Shown in pieces: positions 1 through 64,000 of a DNA stretch of 64,000 nucleotides. Location: contig NZ_AQUI01000002.1 of assembly GCF_000371785.1 (NCBI RefSeq), forward strand, positions 4,203,352 to 4,267,351. The letters run 5' to 3'. The DNA comes from Actinopolyspora halophila DSM 43834 (lineage in GTDB: Bacteria > Actinomycetota > Actinomycetes > Mycobacteriales > Pseudonocardiaceae). The notes under the pieces were generated by a model. The model did not search any database. It saw nothing but the letters and a program-made list of their open reading frames with translations, and was not told the origin of the DNA. Numbering within the stretch: position 1 is the first letter of the stretch; each line of letters starts with the position of its first letter. Both the position numbers and the translations under genes were made by a program.

Positions 1-3464
<3,464 letters not shown>

Positions 3465-3529
3465 TGAACCAGAGAAAAAACCCCAGCAAAAACACAAAAA
3501 AACAAAAAGACAAGAAGCCACACACGCGT

Positions 3530-3556
3530 CAAGGCACTGTTGAATTCTCAAAGAAC
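3530..3556 (-). promoter_or_regulatory. rrn leader antitermination/processing element
   Basis: On the transcribed strand this reads GTTCTTTGAGAATTCAACAG, matching the conserved leader just upstream of 16S genes in actinobacteria (usual form TTCTTTGAGAACTCAACAG). It lies about 70 nt before the 16S 5' end. In other species this element belongs to the boxB/boxA antitermination and RNase III processing region. Confidence 0.7.
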
Positions 3557-3762
3557 ACACCCACAACCAGCGGGCACACCACCCACAAGACACCCCCGAA
3601 AACCGAGAGCACCCCGCAGCCAGCGCACATTCACCCTAGCACCCCAACCCAGCACCCCCACACCCGGGGGCACCACCCTTTCAACACCACCACACCACAC
3701 GCGCAGCCATGCCAAAAAGCTCAGGCACCACAATGAATGCAATTAATCAAACAACACCAGAA

Positions 3763-3791
3763 ACCCTAACACCCCGAAAACACCCCCACAA
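3763..3791 (-). promoter_or_regulatory. candidate rrn promoter (proximal)
   Basis: On the minus strand TTGTGG (3786-3791) and TAGGGT (3763-3768) are separated by 17 nt. A second TAGGGT lies at 3631-3636 without a good -35. The zone 3465-4050 contains no credible gene, and tandem promoters are usual for actinobacterial rrn operons. The hexamers match the consensus only in part, so this is a candidate. Confidence 0.3.
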
Positions 3792-3801
3792 ACCCGGGGG
3801 C

Positions 3802-3830
3802 ACCCTCGAAGCACCAGAATCACCGATCAA
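3802..3830 (-). promoter_or_regulatory. candidate rrn promoter (distal)
   Basis: On the minus strand TTGATC (3825-3830) is followed after 17 nt by GAGGGT (3802-3807). It lies 39 bp upstream of the other candidate and has the same spacing, which would make a tandem promoter array. The rest of 3830-4050 is A/C-rich low-complexity sequence in which I see no gene. Confidence 0.25.
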
Positions 3831-4052
3831 CCAAACACCAAACACAACCAGAAACCACCACAAAACCCGCAAGCCAAACCCGCAAGCCCCGCAGCAGTTC
3901 CCGCCATGCCGACAACCACCACACTACCCCCACCACCACCCCCACACACACCCACCCCCCACCACCACACAAACACCAGCACAACACGGGGAGAACAGCG
4001 CGAAGAGGCACGAGCGGGCACTACCGACGCTCGGCCAACCACACGACCCCGC

Positions 4053-4078
4053 CCCCGCGCGTGGACCCACGCGCGGGG
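4053..4078. terminator. GC hairpin between rrn upstream zone and the next gene
   Basis: Perfect 11-bp stem CCCCGCGCGTG / CACGCGCGGGG with a 4-nt loop. There is no U-tract on either strand. It separates the leftward rrn operon from the rightward small gene at 4178 and could insulate them; the role is an inference. Confidence 0.35.
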
Positions 4079-4177
4079 CAGTGGAGTACTCTCCTTCGAG
4101 TGATTATCGGCCACACCTCGGCCTGTCGCCGTCGAGCGCGGTAGCCTCGATCTTGGAACACGACCACGGGGGTAGCA

Positions 4178-4402
4178 GTGGATTCGACACCGATATACAC
4201 CGAGCTGCGGAACACGCTGATCGATCCGGAAGAGGATCACTGGACACACAGCGCTCCACCCGAGTTCCTCGCGTCCCTGGAAGACACCCACGAACAGAAC
4301 CAACAGAGCGAGAGCGACTCCGGCGGCACGCACGGCACCGACGAACAGGTGGCCCAGGCGAACCGGCGCGGCAAAGGACGCCGCCACCGCGCGGAGGACT
4401 GA
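4178..4402 (+). CDS. small acidic protein of unknown function
   Basis: A 74-residue product starting at GTG 4178, preceded by GGGGG about 6 nt upstream. It begins MDSTPIYTELRNTLI, has an acidic and polar middle rich in Glu, Asp, Ser, Gln and His, and ends with a basic run (NRRGKGRRHRAED). There is no signal peptide or membrane segment and I do not recognise a family. It sits alone between the rrn upstream zone and the Lsr2 pair. Codon use is compatible with coding, but the gene is short and could be spurious; a longer overlapping frame here is much less convincing because it is low complexity. Confidence 0.45.
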   Translation: MDSTPIYTELRNTLIDPEEDHWTHSAPPEFLASLEDTHEQNQQSESDSGGTHGTDEQVAQANRRGKGRRHRAED

Positions 4403-4789
4403 TCGGGGTTCCGGTTCGGGCTGGCGGACAGGTCTTCGTCGGCCCCGGTTCGCCCGTCCAGTCACTTGGCGGAACCTCCCACCGGCTCGGGCCCGGCAGC
4501 CCCGGCTGCGGGGAGCGTCCCCACCCCTCGAGGACGTCCGCGAAAGCGCCACGGGAGCCGCCGTTCGGAATGCCCCGCACGCCCCGGACGGCGGCTTCGA
4601 AACTCACCCCCGACGAATCGACGTCCGCTTTCCCCCAAAAAGCGGACGCACCTCACCCGAGGACGAAACGACACCCCGGAGGACTACAGCCGCGGAGCAA
4701 GAAGTCTCCCGGAAGGGAGCACCCGCTCCTCAGTCACCGCGTGAAACCCACCCGATCCGTAGCTGTCGGTGCCGACCGGTGACCGAACG
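4403..4789. other. 387-nt gap, no gene recognised
   Basis: Long open frames here are low-complexity Arg/Pro/Gly/Ser-rich shadows without start signals. I see no RNA gene, strong hairpin or repeat that I can support. Confidence 0.4.
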
Positions 4790-5284
4790 TCAGTCGGTGG
4801 CCGAGGAGAACTGCGGAAGCGACACCGCGGGAACCTTGGGATCCTCCTCGGAATCCTCCTGAGCCTGCTGTGACGGCTCGGACTCCTCGTCGGGGGAGAA
4901 GGACAACGGTTGCTCGAGCAGCGAGTCCTGCTCCTGCTCCTCGGTGTTCACCTGTTCGGAGACGTGGTCCGCCTCCGAATGATCCTGCTGGTACTGCTCC
5001 TTGCTCCGACGAGCGGCACCACGGATTTCCTCGGTGAGCTTGCGATTGGCCTTCCTGGCCTGACGCCCCTCGCGCTCCTGCTTACGGGTGGTCTGCCGCT
5101 TGTTCTGCTGTTGCGCCGTGCGTGCCTGCTTGATGTACGGCCCGAACAACTCGCGCAACTTCCGCGCATTCTGTTCACTCAGGTCGATTTCATAGCTCAC
5201 GCCGTCCATGGCGAAAGTAACTGTCTGCTGCGCTTCGGACCCGTCGATGTCATCGACGAGTTCGACCTGAATCCGCTCGGCCAT
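4790..5284 (-). CDS. Lsr2-like protein without the C-terminal DNA-binding domain
   Basis: The 164-residue product starts at ATG 5284 with AGGTG a few bases upstream. Residues 1-55 are a clear Lsr2 dimerisation domain (VELVDDIDGSEA, then a hydrophobic strand and YEIDLSEQNARKLRELFGPY), closely matching the canonical Lsr2 encoded divergently at 5672. Residues about 56-105 are basic and Gln-rich. From about 106 to the end the chain is strongly acidic. The motif that inserts into the AT minor groove in Lsr2 (RGR within RGRIP...AY) is absent. Lsr2 is a nucleoid-bridging xenogeneic silencer in actinobacteria. This paralogue could pair with canonical Lsr2 through the N-terminal domain and change its oligomerisation, but that is inference. 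A good promoter lies at 5359-5387. Confidence 0.85.
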   Translation of the reverse strand: MAERIQVELVDDIDGSEAQQTVTFAMDGVSYEIDLSEQNARKLRELFGPYIKQARTAQQQNKRQTTRKQEREGRQARKANRKLTEEIRGAARRSKEQYQQDHSEADHVSEQVNTEEQEQDSLLEQPLSFSPDEESEPSQQAQEDSEEDPKVPAVSLPQFSSATD

Positions 5285-5358
5285 GATCACCTGTTTCGGG
5301 AACGTGCCCCGTCTCGCTCCGCGACACTTGCCGGTAGACATCTCCGACCGGCACTTAC

Positions 5359-5387
5359 TTTATAGCACGCGGTCGGACAGTTGTCTC
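5359..5387 (-). promoter_or_regulatory. promoter of the Lsr2-like gene at 4790-5284
   Basis: On the minus strand GAGACA (5382-5387) is separated by 17 nt from TATAAA (5359-5364). This gives a 5' leader of roughly 65 nt before ATG 5284. It is the best sigma-70-type promoter match I found in the window. Confidence 0.5.
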
Positions 5388-5578
5388 GTACTCAACGATA
5401 GAACAACCTCACGTGTGGCCGTAAACCACCCACGCCCACGCAGTCGGTTCGTAGAAACCAATACTACTCGACTCCCGTGCTCTATCGATGCGGCACTCCG
5501 GGTAGCCCCCGACCACCCCGCGAGACATAGCGGAACATGTCATCGAGGTCACTCCACAACAGGACCACAGAGCCGCTC

Positions 5579-5607
5579 GCGACAATCGCACGACGTTAGT
5601 TTATTGT
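5579..5607 (+). promoter_or_regulatory. candidate promoter of lsr2
   Basis: GCGACA (5579-5584), 17-nt spacer, TATTGT (5602-5607), about 60 nt before the GTG start of lsr2. The intergenic DNA is locally richer in A/T (TTAGTTTATTGTACT), as expected for an autoregulated Lsr2 promoter. Autoregulation is inferred from the family. Confidence 0.35.
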
Positions 5608-5671
5608 ACTGCCGCGCTTCGTCGTAAGCTGTGGATGACCGACGAAAACGATCCGGAATCGAGGGTTAGCA

Positions 5672-6040
5672 GTGGCGCAGAAGGTAACGGTTCAACTCGT
5701 CGACGATGTCGACGGCTCGGAAGCAGAGTCCACCGTCGAGTTCGGTCTTGACGGGGTCAACTACACGATTGACCTGTCGACCGACAATGCTGCCGATCTG
5801 CGGGATGCGCTGGCCCCTTATCTTTCCAGCGCTCGCCGCACCGGTGGCCGCAAGCGCACCGCAAAGTCGACCAAGGGCGGTAAAACGCGTCAGTCGAGCG
5901 GCAACTCGCAAGCGCCGAAAGCCGCCGACCGCGAACGCAATCAGGCTATTCGGGAATGGGCTCGGCAACAGGGCATGCAGGTTTCCGACCGTGGTCGCAT
6001 TCCCGCTGAGATCGTGGAAGCCTACGACAAAGCTCAGTGA
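5672..6040 (+). CDS. lsr2: Lsr2 nucleoid-associated silencer
   Basis: The 122-residue product starts at GTG 5672 with GAGGG 6 nt upstream. Residues 1-60 form the dimerisation domain (VQLVDDVDGSEAESTVEF). A basic Lys/Arg/Ser linker follows, and the C-terminal DNA-binding domain ends in VSDRGRIPAEIVEAYDKA with the RGR minor-groove motif. Length and architecture are those of M. tuberculosis Lsr2. It binds AT-rich, often foreign DNA and represses transcription by bridging. It is divergent from a truncated paralogue across 387 nt. A hairpin follows at 6054-6092. Confidence 0.97.
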   Translation: MAQKVTVQLVDDVDGSEAESTVEFGLDGVNYTIDLSTDNAADLRDALAPYLSSARRTGGRKRTAKSTKGGKTRQSSGNSQAPKAADRERNQAIREWARQQGMQVSDRGRIPAEIVEAYDKAQ

Positions 6041-6053
6041 GGCGACTCCCGAC

Positions 6054-6092
6054 GCGGGCGGGTGGAACGACATTGCTCGTACACCCGCCCGC
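6054..6092. terminator. hairpin between lsr2 and rbsK
   Basis: Perfect 11-bp inverted repeat GCGGGCGGGTG / CACCCGCCCGC with a 17-nt loop, placed between two convergent genes. No U-tract is obvious, so it would be a GC-rich actinobacterial-type terminator. Confidence 0.45.
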
Positions 6093-6157
6093 CGGCGGAG
6101 CCCCGGGAGCGAAAACATTACGTGCACGACGACAAGCCAAATGTGATCTTCTTTCGC

Positions 6158-7060
6158 TCAGTTCGTCTCGTTCTCCAAGAATTCACGAATCTCCGGCGCC
6201 GAAGGCATGGAGCTGCTCGCCCCCTCCCTCCCGATCGACAGGGCCGCTGCCGCCGACCCCTCGCGCAGCGCCCGTTCCACGGACTCCTCCCCGGCCAGCG
6301 CCGCTCCGAGCGCGCCGACGAACGTGTCCCCCGCCGCTGTGGTGTCCACGGCCCGCACCGGGAAGGCGGGCACTCGCAACCGTTTTCCCGCCCGGTTCCC
6401 GTAGAGCACTCCCTGCTCCCCGAGCGTGATCACGACCTCTTCGACGCTGTCGAGCAGTGCCTCCGCCGCGAGCTCCGGGTCCTCCCGCCCGGTGAGCACG
6501 GCCGCCTCGTGCTCGTTCGGAACCAACAGGTCCACCTTCGACAGCAGGGACTCGGACAACGGCTCGGCGGGCGCCGGGGTGAGCACGACCCGCACACCGT
6601 GCGCGGCCGCCGTCTCCGCCGCCGCCTGCACCCCCTCCAGCGGGGTCTCCAACTGCATCAGCAAGCACGACGAGGAGGCGATGAGTTCTTCCGTCCCCCC
6701 GTCGATCCGATCCACCGCGGCGTTGGCACCGGCGACGACGACTATGGAGTTGGCGCCCTCGTCGTCGACCACGATGTGCGCTGTTCCGCTGTTTCCCTCG
6801 ACCGTGCGCAAGCCCGTGGTGTCCACGCCCGTCCCCGCGAGCGTGTCGCGGATCTGCTCGCCGAACCTGTCGTCCCCCACGGCACCGACGAACCGGGTCG
6901 CGGCGCCCGCCTTGGCCGCCGCGATGGCCTGGTTGGCTCCCTTGCCGCCGGGAACAGTACGGAAGGCGCGCCCGTGCACGGTCTCCCCGCTCCGCGGCGC
7001 GACGGGCACGTAAGCGACCAGGTCCATGTTGCAACTACCGAATACCGTCACCGTCTTCAC
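6158..7060 (-). CDS. rbsK: ribokinase (PfkB family)
   Basis: A 300-residue cytoplasmic sugar kinase that phosphorylates D-ribose to ribose 5-phosphate using ATP. The N-terminal strand VTVFGSCNMDL is typical of ribokinases, the substrate motif GGKGANQA lies near residue 40, and the second PfkB signature DTTAAGDTFVGAL with the catalytic Asp lies near residue 245. Length is normal. The start is GTG 7060, with a GGAG further upstream than ideal. No ribose transporter or rbsD neighbours it. A different PfkB substrate cannot be excluded, but overall similarity to RbsK is strong. Confidence 0.9.
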   Translation of the reverse strand: MKTVTVFGSCNMDLVAYVPVAPRSGETVHGRAFRTVPGGKGANQAIAAAKAGAATRFVGAVGDDRFGEQIRDTLAGTGVDTTGLRTVEGNSGTAHIVVDDEGANSIVVVAGANAAVDRIDGGTEELIASSSCLLMQLETPLEGVQAAAETAAAHGVRVVLTPAPAEPLSESLLSKVDLLVPNEHEAAVLTGREDPELAAEALLDSVEEVVITLGEQGVLYGNRAGKRLRVPAFPVRAVDTTAAGDTFVGALGAALAGEESVERALREGSAAAALSIGREGASSSMPSAPEIREFLENETN

Positions 7061-7182
7061 GCGACTATGATCTCCGATTCCCCGAGCTCCCGGACGCTGA
7101 GGGCCATTGGCGCGTCGTGCGCATCCGCACTGCCACGAGCACGTACCATGCCTGCAACGAGTTGGAAAGAGGACGAGACGCG

Positions 7183-8346
7183 GTGGACTACGTAGTGACT
7201 GCGGGGCTACGGCCTCCGGTGGACATCTCCAAGCTCGACCCGCTTCAGCAGGAGGGCGTGGTGTCCCTGCTGGATCACCAGCTCGGGCGGGTCGAGGGCG
7301 TTGCTGGCCCCGAAGCGGAGGACATCGATGTGCTGGACTACCGGATCGAGGTCGGTCCGGACGGGGCGACGGTGATGCTGGCTGTGGACGCTCCTTCGCT
7401 GCAGGCGGCCGAGACGGCCGCTGCCAACGTGGTGCAGGAGGTTCTCGCCGACAGTCAGGTGTTGGAGCACTGGGCGCTGACCCACTCCGAGGTCAAGATT
7501 ACCGAGGACGAGTTCAACGAGAGCCTGGCAGCGGCCGAGCAGAAGGCGGGCGAACCGCTCAGCGAGGCCGACGCCAGGCTGCAGGCCGAGATAGAGGAGG
7601 CGTTCGAACAGGCCGAAATCCCCGAATCCACTTCGTGGCAGCAGAGCAAGGGGACTTCCACGGAGCGGGAGCAGCTCGTGCCGAGCGGCTCCGAGCCCGA
7701 GACCGAGCGCTGGCGGGACAGGCTGCGCGGCCTCTCCGAGCGGTTGCGCGCGTTCACGGGGGCGGTGTTCGGGCGTCCCGAACACGGGGACCAGCGGGCC
7801 GAGGTGGCCGCGGGAGCGCTGATACACGCTGTCAGCGTCGTCACCGACGAGCTCTTCTACGACGAACTGGCGTTGACCGTCAACGACGCCACCGCCGACG
7901 GCGCGGTGGGGCTGCTCGTGCTGGAGGAGCTTCCCCCCTGCTACCAGCACAACTACGACGCGCGCTTCACGCGGTCGTTGCTGCTGAGTTCCGCCATGGT
8001 CGCGACCAGGCTCACCGGCAGCTTCTGGCGAGTGCCGCGTTGCGTGGCCGAGTCGCTGGCGTTGCGCCTGTTCGTCAACGAGGCGCGGGTCGTGCTGGAA
8101 GCCACCGAACTGATGAGTTGGGACGAGAGCGAACCGCTGTTCGAGGAGTTCATCACGCACGCCTGCCCGGACCGGGCCTACGAGGAGTTGTTCACCATCG
8201 ATTCCGCGGCGGAGGAGGAGACCGGCAGTTCCGCCGAGCACGTGGAATCGGTGGAGCAGCGGCTGCGGGACCGGGGACTGGCTTTCGACCAGTGGTTCAA
8301 CAGGGCGGGGGACTCCGAGCTGGGGGAGCACCCCTACACGGCCTGA
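7183..8346 (+). CDS. hypothetical protein, 387 residues
   Basis: I do not recognise this family. I chose GTG 7183 because AGAGGA lies about 10 nt upstream; a GTG at 7117 would add 22 residues that do not look conserved. Residues 1-140 are acidic with a mixed alpha/beta pattern (an Ala-rich helix SLQAAETAAANVVQEVLA). A charged Glu/Gln linker covers about 145-195. A predicted helical domain rich in aromatic residues follows (DELFYDELALTVND, ELPPCYQHNYDARFTRSLLLSSAM). There is no signal peptide and no obvious membrane segment. It is flanked by convergent speE and divergent rbsK, so context says little. Confidence 0.75.
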   Translation: MDYVVTAGLRPPVDISKLDPLQQEGVVSLLDHQLGRVEGVAGPEAEDIDVLDYRIEVGPDGATVMLAVDAPSLQAAETAAANVVQEVLADSQVLEHWALTHSEVKITEDEFNESLAAAEQKAGEPLSEADARLQAEIEEAFEQAEIPESTSWQQSKGTSTEREQLVPSGSEPETERWRDRLRGLSERLRAFTGAVFGRPEHGDQRAEVAAGALIHAVSVVTDELFYDELALTVNDATADGAVGLLVLEELPPCYQHNYDARFTRSLLLSSAMVATRLTGSFWRVPRCVAESLALRLFVNEARVVLEATELMSWDESEPLFEEFITHACPDRAYEELFTIDSAAEEETGSSAEHVESVEQRLRDRGLAFDQWFNRAGDSELGEHPYTA

Positions 8347-8468
8347 TCGGAGCGGTCGGGCTCACCCCGAGCTCTCCGGAGAACAGGGGCCCGAACGAAC
8401 ATCGGTCCGTGAGCACGGAGTTCGACCGACCGGTCGAAACCGCGCTCACGGACCGATGCCGTGTACCG

Positions 8469-9413
8469 TCACTCCTGGTGACGCACCGAATAAGGCGGAA
8501 CGGTCAGACCGATCAGACTCGCGTCGTCGACCGTCTCCGGCTCGTAGGAACTCTTCGGCAGCGCGTCGAGCATGACGTTCACCGGATCGTCCAGCTGTTC
8601 GACACGTCCGAACAGGAAGGCCCACTCGTGTTCGTCCGAACCGAAGTAGGTGACGGTGTCGAACACGGTCCGGAATCGGTTGTATGCCCTCGTGAGCGTG
8701 GTGTTTCGCCATATGGTCGGGCTTCCGGCCTGGAAGCCGACGACACCTCCCGGCGCCAGAACCGCTTGGCATCTGCGGATGAATTCCTCACCGTAGAGCC
8801 GATTGTGCTGACTGTCGGTGTCCTCGGCTCGCTCGTCGGGGAGATCCACGACCACCAGGTCGTAGCGCTGTCCCGTGCCGATCGCCTTGTCCAGGAAACT
8901 CCAACCGTCCGTGTAGTGCAGGGTGATCGGACCGTTTCCCTCTTCCAGGTCGGTGAGATCGGCACTGCGATACCCGTACGGGAGGTGCTCCGCGCACACG
9001 CGCACGCACTCCCTGTCGATGTCCACGTGATCCACGCGGCTCGCCCCGGCCTGTACGGCCATCCGGCTCGCCACGCCCTCGCTGGAACCGACGATCAGCA
9101 CCCGTTCGAGTTGTTCCGCGAGCAGGAAGCCGGGAACCATCATCGCCTCGTGGTAGACCAGCTGGGAGAACTCGGTGCTCTGCCGATCGTCGTCGCAGAA
9201 CAACGCGATTCCCTGGCCGGTACGACCGACAACCACGTGCTGGTAATCGGTGTCGCCCTCCCACAACACCTCGTCGACACGCCAGAGCCGCCGCATATCG
9301 GCACCGAGCAGCTCCTGAATCCACTGCTTGCCGTCGAGCTCGATCAACTCCCGCTCCTTTGCGCTGAGTCCGGCCGGACACACGTCCTCACGTGAGGCCG
9401 GTTTCGTATTCAT
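8469..9413 (-). CDS. speE: spermidine synthase-like aminopropyltransferase
   Basis: The 314-residue protein transfers aminopropyl groups from decarboxylated SAM to a diamine such as putrescine if it acts like SpeE. Family marks are GIALFCDDDRQSTEFSQLVYHEAM near residue 70-93, a Rossmann loop VLIVGSSEGVAS (normally GGGDG), VDIDRECVRVC, and YDLVVVDLPDE at the catalytic Asp region. It overlaps speD by 26 nt, so translation is probably coupled; I see no clear ribosome-binding site at ATG 9413 or the alternative GTG 9419. The degenerate glycine loop and a C-terminal extension of about 40 residues make it a divergent member, so the exact amine acceptor is uncertain. Confidence 0.8.
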   Translation of the reverse strand: MNTKPASREDVCPAGLSAKERELIELDGKQWIQELLGADMRRLWRVDEVLWEGDTDYQHVVVGRTGQGIALFCDDDRQSTEFSQLVYHEAMMVPGFLLAEQLERVLIVGSSEGVASRMAVQAGASRVDHVDIDRECVRVCAEHLPYGYRSADLTDLEEGNGPITLHYTDGWSFLDKAIGTGQRYDLVVVDLPDERAEDTDSQHNRLYGEEFIRRCQAVLAPGGVVGFQAGSPTIWRNTTLTRAYNRFRTVFDTVTYFGSDEHEWAFLFGRVEQLDDPVNVMLDALPKSSYEPETVDDASLIGLTVPPYSVRHQE

Positions 9414-9786
9414 GACCACGCCGGATCGTCCGGCAGTTCACGTTCGTCGGACTCAGCGCCTCTGCGAGCAGGTGCACCGCACGCTCGGGCTGTGCCCGAT
9501 TACCACAGGTGAACACGTCGATGAAGATCGAACCGTTCTCCGGGTAGGAGTGCAGCGAAGCGTGGGATTCCGACAGCAGTGCGAGCACGGTCACACCCTG
9601 CGGTTCGAATCGCTTCGAGATCACGTCGCACACCGTGGCCTGGGAACGGTCCAACGCGCTGTTGAGCGCGTCGGTCAGGAACTGTTCGTCATCGAGCAGT
9701 TCAGCGGCCACGCCCTCCAGTTCGGCGAGGACGTGTTGCCCGGTGAACAGACCGACGGGTTGCAGGGTTCCGGCGTCAATTGACAT
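9388..9786 (-). CDS. speD: S-adenosylmethionine decarboxylase proenzyme
   Basis: The 132-residue prokaryotic AdoMetDC is made as a proenzyme that cleaves itself before a serine to create its pyruvoyl cofactor. The cleavage site is visible in LLSESHASLHSYPE (Glu-Ser-His), followed by IDVFTCGNRAQPERA, which holds the catalytic Cys. It supplies decarboxylated SAM to the overlapping speE product. The start ATG 9786 has GGGAGG 7 nt upstream. It lies 76 nt after the ornithine decarboxylase gene in the same direction, forming a three-gene polyamine operon. Confidence 0.92.
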   Translation of the reverse strand: MSIDAGTLQPVGLFTGQHVLAELEGVAAELLDDEQFLTDALNSALDRSQATVCDVISKRFEPQGVTVLALLSESHASLHSYPENGSIFIDVFTCGNRAQPERAVHLLAEALSPTNVNCRTIRRGHEYETGLT

Positions 9787-9862
9787 CTATCGACCTCCCA
9801 ACATTTCGCAGATTCCTGCTGAAAATCTCCCTCGAACGAGCCAGGACCGCTTCAGCGGTCGT

Positions 9863-11113
9863 TCACGCTCGCTCGGTGGTCTCGGCACTGTCGAAGCAAT
9901 AAGTGGTCAACGGCTCGAACCCGTTGAAACAGACCGAGGAGTAGCTCGCGGTGTAGGCTCCCGCGCTGAGCACGTCGAGCTTGTCGCCACCGCGGAGGGT
10001 GGTCGGCAGCTCGTAGACGGTGTGTTGGTAGAGCACGTCGTCGCCGTCGCACGTCGGCCCCGCCAGCACGACAGGACCCACCGGGTCGCCGTCGCGGCTG
10101 GTGCGCAACCGATACGTGATCGCTTCCCCCTCGGTCTCCGCGAGACCGTTGTAACGTCCCGCGTCCAGGTAAACCCACCTGCCCCGGCCGGTTGTGTCCT
10201 CGGACACCAGAACGACCTCGCTACGCAGCACGCCCGCGTCCCCGACCAGGTACCGTCCCGGTTCGACGAGCAGTTCCGGGGGCTGCTCCCCGAAATGACG
10301 CCGCAGCGTCGCGTGCACCGTTCCGGTGTATTCCGCGAGATCCGGAGTGGACTGCGTGTAGGTGGCGGGCAACCCGCCGCCCAGGTTGAGCATGCGCGGG
10401 CCCGCACCGGTGTCGCAGGCGCCGAAGGTCTCGGCGGCCGCTGCCACACCGTGCTCCCACGCCTCCGTGGACAGCTGTTGTGACCCGAGGTGGAAGGAGA
10501 CCCCGTAGGGGTCGAGTCCCAGGTCGCCCGCGCGTCCCAGCAGCAGCGCCGCATCGGCGGGCGAGCACCCGAACTTGCGACCGAAGGGGGTCCGCGATCC
10601 GGTGTTGTCCACGGCTATCCGGCAGAACACTCCGGCACCGGGGGCGTTTTCGGCTATGTTCGCCAGGTCGGCGGCGCTGTCCGTGGCGAACAGCCGGACA
10701 CCCTTGCGGTGGGCGTAGGCGACGTCGGCCGGTTTCTTGATCGTGTTCCCGTAGGAGATCGACTCGGGAGCGGCCCCCTGGCGCAGGCAGAGGTCGATCT
10801 CACCGGGACTGGCCACGTCGAAGGAGGCTCCGAGGGAGACGAGTTCGGCGACGACGCGAGGGTCGGGATTGGCCTTGACGGCGTAACAGATCCGTGCCGT
10901 GGGCAGTTCGGTGCGCAGCCGCGAGTAACGATCACGAACGACGGCCAGGTCCAGGGCCAGGCACGGGCTCGCGGGGCGCCGGCGATCCAGGTACTCACGA
11001 ACGGATTCGGATGCGCTTTCAGCGGACGAGTACCCGCCGGCCGTGAAGCGGTCGGTGATAGCGGTGCCGCCAGGGCGGTCCGTCACAGCGGTGGTGGCGG
11101 ACAGGTCGGTCAA
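9863..11113 (-). CDS. ornithine/lysine decarboxylase, fold III PLP enzyme
   Basis: The 416-residue protein has the marks of the eukaryotic-type ornithine decarboxylase family: PLP lysine in CYAVKANPDP (about residue 80), SFHLGSQ, the phosphate-binding glycine loop NLGGGLP, EPGRYLV, and the catalytic cysteine block GPTCDGDD. It would convert ornithine to putrescine, the substrate for the downstream speD-speE pair. I place the start at TTG 11113 because GGAGG sits 8 nt upstream and this gives the normal family length; the frame stays open to 11314 without a credible start signal. A role as lysine or diaminopimelate decarboxylase is less likely given the operon. Confidence 0.88.
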   Translation of the reverse strand: MTDLSATTAVTDRPGGTAITDRFTAGGYSSAESASESVREYLDRRRPASPCLALDLAVVRDRYSRLRTELPTARICYAVKANPDPRVVAELVSLGASFDVASPGEIDLCLRQGAAPESISYGNTIKKPADVAYAHRKGVRLFATDSAADLANIAENAPGAGVFCRIAVDNTGSRTPFGRKFGCSPADAALLLGRAGDLGLDPYGVSFHLGSQQLSTEAWEHGVAAAAETFGACDTGAGPRMLNLGGGLPATYTQSTPDLAEYTGTVHATLRRHFGEQPPELLVEPGRYLVGDAGVLRSEVVLVSEDTTGRGRWVYLDAGRYNGLAETEGEAITYRLRTSRDGDPVGPVVLAGPTCDGDDVLYQHTVYELPTTLRGGDKLDVLSAGAYTASYSSVCFNGFEPLTTYCFDSAETTERA

Positions 11114-11301
11114 TCCCGAAACCTCCGTTTCTCGGCCGTTGGCGGGCCGTCGCGGGGAACACACCAATCCGGCCAGGGCCGACCCGAAGCGGGTCTCGAA
11201 GGGAACCGAGCCGCGGGGACTGCCGTGCGCCGACCAGAAACGGTACCGCCGATGGAGGCGCTTTTTCCAATCACACGGCAGGCTTCCCCCGGACAGTGGA
11301 A

Positions 11302-11318
11302 TCAATTGTGACAACTGA
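11302..11318. promoter_or_regulatory. operator-like palindrome upstream of the polyamine operon
   Basis: TCAATTGTGACAACTGA is an imperfect 8-1-8 palindrome (7 of 8 pairs) about 190 nt upstream of the decarboxylase start and inside the 358-nt gap 11114-11471. It stands out as A/T-richer than its surroundings. No other gene is seen in the gap. The binding protein is unknown. Confidence 0.25.
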
Positions 11319-11471
11319 CACGGCGAGTGACCAAAAAGCGCCCCACTCTGCCACGACGCTCGCCCTCGCCATCGTGTCCTTCGTCACGGGCGAACCGCAG
11401 TGCGCCGATCTTCAGCCCCGTCGGCGCGACTCGCCCCGCCCTCGCGCGGAACGAACTTTTCCGAGGAAAGT

Positions 11472-12998
11472 TCAGATGTTTATCTGGAACGCGAGGTAGA
11501 AGTCCACCCGCGTGGAAAAGTCGCCCAGATCACGTCCGGATATCTCCTCCACCCGTCGAATGCGATAGCGCAACGTGTTCACGTGCACGTGTAGCCGCTC
11601 CGCACAACGCGCCCAGGAACCGGAGCATTCCAGAAAAGTGCGCAGGGTGTGCACCAACTCCGAGTGATGGCTCCGGTCGTAGGCCAGCAGAGTCCCCAAC
11701 AACCGCTGCCGGTAGGAGTGCCGCAGCTCGTCGGGAACGGCGGAGAGCAGCACCTGGTGCGAGACCAGGTCCTCGGCCGTGACCACCCCGCAGCGCTGTC
11801 CGCGTCGTCGCGCCAGCCGCCGGGTGTATCCGGCCTCCTCGACGAGCCCGCGCAACCCGCTCGCGTCCCCGAGATCGCTGACCCCGACGCTCACGGAGAA
11901 CCACTCGGCGGCGTACTCGAGATCGGTGAGCGTGCGCCGCAACCGCCCGGCCAGCTCGACCGGTTCCGTCCGTGCCCGCTCCCCCTCGGCGAAAACGGCC
12001 AGCGCTCCCACCTCCGTCTCCGCCGTGACCGAGGGCAACCCGGTTGCCGCGGCGATCTCGCGCATCAGCTCGACCGAGGCCGCGGCTGTTCCACCCGAAT
12101 CCAGCGACACGACGCACAGCGAGCCCTCCGACGGCACCCCGGCCTCCCCCAGTCGAGCCGCCGCCTCACGCGAGTCCACCGAACCGTCGAGCAGCCCCCG
12201 GACGGCCGCGCCGAACGGACGGCTCGCGGCACGCCGCCCTTCCTCCAGCCTGGTGCGCAGCAAAGCTACTGCGGTCGCGAGCTCGTCGCAGACCGAACCG
12301 CGTTCCGCCTCCCCCTCTTCCTGAGGACCGGGCAGCACGAGGAACCACCTCGCGGGCCGGGCCTCCGTTCCGGCCCCGATCGGCCGGAGCACGTAGGTTT
12401 CCCCCTCAGCGGAGCGCACCGTCCTCGGCAGGCGTTCCGCCCGCAGGAACTCCCGCACCAGCGAACGCAGCAGCTCCACGGACAGCTCTCCGTGCCCGGC
12501 CACGACGGACCCCACGGCCGAGCACACCCAGCAGTCCGTGCCGAGTTCGGCGGCGGCCGCGGCGAGCACCTTGGTCAGATCCGCGCCCGCGGCCACATCC
12601 GCGACCAGGTCCCGCCGCGGAGCGGGCTCGTCGCGAACCGCACCGAGCACCCGTTCGAACAGGGTGTTGAAGCTGACCGTCACCGGAAGCTCGAACAGCA
12701 GCACCCCGTGCCGCGCACAGGCCTCGACCAGATCGGGCGGGGCCTTGCCCAGCCGTGCCGTGCCCGCGACCAACCCGGCCACACCCGCCTCGGCCAGAGC
12801 GGCGGCGAAGGCCTCCGAGTCACTCGCTTCGCGGTGCCAGACCAGTCCGCTGAGCACCAGTTCACCGCCCTGGAGGTAGCGCCGCGGATCGATCAGGTCG
12901 GTGATGTAGACGCCACGAACCGCCCGATCGAGTTGGTCCCGCCCGGTGAGCAGGCTCAAACCGAGCCGGGAGTCGTCCAGCAGATCGCCGAGAAGCAC
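11472..12998 (-). CDS. pucR: PucR family transcriptional regulator
   Basis: The 508-residue regulator has an N-terminal purine-catabolism PucR domain (LLGDLLDDSRLGLSLLTG, then VRGVYITDLIDPRRYL), a central GGDEF-like region of the CdaR type, and a C-terminal helix-turn-helix (HVHVNTLRYRIRRVEEISG). In B. subtilis PucR controls purine degradation genes. It is divergent from the xanthine dehydrogenase operon that starts at 13396, which fits such a role. Whether it activates or represses here cannot be read from sequence. The start codon used lies at 12998. Confidence 0.9.
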   Translation of the reverse strand: MLLGDLLDDSRLGLSLLTGRDQLDRAVRGVYITDLIDPRRYLQGGELVLSGLVWHREASDSEAFAAALAEAGVAGLVAGTARLGKAPPDLVEACARHGVLLFELPVTVSFNTLFERVLGAVRDEPAPRRDLVADVAAGADLTKVLAAAAAELGTDCWVCSAVGSVVAGHGELSVELLRSLVREFLRAERLPRTVRSAEGETYVLRPIGAGTEARPARWFLVLPGPQEEGEAERGSVCDELATAVALLRTRLEEGRRAASRPFGAAVRGLLDGSVDSREAAARLGEAGVPSEGSLCVVSLDSGGTAAASVELMREIAAATGLPSVTAETEVGALAVFAEGERARTEPVELAGRLRRTLTDLEYAAEWFSVSVGVSDLGDASGLRGLVEEAGYTRRLARRRGQRCGVVTAEDLVSHQVLLSAVPDELRHSYRQRLLGTLLAYDRSHHSELVHTLRTFLECSGSWARCAERLHVHVNTLRYRIRRVEEISGRDLGDFSTRVDFYLAFQINI

Positions 12999-13118
12999 GC
13001 GCGCACCTTAGTCAGTAGTCAGGGGGCTACGGCAAGAGATGTGTCCCCGCGAAACGCGGATCGCACGAAAAAGTCGTCCCCGGAACACGCCGCGGACCGA
13101 GCCGCACGCTCCGCACCC

Positions 13119-13142
13119 GTGTACCTGTGTACCCGTGTACCC
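13119..13142. repeat. triple 8-bp tandem repeat GTGTACCY
   Basis: GTGTACC occurs at 13119-13125, 13127-13133 and 13135-13141, each followed by a pyrimidine, in the divergent region between pucR and the xanthine dehydrogenase genes (12999-13395). It may be a simple tandem repeat or an operator array. The rest of the 397-nt gap holds no gene I can support. Confidence 0.5.
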
Positions 13143-13352
13143 GAACGGCCCGCTCAGCGGAGCGGGACGGCACCGACTCGGCCGGGCCGGTAGTCGGGCG
13201 AGCGGCGAAGCCGCCTCCCGCCACCCACGCAGTCGGCACCGCCGGTCCTCCTGACCGCTGTTGTAGGAAACCACGAAGACCACCCGTTCACCGATGGTTT
13301 GATTCATGTTTTCCACCGCTAGTCAGCGCGGGCTGCCGGGCTGTGTACTTGG

Positions 13353-13382
13353 TCACAACCAACGACCTGTCCCGGGTTGTGA
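13353..13382. promoter_or_regulatory. inverted repeat just upstream of the xdh ribosome-binding site
   Basis: TCACAACC (13353-13360) and GGTTGTGA (13375-13382) are perfect 8-bp arms separated by 14 nt, ending 3 nt before the GGAGAG ribosome-binding site. It could be an operator for PucR or a leader hairpin; the sequence alone does not decide. Confidence 0.35.
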
Positions 13383-13395
13383 TCTGGAGAGACAA

Positions 13396-14304
13396 GTGGA
13401 CTTCCTTCGACCGGCCAGCTGGAGCGAAGCTCTCGAAGCAAAGGCCAACCACCCGGACGCGACGCCGATCGCGGGTGGCACCGACGTCATGGTCGAGCTG
13501 AACTTCGACCAGCGCCGCCCCACCACGTTGCTCGACCTGACTCGCATCGAGCGACTCGCGCAGTGGTCGCGCGACTCACGCCCGGAAGGCGACGTGCTGC
13601 GGATCGGGGCCGGAGTGCCCTACTCCCGCCTGATCGATGAGCTGGGGGCGAGCCTGCCGGGGCTGGCCATGGCATCGCGCACGGTCGGTTCCCCGCAGAT
13701 CCGCAACCGCGGCACTCTCGGCGGAAACCTGGCTTCGGCCTCTCCGGCCGGGGACGGCCACCCCCCGTTGATCGCCTCGGAAGCCGAGATCGAGCTCGAA
13801 TCGGTGCGCGGAACCCGAACGCTGCCCGTCTCCGATTTCTTCACCGGGGTCAAACGAACCGAGCTCGCCGAGGACGAGCTCGTCTCCGCCGTGCACGCAC
13901 CCGAAGCCACCGGTCCCCAGCAGTTCTCCAAGATCGGCCCCCGCAACGCGATGGTCATCGCCGTGTGCACCTTCGCCGTCGCACTGCACCCCCGACGGGG
14001 AACCGTGGGAACCGGACTGGGCTCCGCGGCCCCGACGCCGCGGGCCGCCACCGAGGCCGAGGAGTTCCTCGCCGGGGAGCTGGCCGAGAACCGCCGCTGG
14101 GAACGTCCCGATCCACTGCCCGAATCGGTGATCCGCCGCTTCGGCGAATTGGTGGCACGGGCCGCGTCCCCGATCGACGACGTACGTGGCACGGCCCGGT
14201 ACCGCACGCACGCGCTGGGCGTGCTCGCCAGGCGAACCCTGGGGTGGGCCTGGGACGAGTACCGCAACGGCACCGAAACCACCGGGAGGCAAGGATGCGC
14301 CTGA
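13396..14304 (+). CDS. xdhB: xanthine dehydrogenase, FAD-binding subunit
   Basis: The 302-residue medium subunit passes electrons from the iron-sulfur subunit to FAD. The FAD loop GGTDVMVELNFDQR lies near residue 38, and the second FAD segment VGSPQIRNRGTLGGNLASASPAGD near 98-121 is typical. The start GTG 13396 is preceded by GGAGAG and gives the common opening DFLRPASWSEAL. It is the first gene of a rightward operon; its stop overlaps the next start by 10 nt. Confidence 0.92.
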   Translation: MDFLRPASWSEALEAKANHPDATPIAGGTDVMVELNFDQRRPTTLLDLTRIERLAQWSRDSRPEGDVLRIGAGVPYSRLIDELGASLPGLAMASRTVGSPQIRNRGTLGGNLASASPAGDGHPPLIASEAEIELESVRGTRTLPVSDFFTGVKRTELAEDELVSAVHAPEATGPQQFSKIGPRNAMVIAVCTFAVALHPRRGTVGTGLGSAAPTPRAATEAEEFLAGELAENRRWERPDPLPESVIRRFGELVARAASPIDDVRGTARYRTHALGVLARRTLGWAWDEYRNGTETTGRQGCA

Positions 14305-14786
14305 GTTTGACCGTCAACGGCCGCGCCACCACCGCCGACGACGTGTGGGGGGGCGAGAGCCTGCTGTACGTGCTGCGGGAACGGCTCGGGCTCCCCGGGT
14401 CGAAGAACGCCTGCGAACAGGGTGAGTGCGGCTCCTGCACCGTGTACCTGGACCGCGTCCCCGTCTGCGCCTGCCTCGTCGCCGCGGGCCAGGCCGAGGG
14501 GCGGGAGGTCGGAACCGTCGAGGGACTCGCCGGGGAGGACGAGCTCTCGGACGTGCAACGGGCTTTCGTGGACAACGGGGCCGTCCAGTGCGGCTTCTGC
14601 ACCCCGGGGTTGCTGGTCGCCGCGGACGACCTGGTCAAACGCGAACCGGACCCCTCGGACGCCGAGATCCGGGAGGCCTTGGCGGGGAACCTGTGCAGGT
14701 GCACCGGCTACGAGAAGATCATGGCCGCGGTGCGCACCGCCGCCGGGAGCGGACCGGACGATTCCTCCGAGGAGCAGCGGACATGA
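14295..14786 (+). CDS. xanthine dehydrogenase, [2Fe-2S] subunit
   Basis: The 163-residue small subunit carries both expected clusters: a plant-ferredoxin-type site (CEQGECGSCTVYLDRVPVCAC) and a helical-domain site (CGFCTPG ... CRCTGYEKI). It links the molybdenum and FAD subunits. ATG 14295 has GGGAGG 5 nt upstream and overlaps the FAD subunit gene. The stop overlaps the following start (ATGA). Confidence 0.93.
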   Translation: MRLSLTVNGRATTADDVWGGESLLYVLRERLGLPGSKNACEQGECGSCTVYLDRVPVCACLVAAGQAEGREVGTVEGLAGEDELSDVQRAFVDNGAVQCGFCTPGLLVAADDLVKREPDPSDAEIREALAGNLCRCTGYEKIMAAVRTAAGSGPDDSSEEQRT

Positions 14787-16192
14787 GCGCCACCGACGAG
14801 CGGGGGTTTCCCCGCCGAACCGTGATCGAAGGGGCCACGGTGGTCACCGCCGACGGCGCGGGTCCCGGCGGCTCGGGGATCGGCAACGAGCACCCCGAGG
14901 GACACGTGGTGCTGGAGGACGGGCTCGTCCGTTCGGTCGGTCCCGGACCGGCCCCGCCCCGAGACGGGGAGGAGCGGCGCGTCGACGGCACCGGCTGCCT
15001 GGCGACTCCCGGACTCGTGAACACGCACCACCACCTCTACCAGTGGGCGACGCGCGGCTACGCGGTCGACTCGACGCTGTTCGGCTGGCTCACCGAGCTC
15101 TACCCCGTGTGGGCGGGCATCGACGAGGACCTCACCCGTTCGGCAGCCGCTGCCGGACTGGGCTGGACAGCGTTGTCCGGATGCACCACGGTCGCCGATC
15201 ACCACTACGTGTTCCCTCGCACGGGTGGGGACGTGCTCGGCGGCGTGGTCTCCGGAGCCGAACGCATCGGCGTGCGGCTGCACGCGGTGCGCGGCTCCAT
15301 GGACCGGGGGCAGTCCGCCGGGGGGCTGCCCCCGGACTCCGCGGTGGAGGACACCGAGTCCGCGCTGGAAGGTACGGCCGTTGCCGTGGAGCGGTTCCAC
15401 GATCCGGGGTTCGACTCCCGGCTGCGCGTGGCCGTGGGCCCGTGCTCACCGTTCTCCGTCAGCACGGAGCTGATGACCCGTTCCGCGGAGCTTGCCCGCG
15501 AACACGGGGTGCGGCTGCACACTCATCTGGCCGAGACCACCGACGAGCTGGACAGGTGCGCCGCGGAGTTCGGTTGCGATCCGGTCGAGTACGCGGAACG
15601 GGTCGGCTGGCTCGGCGAGGACGTGTGGCTGGCGCACGGCGTGCACCTGTCCGAGCGGGCGGTCCGTCGGCTGGGCGAGACGGGCACCGGGGTGGCGCAC
15701 TGCCCCAGCTCGAACGGGCGGTTGGGAGCGGGCACCGCCCCGATACGTCCCCTGCTGGACGCGCACGCCCCGGTCGGACTGGGAATCGACGGAGTGGCCT
15801 CCAACGAGTCCGGACGGCTCGGGGACGAGTTGAGACAGGCGCTGCTGCTCGGCCGTGCCGAGTACGGCCCGGACGCGCTGTCGGTGCGCGACGCGCTGTG
15901 GATGGGCACCAGGGGCGGGGCGCGCTGCCTGGGCAGGGAGTCCGAACTCGGCTCGCTCGAACCGGGCAAGTTGGCCGACGTCGCCCTGTGGGACCTGAAC
16001 GGCCTCGGGCACGCCGGGATCGGGGATCCGGTGGCCGCCCTGGCACTCGGCCCGCTCCCACCACTGCGCGGGTTGTGGCGCGGTGGCGAAACGCTGGTCG
16101 AGGACTCCCGACTGGCCCGGGAGTCGGAACGGGACCTGACGGCGGAACTGCGTCGCGCCTGCGCCCGGCTCGGAACGAGGAGGGGCGGATGA
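14783..16192 (+). CDS. amidohydrolase, 8-oxoguanine/guanine deaminase type
   Basis: The 469-residue metal-dependent hydrolase belongs to the AtzB/SsnA-like branch of the amidohydrolase superfamily. The metal site is visible as GLVNTHHHLYQW (about residue 79-90), HTHLAET (about 247), the His in WLAHGVHL and the Asp in LGIDGVAS. The NTHHHLYQ form is typical of bacterial 8-oxoguanine deaminases, which also resemble guanine deaminases. It sits between xanthine dehydrogenase subunit genes and overlaps the upstream gene by 4 nt, so a purine ring substrate is well supported; the exact base is not. A CDA-type guanine deaminase lies downstream, so the two may divide substrates. Confidence 0.85.
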   Translation: MSATDERGFPRRTVIEGATVVTADGAGPGGSGIGNEHPEGHVVLEDGLVRSVGPGPAPPRDGEERRVDGTGCLATPGLVNTHHHLYQWATRGYAVDSTLFGWLTELYPVWAGIDEDLTRSAAAAGLGWTALSGCTTVADHHYVFPRTGGDVLGGVVSGAERIGVRLHAVRGSMDRGQSAGGLPPDSAVEDTESALEGTAVAVERFHDPGFDSRLRVAVGPCSPFSVSTELMTRSAELAREHGVRLHTHLAETTDELDRCAAEFGCDPVEYAERVGWLGEDVWLAHGVHLSERAVRRLGETGTGVAHCPSSNGRLGAGTAPIRPLLDAHAPVGLGIDGVASNESGRLGDELRQALLLGRAEYGPDALSVRDALWMGTRGGARCLGRESELGSLEPGKLADVALWDLNGLGHAGIGDPVAALALGPLPPLRGLWRGGETLVEDSRLARESERDLTAELRRACARLGTRRGG

Positions 16193-16283
16193 ACCCACCG
16201 CACCGACCGACCGCCGGAGCTGCCCCACCCGGCCACGCACGTCCACGGCGAACACGCACACACCCGCGCGAAGAGGTGGCCCG

Positions 16284-18602
16284 ATGAGCAACACGCACAC
16301 CCCCGCCCACCGTCCCCAGGACCTGGAAGAGGAGATCGCGGGCGGAGTGGGGGAGTCCCCACAGCGCCCGGACGCGGCGCTGAAGGTACGCGGCGATTTC
16401 GCCTACTCCTCCGACCTGTGGGCCGAGAACATGATCTGGGGCGCGACGCTGCGCAGTCCGCACCCCTCGGCGAGGATCCGGTCCGTCGACATCGGACCGG
16501 CGCTGCGCACGCCCGGAGTCCGCGCGGTGTTGACCGCCGAGGACGTTCCCGGCCGCAACCTGTACGGGCTCAAGGACGTCGACCAACCGGTACTGGCCTC
16601 CGACGTGGTCCGCTACCGCGGTGAGGCCGTGGCGCTGGTGGCCGCCGACCACCCGGAGACCGCGCGGAGGGCGCTGGAACTGATCGAGGTCGACTACGAG
16701 GTGCTCGAACCGGTCGTCGACGCGGAGCGGGCGGCTCACGACGAGTCGGTTCCCGCGGTGCATTCGGGCGGCAACACGGTGCGCTACCAGCCGATCGTCA
16801 AGGGCGATCCGGACGCCGCGGCGGACGTGGTCGTGTCCGGGACGTACACGGTGGGGATGCAGGACCAGGCGTTCCTGGGGCCCGAATCGGGGCTCGCCAT
16901 CCCGGGCGAGGACGGTGGCGTCGACCTGTACCTGGCCACCCAGGACCTGCACACCGACCGCAAGCAGACCGCGGCGGCCCTCGGACTGGATCCGGAGCTG
17001 GTGCGGATGACGATGTCCGGTGTGGGCGGGGCGTTCGGCGGCCGCGAGGACCTGTCCATGCAGGTACACGTGTGCATGCTCGCCCTGCGCACCGGCAGGC
17101 CGGTCAAGATGGTCTACGACCGCGCGGAGTCCTTCTTCGGACACGTGCACCGGCACCCGGCGACCATGTACTACGAGCACGGGGCCACCAGCGAGGGGGA
17201 CCTGGTCTACGTCAGGGCGCGGCTGTACTTCGACGGAGGGGCGTACTCGTCCAAGACGCCGGTCGTGGTGGGCAACGGAACCACCCTCGGGGTCGGTCCG
17301 TACGTCGTCCCCAACGTCCGGATCGAGGGCTGGGGCATGTACACCAACAACCCACCGTGCGGGGCCATGCGCGGGCTCGGAGCGGTGCAGCCCGCCTTCG
17401 CCTACGAGTCCCAGATGGACCGGCTGGCCGAGAGGCTCGGCATGGACCCCGTCGATCTCCGGGTGCGCAACGCGATCAGCCGCGGGGAATCCACCCCCAC
17501 CGGCCAGGTGCTGGACTACCCGGCTCCCGTGGAGGAGTTGCTGCGGCGGGTGCGGGACCTGCCCCTTCCGCAGACCTCGGCGGCGGAGGACTCCGACCCC
17601 GACATCCGCGACCTGCCCGGTGGCGCGTCCAACACCACCCACGGGGAGGACGTGGTGCGTGGAATCGGCTACGGGGTGTGCATCAAGAACGTCTGCTACG
17701 CCGAAGGCGCGGACGACTTCTCGACCGCGCGGGTGCGGCTGCAGATCATCGCAGGCGAACCGCTCGCGGTGGTGCACACGGCCGCGGCCGAGGTGGGCCA
17801 GGGCCTGGTCACCGTTCAGCAGCAGATCGCGCGCAGCGAGCTCGGGGTGGAACGGGTCAACATCCATCCGAACGACACCTCGGTGGGCCCGGCCGGTTCC
17901 AGCTCGGCCTCCCGGCAGACCTACGTGACGGGCGGGGCCGTGCAGGTGGCCTGCCAGGCGGTGCGCGCGAAGCTGCTGGACCTGACGGCGCGGGAGTTCG
18001 GCGAACCCGCCGCGGAACTCGCCCTGTCCGGTGGCAAGGTGGTCTCGGAGACCTCGGGAGTGCTGACCGACATGGCGGAGGTGCTCGGTGACGAGGTGAT
18101 CGAGGAGACCAGGGAGTACCACCACCGCGAGACGTTCCCGCTGGACGAGCAGGGCTCCAGTGAGCGCGCGCAGGTGCAGCACGCCTTCTCGGCACACCGC
18201 GCCGTGGTGGACGTGGACACCGAGCTCGGCCTCGTCAAGGTCGTGCAGCTGGACTGCTCGCAGGACGTGGGCAAGGCAGTGAACCCGGACTCCGTGGTCG
18301 GCCAGATCCAGGGCGGTTCCGCCCAGGGCCTCGGGCTCGCCGTCATGGAGGAGATCCAGGTGAGCGACGGCCGGATCGACAACCCGTCCTTCACCGACTA
18401 CCTCATCCCGACGATTCTCGACATGCCGCCGATGAACGTCGACGTCGTCGAACGCGGGGACCCGAACGCCCCCTACGGGGTGCGCGGGGTCGGCGAGCCC
18501 CCGACCATCTCCTCCACCCCGGCCATCGTGGCCGCGATCCGCGCGGCCACCGGCAAGGCGCTGGATCACGTCCCGGTGGGCCCGGACCACATCGTCGAGT
18601 GA
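16284..18602 (+). CDS. xdhA: xanthine dehydrogenase, molybdopterin-binding subunit
   Basis: The 772-residue catalytic subunit hydroxylates hypoxanthine and xanthine to urate at the molybdenum centre. Recognisable segments are the entry domain (RVRGDFAYSSDL-like start), GVGGAFGGRED near 240, the substrate Arg/MRGLGAVQPAFAYE region near 360, and the catalytic Glu in GVRGVGEPPTISS near residue 740. ATG 16284 has GAAGAGG upstream. It follows the amidohydrolase after 91 nt and completes the three-subunit enzyme. Confidence 0.93.
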   Translation: MSNTHTPAHRPQDLEEEIAGGVGESPQRPDAALKVRGDFAYSSDLWAENMIWGATLRSPHPSARIRSVDIGPALRTPGVRAVLTAEDVPGRNLYGLKDVDQPVLASDVVRYRGEAVALVAADHPETARRALELIEVDYEVLEPVVDAERAAHDESVPAVHSGGNTVRYQPIVKGDPDAAADVVVSGTYTVGMQDQAFLGPESGLAIPGEDGGVDLYLATQDLHTDRKQTAAALGLDPELVRMTMSGVGGAFGGREDLSMQVHVCMLALRTGRPVKMVYDRAESFFGHVHRHPATMYYEHGATSEGDLVYVRARLYFDGGAYSSKTPVVVGNGTTLGVGPYVVPNVRIEGWGMYTNNPPCGAMRGLGAVQPAFAYESQMDRLAERLGMDPVDLRVRNAISRGESTPTGQVLDYPAPVEELLRRVRDLPLPQTSAAEDSDPDIRDLPGGASNTTHGEDVVRGIGYGVCIKNVCYAEGADDFSTARVRLQIIAGEPLAVVHTAAAEVGQGLVTVQQQIARSELGVERVNIHPNDTSVGPAGSSSASRQTYVTGGAVQVACQAVRAKLLDLTAREFGEPAAELALSGGKVVSETSGVLTDMAEVLGDEVIEETREYHHRETFPLDEQGSSERAQVQHAFSAHRAVVDVDTELGLVKVVQLDCSQDVGKAVNPDSVVGQIQGGSAQGLGLAVMEEIQVSDGRIDNPSFTDYLIPTILDMPPMNVDVVERGDPNAPYGVRGVGEPPTISSTPAIVAAIRAATGKALDHVPVGPDHIVE

Positions 18603-18687
18603 TTCCTCCCGCGCGGGAACCCGCGTACCGAACGGCGCGAGCGTGCGCAGCAGCGCCGCGCCCTCCCCCACCACGAAAGGAACACCC

Positions 18688-19188
18688 GTGTCCACACGAC
18701 CGGAAACGGCTTCCGCGCACCCGAAGCCGGAAACCTGGATGCAGGAGGCGATACGGCTGGCCACCGACAGCGTGGCCGCCGGAGGCGGCCCGTTCGGAGC
18801 AGTGGTCGGCCGCGGTTCCGAGATCGTCGCCACCGGTACGAACACGGTCACCACGAGCCTCGACCCGACCGGCCACGCCGAGGTGACCGCCATCCGCAAC
18901 GCGTGTCGTGCGCTGGGCGACTTCAAGCTGGACGGCTGCGTACTCGTCACCTCGTGCGAGCCGTGCCCCATGTGCATGGCCTCGGCGTTGTGGGCCCGGC
19001 TGGACCGCGTCGTCTACGCCGCGGACAGGGACGACGCCGCGGCGGCCGGTTTCGACGACCGAGCGTTCTACGACCTGTTCACCGATCCGGAAGCGGTGTG
19101 GCCGACCCCGGTGCGGCACATCAGTGCCGACAACCGCACCGCCCCCTTCGACGCCTGGCTCGCCAAGAGCGACCGCGTCGAGTACTGA
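18688..19188 (+). CDS. guaD: guanine deaminase, cytidine-deaminase fold
   Basis: The 166-residue zinc enzyme converts guanine to xanthine. The zinc site is clear: HAEVTAIR (His and catalytic Glu) and SCEPCPMCMAS (two Cys). The C-terminal AADRDDAAAAGFDD and the final DAWLAKSDRVEY match the B. subtilis GuaD type rather than tRNA adenosine deaminase. GTG 18688 is chosen because GAAAGGAA lies just upstream; the frame extends further but without a start signal. Its product feeds xanthine dehydrogenase encoded upstream. Confidence 0.9.
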   Translation: MSTRPETASAHPKPETWMQEAIRLATDSVAAGGGPFGAVVGRGSEIVATGTNTVTTSLDPTGHAEVTAIRNACRALGDFKLDGCVLVTSCEPCPMCMASALWARLDRVVYAADRDDAAAAGFDDRAFYDLFTDPEAVWPTPVRHISADNRTAPFDAWLAKSDRVEY

Positions 19189-19513
19189 CCGCTCGATTAC
19201 CGAGCCGAATCCTGCCGACCTCCGGCTTCCCAGAGCCACCGAAACGGGCCGCCGGAGTGTCTCCTAGTCTGTCAGTGCCTCTTCAGCGGCGCCGGTCACG
19301 ACGACCGGGTCGGCGGCGCCGCGGGTACGGGGTGGAGCGGCGAAGAGCTTCTCCCCACTCGGAGCGGGGCGGAAACCGCCGTGCTCGAAACTCAGCAGAT
19401 TCTTCAAACGCCCCTAATCGGGCCGGTGGCATTGCTGCCCGCGCCCGAGGAGAAGTCCGGTCCGTTCCGCGCCGCGGTGCGGACCGGGGGCGCCCACCGG
19501 CATGGGAGGACGC
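19189..19513. other. 325-nt gap between guaD and the purine permease
   Basis: I see no gene. Around 19286-19322 the sequence can fold into a GC-rich hairpin (GGCGCCGGTC / GACCGG...GGCGCC), possibly a terminator after guaD, which would give the permease its own promoter. No riboswitch motif is visible. Confidence 0.3.
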
Positions 19514-20980
19514 ATGACCCAGCTGCGCCAGGACTCGACCGAGGAAGAGCCGGCAGCCGACACCGAGGAGCCCCGCTCGTCGGTAGATCGTTTTTTCCGC
19601 ATCACCAAGCGCGGCTCAACGGTGGGCCGTGAGCTGCGGGGCGGAATCACCACCTTCGTGGCGATGTCCTACATCGTGTTGCTCAACCCACTCATCCTCG
19701 GCTCCTCCGAGGACGTCACCGGGGCCAGCCTCGGCAACGCCGAACTCACCACGGCCACGGCCCTGTGCGCAGGGGTGATGACCATACTCATGGGCGTGGT
19801 GGGCAACGCGCCGCTGGCGATGGCCGCCGGGCTCGGCGTGATCCCGGTCGTCGCCTTCACCGTGGCCCCCGAGATGACCTGGGCCCAGGCCATGGGGCTG
19901 GTGGTCCTCGAGGGCGTGTGCATCGTGGTGATGGCGGTCAGCGGGGTGCGGGAGCGGATCATCAACGCGATCCCGTTACCGCTCAAAACGGCGCTGACCG
20001 TGGGGATCGGCCTTTACATCGCGCTGGTCGGGATGGTCAGCGCCGGATTCGTGAGCAGGCAGCCCGACGCGGCCGAGACCGACGTACCGGTGCAACTCGG
20101 TCCGAACGGTCATCTGCTCGGATGGCCGCTCGGCCTGTTCTGCTTCACCCTGCTGTTGATGATCGTCCTCGTGGCCAGGAAAGTGCCCGGAGCGATTCTG
20201 ATCAGCATCGTGTCCGGGACGGCACTGTCCGTGGTGACCAACGCCGTGTTCGACGTCCCGGCCGAGCAGTGGGGCCGCACCACGCCGGACCTGCCGTCGA
20301 GCCTGATGGCCACACCCGATTTCGGGCTGTTCGGCAACATCGACCTGTTCGGCGGGTTCGTGAACGCAGGCGTGCTCGCGGCCACCGTTTTCCTGTTCAC
20401 CCTGGTGCTGTCCGGTTTCTTCGACGCGATGGGCACGATCACCAGCGTCGGCAACGAGGCCGGGCTGACCAACTCCGAGGGCAAGGTCCAGGGCATGGGG
20501 CGCATCCTGCTCGTGGACGGAGCCGGGGCCGTGGCCGGCGGTGTGACCGGTTCCTCGCCGAACACGGTCTTCCTCGAATCGGCGGCAGGCGTGGCCGAGG
20601 GGGCGCGTACCGGCCTGGCGAGCGTCGTGAGCGGGGCCCTGTTCGCCGCGACCATGCTGTTCACCCCGCTGGCAGCCGTGGTGCCCGCGCAGGCGGCGGC
20701 TCCCGCTCTGGTGCTGGTCGGGGGCATGATGATGGCACAGGTACGCAACATTCCGTGGAGCGACGAGGACTTCGTGATCCCGGTGTTCTTGACCGTGGCG
20801 ATCATCCCGTTCACGTACTCGATCACCAACGGTGTCGGTGCGGGGCTGATCTCCTACTGTGCGATCAAGATCTGCAAGGGACGGACAAGGGAACTGGGCT
20901 GGTTGCTGAGCATCCTGTCCCTGGTGTTCGCGCTCTATTTCGGGGTCGAGGGGATCAAGGCCGTGTTCGGCGTCTCGTGA
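19514..20980 (+). CDS. purine permease, NCS2/AzgA type
   Basis: The 488-residue membrane protein has about 12-14 hydrophobic segments. The AzgA-type opening RITKRGSTVGRELRGGITTF and the substrate-site helices NAPLAMAAGLG and SGFFDAMGTITSVG are present. This branch imports adenine, guanine and hypoxanthine with protons. ATG 19514 has GGGAGG 4 nt upstream. Its place between guanine deaminase and xanthine dehydrogenase maturation genes fits import of purines for catabolism. The exact base preference is not visible. Confidence 0.9.
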   Translation: MTQLRQDSTEEEPAADTEEPRSSVDRFFRITKRGSTVGRELRGGITTFVAMSYIVLLNPLILGSSEDVTGASLGNAELTTATALCAGVMTILMGVVGNAPLAMAAGLGVIPVVAFTVAPEMTWAQAMGLVVLEGVCIVVMAVSGVRERIINAIPLPLKTALTVGIGLYIALVGMVSAGFVSRQPDAAETDVPVQLGPNGHLLGWPLGLFCFTLLLMIVLVARKVPGAILISIVSGTALSVVTNAVFDVPAEQWGRTTPDLPSSLMATPDFGLFGNIDLFGGFVNAGVLAATVFLFTLVLSGFFDAMGTITSVGNEAGLTNSEGKVQGMGRILLVDGAGAVAGGVTGSSPNTVFLESAAGVAEGARTGLASVVSGALFAATMLFTPLAAVVPAQAAAPALVLVGGMMMAQVRNIPWSDEDFVIPVFLTVAIIPFTYSITNGVGAGLISYCAIKICKGRTRELGWLLSILSLVFALYFGVEGIKAVFGVS

Positions 20981-21074
20981 ACCTCACCGCCCGGTGCCGC
21001 GGCGCCGCGGCGGCCCCCGGGGAGCGCAATCGGGAACGGTTTCCCGCTCGGTTCGCCAGTCGAAGGAGGCACCT

Positions 21075-22196
21075 ATGCGTGACATCGCCGATGACCTGCT
21101 GAGCTGGACCGAAGCGGGCGAGTCCTTCACCGTCGCCTCGGTCGTCGAGGTGCGCGGCAGCGCCCCGCGGGGTGTCGGTGCCGCCGCGGCGGTACGGGAG
21201 GACGGGACCATCGCGGGAAGCCTGTCCGGGGGGTGCGTCGAGGGCTCGGTCCACGCCCTGGCCCTCGAGGCGCTCTCCGAGGGGCGTCCGCGCCGGACCA
21301 CTTTCGAGTACGATCCGGACGATCCGTTCGCGGTCGGACTGACCTGCGGTGGCGACCTGGAGGTTCACCTGCACCCCGTCGACCCCTCGGCGGAGGCCGA
21401 CACCGACGTCCCCGGTTCCGGGGACACGGCACGGGTGCTGTCACTGGCGCTGCGTTCGACGAAGGCGGGCAGACCGGTCGCCGTGGCCCGCGTGCTCGAC
21501 TCCGGGGCCACACTGGCCGTGTGGCCGGACGAGCACGCGGGCGGGACCGGTGATCCGGAGCTCGACGGGGTGGTACTCGCCGAGACCCGGGCGATGCTCG
21601 AACGGGGCGGTTCGGAGTTGCGCAGGTTGTGCGTTCCCGGTGAACGGAGCGCGGAACACGCCGTTTTCGTCGAGTCCTGGGTCAGCCCGGCGCGCATGTT
21701 GGTGTTCGGCGCCGTGGACCACGCCGCCGCGCTGGCCAGGATGGGCAAGTTCCTCGGCTACCACGTCACCGTGTGCGACGCCAGGGCCGTGTTCGCCACC
21801 GAGCAGCGCTTCCCCGCTGCCGACGAAGTGGTCGTGCGCTGGCCGCACGACCACCTGGCCTCCACGGAGCGGGACGAACGCACGGTCGTCTGCGTGCTCA
21901 CCCACGACGCGAAGTTCGACGTCCCCGTGCTGAAGGAGGCGCTGCGCGGCCCGGCCGCCTACATCGGCGCTCTGGGCTCGCGCCGCACCCATGCCGACCG
22001 GACGGATCGACTGCGTTCGGCGGGGGTGACCGAAGCGGAGCTGGAACGACTTCGCGCCCCGATCGGGCTCGACCTCGGTGGCCACACCCCCGAGGAAACG
22101 GCCGTGGCCATCGCGGCCGAGATCGTCGCGCTGCGCAACGAGGCGAGCGCGGCCCCGCTCACGCACACCAGCGGACCGATCCACTCCCATGCCTGA
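21075..22196 (+). CDS. xdhC: XdhC/CoxI family molybdoenzyme maturation factor
   Basis: The 373-residue protein has the N-terminal XdhC_CoxI domain (VASVVEVRGSAPRGVGA ... GSLSGGCVEG) and a C-terminal Rossmann domain (MLVFGAVDHAAALARMGKFLGY ... YIGALGSRRTHADR). In Rhodobacter capsulatus XdhC binds molybdenum cofactor, promotes its sulfuration and hands it to xanthine dehydrogenase. ATG 21075 has GAAGGAGG upstream. It follows the permease by 94 nt and fits the purine operon. Confidence 0.92.
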   Translation: MRDIADDLLSWTEAGESFTVASVVEVRGSAPRGVGAAAAVREDGTIAGSLSGGCVEGSVHALALEALSEGRPRRTTFEYDPDDPFAVGLTCGGDLEVHLHPVDPSAEADTDVPGSGDTARVLSLALRSTKAGRPVAVARVLDSGATLAVWPDEHAGGTGDPELDGVVLAETRAMLERGGSELRRLCVPGERSAEHAVFVESWVSPARMLVFGAVDHAAALARMGKFLGYHVTVCDARAVFATEQRFPAADEVVVRWPHDHLASTERDERTVVCVLTHDAKFDVPVLKEALRGPAAYIGALGSRRTHADRTDRLRSAGVTEAELERLRAPIGLDLGGHTPEETAVAIAAEIVALRNEASAAPLTHTSGPIHSHA

Positions 22197-22229
22197 AGAA
22201 GTTCTCCCGTTTCGGTTGTCGAGGGTGCT

Positions 22230-22370
22230 CGGTCCGCGGGACCTACCACCGGCTCTCGCGCCGGGTGCCCGAGAGCGAGCAGCCACCTGCGCCACGTCGG
22301 GTCGTCCCGGCGAGAGCGCGACGCGGGAGAACCCGCGGTGGACCGGGTCTCGTGGGTGGTCGGTCGATGC
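22230..22370. repeat. dispersed hairpin repeat, copy 1
   Basis: This stretch between xdhC and the nucleotidyltransferase is clearly related to 24291-24400 and 44646-44760. Shared blocks are GGCTCTCGC...CGGGTGCCC, ACGTCGGG..CGTCC..GCGAGAGC, and GAGAACCCGCGG. Arms GCTCTCG and CGAGAGC let it fold into a long hairpin. Coordinates are approximate. Confidence 0.6.
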
Positions 22371-22431
22371 TCTCGCGCCGAAGGACAACCCTGCCTGGTC
22401 CTCGAACCGGGCGGAGAACTCCGGTGAACCG

Positions 22432-23007
22432 GTGGCCGGTCTGGTGCTCGCCGCGGGACGGGGGCGGCGCATCGGAATTCCCAAGGCGCTGCTGCGCACC
22501 CGGGATGAGCTGTTCGTGGAGCGCGCGGTGCGCGTGCTGCGGCTGGCGGGGTGCTCGCCCGTGGTCGTCGTGCTCGGCGCGGCCGCCACGACCGTCACCG
22601 AACAGGCCGACCTCTCCACCGCGGAGATCGTGCGCAACGCGGACTGGGTCACCGGGATGGGGTCCTCCCTCCGCGCGGGGCTGCGGAGGCTGGCCACCGC
22701 CGAGGCCGCGCACGAGGCGACCGGCGCGCTGGTGCTGCCGGTGGACATGCCCGGAGTCACGGCCGAGGCCGCGCGACGGGTCGCCGATCACGCGGAACCG
22801 AACGCGCTGGCCGCGGCGTGCTACGAGGGTGAGCGTGGTCACCCGGTGCTGCTGGGCAGGCGGCACTGGAACGGGGTGTCCGAGCTCGCCGTGGGCGACC
22901 GCGGGGCGCGCGACTACCTGCGCGCGCACGAGGTCGCTCTCGTACCCTGCGAGGACGTCGCCTCCGGATTCGATGTAGACCGCCCCGAAGACCTGACCGG
23001 GGAGTAA
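22432..23007 (+). CDS. MobA/MocA-like nucleotidyltransferase
   Basis: The 191-residue protein opens with VAGLVLAAGRGRRIGIPKALL, the nucleotide-binding signature of the MobA-like NTP transferases. It continues with ADWVTGMGSSLRAGL, LPVDMPGV (metal Asp) and RGHPVLLGRRHW, as in MocA and PucB proteins. MocA makes the CMP form of molybdopterin. Standing next to xdhC, it probably prepares cofactor for the xanthine dehydrogenase. The frame is open back to ATG 22189, but that part is repeat DNA and low complexity; GTG 22432 gives the usual family length, though its ribosome-binding site is weak. Confidence 0.82.
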   Translation: MAGLVLAAGRGRRIGIPKALLRTRDELFVERAVRVLRLAGCSPVVVVLGAAATTVTEQADLSTAEIVRNADWVTGMGSSLRAGLRRLATAEAAHEATGALVLPVDMPGVTAEAARRVADHAEPNALAAACYEGERGHPVLLGRRHWNGVSELAVGDRGARDYLRAHEVALVPCEDVASGFDVDRPEDLTGE

Positions 23008-23126
23008 CCCGTAGAGTCGTTGGCCACGCGTGAGTGACCGCGCCGATCCACGCCCAATGCGGCCGCCTTTCGGCCGGAACGCGCGAGTTCACGGCGATGA
23101 TCGAGCATGCTGGACGCGGAGGCATC

Positions 23127-23450
23127 ATGGCTCAGGGGCACATCACAGCCAACTATCTTCCCGATGGCGACGACTGGACGGTCACCGTCACGATGGGAAC
23201 GGAAAGCCGCGTGGCACACGCCCCCGGGCTGATCACGGCCAGGGACCAGGCGGAACAGCTGATCGAGCAACTCGCGCCGAACTCCGCGGGGCGGGTCGTC
23301 ATCCACTTACTCGACGGGGACGGTTTCGCGTTCAGCACCGCCTACCTCCAGGCCCGGCACGGGTTGTCCGACGAGGCCACCAGGGCCGCGGCCCGCCAGG
23401 CGGCCGCGGCCGCCGCCGCGCAGCAGAACCCGGGAAGCCAGCTTCGCTGA
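23127..23450 (+). CDS. small conserved-looking protein of unknown function
   Basis: The 107-residue protein starts at ATG 23127 with GCGGAGG 5 nt upstream. It reads as beta strands (HITANYLPDGDDWTVTVTM), a helix (ARDQAEQLIEQL), a strand with acidic turn (VVIHLLDGDG) and an Ala-rich C-terminal helix. The order is loosely like HicB-type antitoxins, but no toxin gene adjoins and the resemblance is only by eye. A compact terminator follows at 23467-23485. Confidence 0.7.
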   Translation: MAQGHITANYLPDGDDWTVTVTMGTESRVAHAPGLITARDQAEQLIEQLAPNSAGRVVIHLLDGDGFAFSTAYLQARHGLSDEATRAAARQAAAAAAAQQNPGSQLR

Positions 23451-23466
23451 CGCCCCCGAGGAGCAC

Positions 23467-23485
23467 CCCTCCCGTTCCGGGAGGG
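23467..23485. terminator. hairpin after the small protein gene
   Basis: Perfect 8-bp stem CCCTCCCG / CGGGAGGG with a 3-nt loop, 17 nt after the stop codon. A wider imperfect pairing (CCCCGAG...CTCGGGG) surrounds it. There is no long U-tract. Confidence 0.5.
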
Positions 23486-23591
23486 ATCGCCGAACACGTG
23501 GCGCGGGGTGCTCGGGGACCTCGCGGCACCACCGCGCCGAAGGACGAACCAGGCCCTTTCGAACGAACACACCCGGTAGAGCACTACTAGT

Positions 23592-24248
23592 ATGTCGACC
23601 GTGAACGCACCGCTCGGCAGCGATTGGGAACACCCCCAGCCCACAAGCAACTCCCGCGACCGGCCCGAGGGCGCGTCCTCCACCAGAGGACGTCCCAGGG
23701 ACTCCACGAGGGACGCCGCACTGCGGACCGCGGCCCTGGAAGTGCTGGCCGATGTGGGGTACCGCGCTCTGACCATGGACGCCGTCGCCGCGCAGGCGCG
23801 GGCGGGCAAGGCGACCATCTACCGTCGCTGGGAGTCCAAGCTGGAGCTGGTCATCGACACCTGCACCCAGCTGGTGCAGCGCAACGTCCCCCAGCCGGAC
23901 AACGGGGCGCTGGAAACTGATCTCGGCGATTTCCTCAGCGCTTTCGCCGAGTTCCTCGACGGCCCGGTGGGCAAGGCCGCGCAGGCTCTCGTGGGTGAGC
24001 TCCCCCACGAGCCGGAACTGGCCGAGGCGTTCCGGGATTCCTTCCTGCTGCCGCAGCGGGACGTGCTGCGAAGCATCATCGATCGGGGGAGCGAACGCGG
24101 CGAGGTCCGCGGGAACGCTCCGGTGGACACCGTCGTCGAGCTCGCCGGGGCGGCACTGATCCACCGGCTCATGTTGACCGGCGAACCGCTCGACCAGCGG
24201 TTCGTGGACAGGGTGCTGCACGAGGCGCTGCTGCCCCTGCTGCGCTGA
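23592..24248 (+). CDS. TetR/AcrR family transcriptional regulator
   Basis: The 218-residue protein has a disordered N-terminal 30 residues, then a TetR helix-turn-helix (ALEVLADVGYRALTMDAVAAQARAGKATIYRRWESKLEL, about 48-86) and an all-helical ligand domain of the TetR_C type. I see no ribosome-binding site before ATG 23592; ACTAGT ends right at the start, so the mRNA may be leaderless or the site weak. There is no adjacent efflux gene in the same unit, so its target is not evident. Confidence 0.88.
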   Translation: MSTVNAPLGSDWEHPQPTSNSRDRPEGASSTRGRPRDSTRDAALRTAALEVLADVGYRALTMDAVAAQARAGKATIYRRWESKLELVIDTCTQLVQRNVPQPDNGALETDLGDFLSAFAEFLDGPVGKAAQALVGELPHEPELAEAFRDSFLLPQRDVLRSIIDRGSERGEVRGNAPVDTVVELAGAALIHRLMLTGEPLDQRFVDRVLHEALLPLLR

Positions 24249-24290
24249 TCGAGGCCGATCGAGGTTTTCCGCTCACCACCGACGAGGTGC

Positions 24291-24400
24291 TCGCGGAGCG
24301 CGAACCTCCCGCCTGCTCTCGCCGCGGGCGTCTCGACTTCCGACGCGTTCCGGCGACGGCGGGGCCGTCCTCGCGAGAGCGCGCCGCGGGCCGGTCCGCG
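24291..24400. repeat. dispersed hairpin repeat, copy 2
   Basis: GAACCTCCCGC..GCTCTCGC opens the copy and CGGCGGGGCCGTCCTCGCGAGAGC (24358-24381) closes it; the latter differs by one base from the block in the copy at 44646-44760. GCTCTCGC and GCGAGAGC are perfect 8-bp arms of a hairpin. It fills the gap between the tetR gene and the DUF3618 gene. Confidence 0.65.
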
Positions 24401-24433
24401 CGGCCGGTTCACCTCTGGGCGCGGCGGGAGGGA

Positions 24434-24655
24434 TCAGCGCAGCAGTTTGCGCAGCACGAGCACCGCTGCCAGGGTGCCGACGCCGATCAACGCGTAGCGG
24501 ACCCGCGGATCCTCCAGCTTCTCCTGCAAACCGGCTTTGCCTGCTTCCACGGCACGCGTCGGGTTGGCCTTGGTCTCCAGCTCGTCCAACGAGCTCGCGA
24601 GCGCCTCGCGTGCCTTCTCGATGTCGCGCTGAATGGCGTCGGGATCGCGGGCCAC
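24434..24655 (-). CDS. DUF3618 family protein
   Basis: The 73-residue protein begins ARDPDAIQRDIEKAREALASSLDELETKANP, typical of actinobacterial DUF3618 proteins, and ends with one membrane helix (RYALIGVGTLAAVLVLRKLL). GTG 24655 is supported by GAGGAGG 4 nt upstream. The helical N-terminus faces the cytoplasm by inference. The function of the family is not known to me. Confidence 0.85.
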   Translation of the reverse strand: MARDPDAIQRDIEKAREALASSLDELETKANPTRAVEAGKAGLQEKLEDPRVRYALIGVGTLAAVLVLRKLLR

Positions 24656-24869
24656 CTGTCCTCCTCGTACTTCTGGGGTCGTGGTCGGCCTGGTTGCGGT
24701 GATCGAAGGTACGCGGCCGGGGCACCACATCCCCGATTCGGCACCCGGCTGTGCACAGCGTAGATCACACCACGGCTCCAGTGGGCGGCCACGCTGCCCG
24801 TGTCGCTGACTCGCCCGGCTCGGGGCCGTCCCGGACCGAGCCGGATCCTACCGGTATTCTGTGCCTCAG

Positions 24870-24943
24870 GGGGCCGTAGCCCAACAGGCAGAGGCACTAG
24901 GTTTAGGTCCTAGCCAGTGCGGGTTCGAATCCCGCCGGCCTCA
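24870..24943 (+). tRNA. tRNA, anticodon UAG (nominally Leu), short variable loop
   Basis: The gene folds as a cloverleaf: acceptor GGGGCCG / CGGCCTC (one G-U), anticodon stem CTAGG / CCTAG around loop TTTAGGT with anticodon UAG, T-arm GCGGG TTCGAAT CCCGC, discriminator A, no encoded CCA. The D-arm stem is short. UAG would read CUA leucine codons, yet the variable loop is only 5 nt (CCAGT), whereas bacterial tRNA-Leu is a class II tRNA with a long variable arm. The tRNA call is firm; the amino acid is less so. Confidence 0.85.
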
Positions 24944-25214
24944 CTCTCTCCCACCGGTTTCCGGTGCGAACGACCGGTTCCCGTCCACTCCCGCGGTGTT
25001 TTCCCGCTTCACGAACAACACCAGGCACGTGCGCGCGGCGGCGAACTCCCTCCTCCGCAGCCGTACTCTCTCCCGGCAGGGAGTGTCCCACCACATCGGA
25101 TTCCTTCCGTTCCGATCAGCTCCTCTCCTGGTCACCGTCCTGTTCCCGAGTGTGCTCGGCTGTGGCCACCCGCACAAAGCATGGACAATCGCCAATGTTT
25201 GGCAGAAGATCCGC

Positions 25215-25318
25215 CGACAGGAAAACACCAACGACGGCGTTCGGGGGAAGTCCGGTGCGAATCCGGCGCTGACCCGCAACGGTGAGCTCGCGTGAGCAAG
25301 CCCGAGAACCCGATGTCG
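25215..25318 (+). ncRNA. cobalamin riboswitch aptamer
   Basis: The core GGAAGTCCGGTGCGAATCCGG (ending near 25266) followed by GCTGACCCGCAACGGT matches the conserved junction of adenosylcobalamin riboswitches, and AAGCCCGAGAACCCG near 25298-25312 fits the degenerate B12 box. CGACA (25215-25219) can pair with TGTCG (25314-25318) as the closing P1 stem. At about 104 nt it is a short variant. It lies upstream of a BtuCDF-type transporter, the classic target, and a hairpin over the ribosome-binding site follows. Confidence 0.9.
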
Positions 25319-25433
25319 TCGCGGCGCCCTTCCGGAAGCGAACCCGGCGAGGGCGCGGAAAGCTCCACCACCGTCGAGGACTGCGGGGAGGGAGCCCGAG
25401 CACGACGCCCGCCCCGGGCGGATACCGTGCGTG

Positions 25434-25475
25434 CCGGGTGCCTTCGCGTGGTCGACAGCGCAGAAAGGCACCCGG
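25434..25475 (+). promoter_or_regulatory. Shine-Dalgarno-sequestering hairpin (riboswitch expression platform)
   Basis: CCGGGTGCCTT (25434-25444) pairs perfectly over 11 bp with AAGGCACCCGG (25465-25475), loop 20 nt. The right arm contains AAAGG, the likely ribosome-binding site for GTG 25479. Closing this hairpin would block translation, as expected when cobalamin is bound. The link to the aptamer is an inference. Confidence 0.6.
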
Positions 25476-25478
25476 GTT

Positions 25479-26720
25479 GTGCGACACGGCTCAGATTCGA
25501 GCGGCCCCTCCGGTTCGAGCGGTTCCGGACTCCTGGACCACGCCGGTTCCCGTCCGCGGGAGGAAGCGCCCCTGAGGTCCGCACGGCCCGGAACGGAGCA
25601 CACGACGACGCTCGGTTCCCCCGAGCGGGAACCGGCCGACGACCCGCACCGGTCGCCACGGGCGAAACCACGCGGGCAACGTCCCGGTCGGCTCCGCCTG
25701 CCGCTGCTGTGCCTGCTGCTCGGTGCCGGCCTGCTCGGCTCCGTCGTGTGTGGAGTCGCGCTGGGCCCCACGAGCATCCCCTTCGGCAAAACCGTCGCGC
25801 TGCTCCACGAAGCACTGCGCGGCGGCGTGATCCCGGCCGAGGACGCCGGGCTCTACTACATAGTCTGGGACGTCCGGCTTCCCAGAGTGCTGCTGGCCGC
25901 GGTGGTCGGGGCCGGATTGAGCGCCGTGGGAGTCGCCACCCAGGCCATGGTGCGCAACGCGCTGGCCGACCCGTTCGTGCTGGGGATCTCCTCCGGCGCC
26001 TCGGTGGGCGCCAGCGCGGTCGCGCTGTACGGGATCCTCGGTGCGTTGGGGTTGTACGCCCTGTCCACGGCCGCCTTCCTCGGTGCGCTGTGCGCCACCG
26101 CGCTCGTCTACGCCATCGCCCGCACCTCGAACGGGCTGGCCCCGCTGCGGCTGGTGCTGACCGGAACGGCGATGTCCTACGGGTTCTCCGCCGTCACCAC
26201 GCTGCTGATCTTCCAAGCGCCGAACGGAAACGCGGCCAAGTCCACCATGTTCTGGCTGCTCGGCAGCCTGGGCGGAGTCACCTGGAACTCGCTGCCGGTG
26301 GCCACGGTGGTGGTCGCCTGTGGACTCTGCTACCTGCTGTTGTCGGCCCGCAAGCTCAACGCCCTGGCCATGGGTGACGAAACGGCCACGACGCTGGGAG
26401 TGGGCCCCGCTCGTTTCCGCCGCGAGCTGTTCGTGGTCGCCGCCGCGGTGACCGGTGTGCTCGTCGCCGTCAGCGGAGCGGTCGGATTCGTCGGACTGAT
26501 GCTGCCGCACCTGGCGCGGCTGCTCGTCGGGGCCGACCACCGTCGGGTGCTGCTGCTGGCTCCGCTGGCGGGTGCGGTGTTCCTGGTGTGGACGGACCTG
26601 CTCGCGCGGACCGTCGCCGCTCCCGAACAGCTCCCGCTCGGTGTGATCACCGCGGCGATCGGTGTTCCGTGCTTCCTGCTGTTGATGCACCGCCGTGGAA
26701 CCACGTTGGGGGGAAACTGA
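25479..26720 (+). CDS. FecCD/BtuC-type ABC transporter permease, corrinoid uptake
   Basis: The 413-residue permease has a Pro/Arg-rich cytoplasmic N-terminus of about 70 residues, then some 9-10 membrane helices. Family marks are RLPRVLLAAVVGAGLSAVGVATQAMVRNALADPFVLGISSGAS and SGAVGFVGLMLPHLARLLVG, the coupling region for the ATPase. GTG 25479 follows the hairpin that hides AAAGG. Such actinobacterial triads are often named F420-0 or iron-siderophore transporters; the upstream cobalamin riboswitch argues for corrinoid import here. The stop overlaps the ATPase start by 1 nt. Confidence 0.88.
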   Translation: MRHGSDSSGPSGSSGSGLLDHAGSRPREEAPLRSARPGTEHTTTLGSPEREPADDPHRSPRAKPRGQRPGRLRLPLLCLLLGAGLLGSVVCGVALGPTSIPFGKTVALLHEALRGGVIPAEDAGLYYIVWDVRLPRVLLAAVVGAGLSAVGVATQAMVRNALADPFVLGISSGASVGASAVALYGILGALGLYALSTAAFLGALCATALVYAIARTSNGLAPLRLVLTGTAMSYGFSAVTTLLIFQAPNGNAAKSTMFWLLGSLGGVTWNSLPVATVVVACGLCYLLLSARKLNALAMGDETATTLGVGPARFRRELFVVAAAVTGVLVAVSGAVGFVGLMLPHLARLLVGADHRRVLLLAPLAGAVFLVWTDLLARTVAAPEQLPLGVITAAIGVPCFLLLMHRRGTTLGGN

Positions 26721-27508
26721 TGGACCTGAGCATGGAAGGGGTCGACGTGTCCGCGGCGGGCGTGCGGCTCGTCCGGGACGTGGACGTGCACGTCGGTTCG
26801 GGTGCGCTCGTGGGGCTGGTCGGCCCGAACGGAAGCGGCAAGTCGACCACGTTGCGCTGCGTGTACCGGACCCTGCGCCCCGACCGGGGCGACATCCGGC
26901 TCGGCGGCTCGGACATCTCCGCGATGTCCCTGCGGGAAAGTGCCCGCAGGATAGCCGCGCTGACCCAGGAGTCCCAGTCCGAATTCGACTTCACGGTCAC
27001 CGAGGTGGTCGAGATGGGCCACACCCCGCACCGCGCGACGGGGCGGGAGGAGCGGAACCACACCCACGTGGAGGCGCTGCGCGCCGTGGGCTGCGCGCAC
27101 CTGGCGGAACGAAGCGTGCTGTCGCTGTCGGGCGGTGAGAAGCAGCGGGTGCTCATCGCACGGGCGCTCGTGCAACGTCCGGAGCTGCTCGTGCTGGACG
27201 AACCCACGAATCACCTCGACATCCGGCACCAGCTGGAGATGCTCTCCCTGGTGCGGCAGCTGGGCATGACGACGCTGACCGCGCTGCACGACCTCAACCT
27301 CGCCGCGGCCTGGTGCGACCACGTCTACGTGCTCAGCGGCGGGCGCGTCGTGACGGGCGGCCCTCCCGAACAGGTGCTGACCCCCGAAGTCGTCGGCGAC
27401 GTCTTCGGGGTGCGCGTGCACGTCGTGCGCCATCCGGAGACGGACGCTCCGCAGCTGCTGTTCGCCCCGACCACCGGCTCCGGTGGCGCCGAATCACCGA
27501 AAGGATGA
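26720..27508 (+). CDS. ABC transporter ATP-binding protein, BtuD/FepC type
   Basis: The 262-residue ATPase has Walker A GPNGSGKSTT (about residue 38), the Q-loop in AALTQESQ, the signature LSGGEKQRVLIARAL, Walker B LLVLDEPTNHLD and the switch His in ALHDLNLAA. Together with the FecCD permease it powers uptake of a metal-chelate type substrate, here probably cobalamin because of the riboswitch. It overlaps both neighbours (TGATG before, ATGA after), so the three genes are translationally coupled. Confidence 0.93.
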   Translation: MDLSMEGVDVSAAGVRLVRDVDVHVGSGALVGLVGPNGSGKSTTLRCVYRTLRPDRGDIRLGGSDISAMSLRESARRIAALTQESQSEFDFTVTEVVEMGHTPHRATGREERNHTHVEALRAVGCAHLAERSVLSLSGGEKQRVLIARALVQRPELLVLDEPTNHLDIRHQLEMLSLVRQLGMTTLTALHDLNLAAAWCDHVYVLSGGRVVTGGPPEQVLTPEVVGDVFGVRVHVVRHPETDAPQLLFAPTTGSGGAESPKG

Positions 27509-28536
27509 GACCGACAGTGCGCACCCAGCGGAAAACCCTCGGAGGCATCTCCCTGCTGATGTCCGGTGTCCTGCTGCTCGGGGGCTGCGGCGCCAGGGTG
27601 GCCACCGCCCCCTCCGGTGACGCCCCGGAGCGGTTTCCGGTGACGTTGGACAACTGCGAGCGACAGCGCACCTTCGACCGGCCGCCCCGGAAGGTCGTCA
27701 CCAACGACATCGGGATCACCGAGATCATGTTCGCGCTCGGACTCGAGGACAGGATGGCCGGTTACTTCCTGTCCGAGGGGCAGCGCAACGGGGTGCGGAG
27801 CTCGCCTTGGTCCGCGAAGTTCGAAAGGACACCGCACCTCGGCGAGGAGATCGGCATGGAGGGGGTCCGGGCCGCCGGGGCGGACATGGTGTTCGCGGGC
27901 TGGAACTACGGGTTCGGCGAGACGGAGCGCTTCACCCCCGAACGCCTGGAGAAAGCGGGTATCGACTCCTACGTGCTCAGCGAGTCCTGCCGGAGCGGTG
28001 TGGAGGACAGGCGCGGCATCATGCCCCCGCTGCGAGCGTTGTACGCCGACATCCGCAACCTCGGCGAGCTGTTCGGGGTGCGGGAGCGCGCCGAACGGCT
28101 GGTCTCCGAGTACGAGAGCACCATCGCGAAGGCGCGCGAGACGAACACCGGGCGGGACGGCCCCAACGTCTTCCTCTACGACTCGGGGAGGAGCGAGCCG
28201 GTCACCTCGGGAAACGGCGGGGCGGCCGACCAGATCATCCACAAGGCGGGCGGGGAGAACATCTTCCACGGTCTCGACGACAGCTGGACCACGGTCAGCT
28301 GGGAGACCGTGCTGCGCGCCGATCCGGACGCCGTGCTGATCAACGACTACGGCGGCAGGAGCGCAGCGGAGAAGATCGACTTCCTGCGCGAGCACCCCGC
28401 CGTTTCCGAGCTCGACGCCGTTCGGGAGGGGCGGTTCTTCACCCTGCCCTACGCGTCCCTGGTCGAGGGACCGCGCAACGCCTCGGCGGTGCGGAAGCTG
28501 GCCCGTTTCCTGGAGGACGTTCCCGCTGACGAATAG
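27505..28536 (+). CDS. substrate-binding lipoprotein, BtuF/FepB type
   Basis: The 343-residue protein has a lipoprotein signal ending in LLLGGCGA, so it should be anchored outside the membrane by the Cys near residue 28. The periplasmic-binding-protein-II fold of metal-chelate binders is visible (RKVVTNDIGITEIMFALGLEDRMAGYF, then VRAAGADMVFAGWNYG). It would deliver the ligand to the permease encoded upstream. ATG 27505 overlaps the ATPase stop; GTG 27517 is an alternative. The ligand is taken as cobalamin from the riboswitch. The protein also resembles those labelled F420-0 binding proteins. Confidence 0.87.
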   Translation: MRPTVRTQRKTLGGISLLMSGVLLLGGCGARVATAPSGDAPERFPVTLDNCERQRTFDRPPRKVVTNDIGITEIMFALGLEDRMAGYFLSEGQRNGVRSSPWSAKFERTPHLGEEIGMEGVRAAGADMVFAGWNYGFGETERFTPERLEKAGIDSYVLSESCRSGVEDRRGIMPPLRALYADIRNLGELFGVRERAERLVSEYESTIAKARETNTGRDGPNVFLYDSGRSEPVTSGNGGAADQIIHKAGGENIFHGLDDSWTTVSWETVLRADPDAVLINDYGGRSAAEKIDFLREHPAVSELDAVREGRFFTLPYASLVEGPRNASAVRKLARFLEDVPADE

Positions 28537-28557
28537 TTTTCTCCGCGGCGGCGCGAA

Positions 28558-28623
28558 CTGCTCGGGTGGTGTTTTCGGCGCTGCCACGCCGGAAAAGCCC
28601 GAGCCGACCAACGACCCGAGCAG
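28558..28623. terminator. nested inverted repeat after the transporter operon
   Basis: CTGCTCGGGT (28558-28567) pairs with ACCCGAGCAG (28614-28623), and an inner pairing GCTCGGG / CCCGAGC plus TTTTCGGCG / CGCCGGAAAA lies inside. The block TGCTCGGGTGGT is shared with both ends of the element at 44624-44989, so this is either a terminator or a shortened member of that repeat family. Confidence 0.5.
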
Positions 28624-28725
28624 AAAACCCCGACGAGGAGCAGGCACTGTCCGGACCGGTATCGCCGCCTCCGCTCACCCCGGACTGTCAAAATGTGACG
28701 CGGGGCCGCGAACTCGGAGGTGAGC

Positions 28726-29238
28726 ATGATCGACACCGGCGAAACGCCCGGCGGAGTGCGACTACGACCGCCACAGCACCGTGTCGATCGACGTGCCGTC
28801 CTCTGGTGGGGCTGCCGGGTGGGCACGGTGGTCGTCGTGTTGCTGCTCGCGCTGGCGCTGGCGGCGTGGTGGTTCACCTCCGCGCGTGAGGTCCTGCTGC
28901 TGCTCCTGCTGCCCGTCGGGGTGCTCGGAGCGGGTTACGCGGTGGTGATGCCCTGGTGGCGCTACCGGGTGCACCGCTGGGAGACCACCGATTCGGCCGT
29001 CTACACCGCAAGCGGTTGGGTCAGCAGGGAGTGGCGTGTGGCCCCGATGTCCCGCATCCAGACCGTGGACACGGCCCGAGGCCCGCTGCAACGCGTGTTC
29101 GGCCTGTCCACAGTGACCGTGACCACCGCCTCGGCCGCCGGACCGCTCAGCATCGACGGGCTCGACCACGAGGTCGCCTCCGACCTGGCGGAACGACTCA
29201 CGATGACCACCCAGGCCGTTCCGGGAGACGCCACTTGA
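28726..29238 (+). CDS. YdbS-like PH-domain membrane protein
   Basis: The 170-residue protein has two adjacent membrane helices (WWGCRVGTVVVVLLLALALAAWW and VLLLLLLPVGVLGAGYAVVM, about 25-75) and a bacterial PH domain of the DUF304/bPH_2 type (VHRWETTDSAVYTASGWVSREWRVAPMSRIQTVD). ATG 28726 has CGGAGG 5 nt upstream. It overlaps the next gene, which carries two or three similar domains; such YdbS/YdbT pairs are widespread, with unknown role in the membrane. Confidence 0.88.
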   Translation: MIDTGETPGGVRLRPPQHRVDRRAVLWWGCRVGTVVVVLLLALALAAWWFTSAREVLLLLLLPVGVLGAGYAVVMPWWRYRVHRWETTDSAVYTASGWVSREWRVAPMSRIQTVDTARGPLQRVFGLSTVTVTTASAAGPLSIDGLDHEVASDLAERLTMTTQAVPGDAT

Positions 29239-30866
29239 ACGATCCCCACGCGGAGCCCGCCGCCGAGCACGACGGGCAGCGGCCGGAAGAGTCCTTCACC
29301 GAGTGGCAGCGCCTGGACCTCAGGAGCGTGTTCGCCTCGGCGGGCACGCTCGTCGTACCGATGCTGTCCGTGATGGCACTGATGCTGCTCTCCGCGGACG
29401 ACCCGTTGCGCGAACTGTCGACAGTGGGCATCTGGCTGGCCATCGTGGTGTTCGGGTTGGGGTCGGCCTGGTGGCGGTGGTTCTTCACCCGCTTCCGAGT
29501 GACCACCGAACGTTTCGAGCTCCGCCAGGGCAACCTCTCACGCAGTTTCCACTCGATCCCGCGCGAACGCATCCGCAGCGTCGACCTGACCGCACCGGTG
29601 ACCCACCGGCTGCTCGGTCTCGCGGTGGCCCGGATCGGCACCGGTCGCAAGTCCGCGGGGGACTCCGAACTCAGGCTGGACGCCCTGCCCACCGCCCGTG
29701 CCGAACGACTGCGCGAGCAGCTTCTCCGAGAGCGGCGGAGCGCTCCCCCGGGCGAGTCGTCCTCCGAGCAGCGGTCCAGCGGTGTCGAACTGGCGGGCAT
29801 GCGCCCGAGCTGGTACCTGTACAGCACGCTGACCGCGTCACTGCTCCTCGTCACCTGGGCCGCCCTCGGCTCGGTGCTGAACACCCTCGGCGAGCTGCTT
29901 CGGACGCTCGGAATCACCTCCTGGCTGGTGGAGCGGCTACCGGGAAGCGCGGACTCGGTGCTGACCGGGCCCTCGCTGTGGATCGGGGTGCTGATGATCC
30001 TGCTGGTGCTGCTGGTCGGCGGCTGGATCGGCGCCCTGGTGATCTCGCTGGAGATGTGGTGGGGGTACCGCCTCTCGACGGAGAACGGGGACACGCTGCA
30101 CGTGCGGCGCGGACTGCTGACCACCAGGGCCGTGTCCCTCGAGAAACGCAGGCTCCGCGGGATCGAGCTGGCCGAACCGCTGCTGCTCCGGCTCGCCGGA
30201 GGCGGCAGGCTCACCGCCGTGGCGACCGGCTTGAGCAGCGAGAGCTCCGGCCGGTCCGACAACAAGGCGCTGCTGCCACCCGCCCCGCGTCACGTCGCGG
30301 AACGGGTCGGAGCCGAGGTCCTGGAACGCGTCGACGGTTCCGGTGGACCGGGGAGCCTGCGGCGGCACCCGCGCGCGGCACTGCGCAGGAGGATGACGCG
30401 TGCGATGCTCGTCGTCCTCGTACCGGTCGGCGCGTCGGTCGTGGCACAGCTGCTCGGGCCGATCCCGTGGTGGAGTTCGCTCGTGGCGGTGCTCATCGCG
30501 GTCCCGGCCGCGTTGTTCGCGTGGGACGCCTACCGCAACCTGGGACACGACCTCCACGGTGACTTTCTCGTCGCCCGCCACGGTACGGGCGTCCGACGGA
30601 CGGTGTTGCTCCAGCGCAACGCGATCATCGGGTGGCGCGTCCGGCAGTCCCCGCTCCAACGACTGGCCGGGCTGGTGACCCTGAGCGCCACCACCGCTGC
30701 GGGGGACGGCCACTACTCGGTCCACGACGTGGACCCCTCATCCGGAGTGGCTTTCGCGGACGAGGCGGTCCCCGGCCTGTTGACGCCGTTCCTGCGTGAT
30801 AGTTCCGCCGACGACGGAACCGAGCCTGAACCGCCGGGCGAGGGCGAGACCTCCGCCGAACGTTGA
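29235..30866 (+). CDS. YdbT-like protein with repeated PH domains
   Basis: The 543-residue membrane protein has three units, each a pair of hydrophobic helices followed by a bPH_2 domain (for example FRVTTERFELRQGNLSRSFHSIPRERIRSVDL near 95-125, and the last near 460-510). The start is TTG 29235, overlapping the upstream stop (TTGA), with GGGAG 7 nt before. Together with the 170-residue partner it matches the YdbS-YdbT arrangement of Gram-positive bacteria. The C-terminus is acidic and disordered. A strong bidirectional terminator follows. Confidence 0.87.
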   Translation: MNDPHAEPAAEHDGQRPEESFTEWQRLDLRSVFASAGTLVVPMLSVMALMLLSADDPLRELSTVGIWLAIVVFGLGSAWWRWFFTRFRVTTERFELRQGNLSRSFHSIPRERIRSVDLTAPVTHRLLGLAVARIGTGRKSAGDSELRLDALPTARAERLREQLLRERRSAPPGESSSEQRSSGVELAGMRPSWYLYSTLTASLLLVTWAALGSVLNTLGELLRTLGITSWLVERLPGSADSVLTGPSLWIGVLMILLVLLVGGWIGALVISLEMWWGYRLSTENGDTLHVRRGLLTTRAVSLEKRRLRGIELAEPLLLRLAGGGRLTAVATGLSSESSGRSDNKALLPPAPRHVAERVGAEVLERVDGSGGPGSLRRHPRAALRRRMTRAMLVVLVPVGASVVAQLLGPIPWWSSLVAVLIAVPAALFAWDAYRNLGHDLHGDFLVARHGTGVRRTVLLQRNAIIGWRVRQSPLQRLAGLVTLSATTAAGDGHYSVHDVDPSSGVAFADEAVPGLLTPFLRDSSADDGTEPEPPGEGETSAER

Positions 30867-30880
30867 GACACCCGTTTTCG

Positions 30881-30923
30881 GGGTTCGTCCGGTGGGGCGT
30901 GCCCCGCCCCACCGGACGAACCC
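30881..30923. terminator. strong bidirectional terminator
   Basis: Perfect 19-bp stem (30881-30899 with 30905-30923) and a 5-nt loop between convergent genes. The arms begin GGGTTCGTCC and end GGACGAACCC. It is one of the longest perfect stems in the window; no U-tract is needed for termination in many high-GC bacteria. Confidence 0.8.
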
Positions 30924-30926
30924 GGT

Positions 30927-31118
30927 TCAGCGCTGTGCGTCCTCTTTCCTGATCCTTTCCAGGAAATCCCGCCACTGCGTGCGTCCCACGATCAGATAAC
31001 CGGCGGGACGGTTCTTGCTGTCCCGAACCCCGACCGCGTTTTCCGCGAAACCCACTTCGACGCACTGCCCCTGCCCCTGGGTGCGACTGCTCCGCCGCCA
31101 TGAAAAGAATTCGGACAT
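30927..31118 (-). CDS. DUF397 family small protein
   Basis: The 63-residue protein has the DUF397 pattern: FSWRRSSRTQGQGQCVEVGFAEN at the start, then VGVRDSKNRPAGYLIVGRTQWRDFLERI. Its ATG directly follows the stop of the XRE regulator gene. In Streptomyces these pairs belong to the WhiJ/BldB-type regulatory families, where the small protein is thought to partner the DNA-binding protein; a developmental role here is inference. Confidence 0.92.
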   Translation of the reverse strand: MSEFFSWRRSSRTQGQGQCVEVGFAENAVGVRDSKNRPAGYLIVGRTQWRDFLERIRKEDAQR

Positions 31119-31961
31119 CTAGAGTTCTCCTATTCGTGCGCTTATCACGTCCAACGATTCCCGCGGTTCGTGGGCGTGCGCACGCAAATGGTCCATCATG
31201 GCGTCGTAGTTCGACAGCTCGTTCTCCCCTTCGAGGTACAAACCTCCGGCGTGCGTCTCCAGATAGACGATGTCGGGGTCGACCTCGTCCACGTAACGCA
31301 GAATCACGAACGGGCCCATCTGCGCCGGGTGGGCACGGGCCTGCAGCGGCACGACCTGCAGCGTGATGTGCGGATGTCGCGCCAGTTCCAGCAGGTGGCG
31401 CAGCTGCCCCCGCAGCACTTCCGCCCCACCCACCCTTCTGTGCAACGCGGCCTCGCCGATCACAGCCCACAATTCGAGCGGATCCCGGCCGGTGACCCTG
31501 TCCTGGCGTCGCATTCGCAGTTCCACCCTGCGAGCGATATCCGACTCGGAAGCCGCGATCAGAGTTTCCTTCGTGATCGCGTGGGCGTACTCCGCCGTCT
31601 GCAACAACCCCGGAACCGCTTCGAGTTCGAAGGTGTGCACCGAAGAGGCCTCGGATTCCAGCCCGACATAGGTCGCGTACCACTCGGGCAGGACATCACC
31701 GTAGGAATGCCACCAAGCTCGTTCCCTGGCATCCCTGGCGAGTTCGAGAATCCGGTGCTTGGTGGTTCCGTCCACGCCGTAGAACTCCAGCAGCGCCGCG
31801 ACGTCACCGACCGTCGGCGAGCGCTTCGCCGTCTCGAACCGACCGATCTTGGCCTGGGTGCAGTCGAGGTACCGCGCGGCCTGCTGCTGGGTGACTTCGC
31901 GGGCGGCGCGCAATCTCCGTAGCTCAGCCGCGAGTCTGCGTCGCCGGACTGTCGGGCTCAC
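31119..31961 (-). CDS. XRE-type regulator with DUF5753 domain
   Basis: The 280-residue protein has an N-terminal helix-turn-helix (ELRRLRAAREVTQQQAARYLDCTQAKIGRFE, about 12-43) and a long C-terminal domain (GLESEASSVHTFELEAVPGLLQTAEYAHA) typical of the actinobacterial XRE-DUF5753 family. I chose GTG 31961 because GGGGAG is 7 nt upstream; an ATG at 31967 lies too close to it. The small DUF397 gene follows with no gap, forming the usual two-gene unit. Confidence 0.9.
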   Translation of the reverse strand: MSPTVRRRRLAAELRRLRAAREVTQQQAARYLDCTQAKIGRFETAKRSPTVGDVAALLEFYGVDGTTKHRILELARDARERAWWHSYGDVLPEWYATYVGLESEASSVHTFELEAVPGLLQTAEYAHAITKETLIAASESDIARRVELRMRRQDRVTGRDPLELWAVIGEAALHRRVGGAEVLRGQLRHLLELARHPHITLQVVPLQARAHPAQMGPFVILRYVDEVDPDIVYLETHAGGLYLEGENELSNYDAMMDHLRAHAHEPRESLDVISARIGEL

Positions 31962-32102
31962 TGTCATGCTCCCCAGTCTGCTCATCCGGAACGCACAACG
32001 TCACCGGAGTGTTACCGAGCGGACAACGACATCGATGCGGACGGTGCCGAACGGATCGTCCACAGCGGGCCGTCAACTCGCGACCTCTCCGGCTGGAACG
32101 GA

Positions 32103-33836
32103 TCAGCGCCCCGGGATGTTGCGCAGATTGCTGCGCGCCAGCCGGACCATCTTGCCCACACCTCCGCTCAGCACCGTCCGACTCACAGCCAGCGCGAATC
32201 CCTTGACCTGAGCACCGGTTATCTGCGGAGGAAGTGACAACGCGTTGGAATCGGTCACCACGTCGACCACAGCAGGCCCGGGATGGGAAAGCGCGTCGTG
32301 CAACCCCACTCGCACCTCCTCCGGGCGTTGAACGCGCACCGCGTACAGCCCCATGGCCCCGGCCAGCGCGGCGAAGTCCACGGGTTCGTGATCGGTCCCG
32401 TGATCGGGCTTGCCGTCCACGAGCATCTCCATCTTGACCATGCCCAGCGAGGCGTTGTTGAACAGCACCACCTTGACCGGCAGGTTCTGCGTGCGCAGCG
32501 TCAGCAGCTCACCCAACAGCATGGCGAGCCCGCCGTCACCGGCCATCGCCACCACCTGGCGGTCCCGGTCCGCGAGCTGCGCCCCGATCCCGTGCGGAAG
32601 GGCGTTGGCCATCGAGCCGTGGATGAACGACCCGATCATCCTCCTGCTTCCGTTCGGAGTGACGTAACGCGCGGACCAGACATTGCACATCCCCGTGTCC
32701 ACGGTGAACACCGCGTCCTCGGCCGCCACGTCGTCGAGGACGTCGGCGACGTACTCCGGGTGGATGGGGACCTGCTTGTCCACGTCGCTGGTGTAGGCCT
32801 CCACCACTCGTTCCAGGGTGTCGGCGTGTTCACGCAACATCCTGTCCAGGAAGTCCCGGTCCGTCTTGGTCGTCAGGTGTGGCAGCACGGCCCGGATCGT
32901 CTCGGCCACGTCGCCCTGCACCGCGAAATCCAGCGCGGTACGCCGCCCCAGGTGGGACGGTTCGATGTCGACCTGAACCGTGTTGGCCTGGGGCAGGAAG
33001 TTGTCGTAGGGGAAGTCCGTGCCGAGCAGCACGACCAGGTCGGCCTTGTGCATCGCCTCGTGGCAGGCACCGTAGCCGAGCAGCCCGCTCATCCCGACGT
33101 CGAAGGGATTGTCGTACTGGATCCACTCCTTGCCGCGCAGCGCGTGGCCGACGGGGGACTTGAGGGTGTCCGCCAGCCGCATCACCTCGTCGTGCGCCTG
33201 TCGCGTCCCGGCACCGCAGAACAGCATGACCCGCTCCGCGGAGTTGAGGGACTCCGCCAGCGCGCGCACCTGGGACTCGGGGGGAACCACGGTCGGAGGG
33301 TCGCTGTGCACGTTTCCCCTGCCGGTGGGATTGACCGTCGTGCGCTCCGCGATGTCCCCCGGCATCACCAGTACCGACACCCCGCGCCGTCCCACCGCCG
33401 TCTGCAGTGCGCTGCGCAGCAGCCGCGGCATCTGCTCCGGGTGCGAGAGCACCTCGCAGAGGTGGCTGCACTCGTTGAACATCCGCTCCGGATGCGTTTC
33501 CTGGAAGAAGGCGGTGCCGATCTGCTCCGAGGGGATCTGGGAGGCCAGTGCGAGCACGGGGGCACCGCTGCGGTGCGCGTCGAACAGGCCGTTTATCAGG
33601 TGCAGATTGCCCGGCCCCGAACTCCCCGCGCACACGGCCAGCCGCCCGGTGATCTCGGCCTCGGCCGCTGCGGCGAAGGCCCCCGCCTCCTCGTGCCGCA
33701 CGTAGACCCACTCGATGCCCGGAGTGCGTCGTACGGCGTCGACTATCGGGTTGAGACTGTCACCCACGATGCCGTAGATCCGCTCCACGCCCGCTTCGAC
33801 GAGTACCTCGATGAACTGGTCGGCCACTGTCGGCAT
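32103..33836 (-). CDS. poxB: pyruvate dehydrogenase (quinone)/pyruvate oxidase
   Basis: The 577-residue TPP and FAD enzyme converts pyruvate to acetate and CO2 with electrons to quinone. The TPP Glu lies in YVRHEEAGAFAAAAEAE (about 45-61), the FAD/middle domain around 190-330, and the Mg-TPP motif GDGGLAMLLGELLTLRTQNLPVKVVLFNN around 425-453. The C-terminal segment resembles the lipid-responsive tail of E. coli PoxB only loosely. It is monocistronic and divergent from the small membrane protein gene. Acetolactate synthase is less likely given the PoxB-like residues. Confidence 0.9.
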   Translation of the reverse strand: MPTVADQFIEVLVEAGVERIYGIVGDSLNPIVDAVRRTPGIEWVYVRHEEAGAFAAAAEAEITGRLAVCAGSSGPGNLHLINGLFDAHRSGAPVLALASQIPSEQIGTAFFQETHPERMFNECSHLCEVLSHPEQMPRLLRSALQTAVGRRGVSVLVMPGDIAERTTVNPTGRGNVHSDPPTVVPPESQVRALAESLNSAERVMLFCGAGTRQAHDEVMRLADTLKSPVGHALRGKEWIQYDNPFDVGMSGLLGYGACHEAMHKADLVVLLGTDFPYDNFLPQANTVQVDIEPSHLGRRTALDFAVQGDVAETIRAVLPHLTTKTDRDFLDRMLREHADTLERVVEAYTSDVDKQVPIHPEYVADVLDDVAAEDAVFTVDTGMCNVWSARYVTPNGSRRMIGSFIHGSMANALPHGIGAQLADRDRQVVAMAGDGGLAMLLGELLTLRTQNLPVKVVLFNNASLGMVKMEMLVDGKPDHGTDHEPVDFAALAGAMGLYAVRVQRPEEVRVGLHDALSHPGPAVVDVVTDSNALSLPPQITGAQVKGFALAVSRTVLSGGVGKMVRLARSNLRNIPGR

Positions 33837-34078
33837 CGCTGCTCCAACGAAGAGTGTCCACTGCTGGGCGACGGGAACGCGCCTCCCGGGTGGAGCCGCC
33901 GGGTACGGACTCCGCTCGCGACCGTCTCCGCAGTGATCCGTACCCGCAACTCGAGAAAGCGATCACGAAGGAAACAGGCGAAATCCTCCCACTATCGTGG
34001 GACGTAGCGTAACGATTCAGTCCTGCTTCGCGATCTACTCGTCGACTACGACAAAACGACCTTGTGAGGGATACGGCG

Positions 34079-34249
34079 GTGAGCCTCCGCGTTTACACCC
34101 TGTCCGCTATAGCGGTGACGATCTCGGCTGTGGCCGGGCTCCTGTTCGGGATGGTGATCGCCACGACCGATTTCGACGCGGAACGTGCCGGCTCCACAGC
34201 GGATTCCGGCACGGTGGTGATCCCCGACACCGCGGGATCGCGTCCGTGA
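34079..34249 (+). CDS. small single-pass membrane protein
   Basis: A 56-residue product from GTG 34079, with GAGGG 7 nt upstream. One hydrophobic helix (TLSAIAVTISAVAGLLFGMVIA, split here only for naming) is followed by an acidic Thr/Ser-rich tail. It resembles small anchored proteins that are common and uncharacterised in actinobacteria. It lies between poxB (divergent) and a peroxiredoxin gene 28 nt downstream, so it may share a transcript with the latter. Confidence 0.55.
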   Translation: MSLRVYTLSAIAVTISAVAGLLFGMVIATTDFDAERAGSTADSGTVVIPDTAGSRP

Positions 34250-34277
34250 GCGGAGCGTCATCGGCTAGCGTCGAGGC

Positions 34278-34745
34278 ATGACCGAACAACTCTCCCCAGG
34301 CGACGTCGCCCCCGATTTCACACTGTCCGATGCCGACGGCGGTTCCGTGACGCTGTCGGCATACCGGGGAAGCCCCGTGGTCGTGTACTTCTACCCGGCC
34401 GCGGGCACTCCCGGGTGCACCAAGGAGGCCTGTGACTTCAGGGACAGCCTCGCCGACCTGGAAGGGGCCGGTTTCGCGGTGCTCGGCATCTCGCCGGACA
34501 AGCCCGGCGAGCTCGCCGAGTTCCGCGATTCCGAAGGGCTCACCTTCCCGCTGCTCTCGGACCCCGACCACGCGGTCATGAGCGAGTGGGGCGCCTACGG
34601 TGAGAAGAACAACTACGGCAAGATCGTGCAGGGCGTGATCCGCTCCACGTTCGTGGTGGACGCGGACGGCAAGGTCCAGCAGGCGATGTACAACGTCAAG
34701 GCGACCGGCCACGTCGACCGGCTGCGCCGCGAGATCGGAGTCTGA
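34278..34745 (+). CDS. bcp: thioredoxin-dependent peroxiredoxin, BCP/PrxQ type
   Basis: The 155-residue cytoplasmic enzyme reduces peroxides. The peroxidatic Cys lies in PAAGTPGCTKEACDFRD (about residue 37-53), and the second Cys five residues later is the PrxQ-type resolving Cys. GISPDKPGELAEFRDSEGLTFPLLSDPD is typical. Length is normal for BCP proteins. Confidence 0.95.
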   Translation: MTEQLSPGDVAPDFTLSDADGGSVTLSAYRGSPVVVYFYPAAGTPGCTKEACDFRDSLADLEGAGFAVLGISPDKPGELAEFRDSEGLTFPLLSDPDHAVMSEWGAYGEKNNYGKIVQGVIRSTFVVDADGKVQQAMYNVKATGHVDRLRREIGV

Positions 34746-34841
34746 TCGGAGTTCGCTCCGGTTCCAGCGGGGCCCGTTCCCGGCGCGGGCCCGACGCTAC
34801 CCGACCGGCTCCGGCCGTTTCCGCTGTGGAATCGCGACGAG

Positions 34842-34868
34842 CTCCCGCGGGAGGTTCCGCCGAGCGGA
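34842..34868 (-). repeat. half copy of the dispersed repeat
   Basis: On the minus strand it reads GGCGGAACCTCCCGCGGGAGC, the same core that opens the copies at 44646 and 47906. It lies between the peroxiredoxin and permease genes. Confidence 0.45.
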
Positions 34869-34899
34869 TCATCCGCCTGAACCGTTCCGCGAGAACTCC

Positions 34900-35658
34900 T
34901 CAGTCCACGGCCATGTAGATCGCGACGGCGGCGGCGATCACCACGACGGTCCAGCGCAGCCCCGCGGCGGGCAGCCGTTGCGCCACCTTGCCCCCGATCA
35001 CGCCCCCGAGCAGCGTGGTGGGCACCAGCGCCGCCACCGCGACCCAGTCCACCGGCGCGAACAGCGCGTAGATCACGACGGTGACCGCGCTGCCGAGCAG
35101 GCTCAGCCAGTTCTTCGCGGCGTTGAGCGTGCGCAGCGTCGCGTTGGCCGTCAGCACCAGGATCACCACGAAGATGACGCTGCGCGCCCCGCCGAAGTAG
35201 CCGCCGTAGACCGAGGCCAGCAAGATTCCTGCGGTGAGCAGCACCGTTTTGTCCGGGCCGTGCTGGTCCGGGTTGCCGAGCCACTTCCGGATGCGGTTCT
35301 GGAAGGCCATCAGCACGGCCGAGAGCCCCACGAGAGCGGGAACCACCGCGTCGAACACCTCGCCGGGGAGGGTGAGCAGCAGGGCGCACCCACCTCCGGA
35401 TCCGAGCACGGCCGCGATCGAGACCGACAGCAACCGGCGTCCGTTGGAGACGAGGTCCCGGCGCTGGCTGAGCGCCGCGCCGACGAAACCGGGGCCCTGG
35501 GCCACCGAGTTCGTCACGTTGGCCGCCAGCGGCGGCAGTCCCGTGCCGAGCAGCGCGGGAAACACCAGCAGCGATCCCCCGCCCGCGACGGCGTTGATGC
35601 AGCCGGACACCAGTCCGGCCACGGCGAGCAGTACCGGTTCCAGCCATTCGCCAAGCAC
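34900..35658 (-). CDS. TauE/SafE family membrane permease
   Basis: The 252-residue protein has seven to eight hydrophobic helices. The two TSUP motifs are visible: LVSGCINAVAGGGSLLVFPALL near 17-38 and SVYGGYFGGARSVIFVVIL near 150-168. Family members export sulfite, sulfoacetate or related organosulfur anions, or import them; no neighbouring sulfur gene indicates the substrate. GTG 35658 has a weak AGG upstream. Confidence 0.88.
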   Translation of the reverse strand: MLGEWLEPVLLAVAGLVSGCINAVAGGGSLLVFPALLGTGLPPLAANVTNSVAQGPGFVGAALSQRRDLVSNGRRLLSVSIAAVLGSGGGCALLLTLPGEVFDAVVPALVGLSAVLMAFQNRIRKWLGNPDQHGPDKTVLLTAGILLASVYGGYFGGARSVIFVVILVLTANATLRTLNAAKNWLSLLGSAVTVVIYALFAPVDWVAVAALVPTTLLGGVIGGKVAQRLPAAGLRWTVVVIAAAVAIYMAVD

Positions 35659-35761
35659 GGCGGAAACCTAGCTACCCGTCCGGGGACTTCCCACATCGGG
35701 GAGGGACTTTTCACAGTCGCCCGACGGCGCGGGACGCTGTTCCGTCCCGAAGTGCCGGAGC

Positions 35762-35905
35762 CCAGTTTTGCCTATAACTGAGGCTTATCCACCATGGGGA
35801 AAACTCTCAATCATAGGCAAAACTGGAAAACCCCACGGGCTCAGGCACCCAGGGCAACGCCCCAGCTCACTCCGCCGGCACCGCAGGTGCGGCAGCAACC
35901 ACGAA
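35762..35905. repeat. palindromic direct repeat, copy A (with decayed rdgB 3' end)
   Basis: CCAGTTTTGCCTATAA (35762-35777) faces TCATAGGCAAAACTGG (35811-35826), 15 of 16 pairs, around a 33-nt A/T-rich loop holding TTATCCACC. The following block to about 35905 matches 37146-37225, including GGGCAACGCCCCAGCTCACTCCGCC. Copies A and B start 1320 bp apart and flank an oxidoreductase gene. Weaker similarity may extend about 30 nt further left (CCGGAGC preceding both). Confidence 0.85.
35866..35905 (-). pseudogene. remnant of an rdgB 3' end
   Basis: Read on the minus strand, this segment runs GTTGCTGCCGCACCTGCGG, then GCGGAGTGAGCTGGGGCG. The real rdgB end at 37185-37225 reads GCTGCTGCCCCACCTGCGG, then GCGGAGTGAGCTGGGGCG. 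The match shows a duplicated terminal fragment of rdgB including its stop codon, with a small deletion. It is not expressed as part of a gene that I can support. Confidence 0.7.
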
Positions 35906-36026
35906 GCCGACCGCCCACTCCACTCGTCGGGAACATCCACCGGCTGAGCCGGCACCGGGTTCCCCGGCATTGCGCTGTCGGCGAATCCGCTGTCCCGGGG
36001 AGATTCCCCGTGGCAGTTTCGGCCGC

Positions 36027-36980
36027 ATGACAGGACTGCGCTTCTCGTACAACGTCGACGGGTTCTCCACCAGGGAGGACTTCGTCGAGACCTGCCGACG
36101 CGCCGAGCGCTGCGGCTACGACACGGTCTTCGCCGCCGATCACCTGGGGATTCCCGCACCGTTCCCGGTGCTGGTCGCCGCGGCGGAAGCCACCCGGCGG
36201 CTGCGGGTCGGCACGCTGGTGCTCAACGTGCCGTTCTGGAACCCCGCGCTGCTGGCCCGCGAGGTCGCCACGACCGACGTCCTCACCGGAGGACGTCTGG
36301 AACTGGGCCTGGGAGCAGGCCACATGAAGTGGGAGTTCGACGAGGCGGGTATCCCCTGGCAGCCCTTCGGAGCTCGCGCGGACCGGCTCGCCGAGACCAT
36401 CGAGCAGCTCGGTCGGTTGTTCACCCAGGACGGCTATCCCCAGCAGGAGGAACTCCGGGCGAGTCGCGACTTGCCGGCGCTGCGGCCCGTGCAGCGCCAC
36501 GGTTTCGGCGGGGTCGGCCCACCGTTGATCGTGGGCGGCACCAGCGACCGGGTACTGGAGATCGCCGGACGGAGCGCCGATGTCGTCAGCGTTTCCGGCA
36601 TCTTCCAGATCGGGGGACAGCCGCCGGGCACGATGCGGCTCGGCACGCCCGAGGAGACCGAGGAACGGGTGCGCTACGCCGCCGAACGCGCCGGTCGCCG
36701 AGCCGACCGGATCGAGTGGCACGCGCTCGTCCAGCTGGTGGTGCACACCGACGACCGGCGTGCCACAGCCGAGCAGCTGGCTCGGCGGTACGGGTCGGAG
36801 TCGACACCGCCGGAGCTGCTGCTGCGAAGCCCGTTCGTGTTCATCGGCACCACCGAGCAGATGGCCGAGCAGGTGCTGCGCAACCGGGAGCGCTACGGCT
36901 TCACCTACTACACCGTCCACGGCCCCTACCTGGACGCCCTAGCACCCGTCATCGAGCGGGTCCGCGAGATCGAGGGGTAG
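36027..36980 (+). CDS. LLM class F420-dependent oxidoreductase
   Basis: The 317-residue protein has the luciferase-like monooxygenase TIM barrel of the F420-using branch: FSYNVDGFSTREDFVETCRRAERCGYDTVFAADH at the start, LRVGTLVLNVPFWNPALLAREVATTDVLTGGRLELGLGAG near 70-110, and PPLIVGGTSDRVLEIAGRSADVV near 165-190. It resembles the MSMEG_2516-type subfamily. The substrate is not known. ATG 36027 lacks a clear ribosome-binding site. The gene lies alone between two copies of a palindromic repeat and interrupts the neighbourhood next to rdgB, which suggests arrival as a cassette. Confidence 0.88.
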   Translation: MTGLRFSYNVDGFSTREDFVETCRRAERCGYDTVFAADHLGIPAPFPVLVAAAEATRRLRVGTLVLNVPFWNPALLAREVATTDVLTGGRLELGLGAGHMKWEFDEAGIPWQPFGARADRLAETIEQLGRLFTQDGYPQQEELRASRDLPALRPVQRHGFGGVGPPLIVGGTSDRVLEIAGRSADVVSVSGIFQIGGQPPGTMRLGTPEETEERVRYAAERAGRRADRIEWHALVQLVVHTDDRRATAEQLARRYGSESTPPELLLRSPFVFIGTTEQMAEQVLRNRERYGFTYYTVHGPYLDALAPVIERVREIEG

Positions 36981-37081
36981 TTTTCCACCCGAGAGACACA
37001 GGATTCGGGCGGGCGCGCGCCTCTCCGGACGGCGTGGGCGGCCGGGCGGCGTTCGACGGCGTTTCCCGGGGCGCCGGAGCT

Positions 37082-37225
37082 CCAATTTTGCCTATAACTA
37101 GGCCTTATCCACATGGGAAAAACTCTCAATTATAGGCAAAATTGGAAAACCCACGGGCTCGGCCTCGCAGGGCAACGCCCCAGCTCACTCCGCCAGCGCC
37201 CGCAGGTGGGGCAGCAGCTCGCGCA
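37082..37225. repeat. palindromic direct repeat, copy B (overlaps the rdgB 3' end)
   Basis: CCAATTTTGCCTATAA (37082-37097) and TTATAGGCAAAATTGG (37130-37145) are perfect 16-bp arms with a 32-nt loop that contains TTATCCACA (37105-37113), an exact DnaA-box-like 9-mer. Relative to copy A, the G-C pair in the arm is replaced by A-T on both sides, so the stem is preserved. The repeat continues through the last codons of rdgB. Its GC content is far below the surroundings. Confidence 0.88.
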
Positions 37226-37790
37226 GCGCCCGGCCCCGGTGCGAGTCCGCGTCCTTCTCCGCCGAGGACAGCTCCGCCGAAGTGCGGCTCTCCCCCTCGG
37301 GAACGAAGATCGGGTCGTAGCCGAAGCCGTTGGTCCCGCGCGGCTCGCGCACGATCGTGCCCGGCCAGCTGCCGCGCACCACGGTCTCCGCACCGTCCGG
37401 GGTCACCAGCGCGGCGGCGGCCACGAAAGCGGCCCCGCGCCGCTCGTCGGGCACGTCACCCAACTGAGCCAGCACCAGATCCAGATTGGCCTGGTCGTCG
37501 CCGTGCTTGCCCGCCCAGCGCGCCGACAGCACCCCGGGCATCCCGTTGAGCGCGTCCACGCTCAACCCCGAGTCGTCGGCCACGGCCGGAAGCCCACCGG
37601 CCCGAGCCGCATCGGCGGCCTTGGCCAGCGCGTTCTCCTCGAAGGTCGCCCCCGTTTCGGGGGCCTCCGGGAACTCGGGCACGTCGTCCAGCCCGACCAC
37701 CTCGACACCGGCCGCCCCCGCGTCGGCGAGGATTCGCCGCAGCTCGACGAGCTTCTTCGAGTTACGCGTGGCCAGCAACAACCTGCTCAT
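37185..37790 (-). CDS. rdgB: RdgB/HAM1 non-canonical purine NTP pyrophosphatase
   Basis: The 201-residue enzyme hydrolyses dITP, ITP and XTP to the monophosphates and keeps deaminated purines out of nucleic acids. The substrate motif [18 protein letters not shown] is at the N-terminus, followed by [14 protein letters not shown] and [17 protein letters not shown]; the C-terminal [16 protein letters not shown] completes the signature. ATG 37790 overlaps the rph stop (ATGA). This pairing and order match Rv1341-Rv1340 of M. tuberculosis. Its last codons lie inside a duplicated repeat. Confidence 0.95.
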
Positions 37791-38542
37791 GCCTTGCTCC
37801 CCGGAAGTTCGCCCGGGTAGGGCTCGGCCAGCGCCTCGGCCTGCAGCTCGCACAGCCGTGCCGAACCGACCAGCGCCTTGTCCAGCATCTCGTCCAGGGT
37901 GGAACGCGGGAAGGTAGCGCCCTCACCTGTGCCCTGCACCTCCACGAAAGTCCCGTGGTCGGTGGCCACCACGTTCATGTCCACCTCGGCGCGGGAGTCC
38001 TCCTCGTACGGCAGGTCCAACCGGACCCTGCCGTCCACCACGCCGACGCTGACCGCGGAAACGGCGCAGGACAGCGGCTTGGGGTCGGAGAGCCGCTTGG
38101 AGGCCCGCAGCCAGGTGACCGCGTCGGCCAGCGCCACGTAGGCCCCGGTGATCGCCGCGGTGCGCGTCCCCCCGTCGGCCTGGATCACGTCGCAGTCCAG
38201 CGTGATCGTGTTCTCCCCCAGTGCGCTCATGTCGATGCAGCTGCGCAGCGAACGCCCCACCAGCCTGCTGATCTCGTGCGTGCGCCCGCCGATCTTGCCC
38301 TTGACCGACTCGCGCGCCCCGCGCGTGTTCGTCGCAGAGGGCAGCATCGCGTACTCGGCGGTCACCCACCCCAGACCGGAACCGGAGCGCCAGCGCGGAA
38401 CCCCGTCCTGCACGCTGGCCGCACACAGCACCCGTGTGCGACCGAATTCCACCATCACCGACCCGGCCGGCCAGTCCTGGTAACCACGGGTGATCCGTAC
38501 GTCTCTGAGCGCGTCGTCGCTCCTGCCATCAGCTCTTGCCAC
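37787..38542 (-). CDS. rph: ribonuclease PH
   Basis: The 251-residue phosphorolytic exoribonuclease trims tRNA 3' ends. It reads [21 protein letters not shown] at the N-terminus, then [22 protein letters not shown] and [19 protein letters not shown], with the acidic [20 protein letters not shown] site. I place the start at GTG 38542, where AGGG lies 8 nt upstream; two further GTG codons precede it. Overlaps rdgB by 4 nt. Confidence 0.95.
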
Positions 38543-38609
38543 GCGCACCACCCTAGAACGTCGCCGCGGACGGCCGGAAAACCGCCGGAGTTTTCCGGCC
38601 GCACCCGGA

Positions 38610-39029
38610 TCACTCCTCGACGGTGTTCCAGTCGACTGACTCGGGACGCTGCCCCGTGCGCAGGAACTCGCTCAGCGCCTCGGCCAGCGCACCGAGCTCC
38701 ACACCGCTGCCCGCTGGGAACTCGACGTCCTCCCCGGCCAGCGCGGGCGAGTCGGGATCACCCCGCGGCACGGCGAGATCGTGCTCGACGTCGATGTAGC
38801 TCAGATAGCCGTAACCGTCCCGCACGGCCACGCACACGTCGTGGTCGAGCATCCCGGTTTCCTCGTCGGCCGGTTCGCGGTGCTCGTGCCAAACGGTGGC
38901 CACGCCGGCCCCCGGCTCGGCCAGCCGGCTGAGCAGCCCGCTCACCTCGGACGGGTCGGTCAACGTCACACCGTCGCCGCCGTTCGGGGCATCCGGCGAG
39001 TCGATCGGCCAAACGGCGGTGACAGTCAT
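38610..39029 (-). CDS. Imm1-like immunity family protein
   Basis: The 139-residue acidic protein starts at ATG 39029 with GGAG 7 nt upstream. The segment [21 protein letters not shown] and the C-terminal Asn-Thr-Val region resemble Imm1, an immunity family of polymorphic toxin systems and of actinobacterial nuclease toxins. No toxin or secretion gene adjoins it. It is inserted between rph and the MBL hydrolase gene, which are adjacent in M. tuberculosis. The family call rests on pattern recognition only. Confidence 0.6.
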
Positions 39030-39150
39030 GTCAACACTCCATCTCGACGGCGGATCTCCGACCGGGGCAGTATCCCACCCCCGAAGCGCACCGCCGCGAA
39101 ACACCACCGGCGAACCGGGAGCCCACGCCGACCGAACCGGAAAACCGCCG

Positions 39151-39921
39151 TCAGACTTCGTAGGTCTCGGCCGCGGAGACCAGCTCCACGGGAGCCGAAG
39201 TGCTCGCGCGTGCCTCGGCGAGGATCGCGGCGCTGTCGGCCCAGGGCTGCAGATGCGTCAGCAGCAGCCTGCCCACCGAACCGCTCTCGGCCACCTCGGC
39301 GGCCTGCCTGCCCGAGAGGTGCAACCCGTCCGGGCGGTCCGGGGAGTCCTGCCAGGAGGCCTCGGACAGCAGCACGTCGACGTCGGCGGCGAGCTCGGCG
39401 AGTCTGCCGCAGGGACCGGTGTCGCCGGTGTAGGCCAGCACCCTGCCCTCGGCGGCCACCCGGAAGCCCCAGCTGGGGCAGATGTGCTCCATGGGAAAAG
39501 CCGTGATCTCGAACGGGCCGATCCGCACGGGGGTCTCGGGCACGGAGCGGAACTCGAACACGTCGGAGAGGTCAGTCGCTGCGCGCTCGGCGGAGCCGGG
39601 GGCGTACAGCGCGGCCAGCCGATCCGGCGCCTCCTCCGGACCGAACACGCTCAGTCTGTGCTCGTTCGAGGCGTACGGCGGGTTCGGGTGGTACCGACGC
39701 AGCACCGTCAGGGCGCCGAAGTCCGCGCAGTGGTCGGGATGCAGGTGTGAAAGCAGCAGGGCGTCCGGGGCGAACGGATCGGCGAAACGCTGCAGGGTTC
39801 CCAACGTGCCGTTGCCCAGATCGAGCAGGATCCGGACGCCGCCCGACTCCACCAGGTACCCCGAGGCGGGCGTGGCGGAGCCCGGAATGCTGCCGGAGCA
39901 ACCGAGGATCGTCAGCTTCAC
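39151..39921 (-). CDS. MBL-fold hydrolase, Rv1339-type cyclic nucleotide phosphodiesterase
   Basis: The 256-residue metallo-beta-lactamase-fold protein opens [13 protein letters not shown] and has the metal motif [16 protein letters not shown] near 58-73, [21 protein letters not shown] and [10 protein letters not shown]. Its position between murI and rph is that of M. tuberculosis Rv1339, reported as an atypical cAMP phosphodiesterase. The tRNase Z branch is related, but the exosite arm is missing. It overlaps murI by 4 nt. Confidence 0.88.
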
Positions 39922-40742
39922 ACAACCGAGCGTGACACGTTGGGCGGCAACGCAACATCGGATGTGACGGAAGGCCCGAGAAAACGCCGGGCCAGTTTGG
40001 CGAACGGCTCGGCCGAGCCCGTGGTGCGGAACTCGTGCTTCGGCGACTCGTGGGAAGCATCCCGCTCCGCGAGCAGCTCGCGTTCGGTGAGCACCCGCAC
40101 CACGTCCTTCGCCGTCTCCTCCGCGCTGGAGACCAGGGTCACCTGATCACCCATGACGATCTGCAGCACCCCGGTCAGCAGCGGATAGTGGGTGCACCCG
40201 AGCACCAGGGTGTCTATGTCGGCCCGCTGGAGGGGATCCAGATAAGCCTGCACCAGCCCGAGGATCTGCCTGCCGGAAGTCGTCCCGCGCTCGACGAAGT
40301 TCACGAACCTGGGGCAGGCCACGGTGTGCGGGGAGACGCCGGGGGCGGCGGCGAAAGCGTCCTCGTAGGCGCGGGAGCGAACGGTCGCGCTGGTGCCGAT
40401 CACGCCCACCCTGCCGTTGCGGGTGGTGGCCGCCGCGCGGCGTGCGGCGGGCAGCACTACCTCCACCACGGGAATGTCGTAGCGCTCCCGCGCGTCCCGC
40501 AGACAGGCGGCCGAAGCGGTGTTGCAGGCCACGACCAGCATCTTCACGCCCTCTTCGACGAGGGAGTCCGCCACCGCGAGGGCGTGCTCGCGCACCCGCG
40601 CGATCGGCTGCGGCCCGTAGGGGCCGTTGGCGGTGTCCCCCACGTAGCGCAGCCGTTCTCCGGGAAGCTGGTCCATGATCGCGCGGGCCACCGTGAGGCC
40701 GCCCACGCCGGAATCGAAGATCCCGATCGGTGCTTGGGTCAC
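39918..40742 (-). CDS. murI: glutamate racemase
   Basis: The 274-residue cofactor-independent enzyme makes D-glutamate for peptidoglycan. The two catalytic cysteines lie in [10 protein letters not shown] (about residue 73) and [10 protein letters not shown] (about 184), and [17 protein letters not shown] is the N-terminal signature. The start is GTG 40742, coupled to the rhomboid gene stop. Overlaps on both sides show it is part of the operon. Confidence 0.96.
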
Positions 40743-41425
40743 GACCCCAGTCTGCCCGGGAGGTCACCGGAACGCGCGGACCCGGCCCTGTGCGGCCGGT
40801 CACTCCGAGTCACCAGCCAGGCCGCGAGCACGCCCCCCACTGCTCCGAACAGGTGCGCCTGCCACGAGACCCCCTGTTGCCCGGGCAGAACGCCCCACAG
40901 CATTCCTCCCCAGTAGACGACCAGCACCACGGCCACCAGGATCTGCGCCACGCTCCCGGTGAAGAAACCGCGCACCAGCAGGAACATCAGCCAGCCGAAG
41001 GCGATTCCCGAAGCGCCGAGGTGGGTGGTCGACTCCGCGGCGACCAGCCAGGTCCCCAGTCCTCCGACCACCCAGATCATGGCGGTGACGACGACGAACC
41101 GGCGGATCCCTCCCGCCATGCACAGCCACCCGAGCACCAGCAACGGCAGGGTGTTCGCCATCAGGTGTTCCCAGCCGTAGTGCAGCAGCGGGGCCCAGAC
41201 GATGCCGTCCAGGCCCTCCACCTCACGTGGCTGGATGCCGTTGACGTCGAGTCCGTACACGCGGCCGGGAGTGGTCGGCCCCATCTGGAAGAACAGCTGG
41301 TCGATCAGTTCCAGCACGTACAGCAGGGCCACGAAAGCCAGCGCCACCGCGGCAGCCCGCCCGGGGTGCGGTGGCAGCACTCGGGGTTTGCGCCGTGAAC
41401 CAGATCCCATGGAGGCCGAACTCAC
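40739..41425 (-). CDS. rhomboid family intramembrane serine protease
   Basis: The 228-residue membrane protein has six to seven helices. The catalytic Ser is in [11 protein letters not shown] and the catalytic His in [37 protein letters not shown] matches the oxyanion helix. It corresponds in position to Rv1337. GTG 41425 is used; an ATG 15 nt further in is possible. The upstream region carries three evenly spaced palindromes. Confidence 0.93.
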
Positions 41426-41514
41426 ACCGCCGAGCCTACGCTGATCGCGGCAGGCGCGACCACACGCGGGTCAGCGCGGGGCGGGCCGAGCCCCCGCGGC
41501 ACTCCCGGCTGAAC

Positions 41515-41571
41515 GTTTCGCGCGAAACCTTCACCCCGGAACACTTCCGGAAAGAACGTTTCGCGCGAAAC
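41515..41571. promoter_or_regulatory. three regularly spaced palindromes upstream of the rhomboid-murI operon
   Basis: GTTTCGCGCGAAAC occurs at 41515-41528 and again at 41558-41571, each a perfect palindrome flanked on the left by GAAC. Between them CCGGAACACTTCCGG (41536-41550) is a further palindrome. The centres are 21.5 bp apart on each side, about two helical turns. The outer sites differ from the parS core GTTTCACGTGAAAC only by a symmetrical A/T to G/C change. No gene overlaps 41426-41648. Confidence 0.7.
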
Positions 41572-41648
41572 GGCCAAAAACCGGGGGCTCCGCCGAGGCG
41601 GGCCCTCAGGTGCGCGGTCGCAGCGGTGCGAACCCCCGCCCGTGGGAA

Positions 41649-42906
<1,258 letters not shown>

Positions 42907-42987
42907 GGCGCAACCTCCTGTGAACCACACGTAATTTCGCAAATCCACCCGACAGCCACACCGCGCACGTCCGCGCGGTGTGGGGGC

Positions 42988-43452
42988 TCAGCCTCGGTCG
43001 GGGATGTCGTCGCTGCCGGTGTGGGCGAACATGTAGGACTCGACGACCTCCACCGGCTCCTCGGTGACGACGCCGTCGACGATGCTGTAGGAGCGCAGCT
43101 CGTATTCCTGCGGGTCCCTGGTGGACACGAGCACATAGTGCGCGTTGGGTTCCGAGGCGTAGGACACATCGGTCCGCGAGGGGTACGCCTCGGTGGCGGT
43201 GTGCGAGTGGTAGATGACCACCGGCTCCTCGTCCGCGGCGTCCATAGCCCGCCAGACCTGCAGTTGCTCGGTGGAGTCGAACCGATAGAACGTCGGCGAA
43301 CGTTCGGCGTTGATCATTTCGACCACCCGCTCGGGGCGATCTGACCCTTCCGGGCCCGCTACCACACCACACGCCTCATCCGGGTGGTCCCGTCGAGCAT
43401 GCGCAACCATCGCATCCACGAGGTCGCGTCGGATCACCAGCACAACTACCAT
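42988..43452 (-). CDS. mec: JAMM metalloprotease Mec (CysO-cysteine peptidase)
   Basis: The 154-residue zinc protease has the JAMM motif: catalytic Glu in DEACGVVAGPEG (about residue 25) and IYHSHTATEAYPSRTDVSYA (about 80-99). In M. tuberculosis Mec+ cleaves cysteine from the CysO-Cys adduct. Gene order mec-cysO-cysM is conserved. The start is ATG 43452, although internal GTG codons a few residues in are possible. Confidence 0.94.
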   Translation of the reverse strand: MVVVLVIRRDLVDAMVAHARRDHPDEACGVVAGPEGSDRPERVVEMINAERSPTFYRFDSTEQLQVWRAMDAADEEPVVIYHSHTATEAYPSRTDVSYASEPNAHYVLVSTRDPQEYELRSYSIVDGVVTEEPVEVVESYMFAHTGSDDIPDRG

Positions 43453-43535
43453 CCTACGGGGTGAGTCACCGGGGTCCCATCATGTGAACCCGGTGGCGGA
43501 TCGTTCCTGAGGTCGAAACGTCACTCGACCATGAT

Positions 43536-44594
43536 TCATTCCCACCCGGGATGGTAAAGGCGTGTGTAACCGGGCACTGCCGCCACCGACTCTGCCGCGA
43601 GCACCGCGTGCACGATCGCCCGTGCCGTGACCTCGGCGGCCGCCGTGCAAACCGCGTCGAGCGCAGCCACCCAACCCGGTTCGCCGGGGATCGGGGCACC
43701 GGAACGCTCTCCGGTCGCCAGCGCGAACACGGTGTCCCCGTCGGTCATCCCGTGCGCGGGACGAACCGCGCGGGCCACACCGTCGTGCGCGGCCACGGCG
43801 ATCCTGCGGCACTCGGACTTGCCGAAGCCCGCGTCGGTGGCCACCACTCCGATGGTGGTGTTCAGCGGGGCGATCTCCGTGCCGGAGCGGTCCGTACGCG
43901 CGCTCCGCCCCCGTGCCGCGGCGATCGCCTCGGTGGAGGGCGCGGGGACGTCGAACTCCCCCTCCAGGCCGCTGGAAAGCGCCCACGGCAGTCCCGTCCG
44001 CGGGTCGACCACAGCTCCCGAGGAGTTGACCGCGATCAACGCACCGACCGTGGTTCCGTCGTCCAGCACCGCGCTGGCGGTGCCCACACCCCCCTTGAGC
44101 GCCCCGGCCACGGCGCCGGTGCCCGCACCGACGTTGCCCGTCGCGGGAACTCCGCGGGTCACCCCCTCACAGGCCGCGTAGCCGAACGTGGCGTCCGGAC
44201 GTCTGCCCCAGTCGCTCATCGGGAGGTCGAACAGCACGGCCCCTGGCACGATCGGCACCACCTCGTGCGGAGTGCTCCCCACGCGCAGCCCGTGCCCGCG
44301 CTCGGCCAGCCAGCGCAGCACCCCGTCCGCTGCGGAGAGCCCGAAGGCGCTGCCCCCGCCGAGCAGCACCCCGTGCACCAGCTGGACCAGGTGGTCGGGG
44401 TCGAGCACGTCGGTTTCCCGCGTTCCGGGCCCCGCCCCTCGGACGTCCACCCCGGCGGCGGCACCCTCCGGCGTGAGCACCACCGTGCTTCCGGTGGCCC
44501 AGCGCTCGTCGAGGCGATGTCGGTGCCCCACCGACACCCCGACCACATCGGTGATCGCGTTCTTCGGCCCCGCCCCGGAAGGTGAGTCGACCAT
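43536..44594 (-). CDS. P1 family peptidase (DmpA-like)
   Basis: The 352-residue protein belongs to the DmpA/beta-aminopeptidase family, which process themselves before a nucleophile. The GGSAFGLSAADGV block and AVNSSGAVVDPRTG precede PLNTTIGVVATDAGFGKSE, where the Thr would be the new N-terminal nucleophile. It corresponds in position to Rv1333. ATG 44594 has AGGAGG 4 nt upstream. A 410-nt repeat-rich gap separates it from the DUF2017 gene. Confidence 0.9.
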   Translation of the reverse strand: MVDSPSGAGPKNAITDVVGVSVGHRHRLDERWATGSTVVLTPEGAAAGVDVRGAGPGTRETDVLDPDHLVQLVHGVLLGGGSAFGLSAADGVLRWLAERGHGLRVGSTPHEVVPIVPGAVLFDLPMSDWGRRPDATFGYAACEGVTRGVPATGNVGAGTGAVAGALKGGVGTASAVLDDGTTVGALIAVNSSGAVVDPRTGLPWALSSGLEGEFDVPAPSTEAIAAARGRSARTDRSGTEIAPLNTTIGVVATDAGFGKSECRRIAVAAHDGVARAVRPAHGMTDGDTVFALATGERSGAPIPGEPGWVAALDAVCTAAAEVTARAIVHAVLAAESVAAVPGYTRLYHPGWE

Positions 44595-44623
44595 CAGTCC
44601 TCCTAAGAGGTTGCGCGGCTCGG

Positions 44624-44989
44624 TTTGCTCGGGTGGTCACTCGGCGGAACCTCGCGCGGGCTCTCGCTGCGGGTGCCCCGACATCGGGTAGCGGTTCTAC
44701 ACAACGTCGGGGCCGTCCTCGCGAGAGCACCACGAGAGAACCCGCGGCGGTGCCGATCGCGTAGCGGGGCGTTTCGGCGCTGGCGGCGCCGGAGGAAACC
44801 CCGAGAAGCTCGGATCAGGGGGTTCCACCCCGGCACGGATGCTTCAGCCCACGCAGGACGAGAAGCTCCGGTGCGTGAGTCGGATGCATTGCAAGGCCGG
44901 GCCGCTCGCAGCGTAGGTCGCTACTCAAGAGCGTGCCCAACGTCGCAAGGCGCCGACTCACGTGCCGGCTAAGCAACCACCCGAGCAAA
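44624..44989. mobile_element. 366-bp MITE-like element with terminal inverted repeats
   Basis: TTTGCTCGGGTGGT (44624-44637) and its perfect complement ACCACCCGAGCAAA (44976-44989) bound the element; similarity fades inward (CACTCGGCGG against TGCTTAGCCGG). Inside lies a copy of the dispersed hairpin repeat (44646-44760) and a second inverted pair, GTGAGTCGG / CCGACTCAC. No transposase is encoded. It fills the whole gap between DUF2017 and P1 peptidase genes, which are neighbours in related genomes. Confidence 0.55.
44646..44760. repeat. dispersed hairpin repeat, copy 3 (best preserved)
   Basis: The copy opens GCGGAACCTCGCGCGGGCTCTCGC. GCTCTCGC pairs with GCGAGAGC near 44722, and the inner CCCCGAC pairs with GTCGGGG. 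It ends GAGAACCCGCGG. Related copies are at 22230-22370, 24291-24400 and, in part, 47897-47962. Confidence 0.7.
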
Positions 44990-45005
44990 GCACCGTCACA
45001 AGGGG

Positions 45006-45569
45006 TCAAGAAGTCAGGGCCCGGATCATACTGTCCTGCACCCAGGTAAGCCACTGGTAGACGTAGTAGTGCTCGCGCTGCAACTGGTCCTCGGGAGGCT
45101 CCTCCGGGGTTTCCTCCGAGATGTCCAGCGCCGTGCCGAGCGCGAGGCGCACGTCGTTGATCGCCGACAGCCAGCTGTCGGCCTGGTCCTCGGTCAACGA
45201 CACCGCCCCGCCCTGCTCCGGGCAGGTTTCCAGCACGGTCTTCGCCACTCCGCTCTTGTGGTCGATCAGGTCGGGTTCGTGCAGCGAACGCAGCGCGCCC
45301 GCCGTGTCGGCGTCCTCGGCCTCGGGTTCGAAACTGTCCCTGTCCGGTCGGATGAAATCCGGCAGCAACCTCGCCAGCACGCTCTCCTGCGGCGGCGTGT
45401 TCGGGCCGGTGCGCATTCCGGTCAACTCGGCCAGCTCGTCCTGCGGAGCCTGCTGCCCACGGGCGGTGAGCATGTCCTTGATCTCACCGACGAGGCCCCG
45501 GATCACCGCTGCCTCGTTGGCTTCGAGTTCGCTCACCAGCCGGCCGTTGTCGCGTGTCCAATCCTGCAC
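45006..45569 (-). CDS. DUF2017 family protein
   Basis: The 187-residue acidic helical protein begins VQDWTRDNGRLVSELEANEAAVIRGLVGEIKDML and ends DQLQREHYYVYQWLTWVQDSMIRAL, the DUF2017 pattern found next to clpS in actinobacteria (Rv1332 position). Its function is unknown; the link with ClpS suggests a role around proteolysis, which is inference. GTG 45569 has no clear ribosome-binding site and lies 16 nt after clpS. Confidence 0.9.
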   Translation of the reverse strand: MQDWTRDNGRLVSELEANEAAVIRGLVGEIKDMLTARGQQAPQDELAELTGMRTGPNTPPQESVLARLLPDFIRPDRDSFEPEAEDADTAGALRSLHEPDLIDHKSGVAKTVLETCPEQGGAVSLTEDQADSWLSAINDVRLALGTALDISEETPEEPPEDQLQREHYYVYQWLTWVQDSMIRALTS

Positions 45570-45585
45570 TGGGTTCGCTGTCCGT

Positions 45586-45879
45586 TCACGAGTCGTGCTG
45601 CATGGTTGCCCAGAGGCCCGCGGCGTGAAGCTTCGCCACGTCGCCCTCCACTTTTTCCTTGGATCCCGAGGAGACCACGGCCCTCCCCTTGTTGTGCACG
45701 TCCAGCATGAGCTTGGTGGCGTGTTCCTCGCTGTAGCCGAAGACCTTCTGCAGCACGTAGGTCACGTACGACATCAGATTGACCGGGTCGTTCCACACGA
45801 TGGTCACCCACGGCCGTTCCGATGCTCCGGCTTCCTCCGGTTCGACCTGCGTGCTCTCCGCTTCGGCTGGGGTGGTCAT
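45586..45879 (-). CDS. clpS: ATP-dependent Clp protease adaptor ClpS
   Basis: The 97-residue adaptor delivers N-degron substrates to ClpC/ClpA-ClpP. An acidic N-terminal tail is followed by the core [44 protein letters not shown], including the DP-N and the substrate-pocket Met. ATG 45879 lies 6 nt after GAGAAT, so the transcript may be nearly leaderless. It is divergent from pncB. Confidence 0.95.
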
Positions 45880-45939
45880 ATCCCCATTCTCACACGTTCG
45901 CGGTTGACGGCTGGTGCCCACGCGCCTTCCCACGGCACG

Positions 45940-45945
45940 TAATCT
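45940..45945 (+). promoter_or_regulatory. candidate -10 box for leaderless pncB mRNA
   Basis: TAATCT ends 7 nt before ATG 45953, and no ribosome-binding site precedes that ATG. This spacing fits transcription starting at the ATG. No convincing -35 is seen. Confidence 0.35.
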
Positions 45946-45952
45946 CGCGTAT

Positions 45953-47254
45953 ATGACCGATCCAGCCAGTACCGCGCTGCGCACCGACCACTACGAACTG
46001 ACCATGCTCAGCAGCGCGTTGCGTGACGGCACAGCCCGGCGCGACTGCGTGTTCGAGGTCTTCACCAGGAACCTGCCGGACGGGCGTCGCTACGGAGTGG
46101 TCGGCGGCGTCGAGCGGTTGTTGGACGCGGTGGAGAACTTCCGGTTCGACCAGCAGACGCTGGAGGCCCTCGAACGCGATCGGGTGTGTGACGAGCGAAC
46201 GCTCGACTGGCTGCGCGAGTACCGCTTCACCGGTGACGTGGACGGCTATCCGGAGGGCGAGCTGTACTTCCCCGGATCTCCCGTGCTGACGGTGCGGGGG
46301 ACCTTCGCCGAGGCGGTGCTGCTGGAGACGGTGATCCTGTCGATCCTCAACCACGACAGCGCCGTGGCGGCTGCCGCGACCAGGATGTCCTCGGCCGCCA
46401 ACGGCAGACGTCTCATCGAGATGGGCTCCCGGCGCACCCACGAGGACTCGGCCGTGGCCTGCGCCCGCGTCGCCTACCTGTCCGGTTTCACGGCCACCTC
46501 GAACCTGGAGGCCGGGGCGCGTTACGGGATCCCCACGGCCGGAACCTCGGCCCACTCGTTCACCCTGCTGCACGACAGCGAGCGGGAGGCGTTCCAGGCC
46601 CAGGTCGACGCGCTCGGGGCGGGCACGACCCTGCTGGTCGACACCTACGACATCACCGAGGGCATCCGCACCGCCGTGGAGGTGGCAGGCCCCGATCTGG
46701 GGGCCGTACGCATCGACTCCGGGGACGTCGGGGTGCTGGCCAGGCAGGCACGGGAGCAGCTCGACTCGCTCGGGGCCACGGGCACGCGGATCGTGGTCTC
46801 CGGGGATCTGGACGAGTTCGCGATCGCCTCGCTGCGCGCGGAGCCGGTGGACGTCTACGGGGTGGGAACCTCCCTGGTCGTCGGTTCCGGCGCCCCCACC
46901 GCGGGAATGGTCTACAAACTGACCGAAGTGGATGGTCGCCCCGTGGCCAAACGCAGCTCGCACAAGGAGTCGCGCGGCGGGAGCAAGGCCGCGTTGCGCA
47001 GGCACAAGCCGACCGGAACCGCGCTGGAGGAAGTCGTCTACCGCAACGGTTCGGGAGCCGAGCCGCCCGCGGCCGGGCCGCACGACAGGTTCGTGCAGAC
47101 ACCGTTGATCCGCGGAGGCCGGAGGGTCGAGAATCTGCCCGGGTTGGAGGACAATCGACAGCGACTCCGGCACGCGCTGGTGAGCCTTCCCTGGGAGGGG
47201 CTCAAGTTGTCCTCGGGGGAGCCCGCCGTCCCCACGGTGTTCGAGAACCACTGA
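45953..47254 (+). CDS. pncB: nicotinate phosphoribosyltransferase
   Basis: The 433-residue enzyme turns nicotinate and PRPP into nicotinate mononucleotide in NAD salvage. Typical blocks are [18 protein letters not shown], the phosphohistidine region [39 protein letters not shown], and [20 protein letters not shown] 45953 is chosen as the homologous start. It is followed by a nicotinamidase gene 52 nt downstream, so the two make nicotinamide to NaMN. Position corresponds to Rv1330c. Confidence 0.95.
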
Positions 47255-47306
47255 AACGCCGGAAGGGCGGGATCCGCGCACCGTCGGGAAGGTTGGAGGT
47301 ACGAGG

Positions 47307-47867
47307 ATGGCCAGGGCGCTGATCGTCGTCGACGTGCAGAACGACTTCTGTGAGGGTGGCGCGTTGGCCGTGAACGGGGGAGCCGGGATCGCCTCGGCGA
47401 TCTCGCGGCACCTCGCCACGGCCGAGCACGATCACGTGGTCGCGACCAGGGACTACCACATAGATCCCGGTGACCACTTCGCCGAGAACCCCGATTTCGT
47501 GACCTCCTGGCCGGTGCACTGCGTGGCGGGAAGCGCCGGGGCCGCTTTCCACCCCGAGCTGGACGTGGCACCGGTCCAGGCAGTCTTCTCCAAGGGGCAG
47601 TACAGCCACGGGTACTCGGGGTTCGAGGGCAACGGACTCGCCGAGTGGCTGGCCGAGCGGGACGTGAGCTCGGTCGACGTCGTCGGGCTGGCCACCGACC
47701 ACTGCGTGCGCGCCACCGCGCTGGACTCCGCCGAGTCCGGTTTCGACACCAGGGTGCTGCTCGACCTCACGGCCGGGGTCGCGGAGGAGACCGTGGGACG
47801 CGCCCGGGAGCAGCTGCGCGCGGCGGGGGTGACTCTCTCCGGCGAGCCGGTGGTGCGCGGCGGCTGA
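47307..47867 (+). CDS. pncA: nicotinamidase
   Basis: The 186-residue isochorismatase-fold hydrolase has the catalytic triad Asp in VVDVQNDFCEGG, Lys in FSKGQYSHGYSGF and Cys in GLATDHCVRAT, and the metal ligands in TRDYHIDPGDHF. It converts nicotinamide to nicotinate for the upstream pncB product. In M. tuberculosis pncA lies elsewhere, so this gene is an addition to the otherwise conserved order. Confidence 0.94.
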   Translation: MARALIVVDVQNDFCEGGALAVNGGAGIASAISRHLATAEHDHVVATRDYHIDPGDHFAENPDFVTSWPVHCVAGSAGAAFHPELDVAPVQAVFSKGQYSHGYSGFEGNGLAEWLAERDVSSVDVVGLATDHCVRATALDSAESGFDTRVLLDLTAGVAEETVGRAREQLRAAGVTLSGEPVVRGG

Positions 47868-47896
47868 CCGATTCTCCCCGCTTCCGGTCGTCGTGG

Positions 47897-47962
47897 ATGG
47901 GTGCGTGGCGGAACCCCTGCGGGCTCTCGCTCCACCGAGGCCCGACATCGGGTAGCGGAGGG
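47897..47962. repeat. dispersed hairpin repeat, partial copy 4
   Basis: TGGCGGAACCCCTGCGGGCTCTCGCT followed by CCCGACATCGGGTAGCGG matches the first half of the copy at 44646, including an identical GACATCGGGTAGCGG. It lies in the gap before dinG. The second half is missing. Confidence 0.65.
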
Positions 47963-47994
47963 CACCGAAGGTCGCTGCGGTAACGTCGACGAAC

Positions 47995-50193
47995 GTGCCC
48001 GCTTCCGTTCCGAACTGGTCCGTTTCCGACGTCTTCGAGCCCGACGGCACCGAACAACTACCTCCCGAACTCGTGGAGCAGAGCGCTCCCGAGCCGGAGC
48101 AGGCCTCCGCCGGGGCTGGTGCGAGCCCCGCCTCGAGCACGACGGAACGCGCGGGGGGCGCGGAACGTGCGGAGCCCGCCGATCTGGACACGCTGCTCTC
48201 GGTCGCGGTCGGAGCCGTTTCCGGCACGCCGCGGGAGGGCCAGACCGCGATGGCCAAGGCGGTGGACAACGCCATCGGGTCCGGTGAGCACCTGGCTGTT
48301 CAGGCGGGAACCGGAACCGGGAAGTCGCTGGCCTATCTGGTTCCCGCGATCCGGCACGCCGTGGCCGCGAACACGACCGTGGTCGTTTCCACCGCGACCA
48401 TCGCGTTGCAGCGGCAGCTGGTGGACCGCGACCTGCCCCGGCTGGCCACGGCGCTTTCCGAGGAGCTCGGCCGGAGGCCGACGTTCGCGATCCTCAAGGG
48501 CAGGCGCAACTACCTGTGCCTGAACAGGGTGCACGGCAACGCTCCCGAGGAACCGGAGGAGTCCGCGCTGTTCGACCCTTCCGCCACCTCCGCGCTGGAG
48601 CGCGATGTGCGCAGGCTGCGCGAGTGGTCCTCGGAGACCGACACGGGGGACCGCGACGAGCTGGTTCCGGGGGTCTCGGAGCGCGCGTGGCGTCAGATGT
48701 CGGTCACGGCCAACGAGTGTCTCGGGGCGCACCGCTGCCCGGTGGGTACGGACTGCTTCGCCGAACGGGCCCGCGGCGAGGCCGGACGCGCGGACATCGT
48801 GGTCACCAACCACGCCCTGCTGGCGATCGACGCGCTGGACGACCGGCCGGTGCTTCCCGAGCACGACATGGTGGTGGTCGACGAGGCGCACGACCTGGTG
48901 GACCGGGTGACCTCGGCAGCCAGCGGCGAGCTCTCCGGTTCCGCCGTGAAGCAGGCAGCCAAGAGGTGCGGGCGCGCGGTGGACGAGGAGATCGCCGACC
49001 GGCTGAACGAGGCCGGGGAGGGACTCGAGTTCGTGCTCGGGGAAGCGGCCCCGGGGCGGCTGGAGGAGTTGCCGCGGGAGTTGTCCTCCGCGCTGTCCGG
49101 GGTACGGGACGCCGCCGGTGCCTGCGTGACCGCGCTGGGCACCGAGCACCGCGAGGACGCGGAGACGGGCAGCGTCCGCAAGCTCGCCCTGGCACCCACC
49201 CAGGAGATCCACGACACCGCGATGCGGTTGCTCGACGGGTTCGACGCCCCGGAGGGGGAACGACACGACGTGGTGTGGATCAGCGCGGAGAACGGGCGCG
49301 CACCCGCGCTGAAGGTGGCTCCGCTCGGGGTGGGCGGGCTGCTGCGCCAGCGGTTGTTCGAGCAGCGGACGACCGTGTTGACCTCCGCGACGCTGGCGCT
49401 GGGCGGCTCCTTCGACACGCTGGCCGGGCAGTGGGGACTGCCTCCGCAGCGGGAGGCCCGTCCCGCTCCCGACACCGCGACCGCCGAAGAGCCCCCTTCC
49501 GACGGAGCGGAACCGAGCTGGGTCGGTCTCGACGTGGGATCACCCTTCGACTACCGGCGCAGCGGCATCCTCTACGTCGCGCGGCATCTGCCCTCCCCCG
49601 GCAGGGACGGGCTCCCGGAGTCCTACCTGGACGAGCTCGCCGAGTTGGTCACGGCGGCAGGAGGCCGCACCCTCGGTCTGTTCTCCTCCATGCGGGCGGC
49701 ACGGCAGGCCTGCGACGAACTGCGGGAACGACTGTCCACACCGGTGCTGTGCCAGGGGGAGGACAGCACGGGGCTGCTGGTGGACTCCTTCGCGAAGGAC
49801 CCGGCCACGAGCCTGTTCGGCACCCTGTCGCTGTGGCAGGGGGTGGATGTGCCGGGTGAGTCGCTGCAACTGGTCGTGATGGACCGCATCCCGTTCCCCA
49901 GGCCGGACGATCCGCTCGCCTCGGCGCGGCAGAAGGCCATCTCGGCGAACGGGGGCAACGGATTCATCACGGTCGCGGGAACCCACGCCGCGCTGCTGCT
50001 GGCCCAGGGCGCGGGCAGGCTGCTGCGTTCGGCCGCCGACCGCGGGGTGATCGCCGTGCTCGACCCCCGGCTGGCCACCGCTCGCTACGGGAGTTTCCTC
50101 CGCGCCTCGCTGCCCCCGTTCTGGAGCACCCACGACCCAGAGGTGGTCCGGGGTGCGCTGCGGCGACTGGACTCGGCGACCGAAAAGCGATGA
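47995..50193 (+). CDS. dinG: ATP-dependent DNA helicase DinG/YoaA type
   Basis: The 732-residue XPD-like superfamily 2 helicase has Walker A AGTGTGKSLAYL (about residue 103), four cysteines for a 4Fe-4S cluster (NYLCLNRV, then NECLGAHRCPVGTDCF), the DEAH box VVVDEAHDL and C-terminal motif VI (LLAQGAGRLLRS). It unwinds DNA in repair. The start is GTG 47995. The first 65 residues are acidic and disordered. It corresponds to Rv1329c. Confidence 0.93.
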   Translation: MPASVPNWSVSDVFEPDGTEQLPPELVEQSAPEPEQASAGAGASPASSTTERAGGAERAEPADLDTLLSVAVGAVSGTPREGQTAMAKAVDNAIGSGEHLAVQAGTGTGKSLAYLVPAIRHAVAANTTVVVSTATIALQRQLVDRDLPRLATALSEELGRRPTFAILKGRRNYLCLNRVHGNAPEEPEESALFDPSATSALERDVRRLREWSSETDTGDRDELVPGVSERAWRQMSVTANECLGAHRCPVGTDCFAERARGEAGRADIVVTNHALLAIDALDDRPVLPEHDMVVVDEAHDLVDRVTSAASGELSGSAVKQAAKRCGRAVDEEIADRLNEAGEGLEFVLGEAAPGRLEELPRELSSALSGVRDAAGACVTALGTEHREDAETGSVRKLALAPTQEIHDTAMRLLDGFDAPEGERHDVVWISAENGRAPALKVAPLGVGGLLRQRLFEQRTTVLTSATLALGGSFDTLAGQWGLPPQREARPAPDTATAEEPPSDGAEPSWVGLDVGSPFDYRRSGILYVARHLPSPGRDGLPESYLDELAELVTAAGGRTLGLFSSMRAARQACDELRERLSTPVLCQGEDSTGLLVDSFAKDPATSLFGTLSLWQGVDVPGESLQLVVMDRIPFPRPDDPLASARQKAISANGGNGFITVAGTHAALLLAQGAGRLLRSAADRGVIAVLDPRLATARYGSFLRASLPPFWSTHDPEVVRGALRRLDSATEKR

Positions 50194-50263
50194 CGAGACG
50201 GGGCGTGCTCCGGAACGGCCTCCGGAGCCACACCCCTGTGCCGGGGCCTCGTCACGAGTTCGT

Positions 50264-50548
50264 TCACCGCCCGGAACCGGAAGTGCTCATGTCGCGTTCG
50301 CGCTGACGGTCGGACTGCTCGGGCATCTCCGGATGCGTGTACTCCTCAAAACGCATGGCCACGCCGAGCGCGAAGAACGTCGGAGCCCACTCCCCGACGA
50401 AAATGCCCCATCTGTCCGCACGAGCCAGGCTCTCCCCCTCCAGGCCGCGGGAGGCCGCCCAGGAGACGACCGAGAAGAGTATCGAGGCCATTCCCGCCCC
50501 GAACATCTTGTCCGAGTCCATTCCGTATTTGCGCAGCATCGAGATCAT
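50264..50548 (-). CDS. small two-helix membrane protein
   Basis: The 94-residue product from ATG 50548 (AGAGG 8 nt upstream) has two hydrophobic stretches (MFGAGMASILFSVVSWAAS and FVGEWAPTFFALGVAM) and a polar, charged C-terminus. I do not recognise the family. It is convergent with dinG and divergent from bioY. Confidence 0.65.
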   Translation of the reverse strand: MISMLRKYGMDSDKMFGAGMASILFSVVSWAASRGLEGESLARADRWGIFVGEWAPTFFALGVAMRFEEYTHPEMPEQSDRQRERDMSTSGSGR

Positions 50549-50905
50549 GCGGGCACCTCTCGGATCACGCCAGCCGCCAGCGGGTGGCGAAGCCGGGCAC
50601 TTCTTGGAGCACCCCCAGGGTTTCCCTTCTGGAGCGCGGTAAACCCGGCAGAACCGGGACCCGATCGCCGTGACGGCCACGCACCGGTGACACCAGCCGA
50701 GCACCGCCAAGAGCGAAGGCGGACTCCACGCGCCGGAACGCCTCCCTCGTTGTGGAGTTCCCACAACAACGCCCGGTTTTTTCTGTAATGCCGGTGATCG
50801 CGGTTAGGTTGTCCGCTGTTCCGCCCGAGGCACGCCGGGACCACGCCGAAACGGCGGCCCGGCCACTCCTTCGGGCTCTCCCGAACGTTTCCGCAGGAGA
50901 ACAGC
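50549..50905. other. 357-nt gap upstream of the biotin operon
   Basis: No gene is supported. An A/T-richer patch around 50775-50815 (GTTTTTTCTGTAATG, then GTTAGGTTG) may contain the bioY promoter, but I could not define convincing hexamers or a biotin-regulator site. Confidence 0.3.
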
Positions 50906-51508
50906 GTGACCGAATCCCCCCGCCCATCGGAAGGACGGTCAGGTGGCGCGCAGCCGGCCGCCGACCTGGCCCGCATCGTGGTCTTCGCCGCGTTCACCGC
51001 CGTGCTCGGCACCTTCCCCGGCATCTACCTGGCCGGTGCGGCGGTACCGATCGTGCTGCAGAACACCGGGCCGCTGCTGGCAGGCAGCCTGCTCGGAGCC
51101 CGCCGCGGTGCCGCTTCGGTGCTGCTGCTGCTCGGGCTGGTCGCGCTCGGGCTACCGCTGCTGTCCGGAGGGCGCGGCGGCATAGCCCCGTTCTTCGGGC
51201 CCAGCGGCGGATTCCTGGTGGGCTGGATCGCCTCGGCACTGGTGGTGGGGCTGATCGTGTCCGCGGCACGCAAGCCCACCCTCGCGGTGCTGCTGCCTGC
51301 CAACCTCGCAGGCATCGCAGTGGACTACCTGTTCGGTGTCCCCTTCATGGCCCAGGCGATCGGCGACCTCCGCGCGGCAGTCGTGGCCTCTCTCGGCTAC
51401 CTCCCGGGAGATCTGGTCAAGATCGTGCTGGTCTCGCTGGTCGCGGCTGCCGTGCACCGCGCCTTCCCGAATTCCCTGCCCCGCAGGAAGACGGCGGCGA
51501 AGTCGTGA
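50906..51508 (+). CDS. bioY: biotin transporter substrate component BioY
   Basis: The 200-residue ECF S-component has six hydrophobic helices. The signature FTAVLGTFPGIYLAGAAVPIVLQN and LAGSLLGARRGAASVLLLLGLVALGLPLLSGG, then PSGGFLVGWIASA, are typical of BioY. GTG 50906 has AGGAG upstream. The matching ATPase and T-component genes are at the end of the same operon. The stop overlaps the ligase start (GTGA). Confidence 0.93.
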   Translation: MTESPRPSEGRSGGAQPAADLARIVVFAAFTAVLGTFPGIYLAGAAVPIVLQNTGPLLAGSLLGARRGAASVLLLLGLVALGLPLLSGGRGGIAPFFGPSGGFLVGWIASALVVGLIVSAARKPTLAVLLPANLAGIAVDYLFGVPFMAQAIGDLRAAVVASLGYLPGDLVKIVLVSLVAAAVHRAFPNSLPRRKTAAKS

Positions 51509-52947
51509 GTCCGACCACGAACAGGCGACCGGCCCCGGAAGCTCCCGGCACGAACGTTCCGCCCGAGGTACTCCCCCCGATCCTGGCGGGAGGGCTGCCC
51601 CGGGCGCTGCGCCACGGTTCCCGCCGCTTCACCGCCGCCGAACTGGTCGACTCGGCGCACGCCGCCGCCGCCGAACTCCACTCCTCCGGAGCGATCGAGG
51701 GCAGTCGGATCGCCGTCGAGGGCGACGGCACCGCCCCGGACCGGCTCGCCCAGCTGCTCGGTTCCGACCTGCTCGGCGCCGGTGCGCTGCTGCTCGAACC
51801 GGGCTGGAGTGCGGCCGAGCGCGCGGCGGTCCTCGAGGACGTCGCTCCGGACGTGTGGACCGGTGGGCAACTCGGTCCCCCTGGATGCCGGTTCGCGGCG
51901 CGCGGTTCGGGGCGGAGCCTGTTCCACTTCCCCACCACCTCGGGCAGCACGAGCCGTCCCAAGGCCCTCGCCCGCACCCGCTCCTCCTGGTGGTACAGCT
52001 TCGAGGCCTTCGAGGTCGGCATCACCGGGGCGGACACGGTGCTCGTTCCGGGGCCGCTGAGCTCGTCGCTGTTCCTGTTCGGAACTCTGCACGCCATGCA
52101 CCTCGGTGCCGAGGTGGAACTGCTCGAACGCTGGTCGGCGGAGGAGGTCGCGGAGGCCTGCTCCAGGGCGAGCGCCGTGCACCTCGTGCCGTCCATGCTC
52201 GCGGCGCTGCTCGCGGTGCTCGAACGCGACCCGCGGGCGCGTGCGCGGTGCCGGGTACGCCGCTTCGTCTGCGGCGGGGCCGAACCGGACGCACGGCTCC
52301 GGGAACGGCTGGCGGAAACACTGCCCGGCTGCGAGCTGGTGGAGTACTACGGATCAGCCGAGCACTCGGTCGTGGCCCTGCGTCGTTCCGACGGGCTGCT
52401 GCGCCCGGCCCGCCACGTGGAGACCGAGATCCGCGACGGACCGCACGTGGTCCGCCCCGGCGGAACGGGGACCCTGTGGGTGCGTTCCCCGCTGGGGTTC
52501 TCCGGCCGGATGGAGTCCGGAAGGCTGAACCCCGTGGAGCCCGGTTTCCACAGCGCGGAGGACTTCGCCTCCGCCCACGCCGACGGAGGGTTCACCGTGC
52601 TGGGACGTGATTCCGCCACCATCGGCAGCGGGGCCGAGCTGGTACCGGCCGAGCGGGTCGAGACGGTGCTGCGTTCCGTTCCCGGGGTGACCGACGCGGT
52701 GGTCGTGGGCACCCCGCACCCCAGGTTCGGTTCCCTGGTCACCGCGGTACTCGAGCTCGATCCCTCCACTCCTCCCTCCGTGGCCGAGCTCCGCCGGGTG
52801 GCCAGGGAGTCGCTGAGCAGCGCACAGCGCCCGCGTCGCTGGCTGTCCGCGCGAGCGCTTCCCCACACCCCGGCGGGCAAACCGGCCCGCCGCCGGGTCG
52901 AGGACCAACTCGGCTCGGGAGAGCTCCCCACTTGGACACTGCGATGA
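51505..52947 (+). CDS. AMP-dependent acyl-CoA ligase in the biotin operon
   Basis: The 480-residue ANL-superfamily enzyme has the P-loop HFPTTSGSTSRPKALARTRSS (about residue 140), CGGAEPDARL, the YYGSAEHSV adenylate motif, a hinge region around VLGRDSATIGSGAELV and the C-terminal Lys in PHTPAGKPARR. In B. subtilis the BirA-regulated genes yhfT and yhfS accompany the biotin transporter gene yhfU; this gene matches yhfT in kind and setting. It may activate a fatty acid or pimelate-like precursor, which is inference. Confidence 0.85.
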   Translation: MSPTTNRRPAPEAPGTNVPPEVLPPILAGGLPRALRHGSRRFTAAELVDSAHAAAAELHSSGAIEGSRIAVEGDGTAPDRLAQLLGSDLLGAGALLLEPGWSAAERAAVLEDVAPDVWTGGQLGPPGCRFAARGSGRSLFHFPTTSGSTSRPKALARTRSSWWYSFEAFEVGITGADTVLVPGPLSSSLFLFGTLHAMHLGAEVELLERWSAEEVAEACSRASAVHLVPSMLAALLAVLERDPRARARCRVRRFVCGGAEPDARLRERLAETLPGCELVEYYGSAEHSVVALRRSDGLLRPARHVETEIRDGPHVVRPGGTGTLWVRSPLGFSGRMESGRLNPVEPGFHSAEDFASAHADGGFTVLGRDSATIGSGAELVPAERVETVLRSVPGVTDAVVVGTPHPRFGSLVTAVLELDPSTPPSVAELRRVARESLSSAQRPRRWLSARALPHTPAGKPARRRVEDQLGSGELPTWTLR

Positions 52948-54086
52948 CCGATACCGGCGTTTCCCCGCGCACCCCCGTGATCGTCGCCGCGCGCCGCACC
53001 CCCGTCGGCACCGCGGGCGGTTCGCTCCGCGAGGTGGCCGTCGACCGGCTCGCCGCGGGCGCGCTCGAAGCCACGCTGGGCGACAGCGGCTTCGAGCGGG
53101 TCGACGACGTGCTGCTGGGCAACACGCGCGGTCCCGGAGGAAACCCCGCGCGGGTCGCCGCGCTGCGCGCGGGTCTCGGCCACGGCACGCCGGGAACGAC
53201 CGTGGACCGCCAGTGCGCGAGCGGGCTGAGCACGATCGTCACCGCGGCCGACCTGGTGACCGCCGGTGCCGGGAAGTACTACCTGGCCGGAGGCGCGGAA
53301 AGCGCGTCGACGGCCCCGTGGCGGGCCCGACGTCCACGGGACGCGGCCGAACCGCCGGTCTTCTACTCCCGCGCGCCGTTCGCCCCCGACGAGGTCGGTG
53401 ATCCCGACATGGGGCCCGCCGCCGACCTCGTCGCCGCCGAAGCGGGGATCTCCCGGGCACGGCAGGATCGCTTCGCGGAGCGCAGCCACCGGCGTGCCGT
53501 CGAGGCGCAGCGCTCGGGAACGTTCGACAGCGAGCTCGTCGAGGTGCACGGGGTCCGCACCGATGAGCGGCCGCGCGCGGGCTTCGACGAGCGGAGGCTG
53601 GCCAGGTTCCCGCCCGCGTTCACCGCCGGGGGTACCGTCACGGCGGCGAACTCGTGCGGCATCAGCGACGGTGCGGCGGTGGTGGCGGTCACCACGGAAC
53701 GCGAAAGGCGCGGGCTCGGAATCCCGGGGATCCGACTGCTGGCCCGGGAAACCAGCGGCACCGATCCCAACCGGCTCGGGCTGGCTGCCGTGCCCGCCAT
53801 GCGCTCCGCGTTGGAGACCACGGGCCGGACCCCCGAGGTGGTCGAGTTCACCGAGGCGTTCGCCGGGCAGGTGCTGGCCTGCACGGACGCGGTGGGGCTC
53901 GACGAGCGGACGGTCAGTCCCGACGGAGGGGCGATCGCCCTCGGCCACCCGTGGGGAGCTTCCGGGGCGGTACTGCTCGTCCGGCTGTTCCACCGGATGA
54001 CGACCCACGGGAACCGGGTGGGAATGGCCGCGTTGTCCTCGGGAGGTGGGCTCGGGGTCGCCACCGTGTGGGAGCTGGTCCCCTGA
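52944..54086 (+). CDS. thiolase-family protein lacking two catalytic residues
   Basis: The 380-residue protein has the thiolase fold and the acyl-accepting Cys91 in VDRQCASGLSTIV, and the His block GGAIALGHPWGASGA. Two other positions are changed: the usual N-E-A-F motif reads TEAFAGQ, and the second catalytic Cys (normally C-x-G-G-G) is Ser365 in LSSGGGLGVA. It may therefore have altered or lost claisen activity. It overlaps the ligase gene by 4 nt and corresponds to B. subtilis yhfS next to a biotin transporter gene. Confidence 0.85.
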   Translation: MTDTGVSPRTPVIVAARRTPVGTAGGSLREVAVDRLAAGALEATLGDSGFERVDDVLLGNTRGPGGNPARVAALRAGLGHGTPGTTVDRQCASGLSTIVTAADLVTAGAGKYYLAGGAESASTAPWRARRPRDAAEPPVFYSRAPFAPDEVGDPDMGPAADLVAAEAGISRARQDRFAERSHRRAVEAQRSGTFDSELVEVHGVRTDERPRAGFDERRLARFPPAFTAGGTVTAANSCGISDGAAVVAVTTERERRGLGIPGIRLLARETSGTDPNRLGLAAVPAMRSALETTGRTPEVVEFTEAFAGQVLACTDAVGLDERTVSPDGGAIALGHPWGASGAVLLVRLFHRMTTHGNRVGMAALSSGGGLGVATVWELVP

Positions 54087-54180
54087 ACGCCTCCACCGGG
54101 AACACGACCACGCCGGGACCACGCGGTCGGCCAGCACACCGGACCTTTCCGCTTTCGCGCGTCCCCGATGGGAGGAACGA

Positions 54181-54855
54181 TTGATCGAGTTCGACGGAGT
54201 GGGACACACCTACGGCGAGCACACGGTGCTTTCCGGGGTCGATTTACGGATCACGGAGCGCAGGGTGGCTTTCGTCGGGGCCAACGGCTCCGGCAAGTCC
54301 ACACTGGCCCGCATGATCAACGGGCTGGTGCACCCCACGCGGGGCAGGGTGCTGGTGGACGGCCTCGACCCGGTGCGGGACGGCAAACGCGTCCGCTCGC
54401 GGGTCGGTTTCGTGTTCACCAACCCGGAATCCCAGATCGTCATGCCGACGGCCGGTGAGGACGTCGCCTTCTCGCTGCGCCGCAAAGGACTGTCCAAGAA
54501 GGAGCGGGCGGACAGGGCCGCCGCCGCGCTGGCCGAACACGGCCTGGAGGGCTACGCCGACCATCCGGCGCAGCAGCTCTCCGGTGGGCAGAAACAGCTG
54601 CTCGCGCTGTGCTCCATGCTGGTGCTCGAACCGGACGTGCTGGTCTGCGACGAACCGACCACGCTGCTCGACCTGCGCAACAAGCGGCTATTCGTCGAAC
54701 GGCTGCAGACCCTGGAGCAACGCGTCGTGCTGGTCACGCACGATCTGGAGCTGTTGGACGAGTTCGAGCGCGTCGTGGTCCTCGACCGGGGCGGGATCGT
54801 AGCCGACGACGAACCCGGCCGCGCGCTGCGCCACTACAGGGAGTTGGTGACGTGA
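54181..54855 (+). CDS. bioM: ECF transporter ATPase BioM
   Basis: The 224-residue ABC ATPase has Walker A GANGSGKSTLARMI (about residue 38), Q-loop VFTNPESQI, signature LSGGQKQLLALC and Walker B VLVCDEPTTLLD, all as in ECF A-components. TTG 54181 is supported by GGAGG 5 nt upstream and gives the standard length. With bioY and the overlapping T-component gene it makes a complete biotin ECF importer. Confidence 0.92.
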   Translation: MIEFDGVGHTYGEHTVLSGVDLRITERRVAFVGANGSGKSTLARMINGLVHPTRGRVLVDGLDPVRDGKRVRSRVGFVFTNPESQIVMPTAGEDVAFSLRRKGLSKKERADRAAAALAEHGLEGYADHPAQQLSGGQKQLLALCSMLVLEPDVLVCDEPTTLLDLRNKRLFVERLQTLEQRVVLVTHDLELLDEFERVVVLDRGGIVADDEPGRALRHYRELVT

Positions 54856-55514
54856 GTTCCCCGCTCGGCCTCTACCAGCCCGGCGACAGCCCGCTGCACC
54901 GAATTCCGGCCGGGGGGAAGTTCCTCGGCCTGATCGCCTTCGCCACCGTGATCGTCGTCTTCGACGAGCCCGTTCCGCTCGCACTGGGGGCCGTGGCGGT
55001 GCTGATCGGATTCGTCACGGCACGCATCGGGCCGGGCAGGGTCTTCCGGATGATGCGGCTGCTGCTCGTGCTGCTCGCGGCCGTGTTCGCGTTGCAGTGG
55101 TGGTTGATCGGCCCGGAGAGCGCGACCGTGGTGTGCCTGCGACTGCTCGTCGCGATCAGCGCGGCCAACCTGTTCACTCTCACCACCAGGATCGGTGATC
55201 TCGTCTCCGCGATCGAGCGCGGGCTGTCTCCCGCCCGCAGGCTGGGGCTCCGTCCGGAGCTTCTCGGCCTGCTGGTCGGACTGACCGTGCAGGCCGTGGG
55301 GGCGTTGTCGACCATCGCCGAGCAGACCCGGCAGGCCCAGCGGGCGCGGAACGCGACCCGCTCGGTCTCGGCGTTCGCCGTACCGTTCCTGGTGCGCACG
55401 CTGCGCCACGCCGACGAGCTCGGGGAGGCGCTGGCCGCGCGTGGAGTGGGCGAGACCGCTTCGGAGGAACCGGAGCGCCCCGAGCACACCCCCACCCGAG
55501 GCGGGGGCGACTGA
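54852..55514 (+). CDS. bioN: ECF transporter transmembrane component BioN
   Basis: The 220-residue membrane protein has about five helices, begins LYQPGDSPLHRIPAGGKFLGL and contains the coupling helix motif with the Ala-Arg-Gly near its end (ALAARGVGE) and the other near AQRARNA, as in T-components. GTG 54852 overlaps the ATPase stop. A hairpin terminator follows at 55612-55645. Confidence 0.92.
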   Translation: MSSPLGLYQPGDSPLHRIPAGGKFLGLIAFATVIVVFDEPVPLALGAVAVLIGFVTARIGPGRVFRMMRLLLVLLAAVFALQWWLIGPESATVVCLRLLVAISAANLFTLTTRIGDLVSAIERGLSPARRLGLRPELLGLLVGLTVQAVGALSTIAEQTRQAQRARNATRSVSAFAVPFLVRTLRHADELGEALAARGVGETASEEPERPEHTPTRGGGD

Positions 55515-55611
55515 CCCCGCGACTTCTCGCGGACCGGCCCACGTAGCGGTTCGGCTCGCCCGTCCGGCGGGCAGCGCGGCTCCGCCGCTTCCCGAGAGCC
55601 CTCCGAGTCGC

Positions 55612-55645
55612 CCGGCTGCCCTGCCGGGAACGGCAGGGCAGCCGG
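55612..55645. terminator. bidirectional terminator with GGAA loop
   Basis: Perfect 15-bp stem CCGGCTGCCCTGCCG / CGGCAGGGCAGCCGG with a GGAA tetraloop, between the rightward biotin operon and the leftward aldo/keto reductase gene. Confidence 0.8.
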
Positions 55646-55719
55646 ATCACGTGCGGCGCGGTGTCGCGCTCACGAGCCGGTGCCGCGACGTCCGGGTCAC
55701 GAGCACGACCGCGGACGGC

Positions 55720-56736
55720 TCACTCGCCGGTGGGCAGCGGGACGTCCTGCGAGACCAGCTTCTCCTCGCGCAGCGTCCGCCAGAACTGCCCGGGGATCGG
55801 CGCACGCAGCAGTTCGAGGTTCTGGCTCACGCGCTCGGGGCGGGACATCCCCGGGATGGTGGCGGCCACGGCCGGATGGGCCAGCGGGAACTGCAGCGCG
55901 GCCGCCTTGAGGTCCACCCCGTGACCTTCCGCGACACCGCGCAACCGATCGACCTGGTCGAGCACCTCCGCGGAAGCCTCCTGGTACTCGAAGTGCCTGC
56001 CGCCCGCCAGCACACCGGAGTTGAAGGGGCCGCCGGCGACGAGGTCGACGCCGCGCTCGAGGCAGGTGGGCAGCAACCGCTGCACGGCGTGCGCGTGGTC
56101 GAACAGGGTGTAGCGCCCGGCCAGCAGGAACCCGTCGGGCTTCGGCTCGTCCAGTCCCAGGATCAGCTCGCACGGCTCGACCGTGTTCACGCCCAGTCCC
56201 CAGGCTCCGATGACGCCCTGCTCCCGCAGACTCGTCAGCGCCCGGAACGCGCCGGTGCGCGAGGTGGCGAAGGCGTCGATCCAGTCGTCGCCGTGGAAGT
56301 CGGGGGACACGTCGTGCACCCATGCGACGTCGATGTGGTCGGTGCGCAACCGCTCCAGGCTCTGCTCGACAGCACGCATGGTGCCGTCGTAGGTGTAGTC
56401 GTCCCGGACCTCGTTCCTGCGCCCGTGTTCGAACAGTCCGCCCTCGTCCCCCAGGTCCCGATCGGTCGGCTCCTCGATCTCGTCCTCGATCGTCCGGCCG
56501 ACCTTCGTGCTGAGCACGTACTCGGAGCGGGGGTACTGGGCCAGCACCTGCCCGAGCCGGATCTCGGAGAGGCCGGCTCCGTAGATCGGTGCCGTGTCGT
56601 AGTAGCGGATGCCCTCGTTCCACGCCGTCTCGACCGTGGCCAGCGCGTCCTCCTCGGACACGGCGCGGAACATGTTGCCCAGCGGGGCCGCCCCGAACCC
56701 GAGTGCCCTGTCGGTCAGTAACGACCGGATGCTCAT
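55720..56736 (-). CDS. aldo/keto reductase
   Basis: The 338-residue NADPH enzyme has the catalytic tetrad in order: Asp and Tyr in GIRYYDTAPIYGAGLSE, Lys in VLSTKVGR and His in VAWVHDVS. It resembles the aldose dehydrogenase/L-fucose dehydrogenase branch. The substrate is not known. ATG 56736 has GAGGAG 5 nt upstream. It is divergent from a LysR regulator and is probably its target. Confidence 0.9.
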   Translation of the reverse strand: MSIRSLLTDRALGFGAAPLGNMFRAVSEEDALATVETAWNEGIRYYDTAPIYGAGLSEIRLGQVLAQYPRSEYVLSTKVGRTIEDEIEEPTDRDLGDEGGLFEHGRRNEVRDDYTYDGTMRAVEQSLERLRTDHIDVAWVHDVSPDFHGDDWIDAFATSRTGAFRALTSLREQGVIGAWGLGVNTVEPCELILGLDEPKPDGFLLAGRYTLFDHAHAVQRLLPTCLERGVDLVAGGPFNSGVLAGGRHFEYQEASAEVLDQVDRLRGVAEGHGVDLKAAALQFPLAHPAVAATIPGMSRPERVSQNLELLRAPIPGQFWRTLREEKLVSQDVPLPTGE

Positions 56737-56825
56737 GTGCGCTCCTCGTTGTCAGCGTGGGGACGGCTGAGCCATCCCCGTGCCTTCCACTACGACGCTA
56801 GACTCGACCTGTATGACTGTCTAAG

Positions 56826-56864
56826 ACTCAATAGGCGAAACTTGATTCCGCAAAGGTCTTGAGT
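56826..56864. promoter_or_regulatory. candidate LysR operator in the divergent region
   Basis: ACTCAA (56826-56831) and TTGAGT (56859-56864) form an inverted pair across 27 nt in an A/T-richer patch between the aldo/keto reductase and lysR genes. LysR regulators commonly bind such sites upstream of a divergent target; binding is inferred. Confidence 0.3.
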
Positions 56865-56895
56865 GCTGGTTCCGCGCGGCTCCCCGGGTCGAGCA

Positions 56896-56932
56896 ACCCG
56901 CTCACGAGACAGCGGGAGGTTCCGCCACCCGG
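56896..56932 (-). repeat. half copy of the dispersed repeat, left of lysR
   Basis: The plus strand reads ACCCGCTCACGAG, six bases, then GGAGGTTCCGC. The same arrangement recurs at 57897-57938 on the other side of the lysR gene. The complement (GCGGAACCTCCCGCTG) is the opening of the dispersed repeat. Confidence 0.5.
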
Positions 56933-56967
56933 ACCACCGGACCGAGCGAAACGGGGAGCTCCGAGGA

Positions 56968-57876
56968 ATGCTGGATCTGCGTCAACTGCGCTACTTCGTC
57001 ACGGTCGCCGAGACCGAACACGTGGGTCGTGCGGCCGAAGCGCTGCACGTCTCGCAGTCCCCGTTGAGCCGACAGATCGCCGAGCTGGAAAAACGCCTCG
57101 GCTGCGCGCTGTTCGAACGCGGTCGGCAACGTATCCGACTCACCGCCGACGGCGAGGTGTTCCTCAGCGAGGCACGGGCACTGCTGCGGCACGCCGAGAG
57201 GCTCGAATCGCTCGGCCAACGGCTCGGGAGGGGCGAGACGGGCGGGCTCTGCCTCGGCTACGTGGGGCACGCCCTGCACGCCGGTGTGCTCCCCCGCGCG
57301 CTGCGCTCGATCCGCCGGGACCGGCCGGACGTGCACATCGCGCTGTACGACCAGTCGTCCGCGGAGCAGCTGGAGGGACTGCGCAGGCGCAGCCTCGACA
57401 TGGCGCTGGTGGACACGCCACCGGACGACGCGGATCCTCTTCTGGAGTCGGCGCTCGTGCTCGAGGAGCCGCTCATGCTGGCCGTTCCGGCTCAACACCC
57501 GCTGTCCGAACGCGAAGACATCCTCCCGGCCGATGTGGACGGACAGTCCTGGATCACCGTGGCCGACGGCGGCCCAGGGGGCAGCGACTCCGAGACGTTC
57601 CTGGCCTCGTGCGTGGAAGCCGGATTCACCCCCACCGTCCGCACGAGCGCCCCCGAACCGCTGGCCGCGTTGGGACTGGTCGCCTCCGGGCTGGGACTGG
57701 CGCTGATCCAACGCAGCATGCGCGACAGGACCCCCTCCGAGGTCACGCTGCGCGAGATCCCCTGGTTCCCCTCCTCGGTGCGCCTGTGGGCGGCCTGGCA
57801 CCACATCGACCTGCGGCCCCTGGTCGCCGAGTTCCGGCGGGTACTGCTCGACGGCGGCGAGTCCGAAGTCGTGTAG
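56968..57876 (+). CDS. LysR family transcriptional regulator
   Basis: The 302-residue regulator has the N-terminal winged helix-turn-helix (LRQLRYFVTVAETEHVGRAAEALHVSQSPLSRQIAELEKRLG) and a periplasmic-binding-like effector domain (GGLCLGYVGHALHAGVLPRALRSIR). ATG 56968 has GGGGAG 9 nt upstream. It is divergent from the aldo/keto reductase gene. Its effector is not evident. Two half copies of a dispersed repeat flank it. Confidence 0.93.
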   Translation: MLDLRQLRYFVTVAETEHVGRAAEALHVSQSPLSRQIAELEKRLGCALFERGRQRIRLTADGEVFLSEARALLRHAERLESLGQRLGRGETGGLCLGYVGHALHAGVLPRALRSIRRDRPDVHIALYDQSSAEQLEGLRRRSLDMALVDTPPDDADPLLESALVLEEPLMLAVPAQHPLSEREDILPADVDGQSWITVADGGPGGSDSETFLASCVEAGFTPTVRTSAPEPLAALGLVASGLGLALIQRSMRDRTPSEVTLREIPWFPSSVRLWAAWHHIDLRPLVAEFRRVLLDGGESEVV

Positions 57877-57896
57877 CGCGCCGTCCGAATCCGGGT

Positions 57897-57938
57897 ACCC
57901 GCTCACGAGTCCGCGAGAGGTTCCGCTCAGTCACCCGA
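57897..57938 (-). repeat. half copy of the dispersed repeat, right of lysR
   Basis: ACCCGCTCACGAG, six bases, then AGAGGTTCCGC, closely matching 56896-56932 in the same orientation about 1000 bp away. Confidence 0.5.
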
Positions 57939-57959
57939 CACGAGGAAGAACGGAAGGGA

Positions 57960-58790
57960 TCAGTCGGCCGGGCCCCCGCCGGTGGGCCACTGGGCCAGCA
58001 CGGTGACGGTGCCCGGATCTATCTCGGTGAACCCGGCGTCCCGGACGGCCGCGACGCCCCGCTCCCGCCACGCACCGGCCGGGTCTCGCCCGGCAAGCAG
58101 CTCGTTCCACCGCGCCACCTCGGGAGTGCGCACCGCACAGCGGAAGCCGTGCTCCTTCCAGTCGTGGAGATGCCGCTCGGCCGCGGCTCCCCGCTCGCCT
58201 CCGGAACACGCGTCCCCGTGCAGCAGGGCCGCCAGGATCATCGTCGCGTGCCCCACCTGGGCGGCCGCCTTGCCCGCACTCATGTCGACCTCGGGGTTCA
58301 ACCACAGCACGGGAGCACCGGAGGGAGCGGGCCCCGGCTCGTCCGGGGGAAGTTCGCTACCGGAGATCTGCAACCTGGTCAGCTCGCGCGGCATCTCGGA
58401 CAGGCGCGTGGGCAGCAGCGCACGCACCTCGGCCCCGCCGACGGAGAAGGTGACGCCCGGCAGTTCCAGCACGGCGCGCCAGTGGGAGCCACGCGCGCGT
58501 CGGGTGACCTTGCGGATGCGTCCGCTCACCCACTCGGAAACCGCCTCGTGCCAGGGGCCGCCCGCCGAGGCCCGCTCGTCCAGGCACAACGCCACCGCCG
58601 CCGAGGCGGCCGCCTCGAGCAGCTCGGTACGAGCCGGGGGCTCGCCGCGCTCGATACGCAGCACCATCGGCATCAGCACCACGTCCTCGGGGTCCTCGTC
58701 CGAGGTGTCGGCTGTCGAATGATCCGGCAGGGACAGCCACGAGGCGTAACGATCGGTCAGCGGCCGGAGAACTGCGGCGGGATCACTCAC
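57960..58790 (-). CDS. Pth2-like peptidyl-tRNA hydrolase domain protein
   Basis: The 276-residue protein has a C-terminal half of Pth2 type: VDMSAGKAAAQVGHATMILAALL with the catalytic-region Lys/Gln/His, then FRCAVRTPEVARWNELL. The N-terminal 130 residues form an unassigned domain that occurs with Pth2 domains in actinobacteria. Pth2 releases peptidyl groups from tRNA; the actual substrate here is untested. The start is GTG 58790. Confidence 0.82.
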   Translation of the reverse strand: MSDPAAVLRPLTDRYASWLSLPDHSTADTSDEDPEDVVLMPMVLRIERGEPPARTELLEAAASAAVALCLDERASAGGPWHEAVSEWVSGRIRKVTRRARGSHWRAVLELPGVTFSVGGAEVRALLPTRLSEMPRELTRLQISGSELPPDEPGPAPSGAPVLWLNPEVDMSAGKAAAQVGHATMILAALLHGDACSGGERGAAAERHLHDWKEHGFRCAVRTPEVARWNELLAGRDPAGAWRERGVAAVRDAGFTEIDPGTVTVLAQWPTGGGPAD

Positions 58791-58898
58791 GAGGCCGATT
58801 GTCCCGCGCGCACCGCGTGCACCTCACTCGGGAGTGCGGGTACTCACACCCGCCCTGCCCACCGGCACCGCCAAGCAACCCGCACCGCCGAACATTGA

Positions 58899-59543
58899 CT
58901 AAGCCGGGACGCCGACCTCGGGGCGCTCCCGCCGCAACCTGACGTTGCCCAGCCACGCGACCAGCAGCGAAACGGCGGCTATGCCCACGGCCATCGCGAC
59001 CAGGTGCAACAGCACCCCGTCCACACCGCCGACCTTCTCCGGCCGCAGGAAGGGGTACGGGAACCACCCGGTCATCGCACCCCGTCCCAAAGCGTAGGCC
59101 ACATACACCAGCGGGACGGTCAACCACACCACCGCACGACCGTAAGCGACCCGCGCACGGGGCCGGACCAGCAGCCAGTCGACCAGCATCACGAGCGGGA
59201 TCACCCGGTGCATCACCGTGTTCACCCAGGGCAACGTCAGCCCGAGGTCCCCGTCGTCGAGCAGCAGCGCGAACACGACCCCCGTGGTCGCCATGTAGAC
59301 GGTCATGCCTCCGCGCAGCCACTCCAGAACGGCACGGCCACCCCGGCCCGGCGCGGCCCCGAGCCGGAACAACAGCAGTCCGGCGGCTATGTTGCTGAGA
59401 ATCGTGAAGTAGCTGAAGAAGTTCACCGGCGAGAAGTCGGCAAGCCCCACTTCGGCGAAGAACTGCCTTCCGACGGCGACGACCGCCAGAGCTCCGAGCA
59501 GCATCCGCGCCAGGCGCACGATCCACGCCCCGCTGGACAGCAT
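58899..59543 (-). CDS. Pr6Pr family membrane protein
   Basis: The 214-residue protein has six predicted helices. FFSYFTILSNIAAGLLLF, LPWVNTVMHRVIPLVMLVDWLL and WFPYPFLRP are the recognisable blocks of the FAR-17a/AIG1-like and Pr6Pr family. Eukaryotic relatives include lipid hydrolases with a Thr/His site; the conserved Thr and His are present here. The bacterial function is unknown. Confidence 0.87.
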   Translation of the reverse strand: MLSSGAWIVRLARMLLGALAVVAVGRQFFAEVGLADFSPVNFFSYFTILSNIAAGLLLFRLGAAPGRGGRAVLEWLRGGMTVYMATTGVVFALLLDDGDLGLTLPWVNTVMHRVIPLVMLVDWLLVRPRARVAYGRAVVWLTVPLVYVAYALGRGAMTGWFPYPFLRPEKVGGVDGVLLHLVAMAVGIAAVSLLVAWLGNVRLRRERPEVGVPA

Positions 59544-59555
59544 GTCCCAGCCACC

Positions 59556-60818
<1,263 letters not shown>

Positions 60819-60863
60819 CTACGGTCCACCCTACGGGGTCCGGAAAACAGCTTCCGAACAACA

Positions 60864-60904
60864 AGAGCCCCGGACCGATCGGAAGTCCGACCGGCCGGGG
60901 CTCT
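60864..60904 (-). terminator. terminator of ctaD
   Basis: Perfect 10-bp stem AGAGCCCCGG / CCGGGGCTCT with further inner pairing. On the minus strand it is followed by TGTTGTTCGG, a mildly U-rich tail, 55 nt after the ctaD stop. Confidence 0.65.
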
Positions 60905-60958
60905 CCGTCGAGCGGTTTTACCGTGACACACCCGTGAAGGGGGTCGTTAGGTCGAATA

Positions 60959-62725
60959 TCACTTCCCGTCGAGCTTGCGTTCCCCGGAAACGCCGCTCTC
61001 CTGCGCGGACTCATCCGAAGCGCCGGTGTGGGCCAGCGCCTTCCCGGAGAGCCCGACGTGGTTCTCCAGCCGTATCCGTTCACTCATGTGCGGGTAGTGC
61101 AGCTCGAAGGCCGGGCGCTCGGAGCGGATCCGCGGCAGCTCGGTGAAGTTGTGCCGCGGGGGCGGGCAGGAGGTGGCCCACTCCAGCGAGTTCCCGTAGC
61201 CCCACGGATCGTCCACATCGGCGATCTCACCGTAGCGGTAGCTCTTGAACACGTTCCACAGGAACGGAAGCATCGAGGCGCCGAGCAGGAACGCCCCCGC
61301 GGTGGAGATGACGTTGAGCGTGGTGAACCCGTCCGTGGGCAGGTAGTCGGCGTACCGCCGGGGCATCCCCTCGTTGCCCAGCCAGTGCTGCACCAGGAAC
61401 GTGGTGTGGAAGCCGATGAAGGTCAGCCAGAAGTGCACCTTGCCCAGCCGCTCGTCCATCATCCGGCCGGTCATCTTGGGGAACCAGAAGTAGATCCCGG
61501 CGAAGGTGGCGAACACGATCGTGCCGTAGAGCACGTAGTGGAAGTGCGCGACCACGAAGTAGGTGTCCGAGACGTGGAAGTCGATCGGCGGGGCGGCGAG
61601 CAGCACCCCGGTCAGCCCGCCGAACAGGAAGGTCACCAGGAACCCGACGGAGAAGATCATCGGGGACTCGAAGGTGATCTGGCCGCGCCACATGGTGCCG
61701 ATCCAGTTGAAGAACTTCATACCGGTGGGCACCGCGATCAAAAACGTCGTGAAGGCGAAGAACGGCAGCAGCACCGCACCGGTCGCGTACATGTGGTGGG
61801 CCCAGACCACCACCGAGAGCGCGGCGATGCCGAGGGTGGCGTAGATGAGGCCGGTGTAGCCGAACAGCGGCTTGCGCGAGAACACCGGGAAGATCTCGGT
61901 GACGATGCCGAAGAACGGCAGCGCGACGATGTAGACCTCGGGGTGGCCGAAGAACCAGAACAGGTGCTGCCACAGGATCACGCCGCCGTTGGCCGGGTCG
62001 AAGACGTGCGCACCGAGTTGCCGGTCGGCCAGCAGCCCCATCAGAGCGGCGGTCAGGATCGGGAAGGCCATCAGGATCAACACGCTGGTGACCAGGATGT
62101 TCCAGGTGAAGATCGGCATCCGCCACATGGTCATGCCCGGGGCGCGCATGCAGACGACGGTGGTGATCATGTTGACACCGCCGAGGATCGTGCCGAGACC
62201 GGAGACGACCAGGCCGGAGATCCACAGGTCCGGGCCGATCCCGGGGGAGTGGAGCGCGCTGGACAGCGGTGTGTAGGCGAACCAGCCGAAGTCGGCGGCG
62301 CCGCCGGGAGCGAGGAAACCGCTCACCACGGTCAGCCCGCCGAACAGGTAAAGCCAGTAGGAGAACGAGTTCAACCGCGGAAAGGCCACATCGGGGGCAC
62401 CGATCTGCAGCGGCAGGATGTAGTTGGCGAAACCGAACAGGATCGGGGTCGCGTACAGCAGCAGCATGATCGTGCCGTGCATGGTGAACAGCTGGTTGTA
62501 CTGCTCCTGCGACAGGAACTGCATCCCCGGCACCGCGAGCTCACCACGGATCAGCATGGCCATCAGACCGCCGACCAGGAAGAAACCCATCGAGGTGACC
62601 AGGTAGAGAATGCCGAGCTGCTTGGGATCGGTAGTGCGCAGCAGCCCCAGCAGTGTGGATCCCTTGGACGTCTTTCGCACCGGATAGGGGCGCGAAGTGA
62701 TCGGCTCTGGCGCGACGGCCGTCAC
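60959..62725 (-). CDS. ctaD: cytochrome c oxidase subunit I
   Basis: The 588-residue catalytic subunit of the aa3 oxidase has 12 helices. Heme and copper ligands are visible: [24 protein letters not shown] (CuB His and the cross-linked Tyr), WAHHMYATG and [10 protein letters not shown]. It pumps protons while reducing oxygen. GTG 62725 has AGGAGG 4 nt upstream. Order with serB matches Rv3043c-Rv3042c. The C-terminus is acidic. Confidence 0.97.
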
Positions 62726-63328
62726 GGTGCCTCCTGCACTGCCTCGAAGACGTTGTCGGCCCCGACCACGGGACCGCCCGGCCCGTCCGGGCCGGCTAAC
62801 CCTGATGACAGCGCCGCAACCGGCTTCGGTGAACTTGGCCTGCCGGTGCTCGGTTGGGTTACTGCCATCTGCGGATATTAGCTCTGACCCTCAACTCCGC
62901 TGCGTCCGGGCCGTAGTCACCCTATTCATCGACTTTTCCCGAAGCACCCGGGCTGAGATCCATCCAACACACGAGGACGGGCAGTTCTCCACATCTCCAC
63001 GCGCGGGAACGCTTCGGTCCACTTCGGCCGGTCCCGCCGAAGAGCCCCGCAGGGATCCGCCGGGCTCCCGCGGGAGCGCTCCTCGCACGCCTTCCACCCC
63101 TGTTCACGGAGTCGTCGCCCACCACTGCCCCCTCCGGCGCCTCGGGTGTACACGCCCGAGGCCCCACCACCTACGCGACTCGTCCCGAACGGACCCCTTA
63201 AGCTGACGGTGGACCACCCGCGCAGGTGGGACGGAACTTCAGCGGTACGAAGGGCTCCGCAGGCGTGTCGACGTGCCCGGCACTCGGCTCGCTCGGGGTG
63301 GATCAGCATGTCCGGAGGCGAAGCTACG
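62726..63328. other. 603-nt divergent gap between ctaD and the DUF305 gene
   Basis: I see no gene. An A/T-richer patch near 62870-62884 (TAATAT on the minus strand) may be the ctaD promoter, but no -35 at proper distance is clear. The right half is GC-rich with no repeat I can support. Confidence 0.35.
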
Positions 63329-63955
63329 GTGCGCAAAAGCACGATCATCGGCATCCTGGGGGCCGCTGCGGTCCTGGCACTGAGCGGCTGCTCGCCGAAC
63401 TACGAGCAGGACAGCGAGCAGAAGCCCGCAGCGGGAACACCACCGCCCGCGAGCGCGATCGCCCCCGCGGAGGCTCCTGCCGAGACGGCGAACGGCAACA
63501 CCGACCTGGAGTTCGCCCAGCAGATGGTGGCCCATCACCGGGCCGAGCAGCAGCTGCTCGAGGTCGCGCTGAACAACGCCAGCAGGCAGAACGTGACGGA
63601 TCTCGCCGAGCAGCTCGAACAGCAGCACGGCGAGAACGTCGAACAGCTCGAGAGCTGGCTGTCCGAGCACGGTGAGGGCGAGGTCACGGCCGAGGACCTC
63701 GAAGCGGGACAGAACTCACAGATGCCCAGCGCCGACGTCTCCGGGGAGGTCACCGAGCTCGAAGAGGCACAGCGGGGCCAGTTCCCGGGGCTGTGGGTCA
63801 AGGCCATGATCGAGCACCACGAATCGGTCGTGGAGATGACCGAGACCGAACTCGACCAGGGATCGGACGAACAGGTGAAGTCGATCGCGCAGCGGATTCT
63901 CGACTCCAGGCAGGAGGAGCTGGACGAGTTGAAGCAGCTGCGCGAGCAGCTCTGA
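63329..63955 (+). CDS. DUF305 lipoprotein
   Basis: The 208-residue secreted protein has a lipoprotein signal (STIIGILGAAAVLALSGCS, Cys near residue 20), a Pro/Ala-rich linker and a helical DUF305 domain with paired histidine motifs QQMVAHHRAEQQLLEVA and KAMIEHHESVVEMTE. The fold is ferritin-like and members are linked to metal, often copper, handling; that is not shown here. GTG 63329 is chosen with GGAGG 10 nt upstream and gives a normal signal peptide; ATG 63308 is the alternative. Confidence 0.9.
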   Translation: MRKSTIIGILGAAAVLALSGCSPNYEQDSEQKPAAGTPPPASAIAPAEAPAETANGNTDLEFAQQMVAHHRAEQQLLEVALNNASRQNVTDLAEQLEQQHGENVEQLESWLSEHGEGEVTAEDLEAGQNSQMPSADVSGEVTELEEAQRGQFPGLWVKAMIEHHESVVEMTETELDQGSDEQVKSIAQRILDSRQEELDELKQLREQL

Positions 63956-64000
63956 GACGAGCCTGGCCGTTTCGGCTTTCATGAGTGGTCGCTCGGCCGG

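Follow-up and report, generated by a model that had tools for sequence, protein, structure and literature searches.

Many hotspots of gene turnover are free of mobile elements, and recombination is seen at the core genes beside them (Oliveira et al. 2017, PMC5635113). By what route genes come into integrase-free hotspots and are lost from them is an open question. Among dispersed repeats, recombination between REP elements has been reported, and these elements are often found between convergent genes (PMC1525189). According to Nunvar et al. 2010 (PMC2817692), REPs associated with RAYT are imperfect palindromes with a GT(A/G)G head. In E. coli, linear DNA can circularise and integrate via a RecA-dependent single crossover (PMC3240628).

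The locus described here, between rdgB and a tauE-like gene in Actinopolyspora, is a gene-turnover spot in which an oxidoreductase gene lies between direct copies of a REP-like hairpin pair. Copies of the same hairpin bound other segments that are absent from sister genomes, and the hairpins may be sites of gene gain and loss. Segments bounded in this way make one route of entry and exit directly testable, and the repeat itself represents a REP-like family in actinobacteria for which no transposase was found.

Results

A duplicated block at the 3' end of rdgB

The window (the whole 64-kb stretch of DNA analysed, from genome G000) contains two co-oriented blocks spaced 1318-1320 bp apart, each comprising a palindrome and an rdgB end (Table 1). 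The positions and shared orientation given in the initial annotation were correct, and the two copies are identical at 135 of 155 aligned positions. One complete gene had been reported between them, and its product indeed matches PF00296 (Bac_luciferase) with an E-value of 1.5e-37. The sequence TTTTGCCTATAA, allowing up to two mismatches, occurs four times in the window against 0.07 expected, every time inside the two blocks. The supposed single palindrome does have inverted arms but is really composed of two inverted hairpin units of about 36 nt whose tails overlap; the right-hand pair has fold z-scores of -5.3 and -5.9 on the two strands. Several unit tails, including those at 35781-35791 and 37104-37112, contain TTATCCAC(A) or TTGTCCACA, motifs with a possible likeness to the DnaA-box consensus.

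The decayed second rdgB end that had been described is present but longer than was recognised, covering bases 1-32 and 227-292 from the stop, so that the lost copy must have spanned at least 292 bp and been internally deleted. In blastn this remnant matches rdgB weakly in the window (E 4.7e-5 and 1.4e-5, with one unrelated place at E 1.7e-4), and the same remnant in the sister genome G001 matches clearly (E 3.0e-8 and 5.8e-11). Likewise, the block does consist of palindrome and rdgB end as proposed, but the duplication also spans tauE-side sequence beyond the palindrome, most clearly in G001. When the blocks of G000 and G001 are compared column by column, 10 informative columns pair the copies of the same genome, none pairs the orthologous copies and two are crossed. 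Copies within a genome are therefore more alike than orthologous positions, which can be read as exchange between copies within each genome.

Table 1. Features of the rdgB locus (window positions) and hairpin-bounded loci (G000 coordinates).
Feature	Position	Strand	Basis or content
tauE-like gene, conserved left neighbour	34900..35658	-	ORF; adjoins variable interval in congeners
Direct repeat, left copy	35762..35905		sequence comparison
Left hairpin pair	35761..35826	+ unit 35761-35784; - unit about 35803-35826	sequence, unit alignment
Left pair, inverted arms	35762-35790 / 35798-35826		sequence
Decayed partial rdgB copy	35867..35956	-	blastn of rdgB; same remnant in G001
Luciferase-like oxidoreductase gene, cargo	36027..36980	+	PF00296 match
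Direct repeat, right copy	37082..37225		sequence comparison
Right hairpin pair	37081..37146	+ unit 37081-37104; - unit about 37122-37145	sequence, unit alignment, fold z-scores
Intact rdgB, 3' end forming right-hand portion of repeat	37185..37790	-	ORF; congener alignment
Bounded locus	rdgB		oxidoreductase
Bounded locus	722-726 kb		PAP2 and jacalin/phosphatase genes
Bounded locus	4493-4496 kb		Nramp transporter
Bounded locus	1168-1171 kb		ABC transporter and two genes without match
Bounded locus	4655-4656 kb		no predicted gene
Bounded locus	1136-1137 kb		counterpart in G002 is a different 1.3-kb segment

The oxidoreductase genes of G000 and G001 are separated by 33 synonymous and 17 non-synonymous differences (dN/dS 0.17). 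Homologues at E <= 1e-80 were found in 10 of 200 family genomes and, within the genus itself, in G000 and G001 only. The best homologues outside the genus (71-72%) belong to two hairpin-rich Saccharopolyspora (L234, L235). Joint import of the gene and the hairpins from Saccharopolyspora was considered and the match left as coincidence: the 3.9-kb loci of the homologues hold no units, and neither rdgB nor a unit lies within the 16-20 kb around them.

The rdgB-tauE interval in congeners

We compared ten Actinopolyspora congeners, namely G000, its sister genomes G001 and G002, and G003-G009. The interval between rdgB and the tauE-like gene measures 1512, 1542, 237, 2691, 957, 99, 95, 957, 3642 and 3978 bp in G000 to G009, respectively, and thus ranges from 95 bp to about 4 kb with five kinds of content. 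It carries the oxidoreductase in G000 and G001, no gene in G002, G005 and G006, a small membrane protein in G004 and G007, ABC-transporter genes in G008, and the small membrane protein together with a NACHT gene in G009. In G003 the small membrane protein is accompanied by further ORFs, which are at a guess WXG/ESX-like (three ORFs of this interval were scanned and had no Pfam match). The initial annotation had looked to relatives for an empty site or a different cargo gene between the same repeats; a sister species has the empty site, and other species have other genes in this interval. The empty site is that of G002, where the window's two flanks overlap by 226 bp in a single block copy that already holds the hairpin pair; G000 has 1088 bp extra by comparison. 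No hairpin is present in the G006 interval.

An independent insertion is that of G008, where the last ~108 bp of rdgB recur beyond the ABC-transporter insert with 93.5% identity and no hairpin. Compared with the attached copy, the distal one is slightly more similar to G003, G004 and G007 (distal/attached identities 0.935/0.926, 0.926/0.907 and 0.926/0.917). G008 is the only one of 26 further genomes with a convincing second rdgB end, the second matches in G018 and G039 being short and weak (50 and 38 bp). An NNH1-NACHT gene abuts the rdgB stop in 4 of the 26 (G009, G016, G021 and G023), which belong to several genera (examples L064:5907-9035, L067:8141-11311). Across eight neighbouring segments G005 and G009 share 98.8-99.6% identity; the entire 3.9-kb insert nevertheless separates them, and their last rdgB codons diverge as far as the insert edge. 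As a separate observation, the short G005 interval (L060), set beside that of G007 (L062), suggests that G005 lost the membrane-protein gene by deletion across a short CGGCCA repeat.

The segment had been said to contain no integrase, and this holds: a Pfam scan of ten insert proteins from these intervals gave no integrase match. The window likewise has no tyrosine integrase (PF00589), the nearest of 20 matches to that family in the genome lying about 520 kb away. A literature search on rdgB as an integration site returned no matching paper.

A dispersed family of hairpins

The hairpin unit reads roughly YCCARTTTTGCCTAWAAYTGGGAGTTNTCCNCAG, with a stem CCARTTTT and an asymmetric GCCT loop; it is 46% GC overall, with the AT-rich stem beside the loop. 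The exact pattern of the pair is found in its own genome at the right-hand pair only, and a relaxed search revealed a dispersed family. A unit model derived from copies in G000, G001 and G002 has 42, 36 and 39 matches in these genomes, partly by construction since the model was trained on them, and 20 variants in G006. At E<=1 G005 and G007 each have a single weak match and the remaining four congeners have none, and under stricter filters in a 60-genome family sample only G000 matches at E<=0.01. A scan for CCCARTTTTGCCTAWAAYTGGGA through 84,980 species, each represented by a single genome, from which records of the window's own genome were possibly left out, found 20 stretches: 10 in Saccharopolyspora elongata, five in S. 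shandongensis, four in A. biskrensis and one in A. mortivallis. At E<=0.1 the unit model has at least 133 and at least 92 matches in the two hairpin-rich Saccharopolyspora and at least six in G150, and none in G050, G165 and G180 among the 150 candidates scored per genome.

The comparative evidence for a stem appears mixed but favourable. Changes on both sides of the stem occupy 53 cells against 34.4 when shuffled, and the covariation score is 0.217 against 0.171, with none of 500 shuffles as high in a set that includes related copies; there is no excess in stem pairs with both-side changes (4 vs 4.3 shuffled) or in pair types (13 vs 12.4). Comparison with Rfam gave mir-584 at 28.8 bits (cut-off 80) and p27_CRE at 22 bits (cut-off 42), both taken as chance. 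We found no published description of the hairpins in a literature search that was not a full review, and the family is new-looking, whereas turnover hotspots and REP-like repeats are already known kinds.

The 39 distinct G000 units fall between convergent genes in 21 cases, between tandem genes in 14 and between divergent genes in three, with one at a piece edge and none inside a predicted gene. By the same home-made gene finder, on which the gene-orientation and intergenic controls rest, 7 of the window's 41 gaps are convergent, as are 35 of 178 gaps at other Actinopolyspora loci. In a wider set of 120 units, which includes two probable chance matches (L140 and L061:3251), three lie inside predicted genes. 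Units are mostly single or in same-orientation arrays. At the Saccharopolyspora loci examined, neighbouring units less than 150 nt apart are co-oriented in 19 of 19 cases with a spacing of 44-74 nt, and arrays of two to four units in the same orientation are seen at L180, L183, L184, L190 and L193. In G006 (A. mortivallis; L160-L179), many variants adjoin a second, GC-rich hairpin (CCCCGCG..CGGGGAGCAC), present as scattered single copies, which we take to resemble the repeat of a type I-E CRISPR array.

The tetranucleotide GT(A/G)G is over-represented next to the stem: it occurs within 11 nt in 34 of the 120 units, compared with 28 of 595 background stretches. Within 13 nt it is found in 11 of 19 units in G006, whose longer stem includes it, and in 16 of 69 and 9 of 32 elsewhere. 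We also looked for the RAYT arrangement, in which a Y1 transposase gene (PF01797) lies between two inverted copies. G002 and G150 carry units without any match to Y1; 29 Y1 loci yielded five loose-pattern matches and no good unit, and four further Y1 matches came without a locus.

Hairpins at the ends of other presence/absence segments

The initial annotation had suggested looking through the whole genome for other cassettes, and the same hairpin does bound other presence/absence segments. Insertions and deletions were collected from 69 pieces of 10.5-19.9 kb, 23 each from G000, G001 and G002, selected around hairpin units, with the 722-kb pieces added once the indel there was known. The sample holds 57 clean indels of at least 250 bp (55 when overlapping pieces are merged). 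In nine, each end of the filled segment lies no more than 80 bp from a unit, these rows corresponding to six loci of which some are counted in two comparisons (Table 1), and in 14 there is a unit at one end at least. A further 40 have no unit at the ends or the joint, so hairpins account for a minority of turnover. Both counts exceed those from chance placement of the units. When units were placed independently in intergenic gaps, the means were 0.19 for both ends and 6.37 for at least one end, and 0 and 5 of 1000 trials, respectively, reached the observed values; neither count was reached under uniform or convergent-gap placement. Shifts that preserve clusters gave means of 0.13 and 1.66; the version snapped to intergenic gaps gave 0.37 and 4.96, and under both versions 0 of 1000 trials reached either count.

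At the readable loci the crossovers lie in or beside the hairpin, with divergence blurring the exact nucleotide. At 1168 kb, G002 keeps one unit that joins the left unit's outer flank to the right unit's outer flank; the flanks of the two G000 units are mutually unrelated, and the common sequence is an imperfect stretch of ~40 nt. At 4493 kb, G001 keeps one unit between the outer flanks of both units, with a flank overlap of 115 bp. The 4655 kb locus has degenerate units and a less clear joint. At 722 kb, a 3.5-kb segment of G000 and G002 is represented in G001 by 65 bp that hold one unit, again between the outer flanks of both units; of the outgroups, G006 has neither, and different DNA occupies the site in G003. 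Outgroup states were seen at the rdgB and 722 kb loci only, and gain and loss are therefore not separable at the remaining ones.

Neighbouring units were also examined as 26 pairs lying 150-8000 bp apart, with an interval scored as missing when 10% or less of it is present in a sister. Among 14 testable direct pairs, seven intervals (six loci) are missing from a sister, five are kept in every testable sister and two are intermediate; three more direct pairs were not testable. Of eight testable inverted pairs, the single missing interval is that of an inner pair of the rdgB block.

Discussion

We interpret the rdgB oxidoreductase segment as an accessory segment in a turnover spot at which recombination between direct REP-like copies adds or removes short segments, and we put about equal weight on this being right and wrong. 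Loss of a segment, by RecA-type recombination between direct copies or by replication slippage between them, would leave one hairpin. Gain, as read from presence/absence data, would occur when incoming DNA that shares the flank is taken in by a single crossover, duplicating the hairpin and, at this locus, the rdgB end. A single crossover with a circle would leave the second rdgB copy truncated on the left and the tauE-side sequence truncated on the right, as seen. No dedicated enzyme would be needed. Against this, the homology at 1168 kb is short for ordinary homologous recombination, the rdgB-end duplication of G008 has no hairpin, and five direct-pair intervals have been kept.

The G008 duplication fits a reading in which the 3' end of rdgB is itself the target, whether of site-specific or of one-sided homologous recombination, such that rdgB is restored, a truncated copy is left beyond and the hairpin is a bystander. 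The variability of the interval in most congeners, the NACHT genes that abut rdgB and the slightly closer affinity of the distal G008 copy to three congeners all point the same way. This reading leaves the hairpins at the ends of other segments unexplained, finds a convincing second rdgB end in G008 alone among the further genomes, and lacks an integrase match among the insert proteins scanned; we regard it as rather unlikely. Two separate events, after the model of hotspots that lack an integrase and recombine at the core genes beside them (PMC5635113), would suit the near-identical G005 and G009, which differ by a whole insert and in the adjoining rdgB codons. We give that account a slight chance, as it calls for two events where one suffices and is silent on the other bounded segments.

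A dedicated recombinase acting in trans could instead recognise the hairpins and insert or remove small cassettes, in the way that integron integrases act on folded attC sites. The conserved asymmetric loop, the putative compensatory stem changes, the readable crossovers and the unrelated flanks of the two units at 1168 kb would fit such an enzyme. However, no candidate enzyme was found, with none of the PF00589 matches within 500 kb of the locus, the repeat extends well past the hairpin at rdgB and 4493 kb, and divergence prevents a single-nucleotide crossover call, so that we consider this quite improbable. The fuller version, in which the hairpins serve as recognition sites for moving cassettes among scattered chromosomal sites, a dispersed and array-less counterpart of integron cassettes so far seen in Actinopolyspora and a few Saccharopolyspora, has in our estimate a slim chance. 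It is extremely unlikely that the hairpin pair marks the ends of a transposable element or MITE: the inverted arms and dispersed copies would be in keeping with one, but each end has its own inverted pair, units are mostly single or in same-orientation arrays, and the segment has no transposase. Recombination between direct repeats is the best reading, explaining the data with no need of a trans-acting enzyme, with a dedicated recombinase as a possible if improbable alternative.

The interpretation of the segment as a mobile cassette is partly supported by these results. What is not supported is the proposal that the palindrome is the private attachment site of one integrating element, because it is a dispersed repeat with about 40 matches per genome, is already present at the empty site, is absent from the G008 duplication, and is exceeded by the repeat at rdgB.

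Several known systems resemble parts of this picture. Integrative elements that target 3' gene ends also leave a truncated gene copy at the far boundary, as in G000, G001 and G008, but here the cargo is one to a few genes and no integrase match lies in the segment or, for PF00589, within 500 kb. Integrase-free turnover hotspots, as described in PMC5635113, share variable content between conserved neighbours with no integrase found, and differ in that some segments here have a hairpin repeat at both ends. Like integron cassettes and their attC sites, one to three genes are bounded by a hairpin and a single hairpin occupies the empty site; unlike them, there is no array at the rdgB locus, no nearby PF00589 match, and a repeat longer than the hairpin at some loci. 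The imperfect palindromes and the GT(A/G)G enrichment recall REPs with RAYT, although most units here have no such head. Compared with the REP and BIME elements of PMC1525189, the hairpins are AT-rich in the stem by a GCCT loop, are limited in the species scan to Actinopolyspora and some Saccharopolyspora, and sit at both ends of presence/absence segments. They are nevertheless like those elements in being short, intergenic, present in tens of copies and single, paired or clustered, and in the broad sense they are REP-like: palindromic, 21-65 bases long, repeated, extragenic, and preferentially placed between convergent genes.
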